A stretch of 64,000 nt of DNA from Thermanaeromonas toyohensis ToBE. Its GTDB lineage: Bacteria > Bacillota > DSM-521 > Neomoorellales > Neomoorellaceae. The position numbers were made by a program, and so were the translations under genes. Under the pieces are notes generated by a model. It did no database searches. It was not told where the DNA came from and worked only from the letters and a program-made list of their open reading frames with translations. Shown here one piece after another: positions 1 through 64,000 of this stretch (positions are counted from its first letter, which is position 1; each line of letters opens with the position of its first letter). The stretch is taken from assembly GCF_900176005.1 (NCBI RefSeq), contig NZ_LT838272.1, positions 1,073,587-1,137,586 of the forward strand, given 5' to 3'.

Positions 1-3
1 CTG

Positions 4-30
4 TCCTGCATTTATAGGCAGGATTTTTTT
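4..30 (+). terminator. Intrinsic terminator of an upstream gene
   Basis: A 6-bp stem, TCCTGC (4-9) with GCAGGA (18-23), closes an 8-base loop and runs into seven T residues (24-30). It ends whatever operon lies to the left of the window. Confidence 0.7.
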
Positions 31-102
31 ATGGACTTAAAGATAAGGATCTGTTTAAACCCCGGCTAGGAAGGGTAATACTTAGCAGGAGGGGATAAAA
101 AC

Positions 103-402
103 ATGGATGATTATAGGCCGGGGACAAAAAAACTAGTGGAAAAGATAGAGGAGCTTACCTGGGCACTGGAAAAGGCCAGTTTGGCTGAATGGATAGAACT
201 TTACCGCCGGCCGGTTCGTCTGGTCTACCTTAATTTTATTGCTGGTATAGCGCGGGGTTTAGGTATAGCCTTAGGGGTAACTGTATTAGGAACCATTATC
301 ATTTATATGGTAAGGGAGTTAGCTCTGCAAAACCTCCCCCTCATTGGTAAACTCATTGCTGAAATTGTGCGTATGGTCCAGAAGGAAATATATGTCTATT
401 GA
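103..402 (+). CDS. Small membrane protein, DUF5665-like
   Basis: A 99-residue protein of unknown biochemical role. Residues 1-35 are charged and helical, and one hydrophobic segment (about 45-70, rich in Gly, Ile and Val) should cross the membrane. The rest is a short amphipathic tail ending in KEIYVY. Size and layout fit the DUF5665 family of Firmicute membrane proteins, recognised by eye only. The ATG at 103 follows a good AGGAGGGG ribosome site about 8 bases upstream. It lies directly after a terminator and 58 bases before a DksA-like gene, so it probably starts a new transcript. Confidence 0.7.
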   Translation: MDDYRPGTKKLVEKIEELTWALEKASLAEWIELYRRPVRLVYLNFIAGIARGLGIALGVTVLGTIIIYMVRELALQNLPLIGKLIAEIVRMVQKEIYVY

Positions 403-460
403 ACTACCCAATTTATAGAGCGGCACCTAAGTTAAGCCCGGTGTAGGAGGACTACTTAAC

Positions 461-1198
461 ATGGAGAAAGAAAAACTAGATTATTTCCGGAGGAAACTTT
501 TGGCCCTCCGGGCCTCCTATGAGGAACAATTAGAGTCGTTACGCTTAGGAGGGCTCGCTCACTCCCTTAAAGATTCACTAAAGGAGCTTTCTAGTTATGA
601 TAACCACCCGGCAGATTTAGGGAGCGAGCTATTTGAAAGAAGTAAGGATCTCGCCCTCCGGGATAACGCCCTCATTCAACTTAAGAAGATCGAAGATGCC
701 CTAGACAGCATCCGGCGGGGTACTTATGGTCGCTGTAAGCAATGCGGACGCGAGATACCTTTAGAGCGATTGGAAGCTGCACCAGAAAGCACCCTCTGCC
801 TGGAATGTCGAGAAGCTATGGAGGGGTTGGGTGAACGTCACCCGCGCCCCATTGAAGAAGATGTGCTAGCTCCTCCCTTTGGCGGAATAACCCATGATAC
901 CAGCCCTAGGGAACAGCCGGATGCTGAGGATGAACAAGAGTATGATGGTGAGGACACCTGGCAAGAGCTGGCCAAGACTACTGAGCATGCTTCCGAAGCA
1001 GGGGTAGGATCCTACTATGGCCCCTTAGATCTGGATGAGGACCGGGGATATGTGGAGCCGGTAGACGGTATCCCCTATTTTAAAGGGGCGGACGGCATGT
1101 TTTACAAAGATACCGGAGCTTACCTTGATGATGAAGAGGCTCCAGGGGAGCGGATTATCGGAGATGAAGGTTGGGATAAATTAGAGTTAGAGGATTAA
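461..1198 (+). CDS. yteA: TraR/DksA C4-type zinc-finger protein, YteA type
   Basis: A 245-residue protein with a long coiled-coil-forming N-terminus (about 1-85) and a four-cysteine zinc knuckle, C92-x2-C95 and C113-x2-C116, as in DksA/TraR proteins. These bind the RNA polymerase secondary channel in Gram-negatives. The Firmicute YteA branch is sporulation-associated and its action is poorly known. After residue 130 comes a long acidic tail rich in Asp, Glu, Tyr and Gly, also seen in YteA proteins. The acidic DxDDD loop of E. coli DksA is not obvious, so a DksA-like effect on polymerase is inference. The start is preceded by TAGGAGGA. Confidence 0.85.
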   Translation: MEKEKLDYFRRKLLALRASYEEQLESLRLGGLAHSLKDSLKELSSYDNHPADLGSELFERSKDLALRDNALIQLKKIEDALDSIRRGTYGRCKQCGREIPLERLEAAPESTLCLECREAMEGLGERHPRPIEEDVLAPPFGGITHDTSPREQPDAEDEQEYDGEDTWQELAKTTEHASEAGVGSYYGPLDLDEDRGYVEPVDGIPYFKGADGMFYKDTGAYLDDEEAPGERIIGDEGWDKLELED

Positions 1199-1264
1199 AG
1201 TTTATCCTTACGGAAATATGTTTTGAGGAAAGTATGTTATTATTAGGTTTGGGAGAGGAAAAGG

Positions 1265-2065
1265 ATGTATAAAGCTTTAACCATTGCCGGTTCAGATTCC
1301 GGAGGGGGAGCGGGTCTTCAGGCGGACCTTAAGACTTTTGCTGCCCTTAAGGTTTACGGCACTAGCGTCATTACCTCGGTGACAGCCCAAAACACCCGAG
1401 GAGTACAAGGAAGATACGATATACCAGCCCATTTTGTGGCCCAGCAGCTGGATTCCGTTTTAGGAGATATCGGTGCCGATGCTGTAAAGACAGGGATGCT
1501 GGCCAATGCTGAAATAGTAAGTACAGTTGCTACTAAGCTTAAAGAATATGGTATTAACAGGCTAGTAGTGGATCCCGTATTTGTGGCTAAGAGCGGCCAC
1601 TTCCTCTTAGGTCCCGACGCTTGGGAAGTGCTAAAGGAAGAGCTTTTCCCCTTGGCCTTGGTAGTGACTCCCAACCTAGACGAGGCTGAGGCACTCACCG
1701 GTCTGTCCATCCAGAGCGAAAAGGACATGGTGGAGGCGGCCCAGCGCATATGGGATTGGGGACCTAAGTTTGTGGTAGTCAAGGGCGGGCATTTGGCGGG
1801 AGAAGAAGCCGTAGATATTTTGTTCGATGGGAAGGAAGTGCTGCGTTTTAGCAGCCCACGGCTACTTATATCTAATACCCACGGTACAGGGTGCACCTTT
1901 GCGGCTGCTATAACAGCTTTACTGGCTAAAGGGTGGGGGGTACCAGAAGCTGTGGGGAGAGCAAAAGAGTATCTCCGCCAGGCCATGATCGCCGGACGAC
2001 CGGTGGGAAAAGGGTATGGCTGTCTTCATCATTTGGCGCCGTATTACTCTTGGGAAGATGATTAA
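1265..2065 (+). CDS. thiD: Hydroxymethylpyrimidine/phosphomethylpyrimidine kinase
   Basis: A ThiD-type ribokinase-fold enzyme (266 residues) that phosphorylates HMP and HMP-phosphate to HMP-PP for thiamine synthesis in the cytoplasm. The N-terminal AGSDSGGGAGLQADLKT motif (8-24) is the family signature that binds substrate. The C-terminal NTHGTGCTFAAA segment supplies the anion hole and catalytic Asp/Cys region. Length is standard. No other thi gene is nearby and I see no TPP riboswitch in the 66 bases upstream. It is followed 30 bases later by lspA, probably on the same transcript. The related pyridoxal-kinase activity of some ThiD proteins cannot be excluded. Confidence 0.9.
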   Translation: MYKALTIAGSDSGGGAGLQADLKTFAALKVYGTSVITSVTAQNTRGVQGRYDIPAHFVAQQLDSVLGDIGADAVKTGMLANAEIVSTVATKLKEYGINRLVVDPVFVAKSGHFLLGPDAWEVLKEELFPLALVVTPNLDEAEALTGLSIQSEKDMVEAAQRIWDWGPKFVVVKGGHLAGEEAVDILFDGKEVLRFSSPRLLISNTHGTGCTFAAAITALLAKGWGVPEAVGRAKEYLRQAMIAGRPVGKGYGCLHHLAPYYSWEDD

Positions 2066-2095
2066 ATGCTTTAAGGAGAGAGGGAAACAGGGACC

Positions 2096-2548
2096 ATGCC
2101 TGTACTATTACTTGCCCTAATAGTTTTTTTAAGCGATCAGATAAGCAAGTTGCTAGTACGCCAGTGGTTACAACCAAACCAAAGCGTTCCTGTGCTAAAT
2201 AATATATTCCACTTGACTTACATCAACAATCCCGGGGCGGCCTTTGGTATTTTCGCTTACCAAACCCCTTTATTTATAATCTTAACCTTGGCCGTTATAG
2301 GGATAATTATTATCGCCTATAAGCAATTTCCTATTCACAACCGGCTAAACCTTAAGCTGGCTTTGGCCCTGCAACTTGGCGGGGCTTTGGGTAACCTTTT
2401 AGACCGGATCCGTTTTGGTTATGTGGTAGATTTTTTGGATTTCCGGGTATGGCCGGTGTTTAACCTGGCCGATGTAGCCATTGTCTTGGGCGTAGGGCTT
2501 ATCATATGGGAGCTATGGAGAAAGGAGGAGAAAGGGGAAGCTCAATGA
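2096..2548 (+). CDS. lspA: Lipoprotein signal peptidase II
   Basis: A 150-residue membrane aspartyl protease that removes signal peptides from diacylglyceryl-prolipoproteins. Four hydrophobic segments are visible (about 3-20, 58-75, 86-102, 124-142). The conserved NNPGAAFG stretch (44-51), GNLLDRIRFGYVVDF (99-113) and FNLADVAI (122-129) are present, with D112 and D126 as the expected catalytic pair. Its stop overlaps the start of rluD as ATGA, which implies translational coupling. lspA-rluD is a common Firmicute pair. Confidence 0.95.
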   Translation: MPVLLLALIVFLSDQISKLLVRQWLQPNQSVPVLNNIFHLTYINNPGAAFGIFAYQTPLFIILTLAVIGIIIIAYKQFPIHNRLNLKLALALQLGGALGNLLDRIRFGYVVDFLDFRVWPVFNLADVAIVLGVGLIIWELWRKEEKGEAQ

Positions 2549-3459
2549 CTGGGCGCTTTTCCCTGGAAGTCGGACCTGAGGAAGCCGGAAAGCGCCTGGA
2601 CGTGTGGCTTACCGAAAAGCTTACAGGCGTATCCCGTACACGCATCCAGCACCTGCTAGAAGAAGGCCTTATACTGGTAGACGGAAAAATAGCCAAAGCT
2701 AACCACAAGGTGCGGCCGGGGCAAAGGATCTGGGGAGAGATACCACCACCCCGAAGCCTTAAAGCCCAGCCGGAACCCCTTCCCTTGGATATAGTTTACG
2801 AGGATGAAGATTTGATCGTGGTGAACAAACCCCAGGGCATGGTGGTCCATCCGGCGCCGGGCAACGAGAGCGGAACCTTGGTGAATGCCCTCCTTTATCA
2901 TTGTGGGGATCTATCCGGCATAGGTGGCGCTTTACGCCCCGGTATTGTCCACCGGTTAGATAAGGATACCTCCGGGTTATTAGTGGCGGCGAAGAATGAT
3001 TTTGCCCACCGTTCCCTGGCCGCCCAAATAAAGGCCCGCCAGGTAAAACGGGTGTACCTGGCCCTAGTATATGGAGAGATTAAAGAGCCGGCAGGGAAGA
3101 TAGAAGCTCCCATCGGCCGCCATCCTGTGGATCGCCAAAGGATGGCGGTTACTTTTAAAAATTCGCGCCCCGCCATAACCCATTACCGCGTTCTAAAGCG
3201 CTTTCCAGGTTTTACTTTCTTGGAAGTACACTTGGAAACAGGGCGGACTCACCAGATCCGTGTGCATATGGCTTATTTGGGGCACCCGGTGGTAGGGGAT
3301 GTTTTATATGGACCGAAAAAACAGGCTTTTGAAGTTCCAGGACAGCTCCTCCATGCCGGGAAGCTCGGGTTTTATCACCCCCGTACCGGGGATTACCTAG
3401 AGTTCACAGCTCCTCTTCCCCCTGCCTTTGTACGGGTACTAGATCTTTTATCCGCCTAA
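2545..3459 (+). CDS. rluD: RluD-family rRNA pseudouridine synthase
   Basis: A 304-residue pseudouridine synthase of the RluA/RluD family, acting on large-subunit rRNA. An S4 RNA-binding domain covers about 13-60. The catalytic motif HRLDKDTSG has the nucleophilic aspartate at D139. The LETGRTHQIRVHM motif lies further on. I chose ATG 2545 because it overlaps the lspA stop (ATGA) and is served by AAAGGAGG at 2521-2528. An in-frame upstream start at 2506 would place the ribosome site inside the gene. In Bacillus the orthologue is YlyB; the exact uridines modified are not deducible from sequence. Confidence 0.92.
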   Translation: MTGRFSLEVGPEEAGKRLDVWLTEKLTGVSRTRIQHLLEEGLILVDGKIAKANHKVRPGQRIWGEIPPPRSLKAQPEPLPLDIVYEDEDLIVVNKPQGMVVHPAPGNESGTLVNALLYHCGDLSGIGGALRPGIVHRLDKDTSGLLVAAKNDFAHRSLAAQIKARQVKRVYLALVYGEIKEPAGKIEAPIGRHPVDRQRMAVTFKNSRPAITHYRVLKRFPGFTFLEVHLETGRTHQIRVHMAYLGHPVVGDVLYGPKKQAFEVPGQLLHAGKLGFYHPRTGDYLEFTAPLPPAFVRVLDLLSA

Positions 3460-3491
3460 ACAAATCTTGACATAACCTTACTTTTTTCCTG

Positions 3492-3526
3492 AAGGAATTA
3501 AGGCCGTTGGTGTCAAATAATTCCTT
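3492..3526. repeat. Inverted repeat in the rluD/coiled-coil gene spacer
   Basis: A 9-bp perfect inverted repeat, AAGGAATTA (3492-3500) and TAATTCCTT (3518-3526), with a 17-base centre, sits about 40 bases before the next start. There is no T-run on either side, so it is not a typical terminator. It could be an operator or an RNA hairpin. A TTGACA-like hexamer lies at about 3469 without a convincing -10. Confidence 0.4.
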
Positions 3527-3567
3527 TAATGCCAAGTTATAGAATGGTTTAAGGAGAGGTGACACCA

Positions 3568-4782
3568 ATGGCTAAGAAAGGGAAGTTCGCTCCTATTCCT
3601 AAAATAGCTAAAGTCCAGGTTACAGGGCGGCTAGACTCCCTTACGGATCTCTTAAAATTGCGGCTTTTTGAGTATTCTCCCCAGTCTACAGAGGAGCTGG
3701 TAGCTGCGGCCCAAAAGAAACTTTTAAGCGGTCAATCCACGGCTAAGGTACAGAAAAATGTCAACCGCTGTTTAAGTAGGAATCCTTGCTTTCGCCATGA
3801 AGGCAGGGGTTTGTGGTGCCTGCGCTTAGATGGCTTAAAAGAGAACGACGCAGCCCATAGGCTTTTACAGAGCAAAGGCGAAGCCTTGCGCCTTGATGAG
3901 ATCAACCGTTACTTACGAGATACAGGACAACCTGAAGTACAAGGGGAACAGAAACTGGTCCATGATGGCAGGTTTATCCGGCTTAAAGATGGAAGATGGG
4001 GCTTAATCCATTGGTCCTATGTGGAACCTAGTGAGGAAGCTAAGGGTGTAGAGGCTCCAACTACAACCTCTCCTGTTTCGCCGGAACCTATCTATCCTTT
4101 AGCCAAGCCGCCTGATGAGCCTCAAATCGAAAAAGAAGGTGATTTTTGGGATAAACTATTCCCTTTGCCCCCCTATGAAAATGGGAAGGCTACGTCCTTT
4201 GCTTCCGATTTTGCTTCGGAGGAAGTAGCAGCGGGAGCTGAGGTAGCTACCCTCACCCTTATAGAGGGAGGTAAGGCCGGGCGCGGAACCACCAGCCCCC
4301 AAGAGAACGAAGAAGTAATAGCCCTGCGCCAGGAAGTGGAAGAGCTCCGCCGGGAAAATAAAAATCTCCTAGCTGACCTAGAGAAACTCCACCAAAGGAA
4401 GGAAGAGTTGCGGCAGGAGCTAACGCAGGTAGAAGAGCAATTGGTAAACTTACGGGTAGAAAGGGATGCCCTGAAGAAAAGGGTGAGCCACCTGGAAACA
4501 CGGCTTATGCAGCTACAGGGCACCTTAAATAAGGCCGTGGCCGACGCCCAGGCTGAGCAAGCCAAGTTAAAACAGCAGTTGCGAGAACAGGAATACCGGC
4601 TACAGACCACATTAATCGCCAATGAAGATCTAGAGAGAGCAGTGGCCGAACTACAACGGGAAAAACAAGAATTAAAAAGGCAGCTTTCCTTGTGGCCTGT
4701 AAGGCTAGCCCTGAAATTCTCGAGTTTCTTGGGGCTTACCTATTCCCGGCAGAAGGTGGGCTTAAGACCCTTAAACAGGTAA
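3568..4782 (+). CDS. Uncharacterised protein: tandem winged-helix-like N-terminus plus coiled coil
   Basis: I do not recognise a named family. The 404-residue protein has two similar segments, about 18-88 and 90-150, each ending in a basic, aromatic 'GRGLWCLR' or 'DGRWGLIHW' edge. This resembles the HARE-HTH fold of RNA polymerase delta-type proteins. A low-complexity linker (about 155-240) leads to a long Glu/Lys/Gln/Leu heptad region (about 245-380) typical of a coiled coil, then a short basic tail. No membrane segment is seen. ATG 3568 is preferred over the in-frame GTG 3559 because GTG overlaps the AAGGAG site at 3551-3556. It converges on an ABC permease 17 bases away. A nucleic-acid-binding or scaffold role is inference. 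Confidence 0.75.
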   Translation: MAKKGKFAPIPKIAKVQVTGRLDSLTDLLKLRLFEYSPQSTEELVAAAQKKLLSGQSTAKVQKNVNRCLSRNPCFRHEGRGLWCLRLDGLKENDAAHRLLQSKGEALRLDEINRYLRDTGQPEVQGEQKLVHDGRFIRLKDGRWGLIHWSYVEPSEEAKGVEAPTTTSPVSPEPIYPLAKPPDEPQIEKEGDFWDKLFPLPPYENGKATSFASDFASEEVAAGAEVATLTLIEGGKAGRGTTSPQENEEVIALRQEVEELRRENKNLLADLEKLHQRKEELRQELTQVEEQLVNLRVERDALKKRVSHLETRLMQLQGTLNKAVADAQAEQAKLKQQLREQEYRLQTTLIANEDLERAVAELQREKQELKRQLSLWPVRLALKFSSFLGLTYSRQKVGLRPLNR

Positions 4783-4799
4783 GGTTTTAGGACCGGGGA

Positions 4800-5567
4800 T
4801 TATTTTAATAACCTCCGCTTTAGCAGGTATATGGGGGGATAAAAGAAAAGGGCGGCAAAGCCTATAAGCCATAGGATATGGACCCAGAGGATGCTGGTTA
4901 CTTGGCCCAGGGTCAGGGACCTGACTAGCTCTACAGCATGGTATAGGGGAGAAAAAAAGGCTATCTGCCGGGTAGGGGAAGGCATACCCTGCAAGGGGAA
5001 GAAAACCCCGGAGAAAAGGAACATGGGAGTGATTACTAAAGTAAAATAGTAGCTAAAGGTTTCCATTTTAGGCACAAGCCCGGTCCACATCATACTTAAC
5101 TCAGCGAAGGCAAAACAAGACAGGGCCAGTACAGGCGGGACAAGAAGGCTCCAGGAAGAAGGGACCAAACCTAAGGCGGCCACCACCAAAAGGATTACCG
5201 TCCCATATAGAACCCCTTTAAAAGTGCCGAAAAGTATCTCTCCTAAGACGATCTCTTCCAGGCTGATGGGGGTAACGATCAGGGCGTGGTAAACCTTTTG
5301 ATACCGCATCCGGGTAAAGCTATCGTAGGTGCATTCCGAGGCTGTGGCCCACATGGCAGAAGAGGCGATGAGCCCAGGGGCTATAAACTGGAGATAGCTT
5401 AACCCCTCGATGGAAGGGACATAGGCTCCCAGCCCTACTCCCATGGCCCCTAAGTAAAGAAGGGGCTCTATAAAGTTAAACATGATATTGGCCAGCCACG
5501 TCTTACGGAACACTATGAAATTGCGCCAGAAAACCTTCCACGTCCGGTGGGAAAGTTCTAACCTCAC
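4800..5567 (-). CDS. ABC-2 type exporter permease, NodJ-like
   Basis: A 255-residue integral membrane permease of the ABC-2/NodJ type with about six hydrophobic segments (roughly 25-55, 60-80, 105-135, 140-165, 170-195, 225-250). The family motif FSGVFFPLQGMP (186-197) precedes the last helices. It pairs with the adjacent ATP-binding subunit. Its GTG start at 5567 overlaps the ATPase stop (GTGA), so the two are co-translated. The substrate is unknown; the NodIJ branch also includes drug and polysaccharide exporters. Confidence 0.88.
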   Translation of the reverse strand: MRLELSHRTWKVFWRNFIVFRKTWLANIMFNFIEPLLYLGAMGVGLGAYVPSIEGLSYLQFIAPGLIASSAMWATASECTYDSFTRMRYQKVYHALIVTPISLEEIVLGEILFGTFKGVLYGTVILLVVAALGLVPSSWSLLVPPVLALSCFAFAELSMMWTGLVPKMETFSYYFTLVITPMFLFSGVFFPLQGMPSPTRQIAFFSPLYHAVELVRSLTLGQVTSILWVHILWLIGFAALFFYPPIYLLKRRLLK

Positions 5568-6502
5568 CGTGTCAGCCCCCTGCCGGCAAGCTTCAAAAAA
5601 ACATCTTCCAAAGTGGCTGGCCGCAGTATTTGATGGTGAAGATATTGGTGACGTTTACGCATCTCCTGCCAAATGCCGCGGCCATCATTGGTATATAAAA
5701 ACAAAGTTTCCCCCACGAGCTGGTACCCTGTAAGTTTAGAGGCCAAAGCGGAAGTGATTTTTTCCGCCCAGCGCTCCTTTACAGGGGCCAGCTCTATTAC
5801 TTCCTGCCCTATATGCTGACTAACCAGCTTGCCCGGTGATCCTTCGGCCAAAATCCGACCTTCGTTCATAATTAAAAGACGATCGCAAAGATAAGCGGCC
5901 TCTTCCATATAATGGGTGGTCAAAAGGAGAGTTACCCCCCGCTCTTTAAGCTGGCGCAGCTTTTCCCAGATCAGGCGCCGGGCTTCGGGATCTAGGCCAG
6001 TGGTTGGTTCATCAAGGATAAGGAGCTTAGGGTTGTTTAACAATGCCCGGGCAATGGCCAGACGGCGCTTCATACCCCCGGAAAGTTCTTCTACTCTGGT
6101 ATCGGCTTTCTCCTGTAAATCTATAAAGGCTATGAGTTCTTCTGCCCTCTGCCGGGCCACCTTGCTGGGCAAGTCAAAATAGCTGGCATAAAGGAGCAAG
6201 TTCTCCTTGACGGTAAGTTCGGGGTCCAGGTTATCTTCCTGGGGGACAACTCCTAGCTGAGCCTTAATAGCCCGCTGATGATGGCGGGCATCAAGACCTA
6301 AGACGTATAGTTCTCCTGCGGTAAGTGGGAGAAAGCAATAGATCATTTTGACTGTGGTGGTTTTGCCGGCCCCATTGGGTCCCAAGAAACCAACACATTC
6401 CCGGGCTTTTATGACAAAATTTATACCCTTTACCGCTGGTATCCCATTGTAAGATTTAACTAGCCCTCTGGCTTCTACTACAATATCTGGACACATACTC
6501 AT
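5564..6502 (-). CDS. ABC transporter ATP-binding protein, NodI/daunorubicin-type
   Basis: A 312-residue cytoplasmic ATPase that drives the adjoining ABC-2 permease. Visible elements are Walker A GPNGAGKTT (about 40-48), signature LSGGMKRRL (about 140-148), Walker B LLILDEPTTGLDP (about 160-172) and the H-loop TTHYMEEA. The C-terminal 90 residues form the extra domain usual in NodI/DrrA-type subunits. The gene is divergent from tatA across about 155 bases, which must hold promoters for both directions. Confidence 0.92.
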   Translation of the reverse strand: MSMCPDIVVEARGLVKSYNGIPAVKGINFVIKARECVGFLGPNGAGKTTTVKMIYCFLPLTAGELYVLGLDARHHQRAIKAQLGVVPQEDNLDPELTVKENLLLYASYFDLPSKVARQRAEELIAFIDLQEKADTRVEELSGGMKRRLAIARALLNNPKLLILDEPTTGLDPEARRLIWEKLRQLKERGVTLLLTTHYMEEAAYLCDRLLIMNEGRILAEGSPGKLVSQHIGQEVIELAPVKERWAEKITSALASKLTGYQLVGETLFLYTNDGRGIWQEMRKRHQYLHHQILRPATLEDVFLKLAGRGLTR

Positions 6503-6579
6503 CTGCCGCGTCTTTTACCCCATCTTTGAAGCGTTTAATGGCAGCTATTATTATAGCCCTTTGCAAGATCCGCGGCAAC

Positions 6580-6608
6580 TTGCTAGGAAAAAAGTCTTGT
6601 GTTATCTT
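6580..6608 (+). promoter_or_regulatory. Possible sigma-A promoter of tatA
   Basis: TTGCTA (6580-6585) and TATCTT (6603-6608) are separated by 17 bases and lie about 50 bases upstream of the tatA start. Each hexamer matches consensus at 4 of 6 positions. This is a spacing-based guess. Confidence 0.35.
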
Positions 6609-6657
6609 TCGTGATAGAAACCCTGTTGAAGATTTAAAAAGGAAAGGAGCCTGTTAC

Positions 6658-6828
6658 ATGTTCATTTTTGGTAGCATTTTGAGCCCTTGGGCCTGGATAC
6701 TTATTCTCGTGCTGGCTTTGGTTTTATTCGGGCCCGGTAAATTACCCGAGCTGGGTAAGGGCCTCGGTAAAGCCATCCGCGGGTTTAAGGAAGAGATGAA
6801 GGGTAAGGAAGATCAGTCAGTAGAATAG
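6658..6828 (+). CDS. tatA: Twin-arginine translocase subunit TatA/E
   Basis: A 56-residue protein with one N-terminal membrane helix (about 8-22), the FGPGKLPELGKGLGKAIRGF hinge and amphipathic helix, and a short charged tail: the complete minimal TatA/TatE layout. It forms the pore-like oligomer that exports folded proteins, often redox enzymes. ATG 6658 follows AAAGGAGC at the right spacing; the longer in-frame extension upstream has no family similarity. No tatC or tatB is adjacent, so its partner must lie elsewhere. Confidence 0.92.
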   Translation: MFIFGSILSPWAWILILVLALVLFGPGKLPELGKGLGKAIRGFKEEMKGKEDQSVE

Positions 6829-6980
6829 CAATAGCCGGAAATAAAAAGAACTTAATTTAACAAGGAAATAATTTAACCTTAAGGAAATAAGTGGGTAAAT
6901 AAGTGGCGGGAAACACAGAAGGGAAGAGACATATTTTACCGGGATAAATTAAATACTGTTTTATTTTTCAAATGACCGAA

Positions 6981-7010
6981 AAGCGGAGAAGAAGCGGAGT
7001 GAAAGTGGAG
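6981..7010 (+). repeat. Three direct repeats AAGYGGAG at 11-bp period (copy 1)
   Basis: AAGCGGAG at 6981, AAGCGGAG at 6992 and AAGTGGAG at 7003 are spaced exactly 11 bp, one helical turn. A second array with the same unit, period and middle spacer lies in opposite orientation at 35738-35767. Both are preceded by TTCAAA-like sequence and followed by GGTCTTCT. They resemble protein-binding direct repeats such as MraZ boxes, but the known MraZ spacing is nearer 10 bp and no dcw gene is here. Confidence 0.6.
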
Positions 7011-7139
7011 AGATCCCGGTCTTCTTTGGTTTAATATAATTAAACTTTGTCCCCGCAAGTGGACTTTAAGCAGGAGCAAAGGTTGGGGAGATAGGCACTT
7101 TCCTATTTTATCCTGGGTACACTTTATAATTATCTCTAC

Positions 7140-7187
7140 AGGCTATCCTGCCTCTGACAACACCAGAGGAGGATGGCCTTTTTGTTT
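7140..7187 (+). terminator. Strong hairpin with T-run
   Basis: An approximately 16-bp stem pairs the arm starting at 7140 with the arm ending in AGGATGGCCT at 7179, with one bulged G and one G-U pair and a 7-base loop. TTTTTGTTTT follows. It would end tatA or intergenic transcription before the PTS operon. Confidence 0.7.
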
Positions 7188-7254
7188 TGCTCCTTTATAC
7201 CTATTCCCCTTGGCCAAGTATAGGGCTAACCCATGAAACGATAAAGTATATTTG

Positions 7255-7274
7255 TTGCCACAATTATTGCGACA
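7255..7274 (+). promoter_or_regulatory. Paired TTGCCACA-type sites upstream of the PTS regulator
   Basis: TTGCCACA (7255-7262) and TTGCGACA (7267-7274) are direct repeats 12 bp apart, about 60-80 bp upstream of the start point predicted from the -10 at 7321. A second pair, both TTGCCACA, lies at 7366-7373 and 7379-7386 at the 5' end of the gene. This position suits autoregulation by the PRD regulator itself. That is inference. Confidence 0.45.
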
Positions 7275-7320
7275 CAAAAAGTACTAATGATTTACAAGGA
7301 ATCTGTAATCAATCCTCGAA

Positions 7321-7326
7321 TATAAT
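7321..7326 (+). promoter_or_regulatory. -10 element of the PTS operon
   Basis: A perfect TATAAT sits about 40-70 bases upstream of the regulator start. No -35-like hexamer is found 16-18 bases upstream, which suits activator-dependent transcription. Confidence 0.5.
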
Positions 7327-7365
7327 ATTGTGAACGAATAAGAGCAAAGAGAAATAGAAAATATT

Positions 7366-7386
7366 TTGCCACATTTTATTGCCACA
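7366..7386 (+). promoter_or_regulatory. Second TTGCCACA pair overlapping the regulator start
   Basis: Two perfect TTGCCACA copies (7366-7373 and 7379-7386) are separated by 5 bases, echoing the 7255-7274 pair. They lie downstream of the predicted transcription start, where bound protein would block transcription. Confidence 0.4.
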
Positions 7387-7392
7387 TTGGTT

Positions 7393-9384
7393 ATGGTATT
7401 AACTGCCCGTACTCAGAAGCTACTAAATATCCTTATGGAAGCTGAAAAGCCCCTGACCATTAGCTATCTAGCTCACTGCCTAGCGGTTAGCCCGCGCACC
7501 ATCAGGTATGACTTAGATAGGCTCAGATATTGGGTTAAAGAGCGTGGGATGAAACTGGAGTGTCGGCCGCGGGTGGGTGTGTGGCTAGAGGGGAAAGAAA
7601 TTATTGGGGGAGAAGGAAAGTTTTTGCCTTTACCAGAATTAGGCACTTATGTATTTTCACCCGATGAAAGGTGGAAGGCTATTCTAGCCCTGCTTTTAAG
7701 AAGCGAAAAGCCCGTTACTGCTCATAAACTGGCTTCTGAGTTGCAGGTGAGCCGCACCACCATTCTTAAAGATTTGGAGACGGTAGAAGAATGGCTGAGA
7801 TATCGCGGGCTTGAACTAGTGCGTAAACCCAAATTGGGCTTCCAGGTTTTGGGGGAAGAGATGAAATGGAGGCAGGCAGTAGCCGATCTCTTAGCTGCGG
7901 CGGCTGATGAAAATCAGTTATATAGTTATCTACAGGAGCTGTCTCCAAAATCTCCGAGCAAGCAGCCCAGAAGCTTTCTAGAAAAAATATGTTCCCTGAT
8001 TTCAAAACAGGAGATCAAGGAGCTAGAAGTTATAGTTCAAGAAACAATTAACGATCTCAACTATACTGTGGCTGAGGGCAATTTTTATGGTCTTTTACTA
8101 CATTTGGCAGTAGCCTTGCAGCGTATAAAGCAAGGAAAAAATGTATTTATATCTTCTGAACAGCTTGAGCAATTAAGGGCGCTGGACGAATTCCGAGTAG
8201 CGTATAAGCTTGCTGAGAGGCTAGAACGGACTTACGGCGTTAAAATCCCTGAAGGTGAAATAGGCAATATTACCCTGCACTTTATGGGGGCCAAGATGCG
8301 GCAGGGTAGTCCAGTGCAAACCTTTGCCGGAGTGGAACCTTATCTTCTCGAGATAGTTCAGGAATTCGTCCGGCATACAGGTGCTGTCTTAGGGTTTAAC
8401 TTTTTCGAGGATAAAGAGTTGATTATAGCTTTAGCCCTGCACTTCAGGGTGACGTTCCACAAGTTAAGATGGGGTTTGAGCCTGCGTAATCCCCTTTTAC
8501 AAGAGATCAAGGAGAAATATCCGCAAATTTTCTTTGCTGCCCGGCAGGCCGCTCGACGGCTGGAGGAAAAATGTCAGGTTGGAATACCGGAAGATGAGAT
8601 CGGGTATCTGGCAGTGCACCTGGCAGCCTCTATTGAAAGGCAGACTTCTAGGGAAATCCGTTATAAAGCCCTTCTAGTCTGTGGGAGTGGAATAGGTACT
8701 GCTCAATTGTTGTTGACCATATTGCGCAAGCGTTTGCCTGAGCTGGAAATTGTGGGTCTGGGTTCAGTATTAGAGCTTCCTGAACTTCTTAAGGGAAGTC
8801 AGGTGGATTATGTTATCACTACTGTTCCCCTGGAATTAAAGAATTTTCCAGTTATCCAGGTAAATCCCCTCTTGCAGGAAGAAGATATTTTGTATTTACG
8901 CCGGAAGCTTTTGGAATCGCCCCACAAAGGAGGACCTCCGTTAATGCTAAAAGATGTTCTAACCGAGGAGACAATTTCCCTGGACGTGGAGGTGAAGGAC
9001 TGGGAGGAGGCTGTACGGGCAGCGGGAAGATTGCTTGTTAGAAAGGGGGTGGTGGAGGAACGGTATGTAGAGAGCATGGTGCGCACAGTTAAAGAATTGG
9101 GCCCGTATATTGTAATCGCGCCGGGGATAGCTATGCCCCATGCACGACCGGAAGATGGAGTTAAACAAGTGGGCTTAAGCCTGGTGCGCCTAAGACCCCC
9201 AGTCGATTTCGGAAATAAAGCTAATGACCCCGTTGATATAGTTATAGCTATTGCAGGTGTAGATCGCTCTTCGCACCTGCAGATTTTGGCGCAGTTAAGC
9301 AAGGTTTTAAGCGATAAAGATAAGCTTCATGTCTTACGTCGCGCCAGGTCCGCCAAGGAAATTATCGAAGAGGTGAAACCATGA
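7393..9384 (+). CDS. PRD-containing transcriptional regulator with EIIB-like and EIIA domains (MtlR/LicR type)
   Basis: About 663 residues. Order: HTH (about 5-60), second HTH (about 85-145), PRD1 (about 185-290, His in LLHLAVALQRI and ITLHFMGAK), PRD2 (about 300-410, His in ALHFRVTFHKL and LAVHLAAS), EIIB-like domain (about 425-510, Cys in VCGSGIGTA) and EIIA of the mannitol/fructose fold (about 520-660, His in GIAMPHARP). Such regulators sense PTS phosphorylation state and activate their own sugar operon. No separate EIIA gene exists here, so this domain may also feed the transporter. The start is uncertain: ATG 7393 and TTG 7366 are in frame and neither has a good ribosome site. It overlaps the next gene by 4 bases. 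Confidence 0.88.
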   Translation: MVLTARTQKLLNILMEAEKPLTISYLAHCLAVSPRTIRYDLDRLRYWVKERGMKLECRPRVGVWLEGKEIIGGEGKFLPLPELGTYVFSPDERWKAILALLLRSEKPVTAHKLASELQVSRTTILKDLETVEEWLRYRGLELVRKPKLGFQVLGEEMKWRQAVADLLAAAADENQLYSYLQELSPKSPSKQPRSFLEKICSLISKQEIKELEVIVQETINDLNYTVAEGNFYGLLLHLAVALQRIKQGKNVFISSEQLEQLRALDEFRVAYKLAERLERTYGVKIPEGEIGNITLHFMGAKMRQGSPVQTFAGVEPYLLEIVQEFVRHTGAVLGFNFFEDKELIIALALHFRVTFHKLRWGLSLRNPLLQEIKEKYPQIFFAARQAARRLEEKCQVGIPEDEIGYLAVHLAASIERQTSREIRYKALLVCGSGIGTAQLLLTILRKRLPELEIVGLGSVLELPELLKGSQVDYVITTVPLELKNFPVIQVNPLLQEEDILYLRRKLLESPHKGGPPLMLKDVLTEETISLDVEVKDWEEAVRAAGRLLVRKGVVEERYVESMVRTVKELGPYIVIAPGIAMPHARPEDGVKQVGLSLVRLRPPVDFGNKANDPVDIVIAIAGVDRSSHLQILAQLSKVLSDKDKLHVLRRARSAKEIIEEVKP

Positions 9385-9656
9385 AAATATTGGCCGTTTG
9401 CGGTATGGGGTTGGGTAGCAGCCTGATTTTACGGCTGGGAATAGAGGGAGCCCTCAGAGATTTAGGGATAGAAGGGGAGGTGGAAGTAGCGGATATTGGG
9501 ACGGCAAAATCAGTACCCTGTGACCTGATCGTTACTTCCGAGCAGCTAGCAGAACTTTTAACTGCTACTGGCAAACCTATTGTAGTTATCCACAATTATT
9601 TAGATAAGGAGGAGATGCGGGAAAAATTAGAAGCTGCACTTAAAGGTAAAGGGTAA
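9381..9656 (+). CDS. ulaB: PTS EIIB component, ascorbate (Ula/Sga) type
   Basis: A 91-residue phosphocarrier. The N-terminal CGMGLGSS loop carries the phosphorylated cysteine (C8), as in the SgaB/lactose-type EIIB fold. It passes phosphate from EIIA to the sugar entering through EIIC. ATG overlaps the regulator stop (ATGA), and a permease of the matching family follows. The family points to L-ascorbate or a related sugar acid, but substrate cannot be read from sequence. Confidence 0.85.
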   Translation: MKILAVCGMGLGSSLILRLGIEGALRDLGIEGEVEVADIGTAKSVPCDLIVTSEQLAELLTATGKPIVVIHNYLDKEEMREKLEAALKGKG

Positions 9657-9717
9657 AATGGCAAGAAGAACTTAGGAATGAATTAAAGAAATTTGGTAAA
9701 GGAGGGAATTAGACTTT

Positions 9718-11091
9718 ATGAATTTTATTATAAGCTTTGTAAACGATGTTTTAGCGGTTCCTGCTGTACTTGTGGGCCTTGCAGCATTGGTAGGCCTTGT
9801 GGCCCAGCGAAAATCATTTCCCGAAGTATTAACGGGTACTACTAAATCAATTCTCGGTTTCTTAATATTGGTCGCCGGAGCCACTACACTTGTGGGGAGC
9901 CTAAATAAGTTAGGACCGCTTTTGGAACAGGGATTTGCTGTTAAAGGAGTGGTGCCTAATAACGAGGCAGTAGTGGCCATTGCTCAAAAAACGTTGGGTA
10001 GCGAGACTGCCTTAATTATGGTGTTTGGCTTTATTGCTAATATACTTTATGCTCGGTTTACCCCTTTTAAATTTATCTTCTTAACTGGCCATCATACCTT
10101 TTACATGGCAGCCTTGCTTTCTGCGGTACTCGGTACAGCCGGTCTGTCTGGTGCTTCCTTAGTAATAATAGGTTCTCTGATTCTGGGTGCTCTTATGGTT
10201 CTTATGCCTGCTTTGGCTAGTCGTTATATGGATCAAGTTACTAATAATAGCGGTATAGCACTAGGACATTTTGGTACTCTAGGGTATTGGCTTTCAGGAT
10301 TAATTGGTAGTAAGGTTGGTAATAAAGAAGATTCTATTGAAAATTATAAGCTACCTAAAACTCTCTCCTTTTTTCGCGATTCCTTGGTCTCTACTTCGCT
10401 AGTAATGTTTATTATCTTCCTAATTGCCGCCCTGGCTGCAGGGAATGAGCAGGTCCTTAAGCTTTCCGGCGGTCAAAATTTGCTAGTGTTTACCCTCCTC
10501 CAGGCTTTAACCTTCGCTGCTGGAGTAGCAGTTATCCTCCAAGGGGTGCGGATGATTATTGGCGAGATCGTACCCGCCTTCCAGGGAATTGCCCAGAAGA
10601 TTGTGCCAGAGGCCAAGCCGGCCCTGGACTGCCCGGTTACTTTTCCCTATGCTCCTACTGCAGTATTGGTGGGTTTCTTGTGTTCCTTTGCTGGCGGGCT
10701 AATTAGCATGTTGGCTCTAGGCAGCCTCGGGATGGCAGTTATTGTTCCGGGCTTGGTACCCCACTTTTTCGTAGGAGGTACGGCGGGCGTCTTTGGTAAC
10801 GCTACCGGTGGAAAGCGGGGTTGCATACTTGGCTCCTTTGTAAATGGCATTCTAATCAGCTTTGGAGCTGCTTTCCTGTTACCGATGTTGGGCGCTTTGG
10901 GATTTGAAAATACTACCTTTGGTGATTCTGACTTCCAGTGGGTGGGTATAGTTATCGGCGCGGTGGGTAAATCCTTTAAGGGTAATGCGGTAGCTATTGC
11001 GGTTACCCTCATCGCTTTACTGGCTTTGGTCATGATAGTAGGTAGTTTAATAACCCAAAGGCGGCGGGCCGATGTCAGCAGGGAAGTTTAG
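9718..11091 (+). CDS. ulaA: PTS EIIC permease, ascorbate (Ula/Sga) type
   Basis: A 457-residue polytopic membrane protein of the UlaA/SgaT family, with about 10-11 hydrophobic segments across its length and Gly-rich loops such as PHFFVGGTAGVFGNATGG (about 350-367). It carries the sugar-binding and transport path, with phosphate supplied by the neighbouring EIIB. ATG 9718 follows AAAGGAGGG. Within the operon it stands 61 bases after EIIB and about 95 bases before HPr; that second gap contains an 11-bp hairpin. Confidence 0.88.
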   Translation: MNFIISFVNDVLAVPAVLVGLAALVGLVAQRKSFPEVLTGTTKSILGFLILVAGATTLVGSLNKLGPLLEQGFAVKGVVPNNEAVVAIAQKTLGSETALIMVFGFIANILYARFTPFKFIFLTGHHTFYMAALLSAVLGTAGLSGASLVIIGSLILGALMVLMPALASRYMDQVTNNSGIALGHFGTLGYWLSGLIGSKVGNKEDSIENYKLPKTLSFFRDSLVSTSLVMFIIFLIAALAAGNEQVLKLSGGQNLLVFTLLQALTFAAGVAVILQGVRMIIGEIVPAFQGIAQKIVPEAKPALDCPVTFPYAPTAVLVGFLCSFAGGLISMLALGSLGMAVIVPGLVPHFFVGGTAGVFGNATGGKRGCILGSFVNGILISFGAAFLLPMLGALGFENTTFGDSDFQWVGIVIGAVGKSFKGNAVAIAVTLIALLALVMIVGSLITQRRRADVSREV

Positions 11092-11105
11092 GGTTTTGGA
11101 CCGTA

Positions 11106-11137
11106 GGGAAGACCCTGCTCTTAACTAGGGTCTTCCC
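11106..11137 (+). terminator. Perfect 11-bp hairpin between EIIC and HPr genes
   Basis: GGGAAGACCCT (11106-11116) pairs with AGGGTCTTCCC (11127-11137) around a 10-base loop. No T-run follows, so it is more likely an mRNA-stability or partial-attenuation hairpin than a full terminator. Two CGCCTAAA copies follow it. Confidence 0.4.
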
Positions 11138-11186
11138 CTCGCCTAAACTTCGCCTAAATATTTTAAGTGTGGAGGTAGACACGAGC

Positions 11187-11465
11187 TTGGTTTATAAGCA
11201 GGTTGTTATAGCTAATGAGGCCGGCCTGCATGCGCGACCGGCTGTTCTTTTTGTCCAAGAGGCCCAAAAATTTAAGAGTAAGATCACCGTGCATAAAGGA
11301 GACAAGCAAGCAGATGCTAAGAGCATTTTAGGGGTCATGAGCCTTGCAGTTACTAAGGGGACCTCAATATTAATTGTAGCTGAAGGAGAAGATGAGAAGG
11401 AAGCGGTTGAGTGTCTTGTAAACCTTATCAACAATAAATTCGGAGAAGGTAGTAACGATGTTTAA
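11187..11465 (+). CDS. HPr-family phosphocarrier protein
   Basis: A 92-residue HPr. With the TTG start at 11187, served by GGAGGT at 11171-11176, the phosphorylated histidine in GLHARPA falls at H15 and the regulatory serine in DAKSILG at S46, exactly the canonical numbering; this decides the start. HPr takes phosphate from Enzyme I and passes it to EIIA. It sits inside the ascorbate-type PTS operon and so may be dedicated to it. The gene overlaps the start of a ptsI remnant. Confidence 0.9.
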   Translation: MVYKQVVIANEAGLHARPAVLFVQEAQKFKSKITVHKGDKQADAKSILGVMSLAVTKGTSILIVAEGEDEKEAVECLVNLINNKFGEGSNDV

Positions 11466-11553
11466 AGGGTTACCCATTTCGTTGGGGATAGGTATAGGCA
11501 AGATCTGTTGGTTACGCGAAGCTCAGGGCATTTATTGCAATAAGTTAAGGTAG
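11458..11553 (+). pseudogene. ptsI: 5' stump of ptsI (Enzyme I)
   Basis: An ATG overlapping the HPr stop opens a 31-codon frame. Its first residues, MFKGLPISLGIGIGKICWL, match the start of PTS Enzyme I (usual pattern KGI.ASPGIAIGK). The frame ends at TAG 11551, and the following bases hold stops in every frame. The remaining ~540 codons of a normal ptsI are gone. HPr-ptsI overlap is the usual arrangement, so this is decay rather than chance. An ISL3 element lies 62 bases downstream and may be linked to the loss. Confidence 0.65.
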
Positions 11554-11606
11554 TGATAACCCGTTAGGCATAGGGTTGGGCGCTGGGGTAATCTATGGTA
11601 AGAACC

Positions 11607-11615
11607 ATTAGTTTG
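11607..11615. repeat. Target-site duplication, left copy (ISL3)
   Basis: ATTAGTTTG here is repeated at 13008-13016 on the other side of the element. ISL3 elements usually duplicate 8 bp, so one of the nine bases may be chance. Confidence 0.8.
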
Positions 11616-13007
11616 GGCTCTATGTCAATAGTTGTGGGATCAGATTTTGGGGGCAACATCCTAGGAAGATTTTTTTGATGAAATGAATGCGATTTCTGAA
11701 GCCGAAACTTAAGCGTTTAAGCATTTTGCTTAAGGTATTTTTACCTTCTATATAGCCATTAGTGTACCGGCGACCTTGCTGGGTATATCTTACCAGGTTT
11801 AATATTTCTGACCTCCAAGACTTGATAGTACGGGCCCATATCCGTCCCTCTGCATTTTCAGCGCATTCTGCATTTATAAACCAACGGCTCAAAGCAGCTT
11901 TTGCCTCTTCTACCCGGTCCATCCTTAGAATTTGCCTTAAGTCTTCCTTTAGCTGGTATAATTCATAGAGGGACGGGTATTTATCTTTAATTTTTCTAAT
12001 GCCTCTTGCTGTCTGGGAGTAAGTCTCTCTTTAGCTTTAATCAAAGGAAACCGGGGTATCTTCTCTTTGCTCGCTTCTTGCTCTATCCTCCTTGCCTCAT
12101 CTAAACGACGGTTAGCATCCTGGATCACATGAAAAGGGTCTACTATTATCTTGGCTGAAGGAAATATTGCTTTGATTAACTTACGCCAAGAGTCTTTCAT
12201 GTCAATTACTACCGCCTCTACTTTGACCCCAGCTTTCTTGAGCTCTTCTAGGTAAGCCTTTATAGTTGCCGTCCTCACATCCTCTAAAATAGTCAAAGGC
12301 CTCTTGTCCGGTTCCAACCTCCCTACCATGCATACAAAATCGTTCCCAGTAAAGGATAGCTCATCTAAGGTTAACACTATAGGTTCTTGAGTATCATCAA
12401 AAGGAAGATTAGGCTGGACATACTTGTCCACTAATCTTATAACCCTAGTGGGGGTAAGGTTTAACATTTGAGCCGCATAAGTAAAGCTCATCCTCTGGGC
12501 ATAATAAACTACTGTCTGCACCCCTAATTTTGTAAATCTGGCCCAGGGGTTGGTACCCGGAGGACGAAGGGTATAAGTCTTACCACAACGGTAACACTTA
12601 TACCGTACGGGAACCCAGGACAGAATAACCCATCTCCCATATAAGAAAGCATGATGAATTCTTCTTTCTTTTGGCTTCTGGTTTTCCTTTAAGAAGCCAT
12701 GCCTGTGTAATTTGCCTTCGTTGCATACAGGACATACCTCTGGAGGGTCTACGGTTACCTTTAACACAATATCTCCTGGGTCTTGGGGTTCTTCTAAAAT
12801 GGGCTGTAGTATTTTCTCAAAATTCTCTTGCTCTTCGAGGGTGAACGTGTTAATCTTGTGCATGGGGGCACTCCTTTCTTGAAGGGGTTTGTGTTTGCTA
12901 ACATTCAATTTGGATGTGCCCCCGTCCTTTTCCTCCTACAACCAAAATCTACCTTCCCACTCGCTTAATCCCATCTACCCCTATCCCACACTTTTTATTA
13001 TAGAGCC
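11616..13007 (-). mobile_element. ISL3-family insertion sequence, 1392 bp
   Basis: The ends are clear. The left end begins GGCTCTAT and the right end, read inward, begins the same. In both, a second conserved block TGTGGGAT lies nine bases later, giving 25-bp imperfect terminal repeats (11616-11640 and 12983-13007). GGCTCT-type termini are typical of ISL3. Direct repeats ATTAGTTTG flank it. The single transposase gene reads leftwards and is frameshifted, so the copy is probably immobile unless helped in trans. Confidence 0.85.
11620..12863 (-). pseudogene. ISL3-family transposase, frameshifted
   Basis: Two reading frames together give a full-length (about 414-residue) ISL3 DDE transposase. 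The N-terminal part (12863 to 11949) has the CPVCNEGKLHRHG...CYRCGKTY zinc finger, an HTH, and catalytic acidic positions in LTLDELSF and KIIVDPFHVIQ. The C-terminal part (to 11620) has YIEGKNTLSKMLKR with the final Glu. The frames join near 11978-11990, where one base has been lost in an A/T-rich run; no slippery heptamer is seen. ATG 12863 has AAAGGAG upstream. A sequencing error in the homopolymer run is the main alternative. Confidence 0.8.
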
Positions 13008-13016
13008 ATTAGTTTG
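13008..13016. repeat. Target-site duplication, right copy (ISL3)
   Basis: ATTAGTTTG, matching 11607-11615. It abuts the -35 element of the next promoter, so the insertion landed just upstream of that promoter without breaking it. Confidence 0.8.
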
Positions 13017-13045
13017 TTGACAGTCCGTAGAAAGGCGACTATAAT
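13017..13045 (+). promoter_or_regulatory. Consensus sigma-A promoter
   Basis: TTGACA (13017-13022), exactly 17 bases, then TATAAT (13040-13045): a perfect match to consensus. Transcription should start near 13052 and run through the structured leader to the methyltransferase gene at 13208. Confidence 0.85.
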
Positions 13046-13116
13046 TTTCCGTAGAGGTTTTATTGCACCTTAAGGAATAAGTAGGTTTAAATATGGCATA
13101 GACGAGTTAAAAAATG

Positions 13117-13180
13117 AAGGCCACGGAGGCTCGAAATTTCCTTCCACGGAAGGGAAGGAAAATGGTTTCGTGGCTTTTTT
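13117..13180 (+). promoter_or_regulatory. Structured leader ending in an intrinsic terminator (attenuator candidate)
   Basis: An outer stem GCCACG (13120-13125) with CGTGGC (13169-13174) runs into six T residues. Inside it TTTCCTTCC (13137-13145) pairs with GGAAGGAAA (13153-13161). The terminator lies between a strong promoter and the gene it serves, so read-through must be controlled. The nested shape, with GGAGGC and GGAAAATGG in the joins, is loosely like the Moco/Tuco riboswitch, and the downstream fmdE family has molybdenum/tungsten links. The class assignment is speculative; the attenuator reading is firmer. Confidence 0.5.
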
Positions 13181-13207
13181 ATTTATTTTCCAAGAGACTG
13201 ATGGGGT

Positions 13208-13813
13208 GTGATTTTGGTGGTTATGGCTCACCGTGAATATTTTAATCAAAAAGCAGCAGAGTGGGATAGCTTATTATCCGAGGAAACAATACAGTGCTTA
13301 AAAACAATCATAAGGGAACTTGCCATTAAACCCGGCAGCATCATTTTGGACGTGGGCACCGGTACGGGGGTTTTGTTGCCTTTTCTTGTGGAAGCAACAG
13401 GTCAAGACGGTAAAGTAGTAGCGCTAGACATTGCCGAAGAAATGCTAGCCAGAGCTAAAGCAAAAAACATACATAATGTAGATTATGTTTTGGGAGATAT
13501 AACCTGTACGCCCTTTGACGAGAATACCTTTGATGAGGTTATCTGCAATTCCTGTTTTCCCCACGTCCTCGATAAACCTCGGGCGCTTAGAGAAATGGCC
13601 CGCCTTTTAAAACCGGGCGGGAGGCTAGTTATTTGTCACCCTATGAGTCGGGAGGCGGTGAATGAGCTGCACAGGTCAATAGGCGGGGTGGTGGGCAACG
13701 ATCTCCTTCCCGATGATGAGGAGATGCAAAGCTTATGCAGGCAGGCTGGCCTGGTACAGGTGAATATTACTAATACCCACGAAAAATATATCCTTACTGC
13801 CCGGAAGCCATAA
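13208..13813 (+). CDS. Class I SAM-dependent methyltransferase
   Basis: A 201-residue methyltransferase of the UbiE/Methyltransf_11 type. Motif I is ILDVGTGTGVLLPF (about 48-61), an acidic residue follows in VVALDIAEEML, and DEVICNSCFPHV marks the post-II region. The substrate is not predictable. The paired FmdE-family gene 36 bases downstream suggests a shared, possibly metal- or cofactor-linked role. The start could be GTG 13208 or ATG 13223; GGTGG precedes the latter. Expression is probably governed by the upstream attenuator. Confidence 0.8.
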   Translation: MILVVMAHREYFNQKAAEWDSLLSEETIQCLKTIIRELAIKPGSIILDVGTGTGVLLPFLVEATGQDGKVVALDIAEEMLARAKAKNIHNVDYVLGDITCTPFDENTFDEVICNSCFPHVLDKPRALREMARLLKPGGRLVICHPMSREAVNELHRSIGGVVGNDLLPDDEEMQSLCRQAGLVQVNITNTHEKYILTARKP

Positions 13814-13849
13814 TAAGATTTTGATTTCGGAAAAGAGGATGATTTTTTT

Positions 13850-14836
13850 ATGAACCTCCGGGAGATTTTATCCAAAATCGAAAAAGAGGAGATCATTGTA
13901 ATCTGGGAAGAGGTAGCAGTTCAATTTGATAATTTGCAGCAAACGCCATTAGGTTTTCAATGGCGCGGCGAACATTATGAGGTTTTAGAGCCCCTTTTAG
14001 TATTTAAAAGCTCTGGAGGTTACTTACATTATCTTTTACTGACCAGTGGGGGCGTCTTTTGCCTGACTTTGGTACGCGATAGAGGAGATCTTCCCTTGAG
14101 TGAAAGTAGGTGGGTCCTGAGGTACCGGGTAAAAGATGATGCCCCACCCAAGAAGTCCAACGAATCTGTTCCTTTACTTGGCGGTTCTCCGAAAGCAGCT
14201 TTTTCCCTTCTCCAGGGGATAAGCAAGTCGATGCTGGTACCCCTCCCGTTATTAAACGTGGTTTATTATCACGGGCATCTTTGCCCTGAATTGGCTATAG
14301 GTTACCGTGCTGGGTTAGTTGCTCAGCAGGAATTGGGTCTTTCCCGGGAGAACGCGTATAACTTTTTTGTTCTAGCTGAAAATATGACTTCGGCCATTGA
14401 TGCTCTTCAGTTTATGACAGGCTGTACCATTGGAAACCAGAACTTTTTTGTTTATGATCTGGGTAAACATGTTTATTACTTCGGTCGTTTTTCCAGTACC
14501 TTTGATGCTCAGGAAGTTTTACGGGTAGCCCTGATAAATCCTGTTATTGATCTTAAGTATAAAGGTGAAGTTGAAAAGAAAATTGTAGCCGGCCGGGCTA
14601 GTGCAACTGAGCTAAAAGAGTACCAGAAGGCTATTGACGATGCTGTGCAGGAGATATTGAGCCTTCCTGAGGAGGATTTATTTTCTAAATCAAAGGTTTC
14701 TCTACGGCTGCCCCAGGTAACTAGCCGCCACAATTACACTAAATGTTCGTGCTGTGGTGAGGTGGTGGCAGTGGAAAAAAGCATTATGGGGGAAAACAAG
14801 TTTTTATGCCAGGTTTGTGCAGCTAAAACAATTTAG
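13850..14836 (+). CDS. FmdE-family protein with extra N-terminal domain and C-terminal zinc ribbon
   Basis: A 328-residue protein. The FmdE core spans about 125-270, beginning with YYHGHLCPELAIGYRAG; the HGHxCP motif with MTGCTIGN is the family signature. A four-Cys ribbon (CSCCGE and FLCQVCA, about 302-325) ends the protein. The first ~115 residues are an added domain I cannot assign. FmdE was named for a gene in molybdenum formylmethanofuran dehydrogenase operons and is often found near Mo/W enzymes, but its activity is not established. ATG 13850 has a weak upstream purine stretch. Confidence 0.8.
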   Translation: MNLREILSKIEKEEIIVIWEEVAVQFDNLQQTPLGFQWRGEHYEVLEPLLVFKSSGGYLHYLLLTSGGVFCLTLVRDRGDLPLSESRWVLRYRVKDDAPPKKSNESVPLLGGSPKAAFSLLQGISKSMLVPLPLLNVVYYHGHLCPELAIGYRAGLVAQQELGLSRENAYNFFVLAENMTSAIDALQFMTGCTIGNQNFFVYDLGKHVYYFGRFSSTFDAQEVLRVALINPVIDLKYKGEVEKKIVAGRASATELKEYQKAIDDAVQEILSLPEEDLFSKSKVSLRLPQVTSRHNYTKCSCCGEVVAVEKSIMGENKFLCQVCAAKTI

Positions 14837-14889
14837 GGATTATTTCTTGGGTTTTGGTTTACTTTTTTATGTTAAAAGCGGGAAAATCC

Positions 14890-14918
14890 TTGACATATGC
14901 AGAAGAGTAATATAGATT
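14890..14918 (+). promoter_or_regulatory. Promoter of the pyr operon
   Basis: TTGACA (14890-14895), 17 bases, then TAGATT (14913-14918). A transcript starting near 14925 would carry the first PyrR attenuator. Confidence 0.6.
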
Positions 14919-14933
14919 ATAGTAAGCAGGTAT

Positions 14934-15684
<751 letters not shown>

Positions 15685-15691
15685 AATTTAT

Positions 15692-16615
15692 ATGGCTTTA
15701 AAGAGCAAGCATCTATTAGGGCTTAAGGATCTCAGTGCTCAAGAGATCAAGCTTATACTGGATACTGCTGGACCTATGAAGGAAATAATCCAGCGCGACA
15801 TTAAAAAAGTTCCCACCTTAAGGGGTAAGCTCGTAGTAACCCTTTTTTACGAGCCCAGTACCCGTACCCGCACCTCCTTTGAGCTGGCTGCTAAATACAT
15901 GGGCGCCGACACTGTAAGTATAGCTACCTCCACCAGCAGTGTCACTAAGGGGGAGTCTTTGCGGGATACAGCTCAGACCTTGGCCGCCATGGGCGCGGAT
16001 GCAGTCATCATTCGGCATTCTGCAGCCGGAAGCCCGGTTTTACTCACCCGGTATATTAAGGCTTCGGTTATCAACGGGGGGGATGGTATGCATGAACATC
16101 CTACCCAGGCTTTACTCGATATGTTTACTATCCAGGAGAAGTTGGGTCGTATAGAGGGTCTTAAGGTAGTTATCTTAGGAGATATCCTTCATAGCCGGGT
16201 AGCTCGGTCCAACATTTGGGGATTAACTAAGATGGGTGCGGAAGTCCGGGTAGCGGGGCCGCCAACCCTTATACCTAAAGGCATAGAAAACTTAGGGGTA
16301 AAGGTCTTTTACCGGGTGGAGGAGGCTTTGAGAGGGGCTGACGTAATAAACGTCCTTCGTATCCAAAGGGAACGGCAGAAGAAAGGGTTGTTCCCTTCTT
16401 TGCGGGAATATGCTTTGCTTTATCAGCTTACCCCGGAGAGGCTCCGTCTGGCTAAGCCTAACGCCTTAGTCCTACATCCTGGCCCTATGAATCGTGGAAT
16501 AGAGATTTCCCCAGCTGTAGCTGATGGTTTGCAATCAGCCATAACTGAACAAGTAACCAATGGGGTGGCTGTCCGCATGGCCCTCCTGTACTTGCTCATC
16601 GGAGGTGGCAATTGA
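15692..16615 (+). CDS. pyrB: Aspartate carbamoyltransferase catalytic subunit
   Basis: A 307-residue enzyme joining carbamoyl phosphate to aspartate, the committed step of pyrimidine synthesis. The carbamoyl-phosphate site [13 protein letters not shown] (about 51-63) and the HPTQALLDM motif (about 132-140) are intact. No pyrI regulatory subunit is present, as usual in Firmicutes. AAGGAGGT lies 11 bases before ATG, inside the attenuator hairpin, so translation may be hidden when the terminator forms. Confidence 0.96.
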
Positions 16616-17907
16616 TGAAGATTTTGCTCCGAGGTGGAAGGGTGATCGATCCTTCCCAAGCTCTAGATATGGTAGCTGATGTTTTAGTCTCCGGCGACCG
16701 GATAGCGGCCATAGGCCAAGATCTAGAAACAGACCGGGAGACCAAGGTTATAGATGTCGGAGGGTGTATTGTGGCGCCCGGCTTTATAGATATGCATGTA
16801 CACTTACGGGAACCCGGATACGAGCAGAAAGAGACTATAGCTACAGGAACTCGGGCCGCAGCGGCTGGGGGTTTCACAGCGGTGGCTTGCATGCCTAACA
16901 CCCAGCCGGTAGCTGACAGCCCAGCAGTTATCGCTTATATAAGAGAAAAGGCCCGGGCCATAGGGGTGGTTCATGTCTATCCCATCGGCGCCCTCTCTAA
17001 AGGTTCACAAGGGGAAGAGCTGGCGGAGATCCGGGATCTGGTGGAGGCCGGGGCTGTGGCCCTTTCCGACGATGGGAATCCGGTTATGAATGCAGAAGTT
17101 ATGCGCCGGGCCTTGGAGTACACCCGGTTATTTAACATCCCGGTGATATCCCATTGCGAGGATCTTAATCTTGCGGCCGGAGGAGTAATGCATGAGGGTT
17201 TTATCTCCACCATCTTAGGATTAAGGGGGATTCCTGCGGCAGCTGAGGAAGTTATGGTCGCCCGGGATATCATCCTGGCTGAGCTTACAGGAGGGAAGCT
17301 CCACCTGGCCCACTTAAGCAGCGCAGGTTCTCTTCGCATCTTACAGGAGGCTAAGTCCAGAGGGATTAAGGTTACTGCTGAAGTAACCCCTCATCACCTA
17401 TGCCTGACTGATGAGGCGGTGGAAGGATACGATACCAACACCAAGGTTAATCCCCCCTTAAGAAGCGAGGAGGACCGACAAGCTTTAGAGGAAGCCTTAA
17501 GAGAAGGGCTTGTGGACGCCTTGGCCACGGATCATGCGCCTCACACAGAGGAAGATAAAGACGTAGAATATGATGTTGCTCCCTTCGGTATATCTGGGCT
17601 GGAGACAGCTATACCCTTGGTGGTAACCCGGTTAGTCGAAACCGGAAGGTTATCCTGGGAGCGGCTTATAGAGGCCTGGAGCTGCCAGCCAGCCAGTATC
17701 TTAAATATTCCAGGTGGCACCCTTAAGGAAGGTGGGATAGCTGATATTACAGTCATCGCACCTGACTGGGAAAAAGAAGTAGATGTAAATACCTTTTACT
17801 CCCTCGGGAAAAACTCTCCTTTCCAGGGCTTAAAGCTTAAAGGCTGGCCTTTAGTTACCATCGTAGCTGGGCGGTTAGTAATGGAGAAAGGCCAGGTCCT
17901 GCTTTAG
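16615..17907 (+). CDS. pyrC: Dihydroorotase
   Basis: A 430-residue class I dihydroorotase (amidohydrolase fold) that cyclises carbamoyl-aspartate. Zinc ligands are in DMHVHLREPG (about 58-67), in the later His of ISHCED and LAHLSSAG, and in the catalytic-Asp motif ATDHAPHT (about 302-309). ATG 16615 overlaps the pyrB stop as TGATG, with GGAGGT upstream, so it is coupled to pyrB. It is the second step of the operon's pathway. Confidence 0.96.
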   Translation: MKILLRGGRVIDPSQALDMVADVLVSGDRIAAIGQDLETDRETKVIDVGGCIVAPGFIDMHVHLREPGYEQKETIATGTRAAAAGGFTAVACMPNTQPVADSPAVIAYIREKARAIGVVHVYPIGALSKGSQGEELAEIRDLVEAGAVALSDDGNPVMNAEVMRRALEYTRLFNIPVISHCEDLNLAAGGVMHEGFISTILGLRGIPAAAEEVMVARDIILAELTGGKLHLAHLSSAGSLRILQEAKSRGIKVTAEVTPHHLCLTDEAVEGYDTNTKVNPPLRSEEDRQALEEALREGLVDALATDHAPHTEEDKDVEYDVAPFGISGLETAIPLVVTRLVETGRLSWERLIEAWSCQPASILNIPGGTLKEGGIADITVIAPDWEKEVDVNTFYSLGKNSPFQGLKLKGWPLVTIVAGRLVMEKGQVLL

Positions 17908-17987
17908 AATCTTAGGCCGAACCAGGTTACCAGGCCCGGTTAAGGATAAAAGGTTAAATGAAACAAGGCTTTAGGAGGGGATTTCCA

Positions 17988-19076
17988 GTGGAAGCTTATT
18001 TGATCCTAGAAGATGGGACCATATTCCAGGGGGAAGCGTTGGAAGCAGGATATTTTTGCCATGGGGAAGTGGTGTTTAATACCAGCATGACCGGTTACCA
18101 GGAGATCCTTACCGACCCCTCCTATTGCGGTCAGATTGTTGTTCTAACTTACCCCCTTATAGGCAACTACGGTATCAATGAAGAGGATAGGGAAGCTCCA
18201 CGACCACAGGTTTTGGGGCTGGTAGTACGGGAGGCTTGTCTGGAGCCTAGCAACTGGCGGGCGCAGGAGACTCTGGCTTCTTACCTTAAAAGGTATCGCA
18301 TCCCCGTTATCCAAGGGGTGGATACCCGAGCTTTAACCCGTCACCTACGTACCCGGGGTACCATGCGCGGGATCTTAACCTCAGGCCAGGTGGACTGGGA
18401 GGAGGTTAAGCGTTTAGTACGGCAGACGCCCCCTTTAAGCGGAGATAAGCTGGTACCTGCAGTGACCAACAGTCAACCTTACGTTCTGGGAGAGGGTTCC
18501 CCCCGGATCGCGGTTTATAACTTAGGGGTCAAGCAGAGCATTTTGGAATGGTTTATAAAGCAGGGCTGTAGCGTTACCGTTTTCCCCGCTCACAGCACAG
18601 CCGAGGATATTTTGGCTATTCAGCCTGATGGGGTACTACTTTCCAACGGTCCCGGAGATCCCAAAGATGTTCCTTATGGTGTGGAAACTGTGAAGGGGCT
18701 CCTGGGTAAGGTTCCTATCCTGGGGATATGCCTGGGGCACCAGATCTTGGCTCTGGCTCTGGGAGGTGACACCTTTAAACTACACTTCGGCCACCGGGGA
18801 GGTAATCACCCGGTTAAAGATCTCACCACCGGCCGGGTGTACATTACTTCCCAGAATCACGGCTATGCAGTAGCGGCCGGCTCTTTGCCCTCGGAAGAAG
18901 TTTATGTCTCCCATATTAATCTGAACGACGATACCGTAGAGGGCTTGCGCCATAGGTATTTGCCTGTGTTTTCCGTCCAATATCATCCCGAAGCAGGGCC
19001 TGGGCCTAGGGACAGTGAATATATCTTCAGGGAATTTTTGGAACTGATAAGTAATAAAGGATGCAGGAAAGGGTAA
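17988..19076 (+). CDS. carA: Carbamoyl-phosphate synthase small (glutaminase) subunit
   Basis: A 362-residue glutamine amidotransferase subunit. The N-terminal CPSase domain begins AYLILEDGTIFQG. The triad is in GICLGHQILALALGG (Cys) and YHPEAGPGP (His, Glu). GTG 17988 is chosen because TTTAGGAGGGG stands 8-9 bases before it; an in-frame ATG 17958 would put that site inside the gene. It supplies ammonia to CarB through an intersubunit tunnel. It follows pyrC by 80 bases. Confidence 0.95.
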   Translation: MEAYLILEDGTIFQGEALEAGYFCHGEVVFNTSMTGYQEILTDPSYCGQIVVLTYPLIGNYGINEEDREAPRPQVLGLVVREACLEPSNWRAQETLASYLKRYRIPVIQGVDTRALTRHLRTRGTMRGILTSGQVDWEEVKRLVRQTPPLSGDKLVPAVTNSQPYVLGEGSPRIAVYNLGVKQSILEWFIKQGCSVTVFPAHSTAEDILAIQPDGVLLSNGPGDPKDVPYGVETVKGLLGKVPILGICLGHQILALALGGDTFKLHFGHRGGNHPVKDLTTGRVYITSQNHGYAVAAGSLPSEEVYVSHINLNDDTVEGLRHRYLPVFSVQYHPEAGPGPRDSEYIFREFLELISNKGCRKG

Positions 19077-19178
19077 GTATCTAGAGCACTACTCTACCAA
19101 GGGAGGGAAGGGATGACTATATATCCCCTGTGGAGGGGTTATATGAGGGAAGCATCATTAAGGAGGTGAGGGAAGGGG

Positions 19179-22100
19179 ATGCCCCTGCGCAAGGATCTTA
19201 AAAAGATCATGGTCATAGGATCAGGACCTATCGTTATAGGCCAGGCTGCTGAGTTCGATTATGCTGGCACCCAGGCTTGCCGCGCCTTAAAGGAAGAAGG
19301 CCTTGAGGTAGTTCTGGTTAATTCTAACCCCGCTACCATAATGACCGATACTGAAATGGCGGACCGGGTATACCTGGAGCCCTTGACCTTAGAGTTCGTA
19401 GCCCCTATATTGCGCCGGGAGCGTCCGGATGGCCTTCTTCCTACTTTGGGAGGGCAGGTGGGGTTGAACCTGGCTTTGCAGCTCGCGGAAGCTGGCATTT
19501 TGGAAGAACTGGGAGTGGAGCTACTGGGCACGCCCTTAAGCGCTATCCAGAAGGCGGAGGATCGGGAACAGTTTAAGTCCTTGATGCAGGCTATAGGGGA
19601 GCCGGTTCCTGTAAGTCGCATTGTTACCCGAGTGGAGGAAGCCTTAGAATTCGCCCGGCAAAACGGCTACCCGGTGATCGTAAGGCCAGCCTATACCCTG
19701 GGAGGTACTGGAGGAGGGGTGGCCCGCAATGAAGAGGAGTTAAAGGCTATTGTGTTAAAAGGGCTTAAACTTAGCCTTATAAATCAGGTTCTAGTGGAAC
19801 AATGTGTTATTGGTTGGAAAGAAATTGAGTATGAAGTTATGCGGGATGCTGCCGATAATTGCATTACCGTGTGCAATATGGAGAATATCGATCCCATGGG
19901 CATCCATACCGGTGATAGTATAGTTGTAGCTCCTTCCCAGACTCTATCTGATAAAGAATACCATATGCTCCGTACCGCGGCCCTAAAGATTATTCGAGCT
20001 TTAGGTATTCAAGGAGGATGCAATATTCAGTTCGCCTTGGATCCCCGGAGTTGGCAGTACTATGTCATAGAAGTAAATCCACGGGTGAGCCGCTCCAGCG
20101 CTTTAGCTTCTAAAGCTACTGGATACCCTATAGCCCGGGTGGCGGCTAAGATAGCTTTAGGGTTAACCCTCGATGAAATACCCAATGCAGTTACCCAAGA
20201 GACAAAGGCCTGCTTTGAACCTGCCCTCGATTACTGCGTGGTGAAGATCCCCCGCTTTCCCTTCGATAAATTTTCTTTAGCCGACAGAACCCTGGGGAGC
20301 CAGATGAAGGCCACAGGAGAGGTCATGGCCATCGACCGCACTTTTGAAGGGGCGTTACTCAAAGCTATACGGTCTTTAGAGCTTAAGCTTGATGGCCTGT
20401 ATTTAGAGAGTCTAACTCGATTGACGGATAGCTCCTTAAGGCAGAAACTACGGGAGGCCGACGATGAGCGGCTGTTTGCCGTGGCTGAGGCTTTGAGGAG
20501 AGGCTTTGGGATTAAGGAGTTAAATGAGCTTACGGGCATCGATTCCTTCTTCCTGGTGAAGATCCGTAATATAGTGGAGCTGGAGCAAACCCTTCGGCAG
20601 GTGGGCAAAGGGGGTCTTACGCCGGAACTTTTACGTCGGGCCAAGGAGAGAGGCTTTAGCGACTCCCAGATTGCTCGGTTGACAGGGCTTAAAGAAGGGG
20701 AAATAAGGCAGCGAAGGAAGCTCTATAACCTCCGGCCGGTGTACAAAATGGTGGACACCTGCGCGGCAGAGTTCGAGGCGGTTACCCCTTATTTCTACTC
20801 AACTTATGATCAGGAAGATGAAGGCGAGGTTAGGTCAGGGGCTAAAGTAGTAGTTTTGGGAGCCGGCCCCATCCGTATTGGCCAGGGTATTGAATTTGAC
20901 TATTGCTGTGTCCATTCTGTCTGGGCCCTGCGCAGGGCAGGGATACGGGCTATTATAATCAACAACAATCCGGAGACAGTGAGCACCGATTTCGACACTT
21001 CCGACCGCCTTTATTTCGAACCACTTACCCCGGAGGATGTAATTAATGTGCTAGAAAAGGAACAGCCCCAAGGAGTGATAGTCCAGTTTGGGGGACAGAC
21101 GGCTATAAATTTGGCCCGGTATGTAGAGGAGGCGGGTTTTCAGGTTTTAGGTACTGCCGTGGAAGATATAGATCGGGCGGAAGACCGCGAGAAATTCGAT
21201 ACCCTTCTGGAAGAGTTGGGTATCCCCAGACCCCGGGGAGGGGCAGCAAGTTCAGTAGAACAGGTAGTCCGCATAGCTAAGGAATTGGGCTTTCCAGTGC
21301 TGGTCCGGCCTTCCTATGTGCTGGGTGGTAGAGCCATGGAAATAGTGCATAATGAAGGTGAACTGGTGGAGTATGCTACTACAGCCGTGAAGGTAACACC
21401 GGAGTATCCTATACTAGTGGATAAGTACCTGCCAGGGAAGGAAGTAGAAGTGGATGCTGTAAGCGATGGTGAGGAAGTCCTCATACCAGGTATTATGGAA
21501 CATGTAGAGCGGGCAGGTATTCATTCTGGAGATAGCATCGCCCTGTACCCGGCGCTCTCTTTGAGCGAGGAGATTAAGGATAAAATTGTGGATTATACCT
21601 TGCGCCTGGCTAGGGCCCTTAAAGTAAAGGGGATGCTCAACATCCAGTTTGTGATCCACGAGGGCGAAGTGTATGTCTTGGAAGTGAACCCACGGTCTAG
21701 CCGGACTGTTCCCTATATAAGCAAGATAACCGGCGTGCCTATGGTGGCCCTGGCTACCAACATCATGCTAGGCCGGACTTTAAGGGAGCAAGGTTACCGG
21801 GGAGGGTTGCTTCCTCCTCCTGATTACGTGGCTGTGAAAGTACCTGTATTCTCCTTTGGGAAACTGTTGCAGGTAGACACTTTCCTGGGGCCGGAAATGA
21901 AATCCACTGGCGAAGTATTGGGGATAGACATTAACTTCGAGCGGGCCCTTTATAAGGGCCTGACTGCGGCGGGTTACACTATACCTGTACAAGGGACTTT
22001 ACTAGCTACGGTAGCCGACAAAGATAAGGCGGAAGCTGTTCCCCTTCTTAAAGGTTTTGCAGAGCTGGGCTTTAAGATTGTGGCTACTGCCGGTACAGCC

Positions 22101-22403
22101 GGGGCCCTGGCTGCGGCTGGGCTATTTGTAGAGCGTGTGGCTAAACTGCGGGAGGGTTCACCCCATATTCTCGATTATATCCGGGGAGGGAAGGTGGACT
22201 TTATTATAAACACTTTAACCCGGGGCAGAATCCCTGAGCGGGATGGCTTTAAGATCCGGCGTGCGGCCGCGGAATTAGGTATACCCTGTCTTACTTCCCT
22301 AGATACGGCCCGGGCCCTGCTGGGAGTGGTAAGGGCCTGGCGTAAGGGTTCGGAATTTACCCTCCGGTCGCTGCAGGAGTACTTGGGGGAGCAGGGAAGA
22401 TAA
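19179..22403 (+). CDS. carB: Carbamoyl-phosphate synthase large subunit
   Basis: A 1074-residue synthase with two homologous ATP-grasp halves: [17 protein letters not shown] near residue 12 and [17 protein letters not shown] near 561. A C-terminal MGS-like allosteric domain (about 935-1074) is present. It makes carbamoyl phosphate from bicarbonate, ammonia and two ATP. The length equals the usual bacterial enzyme. AAGGAGGTGAGG precedes ATG. A 102-base gap separates it from carA. Confidence 0.97.
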
Positions 22404-22447
22404 CCCTCCACCCTCTAATCATGTTCATAAAAAGGAGGCATTTTCCT

Positions 22448-23182
22448 TTGTCTACTACCCACAAGTCCGCTAAGGATAGATTGATAGTCGCCCTAGATGT
22501 TCCTGAATTGGCTAGGGCGCAAGAAATAGTAGAGAAGCTTGCTCCTTTCGTGGGAATGTTTAAAGTAGGCCTTGAGCTATACTCCGTAGCCGGACCAGCT
22601 GCCCTAAAGATTATAAAGGAACGAGGGGGACGGGTCTTTGCTGACTTAAAATTCCACGATATCCCTAATACTGTAGCTGGGGCCGTTCGCGCCCTGGTGC
22701 GGCACGGGGTAGATATGTTGAATGTCCACGCGGCAGGGGGGAAAGAGATGCTCCTTATGGCCCGGGAAGCGGCGGAAGAAGAAGCGGCCCGCCAGGGGCG
22801 AAAACCTCCCTTGCTTATTGCGGTGACTGTCCTTACCAGCCTGGATACCGCAAGCTTAAAAGAAGATGTGGGGATTGAGCGGTCCTTGGAAGAGCAGGTA
22901 GTACATTGGGCCCTTCTTGCCCAAAGATGCGGGCTTAATGGGGTGGTGGCTTCCGCCCGGGAGCTAGAGGCTATAAGAAAGGCTTGCGGTCCCGAATTCG
23001 TAGTGGTTACACCTGGGATACGGCCAACTGGGGCTACACCAGATGACCAGCGCCGGGTTTTAACTCCGGCTGAAGCTGTGCGCCGGGGTGCTACTTACCT
23101 GGTGGTGGGTCGACCAGTGCTTTCCTCTCCGGATCCTGTAGCTGCTGTGACCAGCATATTGGGTGAGATAGGTTCTATATAA
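22448..23182 (+). CDS. pyrF: Orotidine 5'-phosphate decarboxylase
   Basis: A 244-residue TIM-barrel enzyme making UMP from OMP. The DRLIVALDVP start and the catalytic FADLKFHDIPNTV stretch (Asp-Lys-x-x-x-Asp) are intact, and VTPGIRP closes the phosphate site. TTG 22448 fits AAAAGGAGG at 22430-22438; an upstream in-frame ATG 22421 would include that site in the gene. It follows carB directly, without the pyrK/pyrD pair often found there. Its last 88 bases overlap the opposing rqcH gene. Confidence 0.94.
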   Translation: MSTTHKSAKDRLIVALDVPELARAQEIVEKLAPFVGMFKVGLELYSVAGPAALKIIKERGGRVFADLKFHDIPNTVAGAVRALVRHGVDMLNVHAAGGKEMLLMAREAAEEEAARQGRKPPLLIAVTVLTSLDTASLKEDVGIERSLEEQVVHWALLAQRCGLNGVVASARELEAIRKACGPEFVVVTPGIRPTGATPDDQRRVLTPAEAVRRGATYLVVGRPVLSSPDPVAAVTSILGEIGSI

Positions 23183-24903
23183 ATGGTACGGTAGTTATTA
23201 TAGAGCACCATACCCGGGCGTGCTCCTGGAGGTTTACGGACGTTTTTAGCGAGGGTATAGTCTACTGCTACGCGGCCGGCTTGGCGCGAGCGACTGAAAT
23301 AGGCGGCCAGGCCGGCCGCTTCTTCTAAGGTGCGTGGAGATACTTCCTTTCCTTGAGTACGGATGATTACATGTGCTCCAGGAACATCCTTAGCGTGTAG
23401 CCATATATCTTCATCATGGGCTACTTTTAGAGTTAAGAAATCGTTTTGCCGGTTGTTCTTTCCAATTAGGATGGTGAAGCCATCGCTGGAGATAACTTCT
23501 AAAGGCTTAAAAGCCTTTTGCGGGGGAGCCTGGGCTCCCTTTTTCTTTTGGTGGGTAGCTTCTAAGTACCCCGCCCGGATTAGCTCTTCGCGGATCTCCT
23601 TTAAATCCTCCAAGGAATCGGCCATCTCTAAAGCCTGGATTATAGAGTTAAGATAAGCTATTTCTTCTCTTGTTTCTTTTAACTGCTCGGAAGCTTTTTG
23701 AGCGGCATTTTTGGCCTTCTGGTAGCGTTGAAAATATCGTGCTGCGTTTTCGGCTGGGGTAAGGGCAGGATCTAATTCGATGGTTATTTCCGGTGACCCC
23801 GGTTCATAAAAGTTTTCTACTGTAAAGTAGCGCTGTCCCTTTTCTAAACGGTAGATATTAGCCATAATAAGCTCCCCGTAAACCCGGAAACGGGAAGCTT
23901 CGGCTGCGGAGGCCACAGTTTCGGCTTGAAGGGCCTCTTTTTTTAAGCAGCGCTTTAGCTCTCGTTCCACTAAGTGGGTTAGAGAGCGTTTTTCAGATAT
24001 TACCGAGTTGCGGGCCCGCTTTTCCTCATAAAAGGTTTCGCAGGCCTGGGAAGGGGTAGAAAAGCGCTCCCGGGGAAGGCCAGTGAACTGCTTAAGATCA
24101 AAGGCCGCAAAGGCCAGAACCCCCTTGTGGGGATCCTTTACCACCGTGGGCTCCCAGGAAGGGGGTAGGCTTAAAGCTAGAACTTCCTCCAAGGCCTGAT
24201 GTAGGCGGGCTGCCTCGTATTCACCACAATCCTGGGGTGTAATATCTGCTGGTAGACCGGCCCGGAAAAGGATTTCCCCGGCTGTAAGGGGACCTATCCC
24301 GTCCAGCCGCTCTACTAAAGCTTCTTTAAGGGGTTTATCTAACGGCTCTTGCCAGATCACTTGGGCAATTTTTTCTCCCAACCCCCGGGGATCCTTTTTG
24401 TCCTGGTGCGGCGGCGGTACATATTCTTTTCCAGGCAATACTTCGCGGTACCGGCTTACAGTATGGGTGTAGCGCCGTAAAGCATCTATGATCGTAGGTC
24501 CAGCCGGGTCGAGAAGTAATAGGTTGGAATGCTTGCCCATGATTTCGGCTACCAGATGGCGTTCCATTGGTCTACCCAGTTCATCACTAGCATGGAAAAG
24601 AAGTTTTAAGACCCGCTCCAGGCCAGGCTGCTCTACCCCGGCCAGTGTAGCACCGTGCAGGTGTTTGCGCAAGACCATACAGAAAAGGGGGGGCTCGAGC
24701 GGGTTTAAGAAATGTACTTCAGTAAAGTGTATCCGGCAGTATTCGGCATGGGCAGATATAAGGAGTTTCTTTATTTCCCGGGCCTTCCGGAGATGAAGGA
24801 TAACCGTATCCTTGTCCGGTTGATAAATACGGTCTACCCGGCTACCCAACCAATAAGACAATTCCTCTTTTATGGCACTTAAAAAAAGGCCGTCGAAGGC
24901 CAC
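23095..24903 (-). CDS. rqcH: RqcH / NFACT-family ribosome quality-control protein
   Basis: A 602-residue NFACT protein (Rqc2 homologue; also annotated fibronectin-binding protein). NFACT-N occupies the first half, from MAFDGLFLSAIKEEL. Coiled-coil arms lie at about 340-420. NFACT-R near the C-terminus carries DIWLHAKDVPGAHVII. The family recruits tRNA-Ala to stalled 50S subunits and adds alanine tails. GTG 24903 is favoured over the longer form from 24960 because family members begin with this AFDG motif. After the usual final TIYIEP there are 24 extra residues, encoded antisense to the end of pyrF. Confidence 0.9.
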   Translation of the reverse strand: MAFDGLFLSAIKEELSYWLGSRVDRIYQPDKDTVILHLRKAREIKKLLISAHAEYCRIHFTEVHFLNPLEPPLFCMVLRKHLHGATLAGVEQPGLERVLKLLFHASDELGRPMERHLVAEIMGKHSNLLLLDPAGPTIIDALRRYTHTVSRYREVLPGKEYVPPPHQDKKDPRGLGEKIAQVIWQEPLDKPLKEALVERLDGIGPLTAGEILFRAGLPADITPQDCGEYEAARLHQALEEVLALSLPPSWEPTVVKDPHKGVLAFAAFDLKQFTGLPRERFSTPSQACETFYEEKRARNSVISEKRSLTHLVERELKRCLKKEALQAETVASAAEASRFRVYGELIMANIYRLEKGQRYFTVENFYEPGSPEITIELDPALTPAENAARYFQRYQKAKNAAQKASEQLKETREEIAYLNSIIQALEMADSLEDLKEIREELIRAGYLEATHQKKKGAQAPPQKAFKPLEVISSDGFTILIGKNNRQNDFLTLKVAHDEDIWLHAKDVPGAHVIIRTQGKEVSPRTLEEAAGLAAYFSRSRQAGRVAVDYTLAKNVRKPPGARPGMVLYNNYRTIYIEPISPNMLVTAATGSGEESTGRPTTR

Positions 24904-25052
24904 AGCACCTCTTCCTTTCTTTACCCCCGAAGTACCTTTTCTTCGATCGCTAATAACCAATATATCACTATATAGGTTCTAGGAGTACCCCGCCCTCCCT
25001 GTTCTTTTCTGTTTGGGACAGGCATACAAATTTAAGGTGGAGGCGAGGGAAA

Positions 25053-27803
25053 ATGCGTTCTTCTATTAAATGGTATCAACTAGACATAAGCCAAGCCCTG
25101 GAAGAGTTAAAAAGTCATGGAGAATGGGGGTTAACCACCCAGGAGGCCCGCCGGAGGTTAGAGGAAGTAGGACCCAACCTTATCCAGGGGCAAAGGCGGT
25201 TATCCCCTTATCAAATCCTTCTCCAGCAGTTTAACGACTTTATGGTCTGGGTTCTCTTAGCTGCTACTGTTATTTCAGCCTTTTTAGGCGAGATAGCTGA
25301 TGCTATTACTATTATAGCTATTGTAATCATTAACGGCTTCTTGGGATTTATACAGGAATACCGTGCTGAGTGTTCCATGGAGGCTTTAAGGGAAATGTCA
25401 GCCCCCTTTGCTCGGGTGATAAGGGATGGGGAAACCCAAAAAGTACCTGCCCGGGAACTGGTACCAGGGGACATCCTCTTGGTGGAAGCTGGAGACCGGG
25501 TAGCTGCCGATGCGCTTCTCTTGTGGTCTAGCGCTTTGGAAGTGGAGGAAGCGGCCCTTACCGGAGAATCAGTTCCCGTGGTTAAAGAGCCGGGAGTTTT
25601 AAAGGGAGAAGTGCCTCTGGGGGACCGTAAGAACATGCTTTACCAAGGTACCTTGGTTACCCGGGGAAGGGGGAAAGCTTTAGTGGTAGCTACCGGCATG
25701 GAGACGGAAATAGGTAAGATCGCCGGTATGCTCCAAGAGGTCGAGGAGGAAGAAACCCCACTTAAGAAACGTTTAGCTGGACTAGGGAAGTGGTTAGTAG
25801 GGATCTGTCTTTTAATATGTAGCCTTATGGTGGTGGCTGGTGTAGCCCGGGGAGAAAGTTTGTACAATATGTTCCTAGCTGGAGTAAGCCTGGCTGTAGC
25901 AGCCATCCCTGAAGGATTGCCAGCCATAGTTACTGTTTGTTTGGCTTTGGGTGTACAGAGGATGGCCCGGCGCCAGGCCATTATACGTAAGCTTCCGGCA
26001 GTGGAAACTTTAGGCTGTGCTACAGTCATCTGTTCGGACAAGACCGGGACCCTTACCCAAAATCAAATGACGGTAAGGGAAATCTGGGTGGATAATAAGT
26101 TATACCAGGTTACGGGGATAGGGTATATTCCTCAAGGGGCCTTTTATGTGGAGGACCGCCAGGTGGAGGTGGACCAGGCTTTACGGGTACTACTTACGGC
26201 TGCAGCTTTATGTAACAATGCCACGTTAAAAAGAAACGGGTTAACGATTAAAGGATGGCTACGGGGTAAGAGGAGAGATCCTTCCTGGGTAGTTAATGGG
26301 GATCCTACAGAAGGGGCTTTGCTTGTGGCAGCAGCCAAGGCCGGGCTTTGGCGGGAACACTTGGAGCGCAAGGCAAACCGTCTACAGGAGTTCCCCTTTG
26401 AACCTGAACGTAAAAGGATGAGCGTCGTTTATCAGGAGAACGGGAAACGGTTTGTGTATGTTAAGGGAGCTCCTGATATCATTTTAGGGCTTTGTAATTC
26501 TTTTTTCTATAAAGGCAAAACTATCCCCCTTACACTAGAGTGGAGACGGGCTATAGAACAGCAAAATGAAGCCATGGCCCGCCGGGCTCTTAGGGTCCTG
26601 GCCTTAGCCTTCCGGGAACTTCCTCAAGGAGCTACCACCGAGGAAGAGGTGGAGCGGGATTTGACCTTTATAGGACTGGCTGGTATGATAGATCCTCCTC
26701 GGCCGGAAGCCCGGGAAGCAGTACAAGTCTGTCAACGTGCCGGAATTAAAGTGGTGATGATTACCGGCGACCACCGGCTTACAGCCCAGGCTGTGGCTCG
26801 GGAACTGGGCCTTTCTGCAGAAAACGATCAGATTTTAACGGGTTCCCAACTAGATTCCTTAACGGATACTGAACTGGTCCAGGCCGCCCGGGAGGCCTCC
26901 GTATATGCCCGGGTTTCACCGATGCATAAACTCCGCATTGTCCGGGCTTTAAAAGCCAACAACCACATAGTAGCTATGACCGGCGATGGAGTCAACGATG
27001 CTCCAGCTATTAAAGAAGCTGACATAGGGATCGCTATGGGTAGAACAGGTACTGATGTGGCCAAAGAGGCAGCGGCCATGGTGCTAGCTGATGATAACTT
27101 TGCTACCATAGTGGCTGCTGTAGAGGAGGGAAGGGGGATTTATGCTAATATACGCAAGTTTATCCGTTATCTCTTATCTTGTAACGTGGGGGAAGTTTTA
27201 ACTATGTTCGTGGCTGCAGTAGCAGGATTGCCTTTACCCTTGCTCCCCATTCAAATTTTATGGATGAATCTGGTGACAGATGGGTTACCGGCCCTAGCCT
27301 TAGGTGTAGATCCGCCTGAACCTGGCCTAATGTCCCGGCCGCCTTACCCACCTGGAGAAAGCATATTTGCCCGCGGCCTTGGATGGCGTATCCTAGGTTT
27401 AGGAATGGAGATCGGGGTAGTTACCTTGGGGGTATTCCTCTTGGGACTTTTCTTGGGGGAGGGGGATCTGCCCACGGCCCGTACTATGGCCTTTACCTCC
27501 TTGGTTATGGCCCAGCTTTTTGCCGTCTTCGAATGCCGCTCGGAAACCCAATCCCCTTTTGCTGTAGGGTATTTCAGCAATAAATACCTGGTATTGGCTG
27601 TAGCCTGTTCCTTGGCCATGCAGCTTCTAGTACTTTATATCCCACCTCTCCAAGTAGTCTTTGATACAGTTCCCCTTAATCCCTTCCAATGGGGGCTGGT
27701 CCTTATGGCTTCTGGCTGGCGGACTTATCTGGCCGGGATAACTTATTACCTAGTGCGCCCGCTTTGGCGCCTCATATTAGAAAAACCTAGCGCATTGTGC
27801 TAA
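25053..27803 (+). CDS. P-type cation ATPase, Ca2+ (SERCA/PMCA-like) subfamily
   Basis: A 916-residue P2-type ATPase. In order: N-terminal cation-ATPase domain, actuator with LTGESVP (about 169-175), membrane segment M4 with AAIPEGLPAIV (a Ca2+-binding signature), phosphorylation motif DKTGTLTQNQ (about 329-338), KGAPD nucleotide loop, TGDGVNDAPA hinge, M6 NLVTDGLPALALG and a C-terminal four-helix block. The PEGLP and NxxxD motifs favour Ca2+ over Na+ or Mn2+. It is divergent from rqcH; GTGGAGGCGAGG stands before ATG. Confidence 0.92.
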   Translation: MRSSIKWYQLDISQALEELKSHGEWGLTTQEARRRLEEVGPNLIQGQRRLSPYQILLQQFNDFMVWVLLAATVISAFLGEIADAITIIAIVIINGFLGFIQEYRAECSMEALREMSAPFARVIRDGETQKVPARELVPGDILLVEAGDRVAADALLLWSSALEVEEAALTGESVPVVKEPGVLKGEVPLGDRKNMLYQGTLVTRGRGKALVVATGMETEIGKIAGMLQEVEEEETPLKKRLAGLGKWLVGICLLICSLMVVAGVARGESLYNMFLAGVSLAVAAIPEGLPAIVTVCLALGVQRMARRQAIIRKLPAVETLGCATVICSDKTGTLTQNQMTVREIWVDNKLYQVTGIGYIPQGAFYVEDRQVEVDQALRVLLTAAALCNNATLKRNGLTIKGWLRGKRRDPSWVVNGDPTEGALLVAAAKAGLWREHLERKANRLQEFPFEPERKRMSVVYQENGKRFVYVKGAPDIILGLCNSFFYKGKTIPLTLEWRRAIEQQNEAMARRALRVLALAFRELPQGATTEEEVERDLTFIGLAGMIDPPRPEAREAVQVCQRAGIKVVMITGDHRLTAQAVARELGLSAENDQILTGSQLDSLTDTELVQAAREASVYARVSPMHKLRIVRALKANNHIVAMTGDGVNDAPAIKEADIGIAMGRTGTDVAKEAAAMVLADDNFATIVAAVEEGRGIYANIRKFIRYLLSCNVGEVLTMFVAAVAGLPLPLLPIQILWMNLVTDGLPALALGVDPPEPGLMSRPPYPPGESIFARGLGWRILGLGMEIGVVTLGVFLLGLFLGEGDLPTARTMAFTSLVMAQLFAVFECRSETQSPFAVGYFSNKYLVLAVACSLAMQLLVLYIPPLQVVFDTVPLNPFQWGLVLMASGWRTYLAGITYYLVRPLWRLILEKPSALC

Positions 27804-27860
27804 AATCGTGTAAAATAAGCCTCAAGGTGCTAAAATACTTTAGCAGCGGAGGAAGGATAG

Positions 27861-28709
27861 GTGGGGACTCTACGTTTTACTAAAATGCACGGGTTAGGCA
27901 ATGATTTTGTGCTAGTTAACGGTTTTCGCGAAAGAATAGAAAGGGATATGGCGGAACTTGCCCGACGCCTTTGTGACCGACGGTTTGGAGTAGGCTCTGA
28001 CGGCCTTATTTTTCTTTTACCCTCCCAGGTGGCAGATCTTAAGATGCGCATGTTCAACCCGGACGGCAGCGAAGCTGAAATGTGCGGTAATGGGATCCGG
28101 TGTTTGGCTCGCTTGGCTTATGAAGAAGGGTTGGTCCAGGGGCGGGTTATCCGGGTGGAAACCCTAGCAGGTATTGTAGTACCTGAGTTAATCTTGGAAG
28201 GGGATAAGGTAAGCCAGGTTCGGGTAGATATGGGTGAACCAAGATTCTTTCGCCGGGAGATCCCTATGCTAGGAGAAGGGGATACAGCTATAGAGGCCCC
28301 TTTAGAGGTAAACGGGGAAATATGGGAGGCTACCTGCCTTTCCATGGGCAACCCCCATTGCGTCATCTTTGTACCCCGGATAGAGGAGGCTCCGGTGACT
28401 GAGCTGGGGCCTAAGCTGGAGTATCACCCCTTATTTCCCCAGCGGACAAATGTAGAATTTATTGAAGTCCAAAACCCAGGGGAAATAAAAATGAGGGTAT
28501 GGGAGCGAGGCGCTGGAGAAACCCTGGCCTGCGGGTCTGGGGCTTGTGCAGCAGTAGTGGCCTCCGCTTTAACCGGCCGGACTAAGCGGAAGGTTGTTGT
28601 CCACCTCCCGGCTGGAGATCTCCAGATCGAGTGGGCAGCTAACAATCATGTTTTTATGAGCGGCCCAGCGGCGCGGGTTTTTGAAGGCCTATACTACTTA
28701 GAAACCTAA
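27861..28709 (+). CDS. dapF: Diaminopimelate epimerase
   Basis: A 282-residue cofactor-free epimerase converting LL-DAP to meso-DAP for lysine and peptidoglycan. Both catalytic cysteines are visible, in EMCGNGIRC (C75) and LACGSGACAA (about C221). GTG 27861 follows GGAGGAAGG. It stands 132 bases before dapL, so the last two steps of the short aminotransferase DAP route are together. Confidence 0.96.
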   Translation: MGTLRFTKMHGLGNDFVLVNGFRERIERDMAELARRLCDRRFGVGSDGLIFLLPSQVADLKMRMFNPDGSEAEMCGNGIRCLARLAYEEGLVQGRVIRVETLAGIVVPELILEGDKVSQVRVDMGEPRFFRREIPMLGEGDTAIEAPLEVNGEIWEATCLSMGNPHCVIFVPRIEEAPVTELGPKLEYHPLFPQRTNVEFIEVQNPGEIKMRVWERGAGETLACGSGACAAVVASALTGRTKRKVVVHLPAGDLQIEWAANNHVFMSGPAARVFEGLYYLET

Positions 28710-28841
28710 CATTTAGAAAGCCAAACATCCTCTTCTTGCTATAAGGGGATTTTGACCAGGTTATGGCCGGAGAGGCCGGCTTTCCGGTAAGGCCCAAGAA
28801 TGAGGATAGGAGGATAGAAAGAAGGAGGTAAGCTTAATACC

Positions 28842-30017
28842 ATGGAATTATCCCAACGTCTTCAGAAGATACCCCCTTACCTTTTTGCTCGTATTGAAAA
28901 GAAGATCGAAGAGGCTCGGGAGAGGGGAGTAGATATCATAAGCTTAGGTATAGGAGATCCGGACCTACCTACACCAGGCCATATTATTGATAAGTTAGCT
29001 GAGGAAGCCCGGAACCCGGAAAACCACCGCTATCCTACTTCAGTAGGTTTACTTTCTTTTAGAGAGGCCGTAGCTAATTGGTACCGGGAGCGTTATGGAG
29101 TAGAACTTGATCCTCGTACAGAAGTAGTAAGTTTGATAGGATCCAAAGAAGGTATCGCCCATATATCTTTCTGTTATGTCAATCCTGGAGATATAAATTT
29201 AGTCCCGGATCCTGGTTACCCGGTATACGGCTTGGGCACTTTACTCTCGGGGGGAGAACCTTATATTATGCCCCTTAAAGAAGAAAACGGTTACCTCCCG
29301 GATCTTGCGGCTATCCCTCATGATGTGGCCAAACGGGCTAAACTTATGTTCCTTAACTACCCCAACAATCCTACAGGGGCTGTGGTCCAGCCAAGGTTCT
29401 TCCAGGAGGTAGTAGAATTTGCTAAGTCTTATGATATAATAGTCTGCCACGATGCAGCCTATAGCGAGATAACCTTTGATGGCTATCGAGCGCCTTCTTT
29501 CCTAGCCACCCCAGGAGCTAAAGAGGTGGGTATCGAGTTTAATTCTTTGTCCAAGCCCTATAATATGACGGGATGGCGTTTGGGGTGGGCCTGCGGAAGG
29601 CATGACGTGATTGAAGCCTTAGGCCGCCTTAAGTCCAACCTAGATTCCGGGGTATTCCAAGCTATACAGTACGCTGGTATAACAGCCCTTACAGGACCCC
29701 AAGATAGCTTAGAAGAGGTACGCCGGGTTTACCAGTCCCGCCGCGATTTGGTGGTAGATGGTTTGAATGCTTTGGGATGGCACCTGAATAAACCCTTGGG
29801 CACCTTTTACGTATGGGCTCCTGTGCCCGCAGGTTATACTTCTGAGAGTTTTGCGGAAACTTTGCTGGAGAAGGCAGGGGTGATTGTTACACCGGGTAAT
29901 GGATACGGACGTTATGGAGAAGGATATTTCCGTATAGCCTTAACTATTAGCGAGGAACGCATTAAGGAGGCGCTAGATAGACTCAAGCGGGCCTTGGGAA
30001 GGGTGAAGTTTAGCTAA
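28842..30017 (+). CDS. dapL: LL-diaminopimelate aminotransferase
   Basis: A 391-residue class I/II PLP aminotransferase that makes LL-DAP from tetrahydrodipicolinate in one step. The N-terminal [24 protein letters not shown] and the PLP-lysine motif [15 protein letters not shown] (Lys about 232) are present. The overall pattern and the adjoining dapF support DapL rather than an aspartate aminotransferase. AGAAGGAGGTAAG precedes ATG. Its stop overlaps the yicC start by one base (TAATG). Confidence 0.93.
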
Positions 30018-30898
30018 TGCTTTCTAGTATGACCGGGTTCGGCCAAGGCGAAGCCAGGGGAGAGGGTAAAATAGTCAAGGTCGAAATCAGATCTCTTAAT
30101 AGCCGTTTCCTAGATATAACAGTAAAACTTCCCCGGCCATATCTAGCCTTGGAGGAACGGATCCGGAAGGAAATTAAAAATCGTCTTGCCAGGGGGCATG
30201 TGGACGTATTCATAAGTATTAGCGAAGAAAATCCTCAAAATCAGCTCATATCCGTTGACAAAGGCCGTGCAATAGCTTATTATAGTGCTTTGAAGGAATT
30301 GGCGCAAATTTTGGCGATTCCGGAGGATATTACCGCTTACCAGATTTTGGCTCTGCCAGAAGTTCTAGTTATAAATGAGCCCCAGTGGTCGGAGGAAGTT
30401 CTTTGGCCTGTGGTTCAGCAGGCCCTGGAGAAAGCGCTGGAGAGATTACTCTCTATGCGTTTTTCCGAAGGGGCTCGGTTACAGCAGGACTTGGAAGAGA
30501 GGGCGCGGACCCTTAAAGGGTATTTGGAAGCTATCCGCCGGCGGGCCCCATTGGTACCGAAAGAATATGCTGTGCGGTTACGGGAGCGGATAGCGGAGTT
30601 AACTAGTGGAGCTATTTCTCTAGATCCGGGACGCGTGGAGGCCGAGGTAGCTTTTTTGGCTGAAAGGTGTGACATCCAGGAAGAGATAACAAGGCTTCAG
30701 AGCCATCTGGAAGAATTGGAAGAGTGCCTTAAGGGGGAAGGACCTGCGGGTCGTCGAGCAGAGTTTATATTGCAAGAAATGTTCCGGGAGATTAACACTT
30801 TAGGAGCCAAGGCCAATGATTTGGAAATTAGCCGATGGGTGATAGCCTTTAAAACAGAGTTAGAAAAGATACGGGAGCAAGTCCAGAATGTGGAATAA
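30017..30898 (+). CDS. yicC: YicC-family endoribonuclease-like protein
   Basis: A 293-residue YicC/YloC-type protein. The N-terminal LSSMTGFGQGEA and the C-terminal block REINTLGAKANDLEISRW with the following helix are family hallmarks. E. coli YicC has been linked to RNA decay and Bacillus YloC to metal-dependent RNase activity, so RNA turnover is likely. It begins the yicC-remA-gmk-rpoZ-coaBC series common in Firmicutes. Confidence 0.9.
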   Translation: MLSSMTGFGQGEARGEGKIVKVEIRSLNSRFLDITVKLPRPYLALEERIRKEIKNRLARGHVDVFISISEENPQNQLISVDKGRAIAYYSALKELAQILAIPEDITAYQILALPEVLVINEPQWSEEVLWPVVQQALEKALERLLSMRFSEGARLQQDLEERARTLKGYLEAIRRRAPLVPKEYAVRLRERIAELTSGAISLDPGRVEAEVAFLAERCDIQEEITRLQSHLEELEECLKGEGPAGRRAEFILQEMFREINTLGAKANDLEISRWVIAFKTELEKIREQVQNVE

Positions 30899-30916
30899 TT
30901 CTTAGGAGGAGGCTAT

Positions 30917-31189
30917 ATGGACAAACTTATAAATATAGGTTTTGGTAATATTGTTTCAGCGCGGCGTATTGTAGCCATTGTAAGTCCAGAGTCTGCACCC
31001 ATTAAGAGGATAATTCAGGAGGCAAGGGACCGGGGGATGCTCATTGATGCTACTTACGGCCGGCGTACCCGGGCCGTCATTATCACAGACAGCGACCATG
31101 TTATACTTTCCGCGGTTCAGCCGGAAACTGTAGCCCACCGTCTCTCTTCTCGCGAGCCGGTTAGTTCCAACGAGGAGCCTGTCGAATAA
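30917..31189 (+). CDS. remA: RemA-type DNA-binding regulator (DUF370)
   Basis: A 90-residue DUF370 protein. The start [24 protein letters not shown], with the conserved Arg pair (17-18), and the [11 protein letters not shown] strand match Bacillus RemA. RemA forms ring-like arrays on DNA and activates biofilm-matrix and osmoprotection operons. The last 15 residues are variable. TTAGGAGGAGG precedes ATG. The gmk start follows the stop directly. Confidence 0.92.
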
Positions 31190-31795
31190 ATGCAAGGGTT
31201 GCTCCTGGTGATATCGGGGCCCTCAGGTGCTGGGAAAGGTACTATCTGCCGCGCCTTACGGGAGAAAATGCCCGAGGTAGGGTATTCTATTTCGGCTACC
31301 ACCCGTCCTCCCCGGCCAGGGGAGAAGGATGGGGAAAGTTATTTTTTCCTTGATCGTGAGAGATTTCTTCAGATGTTAAAGGAAGGGGCTTTCTTAGAAT
31401 GGGCGGAAGTTTACGGGGAACTGTATGGTACTCCGCGAAAGCCGGTAGAAGAAGCTCTAGCCCGGGGCCAGGATATCATCCTGGAGATAGATACCCAAGG
31501 GGCGGCGCAGGTAAAAAGGTATTATCCTGAAGGTGTTTTTATATTTATTGTTCCCCCTTCCTATAGTGAGCTGGAAAAAAGAATCAAAGGGCGGGGTACG
31601 GAAAGCCCTGCCGCTATTAAAGACCGTCTGGCCTGGGTTAAGAAGGAGATGGCCCAGCTTGATCTTTATGATTACGTAGTGATAAACGATCAAGTGGAGG
31701 AGGCGGTAGCCAAAATTCAAGCCATTATTATAGCTGAAAAATGCCGCACCAAGCGGTTAAAAAAAATTGGTTGGCACCAGCTCTTTTGGAGCTAA
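31190..31795 (+). CDS. gmk: Guanylate kinase
   Basis: A 201-residue kinase converting GMP to GDP. P-loop ISGPSGAGKGTICRAL lies at about 8-23, the GMP-binding SATTRPPRPGE and ESYFFLDRERF segments follow, and the lid with RLAWVKKEMA is near 145. It starts immediately after remA and probably shares its transcript. Confidence 0.95.
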   Translation: MQGLLLVISGPSGAGKGTICRALREKMPEVGYSISATTRPPRPGEKDGESYFFLDRERFLQMLKEGAFLEWAEVYGELYGTPRKPVEEALARGQDIILEIDTQGAAQVKRYYPEGVFIFIVPPSYSELEKRIKGRGTESPAAIKDRLAWVKKEMAQLDLYDYVVINDQVEEAVAKIQAIIIAEKCRTKRLKKIGWHQLFWS

Positions 31796-31806
31796 GGAGG
31801 GATCCT

Positions 31807-32010
31807 ATGGACCGTCCTTCCATTGATGAATTATTGCGCCAAATAGACAGCAAATATGCACTAGCCGTCTTAGCAGCCAAAAGGGCCCGTATGCTTACCC
31901 AGGGCCAGTTTGAGAGTTTATATCCTAAGGGCACTAAGCCTGTAACAGTGGCTTTAGAAGAGATCGCTCAAGGGAAGCTCAAGATGGAATGGGGTAAAAG
32001 GAAAACGTGA
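31807..32010 (+). CDS. rpoZ: RNA polymerase omega subunit
   Basis: A 67-residue omega subunit, which helps fold and hold beta'. The core DSKYALAVLAAKRARML (about 14-30) is diagnostic. ATG 31807 follows TAAGGAGGG; the longer in-frame extension overlaps gmk and has no family similarity. Its stop overlaps the possible GTG start of coaBC. Confidence 0.93.
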   Translation: MDRPSIDELLRQIDSKYALAVLAAKRARMLTQGQFESLYPKGTKPVTVALEEIAQGKLKMEWGKRKT

Positions 32011-32012
32011 AG

Positions 32013-33242
32013 ATGTTACAGGGTAAGAAAATAATCCTGGGGGTTTGTGGGGGTATAGCCGCCTATAAAGCAGCGGATCTTTGCCGGTTACTGGTAAAAG
32101 AGGGGGCCCAGGTTCAGGTCCTGATGACCCGGGCGGCTAAAGAATTTATTACCCCTTTAACTTTTAGTACTCTTTCGGGCCGCCCGGCTTTAAGTGAAAT
32201 GTTCGGGGCGGAAGGAGTAAACCCCTTGCTTCATATCGAGGTGGCCAGCGGAGCCGATTTGCTTTTAATCGCCCCAGCTACTGCTAATATCATCGCTAAG
32301 TTAGCTTGGGGCTTAGCTGACGACCTTCTAAGTACTACGGCTTTAGCTGTTACCTGCCCGGCCCTTATAGCGCCAGCTATGAACGTACACATGTACAACA
32401 ACCCTGTAGTACAAGAAAACTTGGCTATCCTAAAGCGGCGGGGCTGGGAAGTTATCGAGCCGGAAGAGGGTGAGCTGGCCTGCGGTGTTCAAGGGAAGGG
32501 AAGGTTGGCTTCCTTAGAAAAGATAATAGCCGCCGCGCGCAAAGCGCTCTCCCCCCAGGATTTAGCCGGAAAGACTTTTTTGGTAACTGCTGGAGGCACC
32601 CGTGAACCCTTAGATCCCGTACGTTTTATAAGTAACCGGAGTTCCGGTAAGATGGGACATGCCCTGGCCCGGGCGGCTTGGGAAAGAGGTGCACGGGTCC
32701 TCTTAGTTAGTGCAGCCACGGGGATAGAACCTCCCTGGGGAGTGGAGTATTATCCAGTAGAGACAGCGGCAGATATGGCTGAAAGGGTATTATCCCTATT
32801 TTCCCAAGTAGATGTGGTCATTAAGGCTGCTGCAGTAGCTGATTTTCGGCCAGCAGAGGTGGCCGGAGAAAAAATAAAAAAGAGCGAATACAGGAGTCTT
32901 ATTCTTACCCTCGAACCTACTGTGGACATTCTAGCTGAATTGGGCAAGGTTAAAAGGCACCAGATACTAGTAGGATTTGCAGCCGAAACCACGGAAGCCC
33001 TTCACCAGGGAGCCCTTAAAATGGCAGCCAAAAATGTAGATCTTATGGTAATCAATGATGTAACCCTGGAAGGGGCTGGCTTCGGGAGCGACACCAATAT
33101 TGTTACCCTGCTTTATCCTGATGGGCGACGGGAAGAATTACCCCGGTTACCCAAGTTAGAGGTTGCGCACCGGATTCTCAATGCTGTTAAGAGTTTACCC
33201 CGTTTTAAAGAGCAGGGAGATATACCGACTAAGAAGGAGTGA
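32013..33242 (+). CDS. coaBC: Bifunctional CoaBC: phosphopantothenoylcysteine decarboxylase / synthetase
   Basis: About 409 residues. The N-terminal flavoprotein CoaC domain (about 1-180) shows the [11 protein letters not shown] substrate clamp and [10 protein letters not shown] flap. The C-terminal CoaB synthetase (about 185-400) begins [27 protein letters not shown] and includes [10 protein letters not shown]. It performs two steps of coenzyme A synthesis. ATG 32013 has AAAAGGA ten bases upstream; GTG 32007, overlapping the rpoZ stop, is the alternative. Confidence 0.95.
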
Positions 33243-33247
33243 GAAGC

Positions 33248-34435
33248 GTGGCGCGCAGGTTGTTTACTTCTGAATCAGTAACTGAAGGCCACCCAGATAA
33301 AATGGCGGATAGCATATCCGATGCCATCCTCGATGCCATCCTGGAGAAGGATCCCCTGGCCAGGGTAGCTTGTGAAGTACTGGTGAGCACAGGGTTAGTC
33401 TTGGTGGCCGGCCAGATAACTACGGAATGTTATGTGGATATTCCTAGGATAGTGAGGGATACGGTACGCGATATTGGTTATACCCGGGCTAAGTTCGGCT
33501 TTGATTGTGACACTTGTGCGGTGGTTACCTCTATTGACGAGCAGTCCCCAGATATCGCTATGGGTGTAAACCAGGCCTGGGAAAAAAGAGAGGGGCTTGA
33601 GGATGATGAAGTAGCCTCCTTGGGAGCGGGGGACCAGGGAATGATGTTCGGCTACGCTACCCGGGAGACGCCAGAGCTCATGCCTTTGCCCATCACCTTA
33701 GCCCATAAGCTTACTAAGAGGCTGGCTGAAGTTCGCAAGCAACGTATCCTCCCCTACTTAAGGCCGGATGGCAAATCTCAGGTTACTGTAGAATATGAAG
33801 GGGACCAACCCATCCGGGTAGATACAGTAGTAATTTCTGCCCAGCACCGTCCAGATATCGATTTGGCTGATCTAAGGGAAGGCATTTTGGCAGAGGTTAT
33901 TAGGAAAGTTATACCCGAGGAGATGCTGGATAAAAACACTAAGTATTTTATCAACCCTACGGGGCGCTTTGTTATCGGAGGACCGCAGGGAGATACGGGG
34001 CTTACCGGGCGAAAGATCATAGTGGATACTTATGGTGGGATGGCCCGCCATGGTGGGGGTGCCCTTTCGGGTAAGGATCCTACTAAGGTGGATCGGTCAG
34101 GAAGTTATGCGGCCCGTTATGTGGCCAAGAATATTGTAGCTGCAGGTTTGGCTGAACGTTGTGAGGTACAGGTAGCTTATGCTATAGGAGTAGCTCGTCC
34201 AGTTTCTATAGCTGTAGATACTTTTGGAACAGGTATACTCCCTGATGAGAAATTAGTAGATATAGTACGGGAGCATTTTGATCTACGTCCGGGGGCCATC
34301 ATCCGCGATCTAAACTTACGTAGGCCCATTTACCGCCAGGTAGCAGTTTATGGTCATTTTGGCCGTAGCGATCTAGACCTTCCTTGGGAGCGTTTGGACA
34401 AGGTAGAGGCCCTGCGGTCTGCAGCAGGATTATAA
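33248..34435 (+). CDS. metK: S-adenosylmethionine synthetase
   Basis: A 395-residue enzyme making SAM from methionine and ATP. Signature blocks are [13 protein letters not shown] near the start, [12 protein letters not shown] (about 115-126), and [19 protein letters not shown] (about 255-273), the P-loop-like segment. GTG 33248 is chosen because AAGGAG lies nine bases before it; GTG 33239 would overlap the coaBC stop. No SAM riboswitch is possible upstream, as the gene abuts coaBC. Confidence 0.96.
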
Positions 34436-34459
34436 TCTGGAAGAACGGGGGTATAGCTT

Positions 34460-35131
34460 TTGGGGCTCGCCTTTATCTTTTCCACCGCTTTCTTAGTTGG
34501 TTTATCCGGTGCTTTAATGCCTGGCCCTCTCTTAACGGTAACAGTTGGAGAAAGTGCCCGGCGAGGATTTATAGCCGGGCCTCTTTTAGTTGCGGGGCAT
34601 GGTCTATTGGAAGGAGTATTGGTGTTGGCTTTAGCTTTAGGTCTGTCTTCCTTTTTCCACCACCCCTTAACGAGCAAGGTAGTGGCTTTAATTGGTGGGT
34701 TTTTCCTTATCTATATGGCCTGGGGCATGCTCCGTGATGCCAGGAGCGGTAGGTTAGAGTTTGAAGCTAAAGGGACACGTGAGGAAGTAGCTGTCACAGA
34801 CGGAGTTCCCCAGGTTTTCCCCTCTAGGGGATTGGACCTGGTGTGGACCGGGATGTTAGTTAGCTTATCTAACCCTTACTGGAGTCTCTGGTGGGCTACA
34901 GTAGGGTTGGGCTATATAACTTTATCTTTACAGCACGGGGATCTAGGCTTGCTTAGCTTTTTTTCCGGTCATATATTATCCGATCTGGTCTGGTATAGCT
35001 TGGTGGCGGCTGTTGTAGCTGGCGGCCGGCGGTTCCTAACCCCTGCTTTATACCGAGGCATAATCTTGGCTTGTGGTCTTTTTTTAGTCTTTCTGGGAGG
35101 CTCATTTATATTATGGGGTCTTAGAACCTAG
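34460..35131 (+). CDS. LysE-family exporter
   Basis: A 223-residue inner-membrane protein with about six hydrophobic segments and the LysE/RhtB start pattern GLSGALMPGPLLTVTV (about 13-28). Members export amino acids such as lysine, threonine or homoserine. The substrate is not readable. A hydrophilic loop at about 95-115 separates the two halves. The TTG start at 34460 has only a weak ribosome site. It follows metK by 24 bases. Confidence 0.85.
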   Translation: MGLAFIFSTAFLVGLSGALMPGPLLTVTVGESARRGFIAGPLLVAGHGLLEGVLVLALALGLSSFFHHPLTSKVVALIGGFFLIYMAWGMLRDARSGRLEFEAKGTREEVAVTDGVPQVFPSRGLDLVWTGMLVSLSNPYWSLWWATVGLGYITLSLQHGDLGLLSFFSGHILSDLVWYSLVAAVVAGGRRFLTPALYRGIILACGLFLVFLGGSFILWGLRT

Positions 35132-35199
35132 ACCTTCGGAAAATACAAATTGCGCGGAGACCGCAGACTGTGCTATATTTATGCTTGAGGTGGTTGTTG

Positions 35200-35445
35200 G
35201 TGATCCTGGAGCCCACGGTAGTCAGGCATTTGGCAGCCAGCATTATATACCGCGCAGTTTTAGATCTGATTTATAAGGATGAACGCTCTCCTTACTGGCA
35301 TAGCGCCAGGTCTTTTTTCGCTTCTTCTTGGTTTGAAGACCTGGCCGACTACCTGGGTTATGACATAGAATCTGTAAGAAAAGCCATAGACCAGATATGC
35401 GCTAATCGGGAATACTACCGTAACCTCTTGCGCTCGTTGAGTTAG
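35200..35445 (+). CDS. Small conserved-looking hypothetical protein
   Basis: An 81-residue soluble protein I do not recognise. It is helical in character, with WHSARSFFASSWFEDLADYLGYD and a C-terminal CANREYYRNLL. GTG 35200 is preferred because TTGAGGTGG precedes it; an in-frame start at 35170 would add a hydrophobic decapeptide. It lies between a LysE exporter and tRNA-Thr. Function unknown. Confidence 0.6.
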   Translation: MILEPTVVRHLAASIIYRAVLDLIYKDERSPYWHSARSFFASSWFEDLADYLGYDIESVRKAIDQICANREYYRNLLRSLS

Positions 35446-35454
35446 CTCCTGCCC

Positions 35455-35484
35455 TTGATTTTTAAGTTAAGACAATGGTATAAT
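35455..35484 (+). promoter_or_regulatory. Promoter of tRNA-Thr
   Basis: TTGATT (35455-35460), 18 bases, then TATAAT (35479-35484); the tRNA begins 15 bases after the -10. Confidence 0.6.
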
Positions 35485-35498
35485 CCGTTAAGAAAAAT

Positions 35499-35573
35499 GC
35501 TGATGTAGCTCAGTGGTAGAGCAGCGCACTCGTAATGCGCAGGCCGTGGGTTCGAATCCCACCATCAGCTCCA
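35499..35573 (+). tRNA. tRNA-Thr(CGT)
   Basis: A complete cloverleaf of 75 bases with encoded CCA. The acceptor GCTGATG pairs with CATCAGC. The anticodon stem is GCGCA/TGCGC with loop CTCGTAA, so anticodon CGT reads ACG threonine codons. The T arm is GTGGG-TTCGAAT-CCCAC. The GCTGATGTAGCTC start is typical of Firmicute threonine tRNAs. A single tRNA gene with its own promoter and terminator. Confidence 0.95.
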
Positions 35574-35584
35574 GGGAAACAAGG

Positions 35585-35627
35585 AATGGCAAGGTTTCCG
35601 GAATGGGAAATCCTTGCCATTTTACTT
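35585..35627 (+). terminator. Terminator of tRNA-Thr
   Basis: AATGGCAAGG-TTTCC pairs with GGAAA-TCCTTGCCATT (one bulged A) around a GGAATG-type loop, then TTTTACTTT. The long stem just after the tRNA makes termination likely although the T-run is broken. Confidence 0.65.
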
Positions 35628-35885
35628 TGAGAGGGCAAATTGGGCACAAAATGTGCCCCATAAGCCTGTGATCTGATTTATCCTCGTTTTGTTGCTTGCC
35701 GGGTTAAATCTCACTTAACAAGTGAGGAGAAGACCATCTCCACTTTCACTCCACTTTATCTCCGGTTTTTGAACCCTCTGCTCATAAAGTAATGTTAAAC
35801 CTAGGATTTTAAGGATTCCTTTTTGCCTAGCGATCTGTTATAATGACCTGTGGATAAATTAGCCATTAGGATTGGATTTGAGGAC
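35628..35885. other. Gene-less stretch between tRNA-Thr and priA
   Basis: No coding frame is seen in 258 bases. It holds a perfect 7-bp hairpin GGGCACA-AAA-TGTGCCC (35642-35658) without T-run, a second hairpin CTCACTT-AAC-AAGTGAG (about 35710-35726), the second copy of the 11-bp-period repeat array on the minus strand (35738-35767), and a TATAAT at 35839-35844 that could serve priA with a poor -35. Confidence 0.55.
35738..35767 (-). repeat. Three direct repeats AAGYGGAG at 11-bp period (copy 2, inverted)
   Basis: On the minus strand the units are AACCGGAG, AAGTGGAG and AAGTGGAG, starting every 11 bp (plus-strand anchors 35760, 35749, 35738). The last two are joined by TGA exactly as in copy 1 at 6981-7010, and GGTCTTCT follows. 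It lies about 100-150 bases upstream of priA. Confidence 0.6.
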
Positions 35886-38099
35886 ATGCTGGCTTCTGTT
35901 ATTGTTAATTCGAGCAAGCAGTGGATAGGCCAGCCGTTGGTATACGAGGTCCCAGCCTCCCTGATTGGAGAGATCCGTTTAGGGACATGGGTGAGGGTTC
36001 CTATAGGCAACAGGGAAACAGATGGGGTTGTAGTGGGTTTTCCCCAGGAGAGTACAGTCCAAAACGTGAAGGTAATAGGAGAGGTACTAGACCCCGAGTT
36101 GCTACCCTCACCTGTTGTAGAGCTTTTACTATGGATGAGCGAGTATTACTTATGTCTTCCGGGAGAAACCCTCCCCCTTTTTTTACCCCCTATTTTAAAA
36201 CGTCGCCAGTGTTTCTGGTCCTGGTTAGGGGGAAAAGGCAGGGAGGGGCTTGACCCTGCCTTATTTATTAACCCCTTAACCTTTGAAGTAGCAGCGTACT
36301 TATCTAGGCGAGGTCGGGTGACTCAACGCTCCTTAAAAAGTCGTTGGCCTGGGAAAGAGCTAGACTTAGCTCTGCAGGAACTGGAGGCACGCGGTTTTGT
36401 AGTCCGGGAATGGAGCTGGGGGTCCAAGGCGAGTAAAAAGCAAGCTTCTTCCCCTGGGCTAGAAGAGGAAAATCTTCGGGACATAGAGCAGCAGGTTATA
36501 AATTTAACTTTTGAGCAACGGTTGGCCCTTAAGTACTTGGAGATAGGTCTTAAGCAAGGTAAGGGTAACTTTTTATTACACGGGATAACGGGAAGTGGGA
36601 AGACAGAAGTTTACCTTCGAGCTGTTGCTGCTGCCCTGAATTTAGGGAAAGGGGTTATTGTATTAGTTCCTGAACATTCCCTCATCCCCCAGATGGCCGA
36701 GCGGTTAAAGGAAGCCTTCGGGCATCTGGTGGTGATCCTTCATGGTGACTTACCTACAGGGGAGCGTACGGGTGTTTGGGAGAAACTGCGCAGTGGCGAG
36801 GCCAAGATAGTTGTAGGTACACGTTCGGCTCTCTTCGCCCCTCTACCTGAGCTCGGGCTTATTGTTATAGATGAAGAGCATTCTCCAACCTACAAGCACG
36901 AGGCCAATCCCAGGTACGATGCTCGGGAGGTGGCCTTAAAGCGCGGACAGCTCCAGGGAGCTGTGGTGGTTTTGGGCAGCGCAACCCCTAGCACAGAAGC
37001 TTATTTTTTAGCCTCTCGCGGCCAGTTAAAATTACTGGTCCTTAAGCAAAGGGTGGCTGGGGGCCAGTTACCTAAGGTTGAGATAATCGATATGCGGGAA
37101 GAATATCTGCAGGGTCGCTCTGGTTACTTAAGTGTACGGTTGCAAGAAGAGATACGTACCACCCTCAAGCGGGGAGAACAGGTACTTCTTTTTCTTAATC
37201 GGCGAGGTTATGCTCCCCATGTTACTTGCCGTTGTTGCGGATATGTACCTACCTGTACCAATTGTGCAGTCGGCCTAACTTATCATGTTGATGGAAAATT
37301 ACGCTGCCATTATTGTGGATTAGAAAAAGGATGGAGAGGAAGTTGCCCACGGTGTGGTGGCTCCCTTGCCCTCCTCGGCGCAGGAACCCAGAGGGTGGAG
37401 GCTGAGATACGCACTATATTTCCTGAAGCGCGGGTTTTACGAGCTGACAGCGACAGCCTGAAAAGCCCGAGACGGTGGCGGGAAATTTATAACCTATTTT
37501 TGGCTCGTCAGGCTAATGTGCTTATCGGCACTCAGACTATAGCTAAAGGTATGGACTTCCCTGGGGTTAGCCTGGTGGGAGTGATAAATGCTGATGTTTC
37601 CTTGTTTCTCCCGGATTTCCGCGCCCGGGAGCGTACCTTTCAGCTTTTAACCCAAGTAGCAGGGCGAGCCGGGCGTCGCTCCAGGGAAGGGAAAGTATTG
37701 ATTCAAACCTTTAATCCCCAGGAACCAGCTATAGTTTTGGCTGCCCGGCAGGATTACGAAAGTTTTTACCACTTAGAAATAGCTTCTCGCCGTACCTTGC
37801 GTTATCCTCCCTTCGTTAAGCTAGCCCGGTTAGGATTGATGGGCCTTTATGAGGGAGAGGTAATAAGCGCTGCCTTTTCCTTAGCCAGGATATTAAAAGA
37901 GGTGGGTACTTCTTTAGAAGTTTTAGGGCCCGCTCCAGCAGCTATACCTAAAGTAAGGGGTGAATACCGATGGCAGCTGACTCTTAAAGCCCCAGGCTGG
38001 CAGGAGCTTAAAGAAGCCTTGGAAGCGGGGCTAGGACGGTATTGTTGCCCACCAGGGATAAAACTAATTAAAGAGATAGGACCAGTTAACCTGTGGTAG
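35886..38099 (+). CDS. priA: Primosomal protein N' (PriA replication-restart helicase)
   Basis: A 737-residue superfamily 2 helicase that reloads the replisome at stalled forks. N-terminal 3'-DNA-binding domain (about 1-100); Walker A GITGSGKTEVY (about 236-246); DEEH box VIDEEHSPTYK; zinc region CRCCGYVPTCTNC and CHYCG...CPRCGG (about 440-500); helicase motif TQVAGRAGRR. ATG 35886 aligns with the usual PriA start (ASVIVNSS). GTG 35850 would add 12 residues and coincides with the predicted transcript start. Neither has a good ribosome site. Confidence 0.93.
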   Translation: MLASVIVNSSKQWIGQPLVYEVPASLIGEIRLGTWVRVPIGNRETDGVVVGFPQESTVQNVKVIGEVLDPELLPSPVVELLLWMSEYYLCLPGETLPLFLPPILKRRQCFWSWLGGKGREGLDPALFINPLTFEVAAYLSRRGRVTQRSLKSRWPGKELDLALQELEARGFVVREWSWGSKASKKQASSPGLEEENLRDIEQQVINLTFEQRLALKYLEIGLKQGKGNFLLHGITGSGKTEVYLRAVAAALNLGKGVIVLVPEHSLIPQMAERLKEAFGHLVVILHGDLPTGERTGVWEKLRSGEAKIVVGTRSALFAPLPELGLIVIDEEHSPTYKHEANPRYDAREVALKRGQLQGAVVVLGSATPSTEAYFLASRGQLKLLVLKQRVAGGQLPKVEIIDMREEYLQGRSGYLSVRLQEEIRTTLKRGEQVLLFLNRRGYAPHVTCRCCGYVPTCTNCAVGLTYHVDGKLRCHYCGLEKGWRGSCPRCGGSLALLGAGTQRVEAEIRTIFPEARVLRADSDSLKSPRRWREIYNLFLARQANVLIGTQTIAKGMDFPGVSLVGVINADVSLFLPDFRARERTFQLLTQVAGRAGRRSREGKVLIQTFNPQEPAIVLAARQDYESFYHLEIASRRTLRYPPFVKLARLGLMGLYEGEVISAAFSLARILKEVGTSLEVLGPAPAAIPKVRGEYRWQLTLKAPGWQELKEALEAGLGRYCCPPGIKLIKEIGPVNLW

Positions 38100-38196
38100 C
38101 TGTGTTCCGTCGAGTATTACTTTCCTAGGCCTGAAAATGGCACCTGAAAACCGAGGATAAGTTGGGTAAGTGCTCAATTAGCAGGGGGTAACTCGG

Positions 38197-38664
38197 GTGG
38201 CTGTTTTTAAAATTATTACCTTCGGTGATCCTATTTTAAGGGAAAAAGCCGAGCCGGTTAGAAAAATAACCCCCCACATCCATAAGTTGCTCGATAACAT
38301 GGCGGAGACCATGTACGCTGCACCGGGGGTGGGGCTTGCCGCGCCTCAAATAGGGGTGAGCAAGCGGGTTATTGTGGTGGATGTGGGAGAAGGCCTGGTA
38401 GAGCTTATAAACCCAGAAATAGTGGTTGCCGAAGGCCAAGAGATTGGTATAGAAGGGTGCTTGAGCATACCCGGCGTACAAGGGGAGGTACTCCGGGCGG
38501 CCCGGGTAGTGGTAAAGGGGTTGGATCGTCACGGCCAAATGAAGGAATACAAGGCTCAAGGGTTGTTCGCCCGGGCTTTGCAGCACGAGATCGACCACTT
38601 AGATGGTATTCTATTTATAGATAAAGTGATCCGCTGGGTGGAGGATACCCAGGGGAGGCGATAG
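38197..38664 (+). CDS. def: Peptide deformylase
   Basis: A 155-residue metalloprotease removing the N-terminal formyl group from new proteins. All three motifs are present: [10 protein letters not shown] (about 44-53), EGCLSIPG (about 87-94) and QHEIDHLDG (about 129-137), with the Cys and two His metal ligands. It is next to fmt, which adds the formyl group to initiator tRNA. GTG start, with CAGGGGGTAA upstream. Confidence 0.95.
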
Positions 38665-38666
38665 GG

Positions 38667-39611
38667 TTGAAAGTAGTTTTTATGGGGACGCCGGAATTTG
38701 CTGCTTTTTGCTTGCGTGCTTTATTAGAAAGCCGGCACCAAGTAGTAGGGGTGGTTACTCAGTTGGACCGACCCCGGGGTAGGGGGAAGAAGTTAGCCTT
38801 TTCCCCGGTAAAGGAGCTAGCCATAAAGCAGGGTTTACCCGTGCTCCAGCCTTCTAACCTGGCGGATCCCACGTTTTTAAATATTCTAAAGGGCTGGGAG
38901 CCACAGGCCATAGCGGTGGTAGCCTTCGGCCGTTTATTACCTCCCGCCGTATTATCTTTGCCGCCTTATGGGTGCATTAATGTTCATGCTTCTTTATTGC
39001 CCCGTTACCGGGGAGCAGCGCCCATCCAGCGGGCCATAATGAACGGGGAAAAAGAGACTGGGGTAACCACGATGTATATGGTAGAGAAATTGGATGCAGG
39101 GGATATTATTCTACAAGAGAAAGTTTCCATTCCTCCAGAAATGACAGCTGGTGAGCTTGAGCAAGAGCTAGCTGCCCGAGGTGCCCGGCTACTGGTGCGT
39201 ACCCTAGATTTAATAGAGAGTGGACAGGCTCCCCGCATCCCCCAAAATGAGGAGTTGGCTACTTATGCTCCGCCTTTAAGGCCGGAGGAAGAAAGAATAA
39301 ATTGGGAAGAAGAAGCGGCAAAAATTGTCGATCACGTCCGTGGTCTTAGCCCCCTTCCAGGAGCTTATACCTTGAGGGGGGGAGAGCGGCTTAAGGTTTA
39401 TCGGGCTCGCGTGTGGGAAGGAGAGAAGGAAGATTTACCCAAGGGTAGGCCAGGGCAAGTCACGGCAGTATTTCCACGGGAAGGATTCCTGGTGCGGGCA
39501 GGTGAGGGCGAAGTATTAATTTTAGAAGTACAGCCCCCAGGTAAAAGGATAATGTCGGCGGTCGAGTATTTAAGAGGATACCGCCTACAGGTAGGTGAAT
39601 ACCTGGGATGA
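38667..39611 (+). CDS. fmt: Methionyl-tRNA formyltransferase
   Basis: A 314-residue enzyme. KVVFMGTPEFA opens the formyltransferase domain; HASLLPRYRGAAPIQRAI (about 109-126) holds the catalytic Asn/His region and SLLPRYRG signature. The C-terminal tRNA-binding domain begins near 205. TTG 38667 comes two bases after def, with GGGAGGCG upstream. It ends in ATGA overlap with the next gene. Confidence 0.95.
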   Translation: MKVVFMGTPEFAAFCLRALLESRHQVVGVVTQLDRPRGRGKKLAFSPVKELAIKQGLPVLQPSNLADPTFLNILKGWEPQAIAVVAFGRLLPPAVLSLPPYGCINVHASLLPRYRGAAPIQRAIMNGEKETGVTTMYMVEKLDAGDIILQEKVSIPPEMTAGELEQELAARGARLLVRTLDLIESGQAPRIPQNEELATYAPPLRPEEERINWEEEAAKIVDHVRGLSPLPGAYTLRGGERLKVYRARVWEGEKEDLPKGRPGQVTAVFPREGFLVRAGEGEVLILEVQPPGKRIMSAVEYLRGYRLQVGEYLG

Positions 39612-40417
39612 GGATAAAGAAGCGAGTTTTTCTAGGCCTGTTAATTATGAGCCTAGCCTTTATCCTTCTGACTTTTGTAGGTATCTGGTATATCCTGGCC
39701 CACAGGAGCACTATATGGACTAAATTTCTAATATTCGTGGGAGCTTTTTCTTTAGCTGGCCTTTTCTTTTTTATAATTTTAGGTATCAGTGGATTGACCC
39801 TTGTCCTTTGGCGACATCATCCCCTCCCCTTTCTACAACACCTGGGTATTTCGGTGGCTAACTTATTATTTCCTCTGGCTATAATGATCGGTAAAAAATT
39901 GGGCATCCCCTCGGATACTGTCCGGGCCTCTTTCATAGAAATTAATAATCAGCTTGTACGGGTGCAGAAACCTAAAGTTAAGCCGGAGGAGATACTTCTG
40001 CTAGCTCCCCATTGCTTACAGCGTAGCGACTGTCCCCATAAGATAACGGCGGATGTTTATAACTGCCGGCGCTGTGGAAGATGTTCTATCCATATCCTTC
40101 TTGATCTAGCCCAAAAATACGGGGTTCGCTTGGCGGTGGCCACTGGTGGTACTTTAGCTAGGCATTTTGTGAAGGTTTATCGTCCACGGGTGATAGTAGC
40201 TATTGCTTGTGAAAGGGATTTGACGAGTGGTATCCAAGATACCCAGCCCCTCCCTGTGTGGGGGGTTGTTAACTTAAGACCTCACGGCCCTTGCCTTAAT
40301 ACCCAGGTCGAAGTATCCCAGGTAGAGGAAGCTTTACGCTTTTTCCTCGGTTTAGAGCTTGAACTTCCGCATCAGGCTGGCTGCCAGTATTTACAGGGTA
40401 GTAGAAGCATAATATAA
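39608..40417 (+). CDS. DUF116 membrane protein with cysteine-rich domain
   Basis: A 269-residue protein. Two or three N-terminal membrane helices (about 8-28, 36-62 and possibly 74-92) precede a cytosolic DUF116 domain (about 110-260). It has conserved cysteines in APHCLQRSDCPHK and YNCRRCGRCSI (about 136-163) and an AIACERDLTSG motif. The cysteines suggest metal or Fe-S binding; function is not established. The fmt-DUF116-YugP-rsmB order recurs in Clostridia, as I recall. Confidence 0.85.
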   Translation: MRIKKRVFLGLLIMSLAFILLTFVGIWYILAHRSTIWTKFLIFVGAFSLAGLFFFIILGISGLTLVLWRHHPLPFLQHLGISVANLLFPLAIMIGKKLGIPSDTVRASFIEINNQLVRVQKPKVKPEEILLLAPHCLQRSDCPHKITADVYNCRRCGRCSIHILLDLAQKYGVRLAVATGGTLARHFVKVYRPRVIVAIACERDLTSGIQDTQPLPVWGVVNLRPHGPCLNTQVEVSQVEEALRFFLGLELELPHQAGCQYLQGSRSII

Positions 40418-40454
40418 TTCCAGGTGAAAGGTACGTTTTTTAAGGAGGGGTTAA

Positions 40455-41153
40455 ATGTTGTTTTATCCCGTGGATCCCACGTTTATCCTGTTAATACCAG
40501 CAATATTACTTTCCCTGTATGCTCAATTTAAGGTCCAAGCCACCTTTGAGCGGTATTCGCGCATACCTTCCAGGCGGGGATTAACTGGTGCTGAGGTGGC
40601 CCGGGAGCTCCTTAACCGTGCAGGCCTGTATGATGTACACGTAGAGATGGTCCAAGGGTTTTTATCTGACCACTATGATCCTCGGACTAAAGTACTCCGT
40701 TTGTCCCCCGCGGTTTTCCAAAGTAGCTCTCTGGCTTCTTTAGGTGTGGCTGCTCATGAGGCTGGTCATGCCCTCCAACACAGGACAGGCTATGTTCCTT
40801 TACATATCAGGTCTAGCCTCGTTCCCCTCGTATCTTTGGGGTCCAACTTAGCTATACCTTTGTTAATTTTAGGCTTGATCTTGGGGTTGCCTTCCCTCGC
40901 CCGCTTGGGAGTATATGCCTTCCTGTTGGTGGTGATGTTCACCCTGATCACTTTGCCTGTAGAGTTCAATGCCAGCCGACGGGCTGTTGCCCTGCTTGAG
41001 AGTGGGGGTTATTTGATAGGCCAAGAGGTTAGAGGAGCCCGAGAGGTATTAAATGCTGCAGCCCTTACTTATGTAGCTGCTGCTTTAACTGCCATTTTAA
41101 ACTTGCTACGCTTAATGCTTTTGACGGGGTTCTTCGGGCGTCGTGAAGAGTAG
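40455..41153 (+). CDS. YugP-type membrane zinc metallopeptidase
   Basis: A 232-residue protein of the neutral zinc metallopeptidase (Zn_peptidase_2, YugP) family. One N-terminal helix (3-22), zinc motif GVAAHEAGHALQH (about 96-108), then two long hydrophobic segments (about 118-165) and a C-terminal one (200-225). The HEAGH ligands face an unknown substrate. AAGGAGGGG precedes ATG. It overlaps rsmB by 11 bases. Confidence 0.88.
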   Translation: MLFYPVDPTFILLIPAILLSLYAQFKVQATFERYSRIPSRRGLTGAEVARELLNRAGLYDVHVEMVQGFLSDHYDPRTKVLRLSPAVFQSSSLASLGVAAHEAGHALQHRTGYVPLHIRSSLVPLVSLGSNLAIPLLILGLILGLPSLARLGVYAFLLVVMFTLITLPVEFNASRRAVALLESGGYLIGQEVRGAREVLNAAALTYVAAALTAILNLLRLMLLTGFFGRREE

Positions 41154-42501
41154 TCGGGAAGCCGCCCTGCATATTGTATACCGGGTCCTAGAAGAAGGAG
41201 CCTTTGCAAGTCTCGCGGCTAATGAGGTTTTAAAGGATAGCGGGCTAGATGCCCGGGATCGATCCCTGGCCCGGGAGATCGCTTATACAGCCATTAAGGC
41301 ATGGAATACCATTGACTGGGCCCTTAATTTATATTTGTCCAGGAAGAAGCTAGAAGAGCTACCAGCGTGGATTCGTTGTGTCTTGCGGATAGGGGCTTCC
41401 CAGATTCTTTTTTTATCTCGTATTCCCCCTTGGGCAGCTGTTTATGAAACGGTGGCCCTGGCCAAAAGATACGGCCATCGAGGAACTGCGGGCTTAGTTA
41501 ATGCGGTTTTGCGCCGCCTTTTACTCCAGAAGGAACAGCTCCCTTATCCTGATGTTAAAGAAGATCCGGTGGGGTATATCTCCCTTCGCTACCATCACCC
41601 GTCCTGGATGGTAGCTGAGTGGTTGTCCCGCTGGGGCCTGGAGGAGACCATAGCACTTTGTCAGGCTAATAATGTACCACCACCTTTAACTATCCGGGTA
41701 AACACACTAAAGGCCGATGTTTCTTTCGTACGGGAGGTTTTGGCCCAGGAAGGGGTGACTACTCATCCCTGCCGTTATGCTCCCGAAGGCCTAGTAGTAG
41801 ACAATCTCGAAGGCCTGGAGGATAGCTTGGCCTTTAAGAGAGGCTTATTTTACGTCCAGGATGAGGCTTCCATGCTGGTTAGCCATGCCTTAAATCCATA
41901 TCCTGGAAGCACAGTTGTAGATGCTGCTGCAGCTCCTGGAGGTAAGACTACTCACTTGGCTCAGCTTATGAAGAATCAAGGGCAGATTTTAGCTTTCGAT
42001 ACCCACGAGAAGAGGCTTTACCTTATTGCAGATAATTGTCGCCGTCTGGGCGTAACCTGTGTAGAGCTTCATCTAGAAGATGCCCGACGGCTTGGCGCTA
42101 GATACCCTAGTGTAGCTGATTACCTTTTGGTGGATGCTCCTTGCTCGGGGCTGGGGGTATTACGTCGGCGGCCTGACGCTCGCTGGCGTAAAGATTATCG
42201 CGAGATGGAGGAGTTAGCCGAACTCCAGCTAGCTATTTTAAAAGGCTCTTTGGGGGTCCTTAAGCCGGGAGGTGTCCTGTTGTATAGCACTTGCACCTTA
42301 ACTTGGAAAGAAAACGAGGGAGTAATCAACCGTTTTCTCCAAGAGATCCCGGGGGTAACCCCAGAGGATCTTTCGGCTTATCTTCCATCCCTTCCGCGAG
42401 ATCTTAGAGAGCAGGCACGGCGGGGACAAGTCCAGTTTCTACCACACAAACACGGGACAGATGGTTTTTATATAGCTCGCCTACGTAAAATAGGAAGTTG
42501 A
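41143..42501 (+). CDS. rsmB: 16S rRNA m5C967 methyltransferase
   Basis: A 452-residue RsmB. An N-terminal NusB-like domain (about 1-135) precedes the methyltransferase. The SAM site is VDAAAAPGGKTTHLA (about 260-274). The catalytic cysteines are in DAPCSGLGVLRRRPD (about 335-349) and STCTLTWKENE. GTG start overlapping the preceding gene. It ends a translation and RNA-modification operon starting with priA or def. Confidence 0.95.
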   Translation: MKSSREAALHIVYRVLEEGAFASLAANEVLKDSGLDARDRSLAREIAYTAIKAWNTIDWALNLYLSRKKLEELPAWIRCVLRIGASQILFLSRIPPWAAVYETVALAKRYGHRGTAGLVNAVLRRLLLQKEQLPYPDVKEDPVGYISLRYHHPSWMVAEWLSRWGLEETIALCQANNVPPPLTIRVNTLKADVSFVREVLAQEGVTTHPCRYAPEGLVVDNLEGLEDSLAFKRGLFYVQDEASMLVSHALNPYPGSTVVDAAAAPGGKTTHLAQLMKNQGQILAFDTHEKRLYLIADNCRRLGVTCVELHLEDARRLGARYPSVADYLLVDAPCSGLGVLRRRPDARWRKDYREMEELAELQLAILKGSLGVLKPGGVLLYSTCTLTWKENEGVINRFLQEIPGVTPEDLSAYLPSLPRDLREQARRGQVQFLPHKHGTDGFYIARLRKIGS

Positions 42502-42524
42502 TAAAGTAAAAAGGGGTAGCAAAA

Positions 42525-43001
42525 ATGGATTTTATGCCTTGGCAGGCCGTGATTTTTCAATCCATTCCGGAGAGTATAATATTAATCAGTCTAGGTTTAG
42601 GGTTTTTGGGCCTTTATCCACCCTTTAACGGGGTCGTTTTAGTAGCTACTGTTTATTCCCTTTCCTCAGTTGTGATCCGGGGGTTACCTTTACCCTTTGG
42701 AGCCCATACCCTTATCCTTTTACCCTTGTTAGCAGTACTTCTTAAACTTTTCTTTAAGATAGAGTGGTGGAGGGCAGCTACAGCCGCCTTATTAGGGACT
42801 ATAATTTTTGGCCTTGTAGAGAGTATTTCTATTCCTCTTATGCTTTTCCTTACAGGATATGATCTGGCCACGGTGATGCATGACTCTTGGCTACGGGTTC
42901 TTTTCCCTTTACCCGATGAAATTATATTAGGGATGTTGGCGTGGATAGTTTGGAAAAAGCGCCTTTCCCTCTTTCGTCCAGGACGGCCCAAGTTTTACTA
43001 A
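42525..43001 (+). CDS. Five-helix membrane protein, probable sensor half of a split AgrC-like receptor
   Basis: A 158-residue hydrophobic protein with about five membrane segments (roughly 14-34, 37-55, 60-78, 84-112, 128-146) and no catalytic domain. The start MPWQAVIFQSIPESIILISLG resembles the N-terminus of AgrC-like clostridial kinases, by eye. The kinase gene begins seven bases downstream and supplies only two helices, so the two together would give the usual 6-7-helix receptor. That is inference. No family name can be given with confidence. Confidence 0.6.
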   Translation: MDFMPWQAVIFQSIPESIILISLGLGFLGLYPPFNGVVLVATVYSLSSVVIRGLPLPFGAHTLILLPLLAVLLKLFFKIEWWRAATAALLGTIIFGLVESISIPLMLFLTGYDLATVMHDSWLRVLFPLPDEIILGMLAWIVWKKRLSLFRPGRPKFY

Positions 43002-43007
43002 AGGGGG

Positions 43008-43880
43008 ATGGAAGAGGGCATGAGTAGAAAACCTTTAATTTTGGTGGCCTTGGTTTTGATCTTGTTAGAGACCCTTTTTTTTGTTTTATTAAACCTAAAT
43101 TTTATAATGGCTCCCGCTTTTCCTACCCTCTGGCCCAACGCAGTTACCGCTGTCCAGGTCATTTCGCCCTTTTTTATAGCTACTTCTTTAAGCTTGATTT
43201 TCCTTCTTTTTAAGTATGTAAATAAAGAACTGGAGGCTTCCAACCAGCGCATATACATAGAGAATTTACGCGAAAGCCTAGAGAACTTGCGGGCTCAGCG
43301 TCATGATTTTATGAGCCATCTGCAGGTAATCCATGGATTACTGCAACTGGGGATGATCGGCGACGCTAGGGACTACGTGGCCTCTTTATGTGCTGAAATC
43401 CGCCAACCCACCCGTATTATTTCCCTGAACCAGCCTACGCTAGCAGCCCTGCTCCAGAGCAAGATTACCCTAGCGGAATCCCAAGGCATCGCTTGCCAGT
43501 GTGAGGTAACTACCGAATTAAAGGAATTGCTGGTGCCCGGGATGGATATAACCAGAATATTTGGTAATTTATTGGACAATGCTATTGAAGCCCTCAAGGA
43601 GGCTACAGGTGAAAGGCGGCTCTGGCTACGTATTTACGAGAGGGAGGAAGAGTATGTATTTGAGGTAGGTAACACCGGTCCTGCCATTCCCCTGGCCCTA
43701 CAGCAAAAAATTTTTGAACGGGGTTTTACTACGAAAAAAAACAGGGAGGGTCATGGCCAGGGCTTATTTATTGTTAAGACTTTAGTAGATAAGCATAAGG
43801 GTCGCATTAGTGTACACAGCAGCGACCAGGGTACCGTGTTTACGCTTCTTTTTCCCCGCAATAAAGACAGCAAATTTTAA
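43008..43880 (+). CDS. AgrC/Spo0B-type sensor histidine kinase
   Basis: A 290-residue kinase. Two membrane helices (about 9-33 and 47-70), then the Spo0B-like dimerisation domain with RHDFMSHLQVIHGLLQLG (phospho-acceptor H99), then a GHKL ATPase: N box FGNLLDNAIEAL (about 184-195), G1 VGNTGPAI, F box FERGFTTKK, G2 GHGQGLFIVK. Its place before agrB and agrD makes it the likely peptide receptor kinase. Full AgrC proteins are longer because they carry 6-7 helices. No LytTR response regulator lies in the window. ATG 43020 is an alternative start. Confidence 0.82.
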   Translation: MEEGMSRKPLILVALVLILLETLFFVLLNLNFIMAPAFPTLWPNAVTAVQVISPFFIATSLSLIFLLFKYVNKELEASNQRIYIENLRESLENLRAQRHDFMSHLQVIHGLLQLGMIGDARDYVASLCAEIRQPTRIISLNQPTLAALLQSKITLAESQGIACQCEVTTELKELLVPGMDITRIFGNLLDNAIEALKEATGERRLWLRIYEREEEYVFEVGNTGPAIPLALQQKIFERGFTTKKNREGHGQGLFIVKTLVDKHKGRISVHSSDQGTVFTLLFPRNKDSKF

Positions 43881-43924
43881 CTGAAAAAGAAGGATTTTCA
43901 TCTTTACTATAGAAATATGTAAAT

Positions 43925-44578
43925 ATGGTAAGCCTTCACAATATAGCTCGAAAATGGGCCCAAATTCTACTTACCAAGGTTGGGCCAGAGAGTAAACCTT
44001 ACAGGAATTATGGGCCAGAGGCTCTGGCAGTGATAACCTACGGCCTGGAGATAGCCTTGGGAGCTTTAGGGGAAGTAGTAGCTGTAATAAGCGTAGGGGT
44101 TTTGGTAAAAATGTTCCCAGAAATGATGGCAGCTTTTCTTACCCAGGCTGTATATCGTTTGGGCGCCGGAGGGGCCCACTGCACTGCCTATTACCGCTGT
44201 TTGGTGAGCTCCCTGATGGCCTTGCTTCTTACGGCTGGTTCCGCACGTTACTTAGAGAAGATAATGCCAGAATGGGGGGTTATGGGGTTAGCCCTTGCTG
44301 CTACCTTGGTAGGGTTAGCGGTAGTTGCTCGCTGGGCGCCGGCAGATACACCGGCTAATCCTATTACCAATCCTTTAAGGCGAAACTTTCTCCGGCGGTT
44401 AAGCTTTTTATTTTTAACTAGTTGGTCAATTGCTGTATTTTTGGCTAGAGGTTGGGTAAAAGTGAGTATTCTCTATGCCTCCATTATAGCCGTGCTCCTA
44501 CAAACTTTAACTGTCACGCCACTAGGGTACCGGTTACTAGAGAGGGTGGACAGGAGTTTAGGCGGGAAGGGGTTTTGA
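43925..44578 (+). CDS. agrB: AgrB-like accessory gene regulator protease
   Basis: A 217-residue membrane protease that trims AgrD and closes the signal ring. The catalytic pair is visible as GGAHCTAYYRC, with H85 and C92 separated by six residues as in staphylococcal AgrB. About five hydrophobic segments follow (41-62, 97-115, 119-137, 160-175, 182-200). No clear ribosome site is seen before ATG 43925, although AAGGA lies further upstream. The agrD gene begins 22 bases after its stop. Confidence 0.87.
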   Translation: MVSLHNIARKWAQILLTKVGPESKPYRNYGPEALAVITYGLEIALGALGEVVAVISVGVLVKMFPEMMAAFLTQAVYRLGAGGAHCTAYYRCLVSSLMALLLTAGSARYLEKIMPEWGVMGLALAATLVGLAVVARWAPADTPANPITNPLRRNFLRRLSFLFLTSWSIAVFLARGWVKVSILYASIIAVLLQTLTVTPLGYRLLERVDRSLGGKGF

Positions 44579-44600
44579 ACAGGGAGGAGGTGAAAAAAGG

Positions 44601-44735
44601 ATGTGGCGTAAGGCTCTAGCCTGGGCAGTATCTTGCCTGTCCCTTTTGGCGGTATTGGTAGCCCAGAGTAGCGTCTTGCCCACCAGTACCTTGGCTTGGT
44701 ACCAGCCGGAGGTACCGAAGGGCCTACGGAGATAA
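44601..44735 (+). CDS. agrD: AgrD-like cyclic (thio)lactone autoinducer precursor
   Basis: A 44-residue peptide gene, preceded by GGGAGGAGGTG. An N-terminal amphipathic leader (MWRKALAWAVSCLSLLAVLV) anchors it in the membrane. The signal region is LPTSTLAW (26-33), followed by the AgrB recognition tail YQPEVPKGLRR (34-44), the hallmark of the family. The usual ring cysteine is absent: Ser29 is the best nucleophile for a five-residue ring S-T-L-A-W. This is the arrangement of the Staphylococcus intermedius signal RIPTSTGFF, which closes as a serine lactone. Cys12 is in the leader, too far away. A terminator follows. Confidence 0.85.
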   Translation: MWRKALAWAVSCLSLLAVLVAQSSVLPTSTLAWYQPEVPKGLRR

Positions 44736-44790
44736 GGGTAGAAAAGATAGAGAGAATAGCAACGCAACTAGGGGAAGTAGAGTATAGTCG

Positions 44791-44818
44791 AGGGGGGAGT
44801 ATACCCTCCTGTTTTTTT
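44791..44818 (+). terminator. Terminator of the agr locus
   Basis: AGGGGGG (44791-44797) pairs with CCCTCCT (44804-44810), including one G-U pair, around a 6-base loop; seven T residues follow. Confidence 0.8.
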
Positions 44819-44926
44819 ATTTTCGGGTAGCTATAAAAGGGGAAGAACCTATTGGTATATAATGGTATAAGTTTAGCCATACTAGTTTTCAGGCCTGGTA
44901 TAATATTTACCAGGGGAATCTTATGT

Positions 44927-45994
44927 ATGGAAAAAGTTGAACTTTATGGGCTTGAACTGGGTGAGTTAAAAGAGCTTGTAACCCAACTAGGAGAGCCTAG
45001 TTACCGGGCCACCCAGCTTTTTCATTGGATTCATGCTCACCAGGCTGGGGAATGGGAAAAAATGACCAATTTGCCCCGGGCCTTTAGAGAAAGATTAGGA
45101 GAAGTGGGCTTTCTCCCTCAATTTTCCTGCTTACGCCAGTGGCAAGACCCCTGGGACGGTACTACTAAGCTTTTACTTAAGTTGCGCGATGGAGAAAAGA
45201 TCGAGTGCGTTTTGATGACCTACGAGAAAGAGGGTAAGGCTTCTAGATATACCGCTTGTGTTTCCAGCCAAGTCGGTTGCGCGCTGGGATGCGGGTTTTG
45301 CGCCACAGGGCAGTTGGGCTTTAGGCGTAATCTTACAGCCGGAGAGATCGTGGGGCAAGTTTGGGCTTTACAGCGCTATTTAGGCCCCCGGGAAGGGGGA
45401 AAACGTATTGGTAATATAGTGTTTATGGGCATGGGAGAGCCCTTACTAAATTATGAGGCCGCTCTCAAAGCACGGCGTATCTTAATGGATCCTAACGGTT
45501 GGGGGATAAGCCACCGGAAGATTACCCTTTCTACTTGTGGACTAGTACCTCAGATTAAACGCCTGGCCGAGGAAGAACCTCCGGTTGAACTGGCTGTTTC
45601 CCTGCACGCTACAACCGATGAGGTACGGGATAAGCTAGTACCTATCAACCGTCGTTATCCGCTAAAGGAACTTCTTAAGGCCTGCCAGTACTATGTGGAA
45701 AAGACTAACCGGAAGATCACCTTTGAATATATTTTGATCAAAGGAGTTAATGACTCCTTGGAAGATGCCAAACGTTTAGCTCGGATGGTAGGAGGTATCT
45801 TAGCCTATATAAATCTTTGGCCCTTTAACCCTATTCCTGGATCTCCTTGGGAGCCGTCCTCAGGCGAACAAGTGCAAGATTTTGCCCTACAGTTAAAAGA
45901 GCGGGGTCTAGAGGTAGCTATAAGGGAGAGCCGGGGTAGCCGCATTGCGGCTGCCTGTGGCCAGTTACGTTATTACTCGGCGAAGGAGGTTTAG
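44927..45994 (+). CDS. rlmN: RlmN: 23S rRNA A2503 / tRNA A37 C2-methyltransferase
   Basis: A 355-residue radical-SAM methyltransferase. The CALGCGFCATG motif (about 115-125) holds the Fe-S cysteines. FMGMGEPLLN binds SAM, and the methyl-carrier cysteine is in AACGQL near the end. ATG 44927 is chosen because a TATAAT at 44899-44904 would start the transcript near 44911, downstream of the longer in-frame start at 44852, and the AGGGGAA site fits it. It opens the conserved rlmN-prpC-prkC-rsgA-rpe order. Confidence 0.95.
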   Translation: MEKVELYGLELGELKELVTQLGEPSYRATQLFHWIHAHQAGEWEKMTNLPRAFRERLGEVGFLPQFSCLRQWQDPWDGTTKLLLKLRDGEKIECVLMTYEKEGKASRYTACVSSQVGCALGCGFCATGQLGFRRNLTAGEIVGQVWALQRYLGPREGGKRIGNIVFMGMGEPLLNYEAALKARRILMDPNGWGISHRKITLSTCGLVPQIKRLAEEEPPVELAVSLHATTDEVRDKLVPINRRYPLKELLKACQYYVEKTNRKITFEYILIKGVNDSLEDAKRLARMVGGILAYINLWPFNPIPGSPWEPSSGEQVQDFALQLKERGLEVAIRESRGSRIAAACGQLRYYSAKEV

Positions 45995-45997
45995 GGC

Positions 45998-46738
45998 ATG
46001 GGTTGGCTTGAGGATATAGAAAATTTTTGGCGACGCCTTTTTGAAGGAATTTTCCAGCGGGGCAAGGAACAGCCCCTACACCCGGTACAGATCGCTAAAG
46101 CCCTGGTAAGGGTTATGCTGGATAGCCGTTCCATAAGCGTTAATAAGGTTTATGTACCTAATATATATTTAGTGTACTTAAGTCCCCGGGATTTTGAAAA
46201 CCTCTCCATGTATAAGAAGGCCCTGGCTTCTGAATTGGCTGAGTATCTACGAGAACGAGCATCGGCGCAGAATTATACTTTGGTGGGGGACATCAAGGTG
46301 CTTTGGGAACTTGACGAAGAGCTTCCACCTGGGGGGCTTCGCGTCCATGCCCGGATGGAGGAGCAATGGGCTTCTCCATCCCCAGAGGATACATTGGTAT
46401 ATCCTCCTGTAAAAGAAGGAGTATCCGTTCCATCTCGCCGTCCAGAATTTAGGCTTTTGGTTGTAGAAGGGCCGGACCAGGGCCGTACCTTTGTTTTACA
46501 TGAAGGCCGACAAGTATTAGGTCGCAATCCTACCTGCGAAGTATTTTTAACCGATGATCAAGTTTCCCGTCAACATTGTCAAATCGAAGTAGAAGAAGGG
46601 AAAAGCATCCTTACAGATCTAGGAAGTAGAAACGGGACGTTGGTGAACGGTCAGCCTGTGCAGCGGGCCTTGTTAAACCCTGGGGATCACATTCAAGTAG
46701 GACGTACTCTCTTACAAGTGCAGGTGGTGGGGCAATGA
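45998..46738 (+). CDS. fhaA: FhaA-like protein: DUF3662 plus FHA domain
   Basis: A 246-residue cytosolic protein. DUF3662 covers about 1-115. A linker with VYPPVKEG leads to a C-terminal FHA domain (about 150-245) with LGRNPTCEVFLTDDQVSRQHCQI and SRNGTLVNG, the phosphothreonine-binding residues. In actinobacteria FhaA is a target of PknB and acts in cell-wall synthesis. With prkC, prpC and two wall-synthesis genes here, the same job is likely. It overlaps the next gene by 4 bases. Confidence 0.88.
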   Translation: MGWLEDIENFWRRLFEGIFQRGKEQPLHPVQIAKALVRVMLDSRSISVNKVYVPNIYLVYLSPRDFENLSMYKKALASELAEYLRERASAQNYTLVGDIKVLWELDEELPPGGLRVHARMEEQWASPSPEDTLVYPPVKEGVSVPSRRPEFRLLVVEGPDQGRTFVLHEGRQVLGRNPTCEVFLTDDQVSRQHCQIEVEEGKSILTDLGSRNGTLVNGQPVQRALLNPGDHIQVGRTLLQVQVVGQ

Positions 46739-47214
46739 CCCCTTGGCTTATAATGGTGTTTCGCCTTTTGTTTGTCTTTCTCCTTTATTTGTTTTTATTC
46801 CATGTTTTACGACTAATGTACCAGGATTTATTCAAGGAAACCCGGACATGTTATCCTTTACGGAGTGGAAGATTGGTTCTGAAGGTAAGGGAAACCTTAA
46901 ATACTAATTTAAAAAAAGGAGAAGTTTACCCCCTTGCCGAAAGTATTATGATCGGGAGGGAGGAATGGAACGATATCGTTATAAAGGAAAGCCATGTCTC
47001 CGGGCGCCATGCTATTATCACCCGCCAAGGCTTGAGGTGGCAGATCCGCGACTTGGGTAGTACTAATGGGACCTATGTAAATGGCGTACGTATTGAAGGA
47101 CCGGTAGACCTCGTACCGGGAATGGAGGTACGTATTGGCGGGGTGACTTTTGAAGTGGGGTGGGAGAATGCGAGCCGAGGCGCTTACCCATACCGGGTTA
47201 ATACGTCCAGATAA
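46735..47214 (+). CDS. fhaB: FhaB-like membrane-anchored FHA protein
   Basis: A 159-residue protein. One N-terminal membrane helix (about 3-27) is followed by a cytosolic FHA domain (about 55-150) with IGREEWNDIVIKESHVSGRH and LGSTNGTYVNG. It is a phosphothreonine reader, probably for PrkC. The start is coupled to fhaA by ATGA. Its 3' end overlaps the phosphatase gene by 47 bases. Confidence 0.88.
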   Translation: MTPWLIMVFRLLFVFLLYLFLFHVLRLMYQDLFKETRTCYPLRSGRLVLKVRETLNTNLKKGEVYPLAESIMIGREEWNDIVIKESHVSGRHAIITRQGLRWQIRDLGSTNGTYVNGVRIEGPVDLVPGMEVRIGGVTFEVGWENASRGAYPYRVNTSR

Positions 47215-47878
47215 CGAAGATGCCTTTCTAGTAGATACCGAGAAAGGGCTTCTGGCCGTAGCTGATGGGATGGGCGGGCATCAAGCAGGGGAGGTAGCCA
47301 GTTTCCTCGCCCTCCGGGCCTTAGCAGAAAAATTGAAAGAGGAACTGGTGGAAGACCCGCTAGCTAAACTCCTGGCTGCTGTGCATTTCGCTAATGAAGT
47401 GGTATATCGTTCGGCCTGCCAAAGCCCGGAATTGAGCGGGATGGGTACCACTTTAACAGCTGCTTGGGTGGTAGGTTCCCAAGCTTTTCTGGCCCATGTG
47501 GGCGACAGCCGAGCTTATCTTTTTCGCGGCGGGCGGTTGGAAGTCTTAACCCACGACCATTCCTATGTGGGTGAGCTGGTAAGGAGCGGTGATCTTACAG
47601 TAGAACAAGCCCGCCTCCATCCCCATCGTAATATTCTGACCCGGGCCTTAGGTACTGAGGCCGAAGTTATAGTTGATACCCGGGTTGTTGGTCTACATAC
47701 AGGAGATCGCCTGCTTCTTTGCACTGATGGATTACCTGAAGTGGTTAAGGATGAGGAAATCGCTGAGGTCTTAAGCTCAAGAACAGGTCTTAAGGAGGCG
47801 GTGCAAAGCCTTGTAAGATTAGCCTTAGAACGGGGAGGACCCGATAACGTTACGGTGGTGCTAGGAGCTTATGAGTAG
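47168..47878 (+). CDS. prpC: Stp1/PrpC-type PP2C Ser/Thr protein phosphatase
   Basis: A 236-residue metal-dependent phosphatase that reverses PrkC action. Motifs are PDNEDAFL, VADGMGGHQAGEVAS (about 35-49), HVGDSRAYLF, LLCTDGLPEVV and GGPDNVTVVL, with the aspartates that bind two Mn/Mg ions. ATG 47168 with GGGAG before it is preferred over GTG 47150, since family proteins begin near RAEALTHTG. It overlaps the ftsW-type gene by 8 bases. Confidence 0.93.
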   Translation: MRAEALTHTGLIRPDNEDAFLVDTEKGLLAVADGMGGHQAGEVASFLALRALAEKLKEELVEDPLAKLLAAVHFANEVVYRSACQSPELSGMGTTLTAAWVVGSQAFLAHVGDSRAYLFRGGRLEVLTHDHSYVGELVRSGDLTVEQARLHPHRNILTRALGTEAEVIVDTRVVGLHTGDRLLLCTDGLPEVVKDEEIAEVLSSRTGLKEAVQSLVRLALERGGPDNVTVVLGAYE

Positions 47879-49103
47879 GAGGTGGCGGGAGTTTACCCTT
47901 CTCCTGTGGCCAAATCTTATACTCTTAAGCGGCTATTTTTATAGCCAGATCTTGGGAGGAACGCTCACTTCTTTAGGGATTCCTGAGTTCAGTCTTTTAT
48001 GTAGTTCCTTTCTGGGCGCCCATCTAGTATTAAAGGCTAGCAAGCACCAAGGAGACGAATATTTGTTACCCCTAGCAGCCATGTTGACCAGCTTAGGTCT
48101 AATTTTCCTTTTTCGTTTAGATCCAACCTTGGCTAAGCGACAGGTAGCCTGGACGGTGATAGGTTTACTCGCCTTGGTATCCGTATGCCTAAGAGGAAGG
48201 GATTATCAACGGATACTTCGATATCCCTATCTGTATCTTATTTTAGGGCTTTTTTTTCTAAGTTTGACTATAATCGCAGGAACCCGGATAGGTGGTGCTA
48301 AGAGCTGGATAGTTTTGGGTCCTTTAAGCCTTGAGCCTGTGGAAGCGGTTAAAGTACTGGTAGTGCTTTTTTTGGCTGGATTTTTGGAAGAAAAGAAGGA
48401 ACTTATGCTGGAGCAACCGAGTTGGTCACGGTCCTGGGGCCCTCTTCTAGTTGCGGTTAATCTAGCGGTACTTCTTTTGGTGCTCCAGCGTGATCTGGGT
48501 TCTGCTTTAATTTTACTGGTAGTCTTCTTAGCCATAATATACCTAGCTACCGGCCGAAAACGTTACGTAGCTGTAGGCACTTTTTTATTTACGTTGGGAG
48601 CCTTGGGTGCTTATGTATTTTTCCCGCACCTTAAGTCTAGGATAGCCATATGGCTTAATCCTTGGGAGGATCCTCAAGGAGCTGGGTACCAGGTAATACA
48701 GGGGTTACTAGCCATAGCCAGCGGAAGGGTTTTAGGTACCGGAGTAGGACTAGGTTATTCCCAAATTATACCTGCGGTGGCTACAGATTTTATTTTTGCC
48801 ACCATGGCGGAAGAGATGGGCTTCTTGGGGGGGTTAGGGACAGCCATACTTTACCTCCTTTTTGGCTATAGAGGATTTCGGGCGGCTTTGGATGCCCCTG
48901 AAGAGCAAGGAACCTTGCTAGCCGCCGGCTTAACTATACTAATCACTTTTCAGGCCTTTATCATCATGGCAGGGGTAACTAAACTTTTACCCTTGACGGG
49001 CGTTACCTTGCCCTTTGTAAGCTACGGGGGGAGTTCCCTGGTTATAAGTTATCTAATTTTAGGTTTACTCCTTAATGTGAGCGCAGCCAGGCGGCAGGTG
49101 TAA
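47871..49103 (+). CDS. FtsW/RodA/SpoVE-family SEDS glycosyltransferase
   Basis: A 410-residue membrane protein with about 10-12 hydrophobic segments, the SEDS family layout. RIAIWLNPWEDPQGAGYQ (about 251-268) is the large-loop signature, and LPLTGVTLPFVSYGGSS (about 370-386) ends the core. SEDS proteins polymerise glycan strands from lipid II. Pairing with the transpeptidase directly downstream is the normal functional couple. The FtsW versus RodA role cannot be settled from sequence. Confidence 0.92.
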   Translation: MSRRWREFTLLLWPNLILLSGYFYSQILGGTLTSLGIPEFSLLCSSFLGAHLVLKASKHQGDEYLLPLAAMLTSLGLIFLFRLDPTLAKRQVAWTVIGLLALVSVCLRGRDYQRILRYPYLYLILGLFFLSLTIIAGTRIGGAKSWIVLGPLSLEPVEAVKVLVVLFLAGFLEEKKELMLEQPSWSRSWGPLLVAVNLAVLLLVLQRDLGSALILLVVFLAIIYLATGRKRYVAVGTFLFTLGALGAYVFFPHLKSRIAIWLNPWEDPQGAGYQVIQGLLAIASGRVLGTGVGLGYSQIIPAVATDFIFATMAEEMGFLGGLGTAILYLLFGYRGFRAALDAPEEQGTLLAAGLTILITFQAFIIMAGVTKLLPLTGVTLPFVSYGGSSLVISYLILGLLLNVSAARRQV

Positions 49104-49108
49104 GCATT

Positions 49109-50500
49109 ATGGGCAAGCATGTAAGGCACTTGGCTTTAACCTTGATGGCCATGTTTTTTGTCCTTATTTTGCATCTCACCTATCTTCAAGTACTTAAAGC
49201 GGAAGGACTCTACCTTCATCCCCTTAACCCTCGCCTTAAGTTGCTGGAAGAAAAGACCTTGAGGGGGGATATACTGGATCGGGAGGGAAGGGTTCTCGCC
49301 CGCTCTAGCTCCTTCCAAGGGCGCGTGAACAGGGAGTACCCCTTGGGGAGGGCGGCAGCCCACGTGATAGGTTATGCTTCACCTAGGTTAGGTACGAGCG
49401 GATTAGAAGCAGCCTATGATGGCGAACTACTAGGCCTTGTGGGAAGCCTAAGTTATCTTAACGAGTTTCGGCGGCTACAGGGTTTGCCCCGTAAAGGATA
49501 TGGTCTACTGTTAACTTTGGACGCTGAATTGCAGCGTCTTGCCTTCCAGTTGCTGGAGGGATACCGGGGAGCAGTGGTGGCCTTAAACCCGCGCACTGGG
49601 GAAGTATTGGCCCTAGCTAGTAGCCCTTCCTTCGATCCACAGAGTGTAGAAGAGCAATGGGAACTACTCCAGGATCCCCGGCAAGGTAGCCCTTTTCTAA
49701 ACCGGGCTATCCAAGGCTTATATCCGCCGGGTTCTACTATGAAATTGGTGGTTGCGGCGGCAGCCCTGGAGAGGAATTTCCGAATAGCTGAAAGCCGTTT
49801 TTACTGCCCGGGATATATAGAAATTGAAGGCCGCAGGCTGACTTGCCCCCAGGTTCATGGTAATATTAATTTTAGGGAAACCTTGATGTATTCTTGCAAT
49901 GTGACTTTTGCCCAGTTAGCTTTGGAGGTCGGCCCTGTATCCCTTAAGAAGGCGGCAGATAATTTCGGCTTTAATCAGGCCTTAAGCTTTGATCTACCCG
50001 TGGTTGTTTCCCAGGCTCCCTTTATGGAGGATAGTGATGCCAATTTGTTGGCCGAAGGCGCTATAGGCCAGGGTAAGGTATTGGCTACCCCTTGGCAGAT
50101 GGCTTTAGTAGCTGCAGCCATAGCCAATAAAGGCTTATTGATGAAGCCTTTCCTAGTAGCCAAGGTTATAGGTGATGAAGGGGAGGTTGTTAAACAAACT
50201 CAACCTCGACTAGCCAGGGTGGCTACTACTCCTAATATAGCCCAAGTTATTAAGGAGGCTATGGTAGCTACGGTTGAGGAAGGTACTGGCCGGAGTGCGA
50301 GACTCCAGGGGCTTAAGGTGGCAGGTAAAACGGGTTCCGCCCAAAACCCGCAAGGTAAGGCCCATTCTTGGTTTATAGGCTTTGCGCCAGCTGATAATCC
50401 CCAAATAGCAGTAAGTGTAATTATGGAGAATGCCGGAGCGGGGGCGGAAGCGGCAGCTCCGGTAGCTCGTGAAATCATAGCCAAGGCCTTAAGGCGGTGA
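49109..50500 (+). CDS. pbpA: Class B penicillin-binding protein (PbpA-like transpeptidase)
   Basis: A 463-residue peptidoglycan transpeptidase with one N-terminal membrane anchor (about 8-26). Active-site motifs are PPGSTMKLV (SxxK, about 208-216), SCN (about 262-264) and KTGSAQ (about 411-416). The dimerisation region is short, as in actinobacterial PbpA and SpoVD-lacking types. It follows its SEDS partner by five bases and precedes the PASTA kinase. Confidence 0.92.
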   Translation: MGKHVRHLALTLMAMFFVLILHLTYLQVLKAEGLYLHPLNPRLKLLEEKTLRGDILDREGRVLARSSSFQGRVNREYPLGRAAAHVIGYASPRLGTSGLEAAYDGELLGLVGSLSYLNEFRRLQGLPRKGYGLLLTLDAELQRLAFQLLEGYRGAVVALNPRTGEVLALASSPSFDPQSVEEQWELLQDPRQGSPFLNRAIQGLYPPGSTMKLVVAAAALERNFRIAESRFYCPGYIEIEGRRLTCPQVHGNINFRETLMYSCNVTFAQLALEVGPVSLKKAADNFGFNQALSFDLPVVVSQAPFMEDSDANLLAEGAIGQGKVLATPWQMALVAAAIANKGLLMKPFLVAKVIGDEGEVVKQTQPRLARVATTPNIAQVIKEAMVATVEEGTGRSARLQGLKVAGKTGSAQNPQGKAHSWFIGFAPADNPQIAVSVIMENAGAGAEAAAPVAREIIAKALRR

Positions 50501-50504
50501 AAGC

Positions 50505-52343
50505 GTGATTGGTAAGATCTTAGAGGGCCGCTATGAAATTAAAGAGGCTCTAGGGGGCGGCGGCATGGCCCAGGTGTACCGGGGCGAGGACCGCCTACTT
50601 CACCGGAGCGTTACTATTAAGATTTTGCGTGAACAGTTCGCTAGTGACAAGGATTTTATAGCTCGCTTTCAACAAGAGGCGAGATCTGTAGCTAAGCTTT
50701 CCCATCCCAATGTGGTAAGTATCTACGATGTAGGCCAAGAAGATGGCCTATATTATCTCGTTATGGAATATGTGGAAGGCCGTTCTCTAAAGGAAATTAT
50801 TAAAGAAAGGGGCCACCTTTCTGTCCGTGAGGCGCTGGACATCGCCCTCCAGATCTGCGAGGCCCTTGAACATGCCCATGAGAACGGGGTTATTCATAGG
50901 GATGTGAAACCCCATAATATTCTTATTACCAAACATGGTCGGGTTAAGGTTACTGATTTTGGGATTGCTCAGGCTATGACCGAGGCTACCCTTACGTATA
51001 GTGGAACCTTAATAGGTTCTGTCCATTATCTGGCTCCTGAACAGGCCCGCGGGGAACCAACAGGGGTAACCGTAGATATTTACGCTTTAGGGGTGGTACT
51101 TTATGAAATGGTTACGGGAGAGCTCCCCTTTCAAGGTGACACCCCTTTAGCGGTAGCCTTAAAACATCTTCAGGAAGAACCTCGACCACCTAGGGAGCTA
51201 AACCCCGCAATACCTCCTGCCCTGGAGCGGATAATCCTTCGGGCCCTAGCTAAAGATCCAGCCCGGCGCTATCCTACAGCGGCAGCCTTAAGGGCCGACC
51301 TGCGCGCTCTCCGCAGTGTGCTGGAAGAGGATGATTTTGCTACTAGGGAGTTACCTTTACTAGCCCAGGAAAAGGATCCTCCTGCGGTTGCTCGTACAAG
51401 ACGGCGACCCCGGGTATGGGCTTGGGTTTTAATTATCCTTGCTTTTTTGGGTTTGGCTATGGCGGGGCTCTGGGCTGGGTTCCATTACTATCTAGTGGTG
51501 GGAGAGACGGTAGTGCCTTCGGTTGAGGGTTTAACTGAAGGAGAAGCCTTGGAACGATTGGCCGCAGCAGGACTTAAGGGCCAAGTCAACGCCCGCCAGA
51601 ATCACCCGGAGGTTCCTCCGGGAAGGGTCATTTCCCAGGAACCCAGGGCAGGAGAGAGGATTAAACGATCCCGTCCCGTACTTTTAGTGGTGAGCTTAGG
51701 CCCTCGGATGCGGCAGGTGCCTAACGTGATCGGAGATCCTGAGCGCATTGCCAGGACCAAGTTACAAAACGAGAAATTTATTGTAATCGTTGATCCCCAA
51801 GGAGTCTATCACCCCACCATCGCGGCTGATTCCGTAGTGGCCCAGGATCCACCGGCTGGTACATCAAGGCCGGAGGGCAGCGAGGTGAGAATAACCCTTA
51901 GCAAGGGCCCAGAACCCAAATTTGTACGTACCCCCAACTTAATAGGACAGAATTTAACGGAAGCTCAACAGAGGATAAAAGAAAGCGGGCTAGAGCTAGG
52001 CACCTTAACTTATCAACGTAACGAGGAACACTATGCGGGGGTAATAATTGGTCAAGACCCCCAGCCGGGAACTTCTATTTTACAGGGAAGCCCGGTGAAT
52101 TTGGTAGTCAGCCAGGGGCCAGGACCAACCAGGCAAGAAGCGGTAGTCACCATACCACCTAGTGGGGATCAGAAGGAACATAGGATACGGATTGTGGTTA
52201 TTGATGCTAAAGGTACCCATGAGGAATATAATGATGTCCAGAAACCTGGAGAAAAAATTGTGGCGGTTGTCCCCTATTATGGTAAGGGGAAGCTGCAAGT
52301 TTTTAAAGATGACCAGATGATTTTGGAAAGGGCGGTGCCATAG
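50505..52343 (+). CDS. prkC: PASTA-domain Ser/Thr protein kinase, PrkC/Stk1 type
   Basis: A 612-residue membrane kinase. Kinase domain at about 8-265 with glycine loop LGGGGMAQVY, HRDVKPHNIL and TDFGIA; a single membrane helix (about 303-325); three PASTA repeats (about 330-400, 401-470, 471-540) that bind muropeptides outside the cell; and a C-terminal extension of about 65 residues rich in charged strands. Its substrates probably include the FHA proteins and wall enzymes upstream. GTG start four bases after pbpA. Confidence 0.95.
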   Translation: MIGKILEGRYEIKEALGGGGMAQVYRGEDRLLHRSVTIKILREQFASDKDFIARFQQEARSVAKLSHPNVVSIYDVGQEDGLYYLVMEYVEGRSLKEIIKERGHLSVREALDIALQICEALEHAHENGVIHRDVKPHNILITKHGRVKVTDFGIAQAMTEATLTYSGTLIGSVHYLAPEQARGEPTGVTVDIYALGVVLYEMVTGELPFQGDTPLAVALKHLQEEPRPPRELNPAIPPALERIILRALAKDPARRYPTAAALRADLRALRSVLEEDDFATRELPLLAQEKDPPAVARTRRRPRVWAWVLIILAFLGLAMAGLWAGFHYYLVVGETVVPSVEGLTEGEALERLAAAGLKGQVNARQNHPEVPPGRVISQEPRAGERIKRSRPVLLVVSLGPRMRQVPNVIGDPERIARTKLQNEKFIVIVDPQGVYHPTIAADSVVAQDPPAGTSRPEGSEVRITLSKGPEPKFVRTPNLIGQNLTEAQQRIKESGLELGTLTYQRNEEHYAGVIIGQDPQPGTSILQGSPVNLVVSQGPGPTRQEAVVTIPPSGDQKEHRIRIVVIDAKGTHEEYNDVQKPGEKIVAVVPYYGKGKLQVFKDDQMILERAVP

Positions 52344-52353
52344 GAAAAAGGTT

Positions 52354-53226
52354 GTGAAGGAAGGTATACTGCTTAAAGGTATAGGAGGTTTCTACTTTGT
52401 AGAGGCTAATGGGGAAATTTATCAATGTCGCCTGCGCGGCCGCTTTAGGCAAGAGGAGAAAGAGTTTTTACCTGGAGATCGCGTCCAGTTTAGAGAAATA
52501 GCCCCCGGCCAGGGAGTAATTGAGGGTATATTACCCCGTAAGACTAAGCTAGAGCGACCGGCGGTGGCCAATGTAGATCAGGTTATCATAGTAATGTCCT
52601 TGGGGGAGCCTCCCCCTGATCTGGAACTTTTGGATAGGCTCTTGATCTTAAGCCTGGCCAATGGGACGGAGCCCATTATCTGCTGGAACAAAGCTGATAT
52701 AGCTAAAGAGGAGTTTATCGGTTTACCATCTTTGTATCAAGGGCTCGGCTATCGGGTGTTAGTCACCAGCGCTAAGACAGGACAGGGTATAGAACTTTTA
52801 CGGGAAACCTTGAAGGGTCATATTAGCACCTTTGCCGGCCCTTCGGGTGTGGGAAAATCTTCATTGCTTAACGCTATCCAGCCTGGTCTTAATTTAAAGA
52901 CCGGGGAAGTCAGCCGCAAGATGGGGAGGGGACGCCATACTACCCGACAAGTGGAGCTCCTTGTATTAAAAGAAGGGGGTATGGTAGCCGATACTCCAGG
53001 CTTTAGCCGGCTTTATTTACCGGAAATGAAACGAGAGGAGCTCGCGAGCTATTTCCTTGAAATGGAGCCTTATGAAAGCCAGTGCCGGTTTCATTCTTGT
53101 TTGCATCGTACTGAACCAGATTGTGCAGTACGTAGAGCGGTAGAAAAGGGCCTTATCCCCCGCCATCGTTATGAACATTATCTAAAATTCTTGGGTGAAG
53201 TTATAGAAGCTGAAAGGAGTTACTAA
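52354..53226 (+). CDS. rsgA: Ribosome small-subunit-dependent GTPase RsgA
   Basis: A 290-residue circularly permuted GTPase for 30S maturation. OB domain (about 1-65); G4 NKAD (about 111-114) ahead of the G1 P-loop GPSGVGKSS (about 163-171), showing the permutation; DTPGFS (G3); and a zinc knuckle CRFHSCLHRTEPDCAV (about 250-265). GTG start 10 bases after prkC. This placement is common in Firmicutes. Confidence 0.95.
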   Translation: MKEGILLKGIGGFYFVEANGEIYQCRLRGRFRQEEKEFLPGDRVQFREIAPGQGVIEGILPRKTKLERPAVANVDQVIIVMSLGEPPPDLELLDRLLILSLANGTEPIICWNKADIAKEEFIGLPSLYQGLGYRVLVTSAKTGQGIELLRETLKGHISTFAGPSGVGKSSLLNAIQPGLNLKTGEVSRKMGRGRHTTRQVELLVLKEGGMVADTPGFSRLYLPEMKREELASYFLEMEPYESQCRFHSCLHRTEPDCAVRRAVEKGLIPRHRYEHYLKFLGEVIEAERSY

Positions 53227-53231
53227 AAAGC

Positions 53232-53924
53232 ATGGTCATTATAGCGCCTTCGTTACTTGCGGCTGATTTTGGCCGGTTGCGGGAAGAGATCGCCTGTATA
53301 GAAGCAGCGGGGGCTACATGGTTACATTTAGACATAATGGATGGGCATTTTGTCCCTAACCTCACCTTCGGGCCGGGGGTAGTGTCTGCTTTAAGACCCT
53401 ACACTAAATTAACTTTTGATGTGCACCTTATGGTGGAACAGCCGGAGAATTTTATCCAAGCCTTTGCCGAAGCTGGGGCGGAATGGATTTCTGTACATGT
53501 GGAGACCTGTCCACACCTCCATAGGGTAATCCACCAAGTGAGGGAGGCAGGCTGCCGGCCAGCGGTAGCATTGAATCCGGCCACTGGCCTCCAGGGGCTG
53601 GAATGGGTTTTGGAAGAAGTGGATATGGTCCTCGTTATGACGGTTAACCCTGGCTTCGGAGGCCAGCGCTTTATTCCTTCTATGCTCCGGAAAATAGAGG
53701 AATTGGCTAGATTAATAAAAGCCCAGGGGAAAGAAGTGTTGATAGAAGTGGACGGGGGGATCAGCGCGGATAATGCTGCTGCTGTGTGTCGGGCTGGTGC
53801 CCAGGTTCTAGTAGCGGGGACTGCTATTTTCGGCCAACAGGATAGAGTCGCTGCCTTTAAGGCCCTACATTATGCCGCAAGCCGAGCTGAAGAGGTCGAT
53901 GCGAGAACTGGCTATAGAGGGTAG
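53232..53924 (+). CDS. rpe: Ribulose-phosphate 3-epimerase
   Basis: A 230-residue TIM-barrel enzyme of the pentose phosphate pathway, interconverting ribulose-5-P and xylulose-5-P. IAPSLLAADFGRL at the start, HLDIMDGHFVPN (metal ligands), VMTVNPGFGGQRFI and EVDGGIS are all intact. The last 20 residues, after FKALHYAA, are an unremarkable tail. It ends the rlmN-rpe cluster and converges on a KaiC-like gene 23 bases away. Confidence 0.96.
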   Translation: MVIIAPSLLAADFGRLREEIACIEAAGATWLHLDIMDGHFVPNLTFGPGVVSALRPYTKLTFDVHLMVEQPENFIQAFAEAGAEWISVHVETCPHLHRVIHQVREAGCRPAVALNPATGLQGLEWVLEEVDMVLVMTVNPGFGGQRFIPSMLRKIEELARLIKAQGKEVLIEVDGGISADNAAAVCRAGAQVLVAGTAIFGQQDRVAAFKALHYAASRAEEVDARTGYRG

Positions 53925-53947
53925 GTAGAGCTAAGGCCTTAAATGGC

Positions 53948-54799
53948 CTACCTTCCGGTTCTTAGTTCGGCAGCCTTGGCGCTGAGGGCAGGGCCGACAC
54001 GGACGATCCCTGTTTCTTCGATTTCCAAAAGGTGCACGCGGGGATCGTGCCCGCACACCCGGCAGCCATCAATGCGTACAGTGCGGACTATATCTCCTGG
54101 TTCCTTCCCGTAGAAAGAAGAGGTGCTGCGGCTGACCACCATCTTGGTTAAGACCAGCGTGCAGTCCAGGATGTGGGATACACCGTATCCGCCAGCTGCT
54201 TCAGCAGAGATCTCTTCGTGGCTGCTGCGCTTTTGGGAGATGAAGATAGCTGTCTGATAATGCTCCTTCATTACCTCATAAAGGCGGCGCACTATGGTGC
54301 GTGCCGCAGTCTCCTTGCCCTCGTAAAGCCCAGTGATGGAGTCTATAACACAGGCCTTTATATTGTGGTCTCTGATGATCTGAGTCAAATGATGGCAGAG
54401 CTCTCCTATGTTTTCCCTCACCTCGGGTAGGCGGACAAGCTCCAAGAGAAAAACTTTGTCTTCGATTTCCTCCCAGGCCAATCTTAAGGCCTGAGCCCTT
54501 TGGCGGAGCCCTTGGGCTAAGAAGGGAGCAGGAACCTCTACAGTAACAAAAAGGGTGGCAAATTGGCGTGCAGCCTGGGTCAAGGCGAACTGTTCAGCCA
54601 TAAGGGTTTTACCCGTATCGGGCACGCCTGTAAGATGCACTACTGAAGCCGAAGGAAGGCCCTTTAGAGGCACCTTACGGTAGCCCTCCTCTTCCATGGT
54701 GAAGGTAAAGAAAAGGTCGTCTAGCCCTGGAACGCCTGAAGGGATACCGAAAAGCTTAGGGATACGTTCCTCAAGCTCCTTAAGCTTTAAAACCCGCAA
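53948..54799 (-). CDS. KaiC/RAD55-like RecA-superfamily ATPase
   Basis: A 283-residue single-domain KaiC-like protein. Walker A GVPDTGKT (about 57-64) and Walker B ACVIDSITG (about 146-154) frame a RecA fold. Near the end is a CRVCGHDPRVHLLEI segment with Cys and His that could bind zinc. It has no kaiA/kaiB partner nearby, so a clock role is unsupported. Family members act as ATP-dependent regulators in signalling or DNA processes. TTG start with GGAGGGG nine bases upstream. It is monocistronic. Confidence 0.8.
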   Translation of the reverse strand: MRVLKLKELEERIPKLFGIPSGVPGLDDLFFTFTMEEEGYRKVPLKGLPSASVVHLTGVPDTGKTLMAEQFALTQAARQFATLFVTVEVPAPFLAQGLRQRAQALRLAWEEIEDKVFLLELVRLPEVRENIGELCHHLTQIIRDHNIKACVIDSITGLYEGKETAARTIVRRLYEVMKEHYQTAIFISQKRSSHEEISAEAAGGYGVSHILDCTLVLTKMVVSRSTSSFYGKEPGDIVRTVRIDGCRVCGHDPRVHLLEIEETGIVRVGPALSAKAAELRTGR

Positions 54800-55024
54800 C
54801 TTTTACTTCCCCTCCTTCTTAAGTCTTGGGCCAGCTAGACTAGGTAAGAAAGTCAGGTCCATAGCACCACCTGCTGCTCCATTTTAGAATGGCCTCCGAG
54901 TCCAAGTCAAGGATTAGGCCTTAGGGGCTGACGAGTATCTGGTTAAACCTGGAAAGGCAACAATTAGGTAAAATTCTCATCATAGAGGACTTTTTCTGCT
55001 CAAAATTTAGGGAGGGAGATTGAA
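54800..55024. other. Divergent spacer, no gene seen
   Basis: A 225-base gap between the KaiC-like gene (leftward) and the YjbQ gene (rightward). I find no coding frame, no RNA motif I recognise and no strong hairpin. It should contain two promoters, but none is close to consensus. Confidence 0.5.
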
Positions 55025-55438
55025 ATGAAGGCCTACACTAAATACCTATGGTTTAACACCCTAAGACGCCGTGAGTATATCAACATCACCGACGAAGTAG
55101 AAAGGGCGGTAAAAGAAAGTGGTATTCAGGAAGGTATGGTCCTGGTATCTGCCATGCATATTACCGCCGGAGTCTATGTTAACGATGATGAGGAAGGCAT
55201 CATCCAGGATCTAGACGAGATGCTCGAGAAGCTCGCTCCCTTTGGGAAACCTTATCGCCACCACCAAACGGGCGAGGACAATGGCGACGCACACTTGAAG
55301 AGCATATTAGTCCATCACCAGGTCATTTTACCTGTTACCAATGGCAAGCTGGATCTGGGCCCGTGGCAGCAGATATTTTACGCCGAGTTTGATGGGCAGA
55401 GAAGAAAGAGAGTCATCATCAAAGTAATAGGGGAATAG
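55025..55438 (+). CDS. YjbQ-family protein (UPF0047)
   Basis: A 137-residue protein of the YjbQ/UPF0047 family, annotated as 'secondary thiamine-phosphate synthase' because some members weakly replace ThiE. The cellular role is unsettled. Conserved features are the [12 protein letters not shown] segment (about 46-57), [15 protein letters not shown] (about 97-111) and the final [13 protein letters not shown]. It is short and soluble, with no thi genes beside it. AGGGAGGG precedes ATG. Confidence 0.88.
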
Positions 55439-55528
55439 AACTGTGTTGGAGATTTCTGGTACAGATCTTGAGGCTTTTAGAGTGAGGGTGCCTCCTGATT
55501 GTCGAACTGCGTTGAGCTCCCATTTCCC

Positions 55529-55558
55529 TTGACGGTTTAAGTTAAGGGGTGCTATAAT
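55529..55558 (+). promoter_or_regulatory. Promoter of the rib operon
   Basis: TTGACG (55529-55534), 18 bases, TATAAT (55553-55558). The predicted start coincides with the first base of the FMN riboswitch near 55565. Confidence 0.75.
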
Positions 55559-55564
55559 TCATAC

Positions 55565-55747
55565 TGACGTCTTCGGGGTTAGGTGAAATTCCTGACCGGC
55601 GGTGAAAGCCCGCGAGCTGCTTTTTAAAGCAGTTGACCCGGTGGAATTCCGGGGCCGACAGTGAAAGTCTGGATGGGAGAAGGCGTCAAAGATACTTCAG
55701 TCTATCCTGTCCTACCCCGAGGAGCGGAGCGGGGTTTTATTTTTTAT
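55565..55747 (+). promoter_or_regulatory. FMN riboswitch (RFN element) with terminator
   Basis: The RFN core is complete: closing stem GACGTCTTC...GAAGGCGTC (to 55687), TTAGGTGAAATTCC, ACCGGCGGTGAAAGCCCGC, ACCCGGTGGAATTCCGG, GCCGACAGTGAAAGTCTGGA and GGGAGAAGG. It is followed by a terminator, ACCCCG (55714-55719) with CGGGGT (55730-55735), and a T-rich run reaching the ribD start. FMN binding should stop transcription of the riboflavin genes. Confidence 0.95.
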
Positions 55748-56855
55748 GGGGGAAGCTCGGGATAAGTTCTTCATGGAGAAAGCGCTGGAGTTGGCCCGGC
55801 TGGGGCTAGGGAGGACCAGCCCCAACCCAGCAGTCGGAGCTGTTGTGGTCCGGGACCAGAAAATAGTGGGGGAGGGTTATCACCAAAAGGCAGGCACCCC
55901 TCACGCGGAGATTCATGCTCTGCGGGCAGCCGGGGATCTGGCCCAGGGCGCAACTTTATATGTCACTTTGGAGCCGTGTTGTCATTATGGTCGAACACCT
56001 CCCTGTACCGAAGCTATTAAAGCTTCTGGTATCCGTAGGGTGGTTATAGCCATGCCTGACCCCAATCCTAAGGTGGCGGGAAAGGGTATAAGAGAGCTTA
56101 AAGAAGCAGGGATAGAGGTAGAGGTGGGGGTCCTGGCCCAGGAGGCCCAGCGATTGAATGAAGCCTTTAGTAAATACATTACCACTGGTTTGCCCTGGGT
56201 AACCATGAAGGTAGCCATGACCCTTGACGGGAAGATAGCCACTCGTACTGGGGCTTCGCGGTGGATAAGCTGTGAGGCCTCCCGCCAGAAGGTTCACGAG
56301 TTAAGGAATACCCACGATGCTGTTTTGGTAGGCATAGGGACGGTCCTGGCTGATGATCCTTTGCTTACTACCCGATTACCAGGGGGCCGGGATGCCGTAA
56401 GGATCATCCTGGATAGTCGTTTGCGGTTGCCGCTGGAAGCTAAAGTTATTAACCCTGCTTCTAGTGCCCCCACCTGGGTAGCCACCACCGATAAGGCTCC
56501 GGTAGAGAAGCGGAAGGAGCTGGAAAAATTAGGAGTAGAAGTGCTTGTTCTCCCCTCGGAAGAGGGCCGGGTTTCCTGGCCGGCCTTACTTAAAACTTTA
56601 GGTGAGCGCGAGATAATGAGCGTTCTCATAGAGGGAGGGGCAGAAGTCAACGCTTCGGCCCTAGCCAATGGTGTAGTGGATAGGGTGATAGCCTTTATCG
56701 CCCCCAAGATCTTTGGGGGGAGGGAAGCGCCGGGACCGGTGGGAGGTATGGGCGTAAGCCAGCCATATGAGGCTTGGGAATTGGAACAAGTAGAGGTTCA
56801 TCCTTCAGGCGCCGATATAATGATAACCGGCTTGGTTAAGAAAGGGTCTCGATAG
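55746..56855 (+). CDS. ribD: Bifunctional riboflavin deaminase/reductase RibD
   Basis: A 369-residue enzyme. N-terminal deaminase (about 1-145) with zinc motifs HAEIHAL and PCCHYGRTPPC; C-terminal reductase (about 150-365) starting WVTMKVAMTLDGKIAT and ending with IEGGAEVNASAL. It performs the second and third steps of riboflavin synthesis. The ATG lies inside the terminator's T-run, and the only purine-rich site is in the hairpin, so translation may also respond to FMN. Confidence 0.95.
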   Translation: MGEARDKFFMEKALELARLGLGRTSPNPAVGAVVVRDQKIVGEGYHQKAGTPHAEIHALRAAGDLAQGATLYVTLEPCCHYGRTPPCTEAIKASGIRRVVIAMPDPNPKVAGKGIRELKEAGIEVEVGVLAQEAQRLNEAFSKYITTGLPWVTMKVAMTLDGKIATRTGASRWISCEASRQKVHELRNTHDAVLVGIGTVLADDPLLTTRLPGGRDAVRIILDSRLRLPLEAKVINPASSAPTWVATTDKAPVEKRKELEKLGVEVLVLPSEEGRVSWPALLKTLGEREIMSVLIEGGAEVNASALANGVVDRVIAFIAPKIFGGREAPGPVGGMGVSQPYEAWELEQVEVHPSGADIMITGLVKKGSR

Positions 56856-56988
56856 GAGTATGGGGCTACAGGAGTAGGCGGCAGTTCAATGGATTTTGGT
56901 AGATGAATTCGCGCTCGATAGGAATATGGAGCTTAAGGAGCAGGGGAGGCTGCTTTAAGGGTTTTTTAATAGGGAGGGCTAGAGGCTT

Positions 56989-57654
56989 GTGTTTACCGGT
57001 ATAATTGAAGAGATCGGAAGGGTAAAGGAGGTAGAGCTTTACGGCTTGGGAGCGCGCCTTGTCATACAAGCTCAAAAGGTCCTGGAAGGTACCAAGGTAG
57101 GGGACAGCATAGCTGTAAACGGAGCCTGCCTTACAGTGGTAGAACTTAAAAGAGGGGCTTTTGTAGCCGAGGTCATGGAGGAGACCCTTAGGGTGACCAA
57201 TCTGGGGCGATTAAAGGTGGGGGAAGGCGTCAACCTAGAAAGGGCTCTGCGCTGGGGAGACCGCCTAGGAGGGCACCTGGTCAGCGGTCATGTGGATGGT
57301 GTGGGGCGTATACTTGACCGGAAGTCTGTGGGTCAGGCTCAAGAGATAACCGTGAGCCTGCCCGAGCACCTCCGGCGCTATGTAGTTCCTAAAGGTTCCA
57401 TAGCACTGGATGGTACCAGTTTAACTGTTATCGAACGGCGAGACTCTACCTTCAAAGTGGGGCTAATCCCACATACCCTACAGGCCACGGTCTTAGGTTT
57501 CAAGGGAGTGGGGGAGGAGGTAAACATTGAGGTGGATTTGATAGCTCGGTATTTAGAAGGACTTTGTGGCCTGGAAGGACTGTACGGAAAAACAGGACAA
57601 AGCAATGGAGCGGGGCTGACCTGGGAGTTTCTTGCCGAGCATGGATTCGTTTAA
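56989..57654 (+). CDS. ribE: Riboflavin synthase (alpha subunit)
   Basis: A 221-residue protein with two lumazine-binding repeats: [10 protein letters not shown]...VNGACLTV in the first and [10 protein letters not shown]...LDGTSLTV in the second. It joins two lumazine molecules into riboflavin. GTG 56989 gives the invariant MFTGII start. A 133-base gap to ribD carries a short purine-rich segment but no gene. The symbol ribE follows Bacillus usage; ribC is used in E. coli. Confidence 0.95.
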
Positions 57655-57722
57655 AAGGCTTTTGTTTAAGAGAGCTAGAAAGATACCGGCTGGGCACCTT
57701 GGTGCTTAAGGAGGTGGGAAAA

Positions 57723-58934
57723 TTGAGCGAGGAATTCCGTTTTAATACTATTGAAGAGGCTTTGGAAGATATACGAGCTGGCAAAATGGTTGTGGTAGTA
57801 GATGACCCGGATAGGGAGAACGAGGGGGATCTAGTTGCGGCAGCGGAAAAGGTCACTCCTGAGATTATAAATTTTATGGCCACATACGGCCGTGGCCTTA
57901 TATGCATGCCCATAAATGGGCAGCGCTTGGACGAGTTAGAATTGGGCCCAATGGTCACTGAAAATACAGAGGCCCAGGGTACAGCCTTTACGGTTTCTGT
58001 GGATGCAGCAGAGGTGACCACCGGCATTTCTGCTTATGAACGGGCTCTGACCATAAAGAAAATACTGGATCCTAATACTAAACCGAGCGATCTGCGCCGG
58101 CCCGGGCATGTATTTCCTATCCGGGCCAAAGAGGGTGGCGTGCTTAAGCGCGCAGGGCATACTGAGGCCGCTGTAGATCTGGCCCGCTTGGCAGGGCTGT
58201 ATCCTGCAGGCGTGATCTGCGAGATTATGAATGACGACGGTACCATGGCCCGCGTACCGCAGCTAATGGAATTTTGCCGGCGTCATAACCTTAAAATCAT
58301 CACCATTGCAGATCTTATCCAGTACCGCCGGAGGACAGAAAAGCTCATACGACGAGTGGCGGAAGCCCAGCTACCTACACGGTATGGAAGCTTTCGGGCC
58401 ATAGCTTATGAGGATATTCTCGAGAAGCAAGGCCATTTGGCCCTAGTGAAAGGTACGGTGGATGACGGCCGTCCAGTGCTTGTTAGGGTTCATTCCGAAT
58501 GCTTAACTGGAGACGTCTTCGGTTCCTACCGGTGTGACTGCGGGGAACAGTTAGAACGGGCTTTGCGCCTAATTGAGGCTGAAGGGCGCGGTGTACTTCT
58601 ATACATGCGCCAGGAAGGAAGGGGGATAGGACTTCTAAATAAAATTAGAGCCTATAAATTACAGGAGGAAGGGAAAGATACGGTAGAAGCTAATGAGGCC
58701 TTGGGTTTTCCTGCTGATCTTAGAGATTATGGGATTGGAGCCCAAATTTTAGCGGACTTAGGGATCCGGGAGTTAAGACTCTTAACCAATAATCCCCGCA
58801 AGATAGCCGGCTTGGAAGGCTATGGTCTCCGGGTAGTGGAGAGAGTACCCCTCGAGATTAAGCCCAACGGTATTAACCGCCGCTATCTTCAGGTCAAGAA
58901 AGAGAAGCTGGGGCATTGGTTAAAGATAGGATAA
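57723..58934 (+). CDS. ribBA: RibBA: 3,4-dihydroxy-2-butanone-4-phosphate synthase / GTP cyclohydrolase II
   Basis: A 403-residue fusion. RibB part (about 1-200) with [12 protein letters not shown] and RPGHVFPI; RibA part (about 205-400) with zinc cysteines in [20 protein letters not shown] and [14 protein letters not shown]. It supplies both precursors of lumazine. TTG 57723 follows AAGGAGGTG; the longer in-frame form from 57564 overlaps ribE and has no similarity. The stop codon lies inside the left TAGGATAAAAA repeat of the IS110-family insertion. Confidence 0.95.
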
Positions 58935-58937
58935 AAA
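58927..58937. repeat. TAGGATAAAAA, left flank of the IS110-family element
   Basis: An 11-bp sequence covering the ribBA stop codon, repeated exactly at 60521-60531. It may be the recombination core shared by target and element. Confidence 0.5.
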
Positions 58938-58994
58938 GGCAGGATAATTTGAGCATTCCTGTAATGATTTAGGATAGCCGTTGCCAATAAGAAA

Positions 58995-59044
58995 GCCTCC
59001 TGGTAGAAAGGAATTGAACGACAAAACCTCAGATACCAGGAGGC
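58995..59044 (+). promoter_or_regulatory. Inverted repeat hiding the transposase ribosome site
   Basis: GCCTCCTGGT (58995-59004) pairs perfectly with ACCAGGAGGC (59035-59044), 10 bp with a 30-base loop. The right arm holds AGGAGG, the ribosome site of the ATG at 59054. In transcripts reading in from ribBA the site would be masked, a known way for insertion sequences to avoid activation by host promoters. Confidence 0.6.
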
Positions 59045-59053
59045 GAGCAAGCG

Positions 59054-60334
59054 ATGCAAAAGGCCGAAAAGAAAGCCTTAGTTTATGGCAACGTGCTGAT
59101 CGTGGGAGTGGATGTAGCTAAGAAAAACCATTACGCCCGGATATATAACAGCATGGGTATCGACGTAGTAAAACCGTTCTACTTTCATAATAGCAGAGAA
59201 GGTTTCTGCCGTCTACTAGGGAAAATAAGCGAAGCCAAGGAGAAAGAGAAGGCGGAACGTATCATTATAGGCATGGAACCCACAGGACACTACTGGAAAC
59301 CTCTAGCCTATTTCCTAAAAGAGGCAGGTTACACTGTAGTAATTGTAAATCCTTATCACGTTAAAAACAGCAAAGAGATGGAAGACAATAGCCAAGACAA
59401 GAACGACCGCAAGGATGCAGGCCTTATAGCCCAACTGGTAAAAGAGGGCAAATTCTTGCACTGCATCTTACCGGAAGGGATATATGCAGAACTGAGGACC
59501 CTTTATATTACCCGGCAGCAGGAACACAAAAAACTTAACGCTGCCCTCTGCCAGCTTAAAGCCATAGTAGATGAATATTTTCCCGAGCTAATGGAAGTAT
59601 TTAAGAGTCTTTTAGGCAAGGCAGCCCAGTGGGTCTTAAGGAACTGTCCCTTTCCTAAGGACATATTAAGCCTAAAGTTAGAAGAACTAGAAGAAGGGCT
59701 AAAACAGGCCTCGAACAGTAGAGTAGGGATAAAGAGGGCTCTTGCTCTAAGGCAAGCAGCAGAAAAGAGCATAGGTGTTAAAGAAGGGCTAGAAGGGGCT
59801 AAAGTCAAACTTCAAGCCTGCTTGGAAGAAATCGAGTTTTACCAAGGTCAAATAAGGAAGACAGAGGAAGCCATGGGGCGATACCTAGAGGAGACAGGTT
59901 TAGCGAATTATCTTTTAAGCATTCCTGGGGTAGGGGTAGTAACAGCGGCAGGCTTTTTAGGGGAGATAGGTGACCCAGCGAAATACCAGCACTGGAGACA
60001 GATACGGAAACTAGCTGGTTATAACCTAACGGCCCAGAAATCGGGGAAGAAACAGAAGGCCAAGACCACCATATCCAAGAGGGGTCGGCCGGGGCTAAGG
60101 AATCTACTTTACCAGGCGAGCCTTATTCTAGTGGCTAAGAACAAAGAATTTAAAGCGCTATATCATTATTTCTTAAAGAGGCCGGAAAATCCTTTAACGA
60201 GGAAGCAGGCTCTAGTAGCTGTGGCTTTAAAGCTAGTGCGGGTGATGTTTACCCTTATTACCCAGAAGAAGGAATATGATGCCAGCAAAGTATTAGGGAA
60301 ATACCGGGAAGAACAACTAAAGAAAGTAGCTTAA
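59054..60334 (+). CDS. IS110-family DEDD transposase
   Basis: A 426-residue recombinase. N-terminal RuvC-like DEDD domain: Asp in IVGVDVAKKNHYA (about 16-28), Glu in GMEPTGHYW (about 73-81), and Asp pair in DKNDRKDAG (about 115-123). A coiled-coil linker lies at about 150-290. The C-terminal Tnp domain has LLSIPGVGVVTAAGFLGEIG and the catalytic serine region TTISKRGRPGLRNLLYQ (about 336-352). IS110 enzymes cut and join DNA under guidance of an element-encoded bridge/seek RNA. The frame is intact, so the copy may be active. Confidence 0.92.
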   Translation: MQKAEKKALVYGNVLIVGVDVAKKNHYARIYNSMGIDVVKPFYFHNSREGFCRLLGKISEAKEKEKAERIIIGMEPTGHYWKPLAYFLKEAGYTVVIVNPYHVKNSKEMEDNSQDKNDRKDAGLIAQLVKEGKFLHCILPEGIYAELRTLYITRQQEHKKLNAALCQLKAIVDEYFPELMEVFKSLLGKAAQWVLRNCPFPKDILSLKLEELEEGLKQASNSRVGIKRALALRQAAEKSIGVKEGLEGAKVKLQACLEEIEFYQGQIRKTEEAMGRYLEETGLANYLLSIPGVGVVTAAGFLGEIGDPAKYQHWRQIRKLAGYNLTAQKSGKKQKAKTTISKRGRPGLRNLLYQASLILVAKNKEFKALYHYFLKRPENPLTRKQALVAVALKLVRVMFTLITQKKEYDASKVLGKYREEQLKKVA

Positions 60335-60344
60335 AGAGCTAGGG

Positions 60345-60520
60345 AGGTTTTGGGTGGGGGAAGCCAAATCCCTCCATAAGGGCATAGACCCTGTAATTAA
60401 GTAAAGGCAGGCCCCACCCGCCCCCTTAAGGCAGGACGAAGGAATGAAAGGGCAAGACCCTGCGAGAAATGATAGGGTAGCCTGGGGGCGAATTTTAAGG
60501 TGAGGGTCCACCCAAAACCT
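60345..60520 (+). ncRNA. Candidate bridge/seek RNA of the IS110-family element
   Basis: AGGTTTTGGGTGG (60345-60357) and CCACCCAAAACCT (60508-60520) form a perfect 13-bp closing stem around a 176-base segment starting 11 bases after the transposase stop. Inside, CGCCCCC (60419-60425) pairs with GGGGGCG (60484-60490), and smaller stems such as CCCT/AGGG (about 60370-60382) and ACCCT/AGGGT are visible. Size and multi-stem form suit the guide RNA, and position matches IS1111-type elements. No loop-to-target match was proved. Confidence 0.5.
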
Positions 60521-60531
60521 TAGGATAAAAA
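60521..60531. repeat. TAGGATAAAAA, right flank of the IS110-family element
   Basis: Exact copy of 58927-58937, directly abutting the closing stem of the candidate guide RNA. Confidence 0.5.
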
Positions 60532-60710
60532 ATACTCAAAAATACCCATGGTAATTTTTAACCCTTCTCTCTCGTTTCTTAGATGGAGGATGAAAAACTT
60601 GAAAATCTAAGAGAGCGAGAGATAGAGGGAGATTTAAGCAAAAAATTGAGATAGGAGAGACAATAGGGGAAAAGCATAATTAAATAGACTCGGTTTAAAA
60701 GGGAGGGGTA
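60532..60710. other. Spacer before ribH with a long hairpin
   Basis: Host DNA between the element and ribH. A near-perfect stem of about 17 bp pairs 60568-60584 with 60605-60622 (CTTAGAT/ATCTAAG inner, TCTCTCG/CGAGAGA outer, one bulge) around a 20-base loop. No T-run follows. A 23-codon frame at 60583-60654 has no ribosome site and is probably not a gene. Confidence 0.5.
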
Positions 60711-61196
60711 ATGATTCTTATGCACACTTTTCAAGGGAAACTTACTGCTCAAGGTTTAAGGTTTGGTATAGTGGTGAGCCGCTTTAACGAGTTTATCACT
60801 AGCCGTTTGCTGGCTGGTGCTCTGGATGCGCTAGAACGGCATGGTGCTGAACCGGAAGGCATACATGTGGCTTGGGTACCAGGAGCCTTTGAGATTCCTC
60901 TTGTCGCCCAGAGGTTGGCCCAGCGGGGGTATGATGCTGTTATCTGCCTAGGAGCTGTTATTCGGGGAGCTACACCTCATTTTGAATACGTAGCGGCTGA
61001 AGTCACTAAAGGAATCGCCCAGGTTAGTCTGGCCACTGGTATTCCTATTATTTATGGGCTTATTACAGCGGATAATCTAGAGCAAGCCATTGAACGGGCG
61101 GGAACTAAGGCGGGAAATAAAGGATTTGAGGCTGCCATGGCTGCTATAGAAATGGCTAATCTCTTAAAGCAGCTAGATGGCGAGCCGAGAAGCTGA
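60711..61196 (+). CDS. ribH: 6,7-dimethyl-8-ribityllumazine synthase
   Basis: A 161-residue lumazine synthase that joins the RibA-derived pyrimidine with dihydroxybutanone phosphate. [43 protein letters not shown] (catalytic His in PHFEYV) and the final AGNKGFEAA are conserved. It is the last rib gene, now separated from ribBA by the IS110-family element, so its expression may depend on read-through or a new promoter. GGGAGGGG precedes ATG 60711; ATG 60720 is an alternative. Confidence 0.94.
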
Positions 61197-61241
61197 AATA
61201 AAAAATTAGTTTTTTACCCTCTATCCCCGCCTTTTTAACAC

Positions 61242-61430
61242 TTATACCGCCCGTTGGACCTTGCCTGAACGCAGGCAGCGGGTACATACATAAATACGGC
61301 GGCAAGTGCCATTAATGACCGCCCTTACGCGCTGTAGATTAGGAAACCACTTTCTTTTGGTTTTGATGTTAGAGTGACTAACCTGGTGTCCGGTACCAGC
61401 TTTCTTGCCACAGATAGCGCAGACAGCCAT
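61242..61430 (-). CDS. rpmB: 50S ribosomal protein L28
   Basis: A 62-residue L28. The start [21 protein letters not shown] and the SNIKTKRKW and [11 protein letters not shown] segments are typical, and the CxxC pairs (CAIC and CTRC) suggest the zinc-binding form. ATG 61430 follows GAGGTGG; a GTG nine bases upstream is out of place. It is transcribed alone, against its neighbours. Confidence 0.94.
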
Positions 61431-61464
61431 AAAATCCACCTCGCTTTAAGGTATCACGCCGCTT

Positions 61465-61493
61465 ATTTTACCAAAGTTCTTTCCTTAACGCAA
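61465..61493 (-). promoter_or_regulatory. Probable promoter of rpmB
   Basis: On the minus strand TTGCGT and TAAAAT are separated by 17 bases, ending about 35 bases before the rpmB start. The -10 matches 5 of 6; the -35 is weak. Confidence 0.5.
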
Positions 61494-61509
61494 GGAGAGG
61501 GGAGGGAAA

Positions 61510-61803
61510 GTGTCGAAGATAGTATTTACCTCGGGGCAAAAGGGGTGTAGGGCAATGAAGGAGACCAAAAAGTTACAGGAACAAAAAGCAGAGGTTATAC
61601 CTTTTAAAATTACTAAAGATCTTTCCATCTTGGAAGTTTTACAAGCTTATCCAGAGGTGCGCTCCATTTTTATCCGCCATGGTATGGGGTGTCTAGAGTG
61701 TATGGGCGCTATGGCCGAAACCATCGAAACTGGAGCCCGGATGCATGGGATAGACCTAGAGGAGTTACTAGCTGACCTCAATAAGGCTATACAGAAAGGC
61801 TAA
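61510..61803 (+). CDS. DUF1858 domain protein
   Basis: A 97-residue protein with a DUF1858/ScdA-N-like domain at about 34-95: FKITKDLSILEVLQAYPEV, then RHGMGCLECMGA with the paired cysteines (CxxC) that mark the family, thought to bind a metal or redox centre. The first ~30 residues vary; ATG 61555 is an alternative start. GTG 61510 has GGGAGG closely upstream. It is read together with recG, 63 bases away. Confidence 0.8.
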   Translation: MSKIVFTSGQKGCRAMKETKKLQEQKAEVIPFKITKDLSILEVLQAYPEVRSIFIRHGMGCLECMGAMAETIETGARMHGIDLEELLADLNKAIQKG

Positions 61804-61866
61804 GCTAAAGACAAAAATTAAAGGGAGAGGGGTAAAAAGGGGGAACAAAAAAGCCTAGAATAGCTT

Positions 61867-63909
61867 ATGAATAGGCCGATAGCTCAAGTTAAGTATGTGG
61901 GCCATAAAAAAGCAATAAAACTTTCACACCTTGGTATTCATACCACTAGGGACCTTCTTTACCACTTTCCCCGGCGTTATGAGGATCGAAGGCAGCTTAA
62001 GCCTTTAAACCAATTGGTTCCTGGTGAAACTGTTACAGTAAGGGTTATGGTAGTGAGTTGGGAACAGAGGGAACTACGACCTAATCTCGTGCTGGTACGG
62101 GCTGAAGTTTCTGACGGTCACCATAGGGGTTATGCCCTTTGGTTTAACCAACCTTACATTAAGCGCCGGTTGCCTCCAGGGAGCCTGGTCCTCCTTACCG
62201 GGAAAGTTAGCCGCCGTTCTATTTTTCCGGAAATCCAAGTGGAGGAATATGAACTAGGGGATAGTGAAGGTTCAAGCCTAAACACAGGATATCTAGTCCC
62301 TTTTTATCCTTCCACAGCAGGGCTAACGCAGCAGTGGTTTCGGAAGGTGGTTTTTCAAGCCCTCAGTGAATCTCTTCCCTTTGTGGAGGAAACGTTACCC
62401 TTAAAATGGCGGGAAAGATATCGCCTGGTACCCTTATCCAAAGCTTTAAAGGATATCCACTTCCCCGCCGATGAAGAAGCTCTGCGTCAGGCAAGAAGAA
62501 GATTAATTTATGAGGAGTTATTGATATGGGAACTAGCTTTAGCCTTACATAATCATAAGCGGAGGATGGTTGCCCCAGGTATTGCCCATAGCCGAGATAA
62601 TACTTTAGTGGAAAGGTTTTTACGTAGTTTGCCTTTTTCTTTAACCAAAGCCCAGGAAAGGGTTATCCAAGAGATATTCGCTGATATGGAAGCCCCCCGT
62701 CCTATGGCCAGGCTCCTGCAAGGAGATGTGGGGTCGGGCAAGACTATTGTAGCTGCTGCGGCCTTACTTAAGGCGGCCGCTGGTGGCTGGCAAGGAGCCC
62801 TTATGGTACCTACGGAAGTGCTGGCTGAACAGCACTTCTTGACTTTTAAACGGCTGTTAGCCCCTTTAAGCTTACCTATAGCTTTACTTACTGGAAGCAC
62901 TAGCCGCAAAGATAGAGAGAAAATTTTGCTTGGCCTAGAAGACGGTTATATCTCTATAATTATTGGAACCCATGCCTTGATACAACAGGATGTAAACTTT
63001 AAAGCTTTAGGCCTTGCTGTCATCGATGAACAGCACCGCTTTGGTGTGCGCCAGCGGGCGGAGCTTTCCTCTAAAGGCTTCCTTCCCGATCTTCTGGTGA
63101 TGACTGCTACTCCTATTCCTCGAACTTTAGCCTTAGTAGCGTACGGCGACCTGGATGTGTCTCTGCTTGATGAGTTACCACCAGGGAGAAAACCTGTGCT
63201 AACCTATGTTTTAAGCGAAAGCCAGCGGCAGCAGGCCTACCGATTGATCGCCCGGGAGGTTTTAGCTGGTCGGCAGGCTTATATTGTCTGTCCTTTGATT
63301 GAGGAAAGTGAAGTTTTGGAAGCCGCGGCCGCTACCGCTAAGGCTCAAGAATTGCAGACAAAAGTATTTCCGGGATTTAGAATAGGTCTCCTTCATGGCC
63401 GAATGCGGCCCGCCGAGAAGGAAGAAATTATGGAGCGTTTTCGTCAAGGCGAAATCCAAATTTTGGTTTCGACTACAGTTATTGAAGTAGGAGTAGATAT
63501 ACCCAATGCTACAGTAATGATGATCGAAGGTGCTGAACGCTATGGGCTAGCCCAGTTACATCAGCTCCGAGGTCGGGTAGCCCGGAGCTACTACCAGGCT
63601 TATTGCTTTTTAGTTACAAGGAATAATGATGTTGAGGCGAAGCGCAGGCTTAAGGTATTGGTAGAAAACCACGATGGGTTTGCCATCGCCGAAGCTGATC
63701 TTAAGCTCCGCGGACCAGGGGAATTATTTGGTACCCGCCAACATGGATGGCCGGAATTTCGCTTAGCTGAATTTCCCCGCGATCTTAAGGTATTAGAGCA
63801 AGCAAGAAAGGATGCCCACTTCCTTATCTCTTCTGGATACCTTGACCAGCCCGAATTCGCCGTCTTAAAAGCGTTAGCTGAAAGCAAGATCCAGCAACTT
63901 AAGTTGTGA
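61867..63909 (+). CDS. recG: ATP-dependent DNA helicase RecG
   Basis: A 680-residue branch-migration helicase for recombination and fork reversal. Wedge/OB domain (about 10-150), Walker A LLQGDVGSGKT (about 279-289), DEQH box VIDEQHRFGVRQRA (about 384-397), TATPIPRTL, and QLHQLRGRVARS with the following TRG region. ATG 61867 has only a weak site but gives a standard length. It ends about 90 bases from the window edge; no terminator is evident there. Confidence 0.95.
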   Translation: MNRPIAQVKYVGHKKAIKLSHLGIHTTRDLLYHFPRRYEDRRQLKPLNQLVPGETVTVRVMVVSWEQRELRPNLVLVRAEVSDGHHRGYALWFNQPYIKRRLPPGSLVLLTGKVSRRSIFPEIQVEEYELGDSEGSSLNTGYLVPFYPSTAGLTQQWFRKVVFQALSESLPFVEETLPLKWRERYRLVPLSKALKDIHFPADEEALRQARRRLIYEELLIWELALALHNHKRRMVAPGIAHSRDNTLVERFLRSLPFSLTKAQERVIQEIFADMEAPRPMARLLQGDVGSGKTIVAAAALLKAAAGGWQGALMVPTEVLAEQHFLTFKRLLAPLSLPIALLTGSTSRKDREKILLGLEDGYISIIIGTHALIQQDVNFKALGLAVIDEQHRFGVRQRAELSSKGFLPDLLVMTATPIPRTLALVAYGDLDVSLLDELPPGRKPVLTYVLSESQRQQAYRLIAREVLAGRQAYIVCPLIEESEVLEAAAATAKAQELQTKVFPGFRIGLLHGRMRPAEKEEIMERFRQGEIQILVSTTVIEVGVDIPNATVMMIEGAERYGLAQLHQLRGRVARSYYQAYCFLVTRNNDVEAKRRLKVLVENHDGFAIAEADLKLRGPGELFGTRQHGWPEFRLAEFPRDLKVLEQARKDAHFLISSGYLDQPEFAVLKALAESKIQQLKL

Positions 63910-64000
63910 ATTTTTTTCTTTACTTTAGATAAACTAAATTAAAGGGCATCGATAACCCCCAAAAGTAGTGTAGGTACAAAAAGTTAGTGTATATAGACAA

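Follow-up and report, generated by a model that had tools for sequence, protein, structure and literature searches.

The analysed stretch of the Thermanaeromonas toyohensis ToBE genome (64,000 nucleotides of contig NZ_LT838272.1; hereafter, the window) contains four genes on the forward strand between positions 42525 and 44735 that are considered here together. These are a gene for a 158 aa membrane protein with five helices (42525–43001), a gene for a 290 aa histidine kinase (43008–43880), agrB (43925–44578), and agrD (44601–44735). They sit inside a conserved housekeeping cluster (41143–49103) comprising rsmB, rlmN, and the genes for FHA proteins, a PP2C-type phosphatase, and an FtsW-like protein, the last three being assigned by eye.

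The stretch 44601–44735 is a genuine agrD gene. It starts with ATG, is preceded by the ribosome-binding site AGGAGGTG (44585–44592, recognized from the sequence), and encodes a 44 aa signal precursor, MWRKALAWAVSCLSLLAVLVAQSSVLPTSTLAWYQPEVPKGLRR. This product matched the NCBIfam AgrD model TIGR04223 with 32.5 bits (E 6.5e-8; curated cut-off 19 bits) and has orthologues that share its Ser29. The PF04647 gene agrB ends with its stop codon at position 44578, 22 nt upstream. An earlier note, made from the DNA sequence alone, had described a 44-codon gene 22 bases after agrB; coordinates, length, start, and gap were all confirmed. The same note took the C-terminal segment YQPEVPKGLRR (44700–44732) for the AgrB-recognition region, which is supported by the invariance of QPEVP in the orthologues of the family. 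Its remark that no Cys is available near the cut site also holds: the sole Cys of the peptide is Cys12, within the leader. The cassette likely ends at a terminator-like hairpin followed by a T run (44791–44810), identified by consensus match in a region where the number of such sites was no higher than in shuffled sequences.

The agrB product is a 217 aa membrane protease, which matched PF04647 with an E value of 1.1e-32. It carries a catalytic-type pair, His85 (44177–44179) and Cys92 (44198–44200), seven residues apart and invariant in the AgrB alignment (A1). The closest named relative, with 73% identity, comes from a metagenome-assembled genome of Thermanaeromonas, a genus of the Neomoorellaceae. 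The gene order rsmB, sensor, kinase, agrB, agrD, rlmN is kept in Moorella, and the cassette also lies between rsmB and rlmN in a Thermanaeromonas congener. This kept place of the cassette points to its vertical inheritance.

The two genes upstream of agrB were considered as candidate halves of an AgrC receptor. The kinase possesses two N-terminal membrane helices, a SpoOB-type helix domain, and an HATPase domain (PF14689, PF02518, PF14501). The 158 aa protein was assigned to no family in the Pfam search. Its predicted helical structure is confident (pLDDT 91); a fold search of the PDB with this model gave no significant match, and neither did PDB sequence searches with the AgrB and sensor alignments. 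While an AgrC unites sensor and kinase in one protein, these parts are encoded by two genes in the window; in about a dozen relatives they are fused in the same order in a single ORF of ~445–545 aa. One such fused protein (L106) shares 32% identity with the first window protein over residues 12–165 and 31% with the second over residues 228–457, and it matched the staphylococcal AgrC model NF046015 over residues 72–435 (7e-20). Run on the genome, this model gave an alignment from 42705 to 43796, that is, across the TAA between the two genes, with 40.8 bits; with the joined sequence of the 158 aa protein and the kinase it aligned over residues 58–421 with 46.8 bits. Both scores lie far below the equivalog cut-off of 500 bits, and at this level the match speaks for homology rather than for a proven function. 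The kinase part of the match is generic, and the model also picks up kinases in control genomes. On its own, the 158 aa protein gave no match with this model. The sensor protein is found together with AgrD in 100 of 112 genomes (odds ratio 70), and the lengths of its homologues are clearly bimodal: among the 150 matches listed, 123 are of up to 215 aa and 26 of at least 400 aa.

Based on the fused homologues, the model alignment, and the co-occurrence, the genes at 42525–43001 and 43008–43880 appear to encode an AgrC receptor split over two genes. It is less likely that the 158 aa protein is an accessory of export or leader-peptide processing. Proteins of this type also adjoin agrB–agrD in loci that have no kinase, and the protein is without a known family. 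However, its fusion partner in the relatives is the kinase and not AgrB, and the alignment with the AgrC model spans both parts. A literature search, which covered few subscription papers, revealed no paper on a split AgrC. As far as the searched literature shows, an agr cassette with a divided receptor is new, while the AgrD itself is of a known type.

In the AgrD precursor, the predicted ring STLAW (44685–44699) reaches from Ser29, encoded by AGT (44685–44687), to Trp33. Counted back from the YQPEVP anchor, Ser29 is the fifth residue, which is the spacing of the ring nucleophile found in the alignment and in the census described below. The genome encodes three further AgrDs with the rings CAFFW, CYYLA, and TGPWS; thus, the window AgrD has Ser where two paralogues carry Cys and one carries Thr. 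The Cys at the equivalent position can be seen in the paralogue KPTCAFFWYQPEVP. Ser29 and Pro27 are invariant in 11 orthologues with 36–84% identity. The ring interior is hypervariable in these peptides: residues 30–32 vary freely, Thr30 among them, and Thr28 is replaced by Ala or Ser. The corresponding segments include VLPASTLLW, VVPSSILTF, IGPASSITW, VLPTSAWVW, VWPASVLLW, VLPASIWLW, ALPTSLLAW, VLPTSTWAW, and similar ones.

The residue at the ring position was surveyed in 160 distinct AgrDs, nearly all from this phylum, which form a non-random sample enriched for the family of the window and for window-like AgrBs: 89 possess Cys, 68 Ser, and 3 Thr, and none possesses any other residue. The subset from a phylum-wide AgrD search comprised 24 and 38 Cys, 5 and 20 Ser (one of which, L157, is really Cys), and 1 Thr. 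The AgrB tree was constructed from 136 rows, with the tips labelled by the ring residue of the partner AgrD (L157 as Cys). The window AgrB belongs to a 28-row clade (SH-aLRT 93) whose partners are all of the Ser type, and the ring type changes 10 times on the tree versus a mean of ~46 after shuffling. The Ser ring is an old trait fixed in a clade and not an isolated variant. According to the earlier note, Cys in the relatives, with the window sequence as a lone exception, would have refuted its reading; the outcome spoke against such a refutation, Ser29 being invariant in the orthologues. The ring Ser is encoded by AGY in 65 of 68 cases, whereas the genes of the partner AgrBs use AGY for 294 of their 744 Ser codons; these numbers are inflated by relatedness. 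The excess fits an old fixation or an origin from the Cys codons TGY, but a single step would likewise lead from TGY to TCY. The residue following the catalytic His of AgrB was examined as a possible marker of ring type and rejected, as Cys occurs there in 42 of 58 Ser-type and 27 of 76 Cys-type proteins with no separation of the two.

The invariance of Ser29, the occurrence of only Cys, Ser, or Thr at the ring position, and the all-Ser AgrB clade make a Ser29–Trp33 pentapeptide lactone the most likely product of this AgrD. The same lactone had been proposed in the earlier note, and the comparison of homologues supports it well, with Ser29 invariant and Thr28 and Thr30 variable. The peptide could instead be exported in a linear form or be closed via Thr28 or Thr30, which we regard as improbable. 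Serine is less nucleophilic than cysteine, and the AgrB of S. aureus was reported to be unable to process a Ser-containing AgrD (PMC10482373). However, the two threonines vary in the orthologues where Ser29 does not, the ring position is solely Cys, Ser, or Thr in the 160 AgrDs, and in Clostridium thermocellum the cyclic peptide slowed growth while the linear form had no effect (PMC5322536).

For C. thermocellum, a thermophile, a Ser25–Phe29 pentapeptide lactone was confirmed in 2017 by means of LC-MS/MS and a synthetic standard (Verbeke et al., PMC5322536). Because of this precedent, the view of the earlier note that a serine lactone would be unusual in a thermophilic clostridial host was not upheld, and the chemistry proposed for the window gains support from it. 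Serine-lactone chemistry is already known and, with a Ser ring in 68 of the 160 AgrDs, is common in this bacterial group. The window AgrD resembles Clo1313_2818 of C. thermocellum in its predicted Ser-closed five-residue ring, the aromatic last residue, and the origin from a thermophilic anaerobe of the class Clostridia. Clo1313_2818 has no identified neighbouring AgrB or AgrC, whereas the window contains the adjacent agrB and the putative split receptor. Acetivibrio mesophilus, of one genus with C. thermocellum, encodes an AgrB that shares the GGxHCxAYYRC motif of the window protein, and an AgrD of the Ser type (ring SMFLM). The lactone signal RIPTSTGFF of S. intermedius/pseudintermedius shares the predicted Ser-closed five-residue ring and the P-T-S-T order, but has a four-residue tail and is encoded in a canonical agrBDCA locus with fused AgrC and with AgrA. 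A point mutation of a Cys codon was reported as the possible origin of its Ser, while that of the window is old and clade-fixed. The agrBDCA system of S. aureus shares the AgrB and AgrD families, the PEVP anchor, and an AgrC-type sensor kinase, but differs in its thiolactone, a single fused AgrC, and an adjacent AgrA.

A LytTR regulator of the AgrA type was not found adjacent to the cassette; three LytTR genes are present in the genome (one contig of 3.33 Mb), none of them nearby. Many loci with a Cys ring contain genes for the sensor protein, AgrB, and AgrD, the last followed directly by that for a membrane GGDEF-HD protein (PF00990, PF13487) instead of a kinase. This arrangement was detected in about 35 loci across the phylum, including two Cys loci in the genome of T. 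toyohensis (L012:2730–5741 at ~3.22 Mb and L013, minus strand, at ~2.145 Mb). The RYGG[DE]EF motif is intact in most of these GGDEF-HD proteins and reads RYANDEF in the L012 copy. Neighbours of the Cys-ring loci are a GGDEF gene in 36 cases and a kinase gene in 24 (two loci counted in both), and those of the Ser-ring loci a kinase gene in 45 and a GGDEF gene in 2, both of the latter being one locus (L129) with the gene upstream and separate. The ring residue was considered as a marker of output type (Fisher p 6e-10); we do not claim such a link because the tree offers too few independent contrasts. The literature search, again with few subscription papers covered, yielded no paper on AgrD beside GGDEF genes. 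We tentatively suggest, at somewhat less than even odds, that the membrane half of AgrC in this phylum is a free-standing five-helix protein with varied outputs, namely a short separate kinase in Ser loci such as that of the window or a GGDEF-HD protein for c-di-GMP turnover in many Cys loci, that Agr may thus act on c-di-GMP without a two-component system, and that the Thr-ring group makes a threonine lactone.

Thr-ring AgrDs (TGPWS, TGFWS) occur in three genomes (L008:1468–1599 on the minus strand, genome positions 2414367–2414465; L052; L165), beside Ser (SGPWG) and Cys relatives within one supported AgrB clade. Thr at the ring position predicts a threonine lactone. In the T. toyohensis genome, agrB and the Thr-type agrD are separated by an ORF of 438 aa (L011, reverse strand, 4366–5682, ~2.415 Mb) that resembles an IS110-type transposase by eye; in L048, from another genome, these two genes are adjacent. 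Several extra AgrDs that are nearly identical to each other, with SWLAW as the ring and in most cases QPETP in the tail, were found in L030, L033, L036, L045, L049, and L055. They belong to the genomes G006, G009, G014, and G015, with up to four in G009, and some have no AgrB nearby. These peptides have the look of a second Ser family that multiplied recently.

We consider it probable (about 80%) that the four genes at 42525–44735 are a vertically inherited agr cassette, in which a Ser29 lactone made by AgrB is sensed by a two-piece AgrC; the identities of the genes, their conservation and synteny, and the existence of fused homologues were demonstrated, and from these we infer the cleavage site, the lactone bond, the receptor pairing, and the output. 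AgrB, through Cys92, would cut AgrD after Trp33, and the hydroxyl of Ser29, replacing the usual Cys thiol, would accept the acyl group to form the five-residue lactone Ser-Thr-Leu-Ala-Trp, which may also bear a short tail, for example Pro-Thr. After secretion, it would be sensed by the five-helix protein and the two-helix kinase, together forming one AgrC, and the response regulator would be encoded away from the cassette. It is hardly credible that a recent stop mutation or a sequencing error has divided a single AgrC gene into sensor and kinase. In the window, both parts share one reading frame with one TAA between them, but the same division is present in the congener, Moorella, and Desulfofundulus, and different frames or an overlap in 18 of 22 gene pairs (one locus counted twice) indicate that one stop mutation does not account for it.

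With the serine lactone predicted here, a chemistry known from single cases is extended to a whole conserved clade. The T. toyohensis genome combines AgrB/AgrD pairs of the Cys- and Ser-ring types with a Thr-ring AgrD, so the choice of nucleophile by AgrB becomes testable within one organism. If the receptor is indeed split, the AIP-sensing membrane domain, for which the PDB sequence search gave no solved relative, would be open to study as a 158 aa protein without its kinase. Should the GGDEF-linked loci function as their appearance suggests, they would represent a second, kinase-free output of agr systems.
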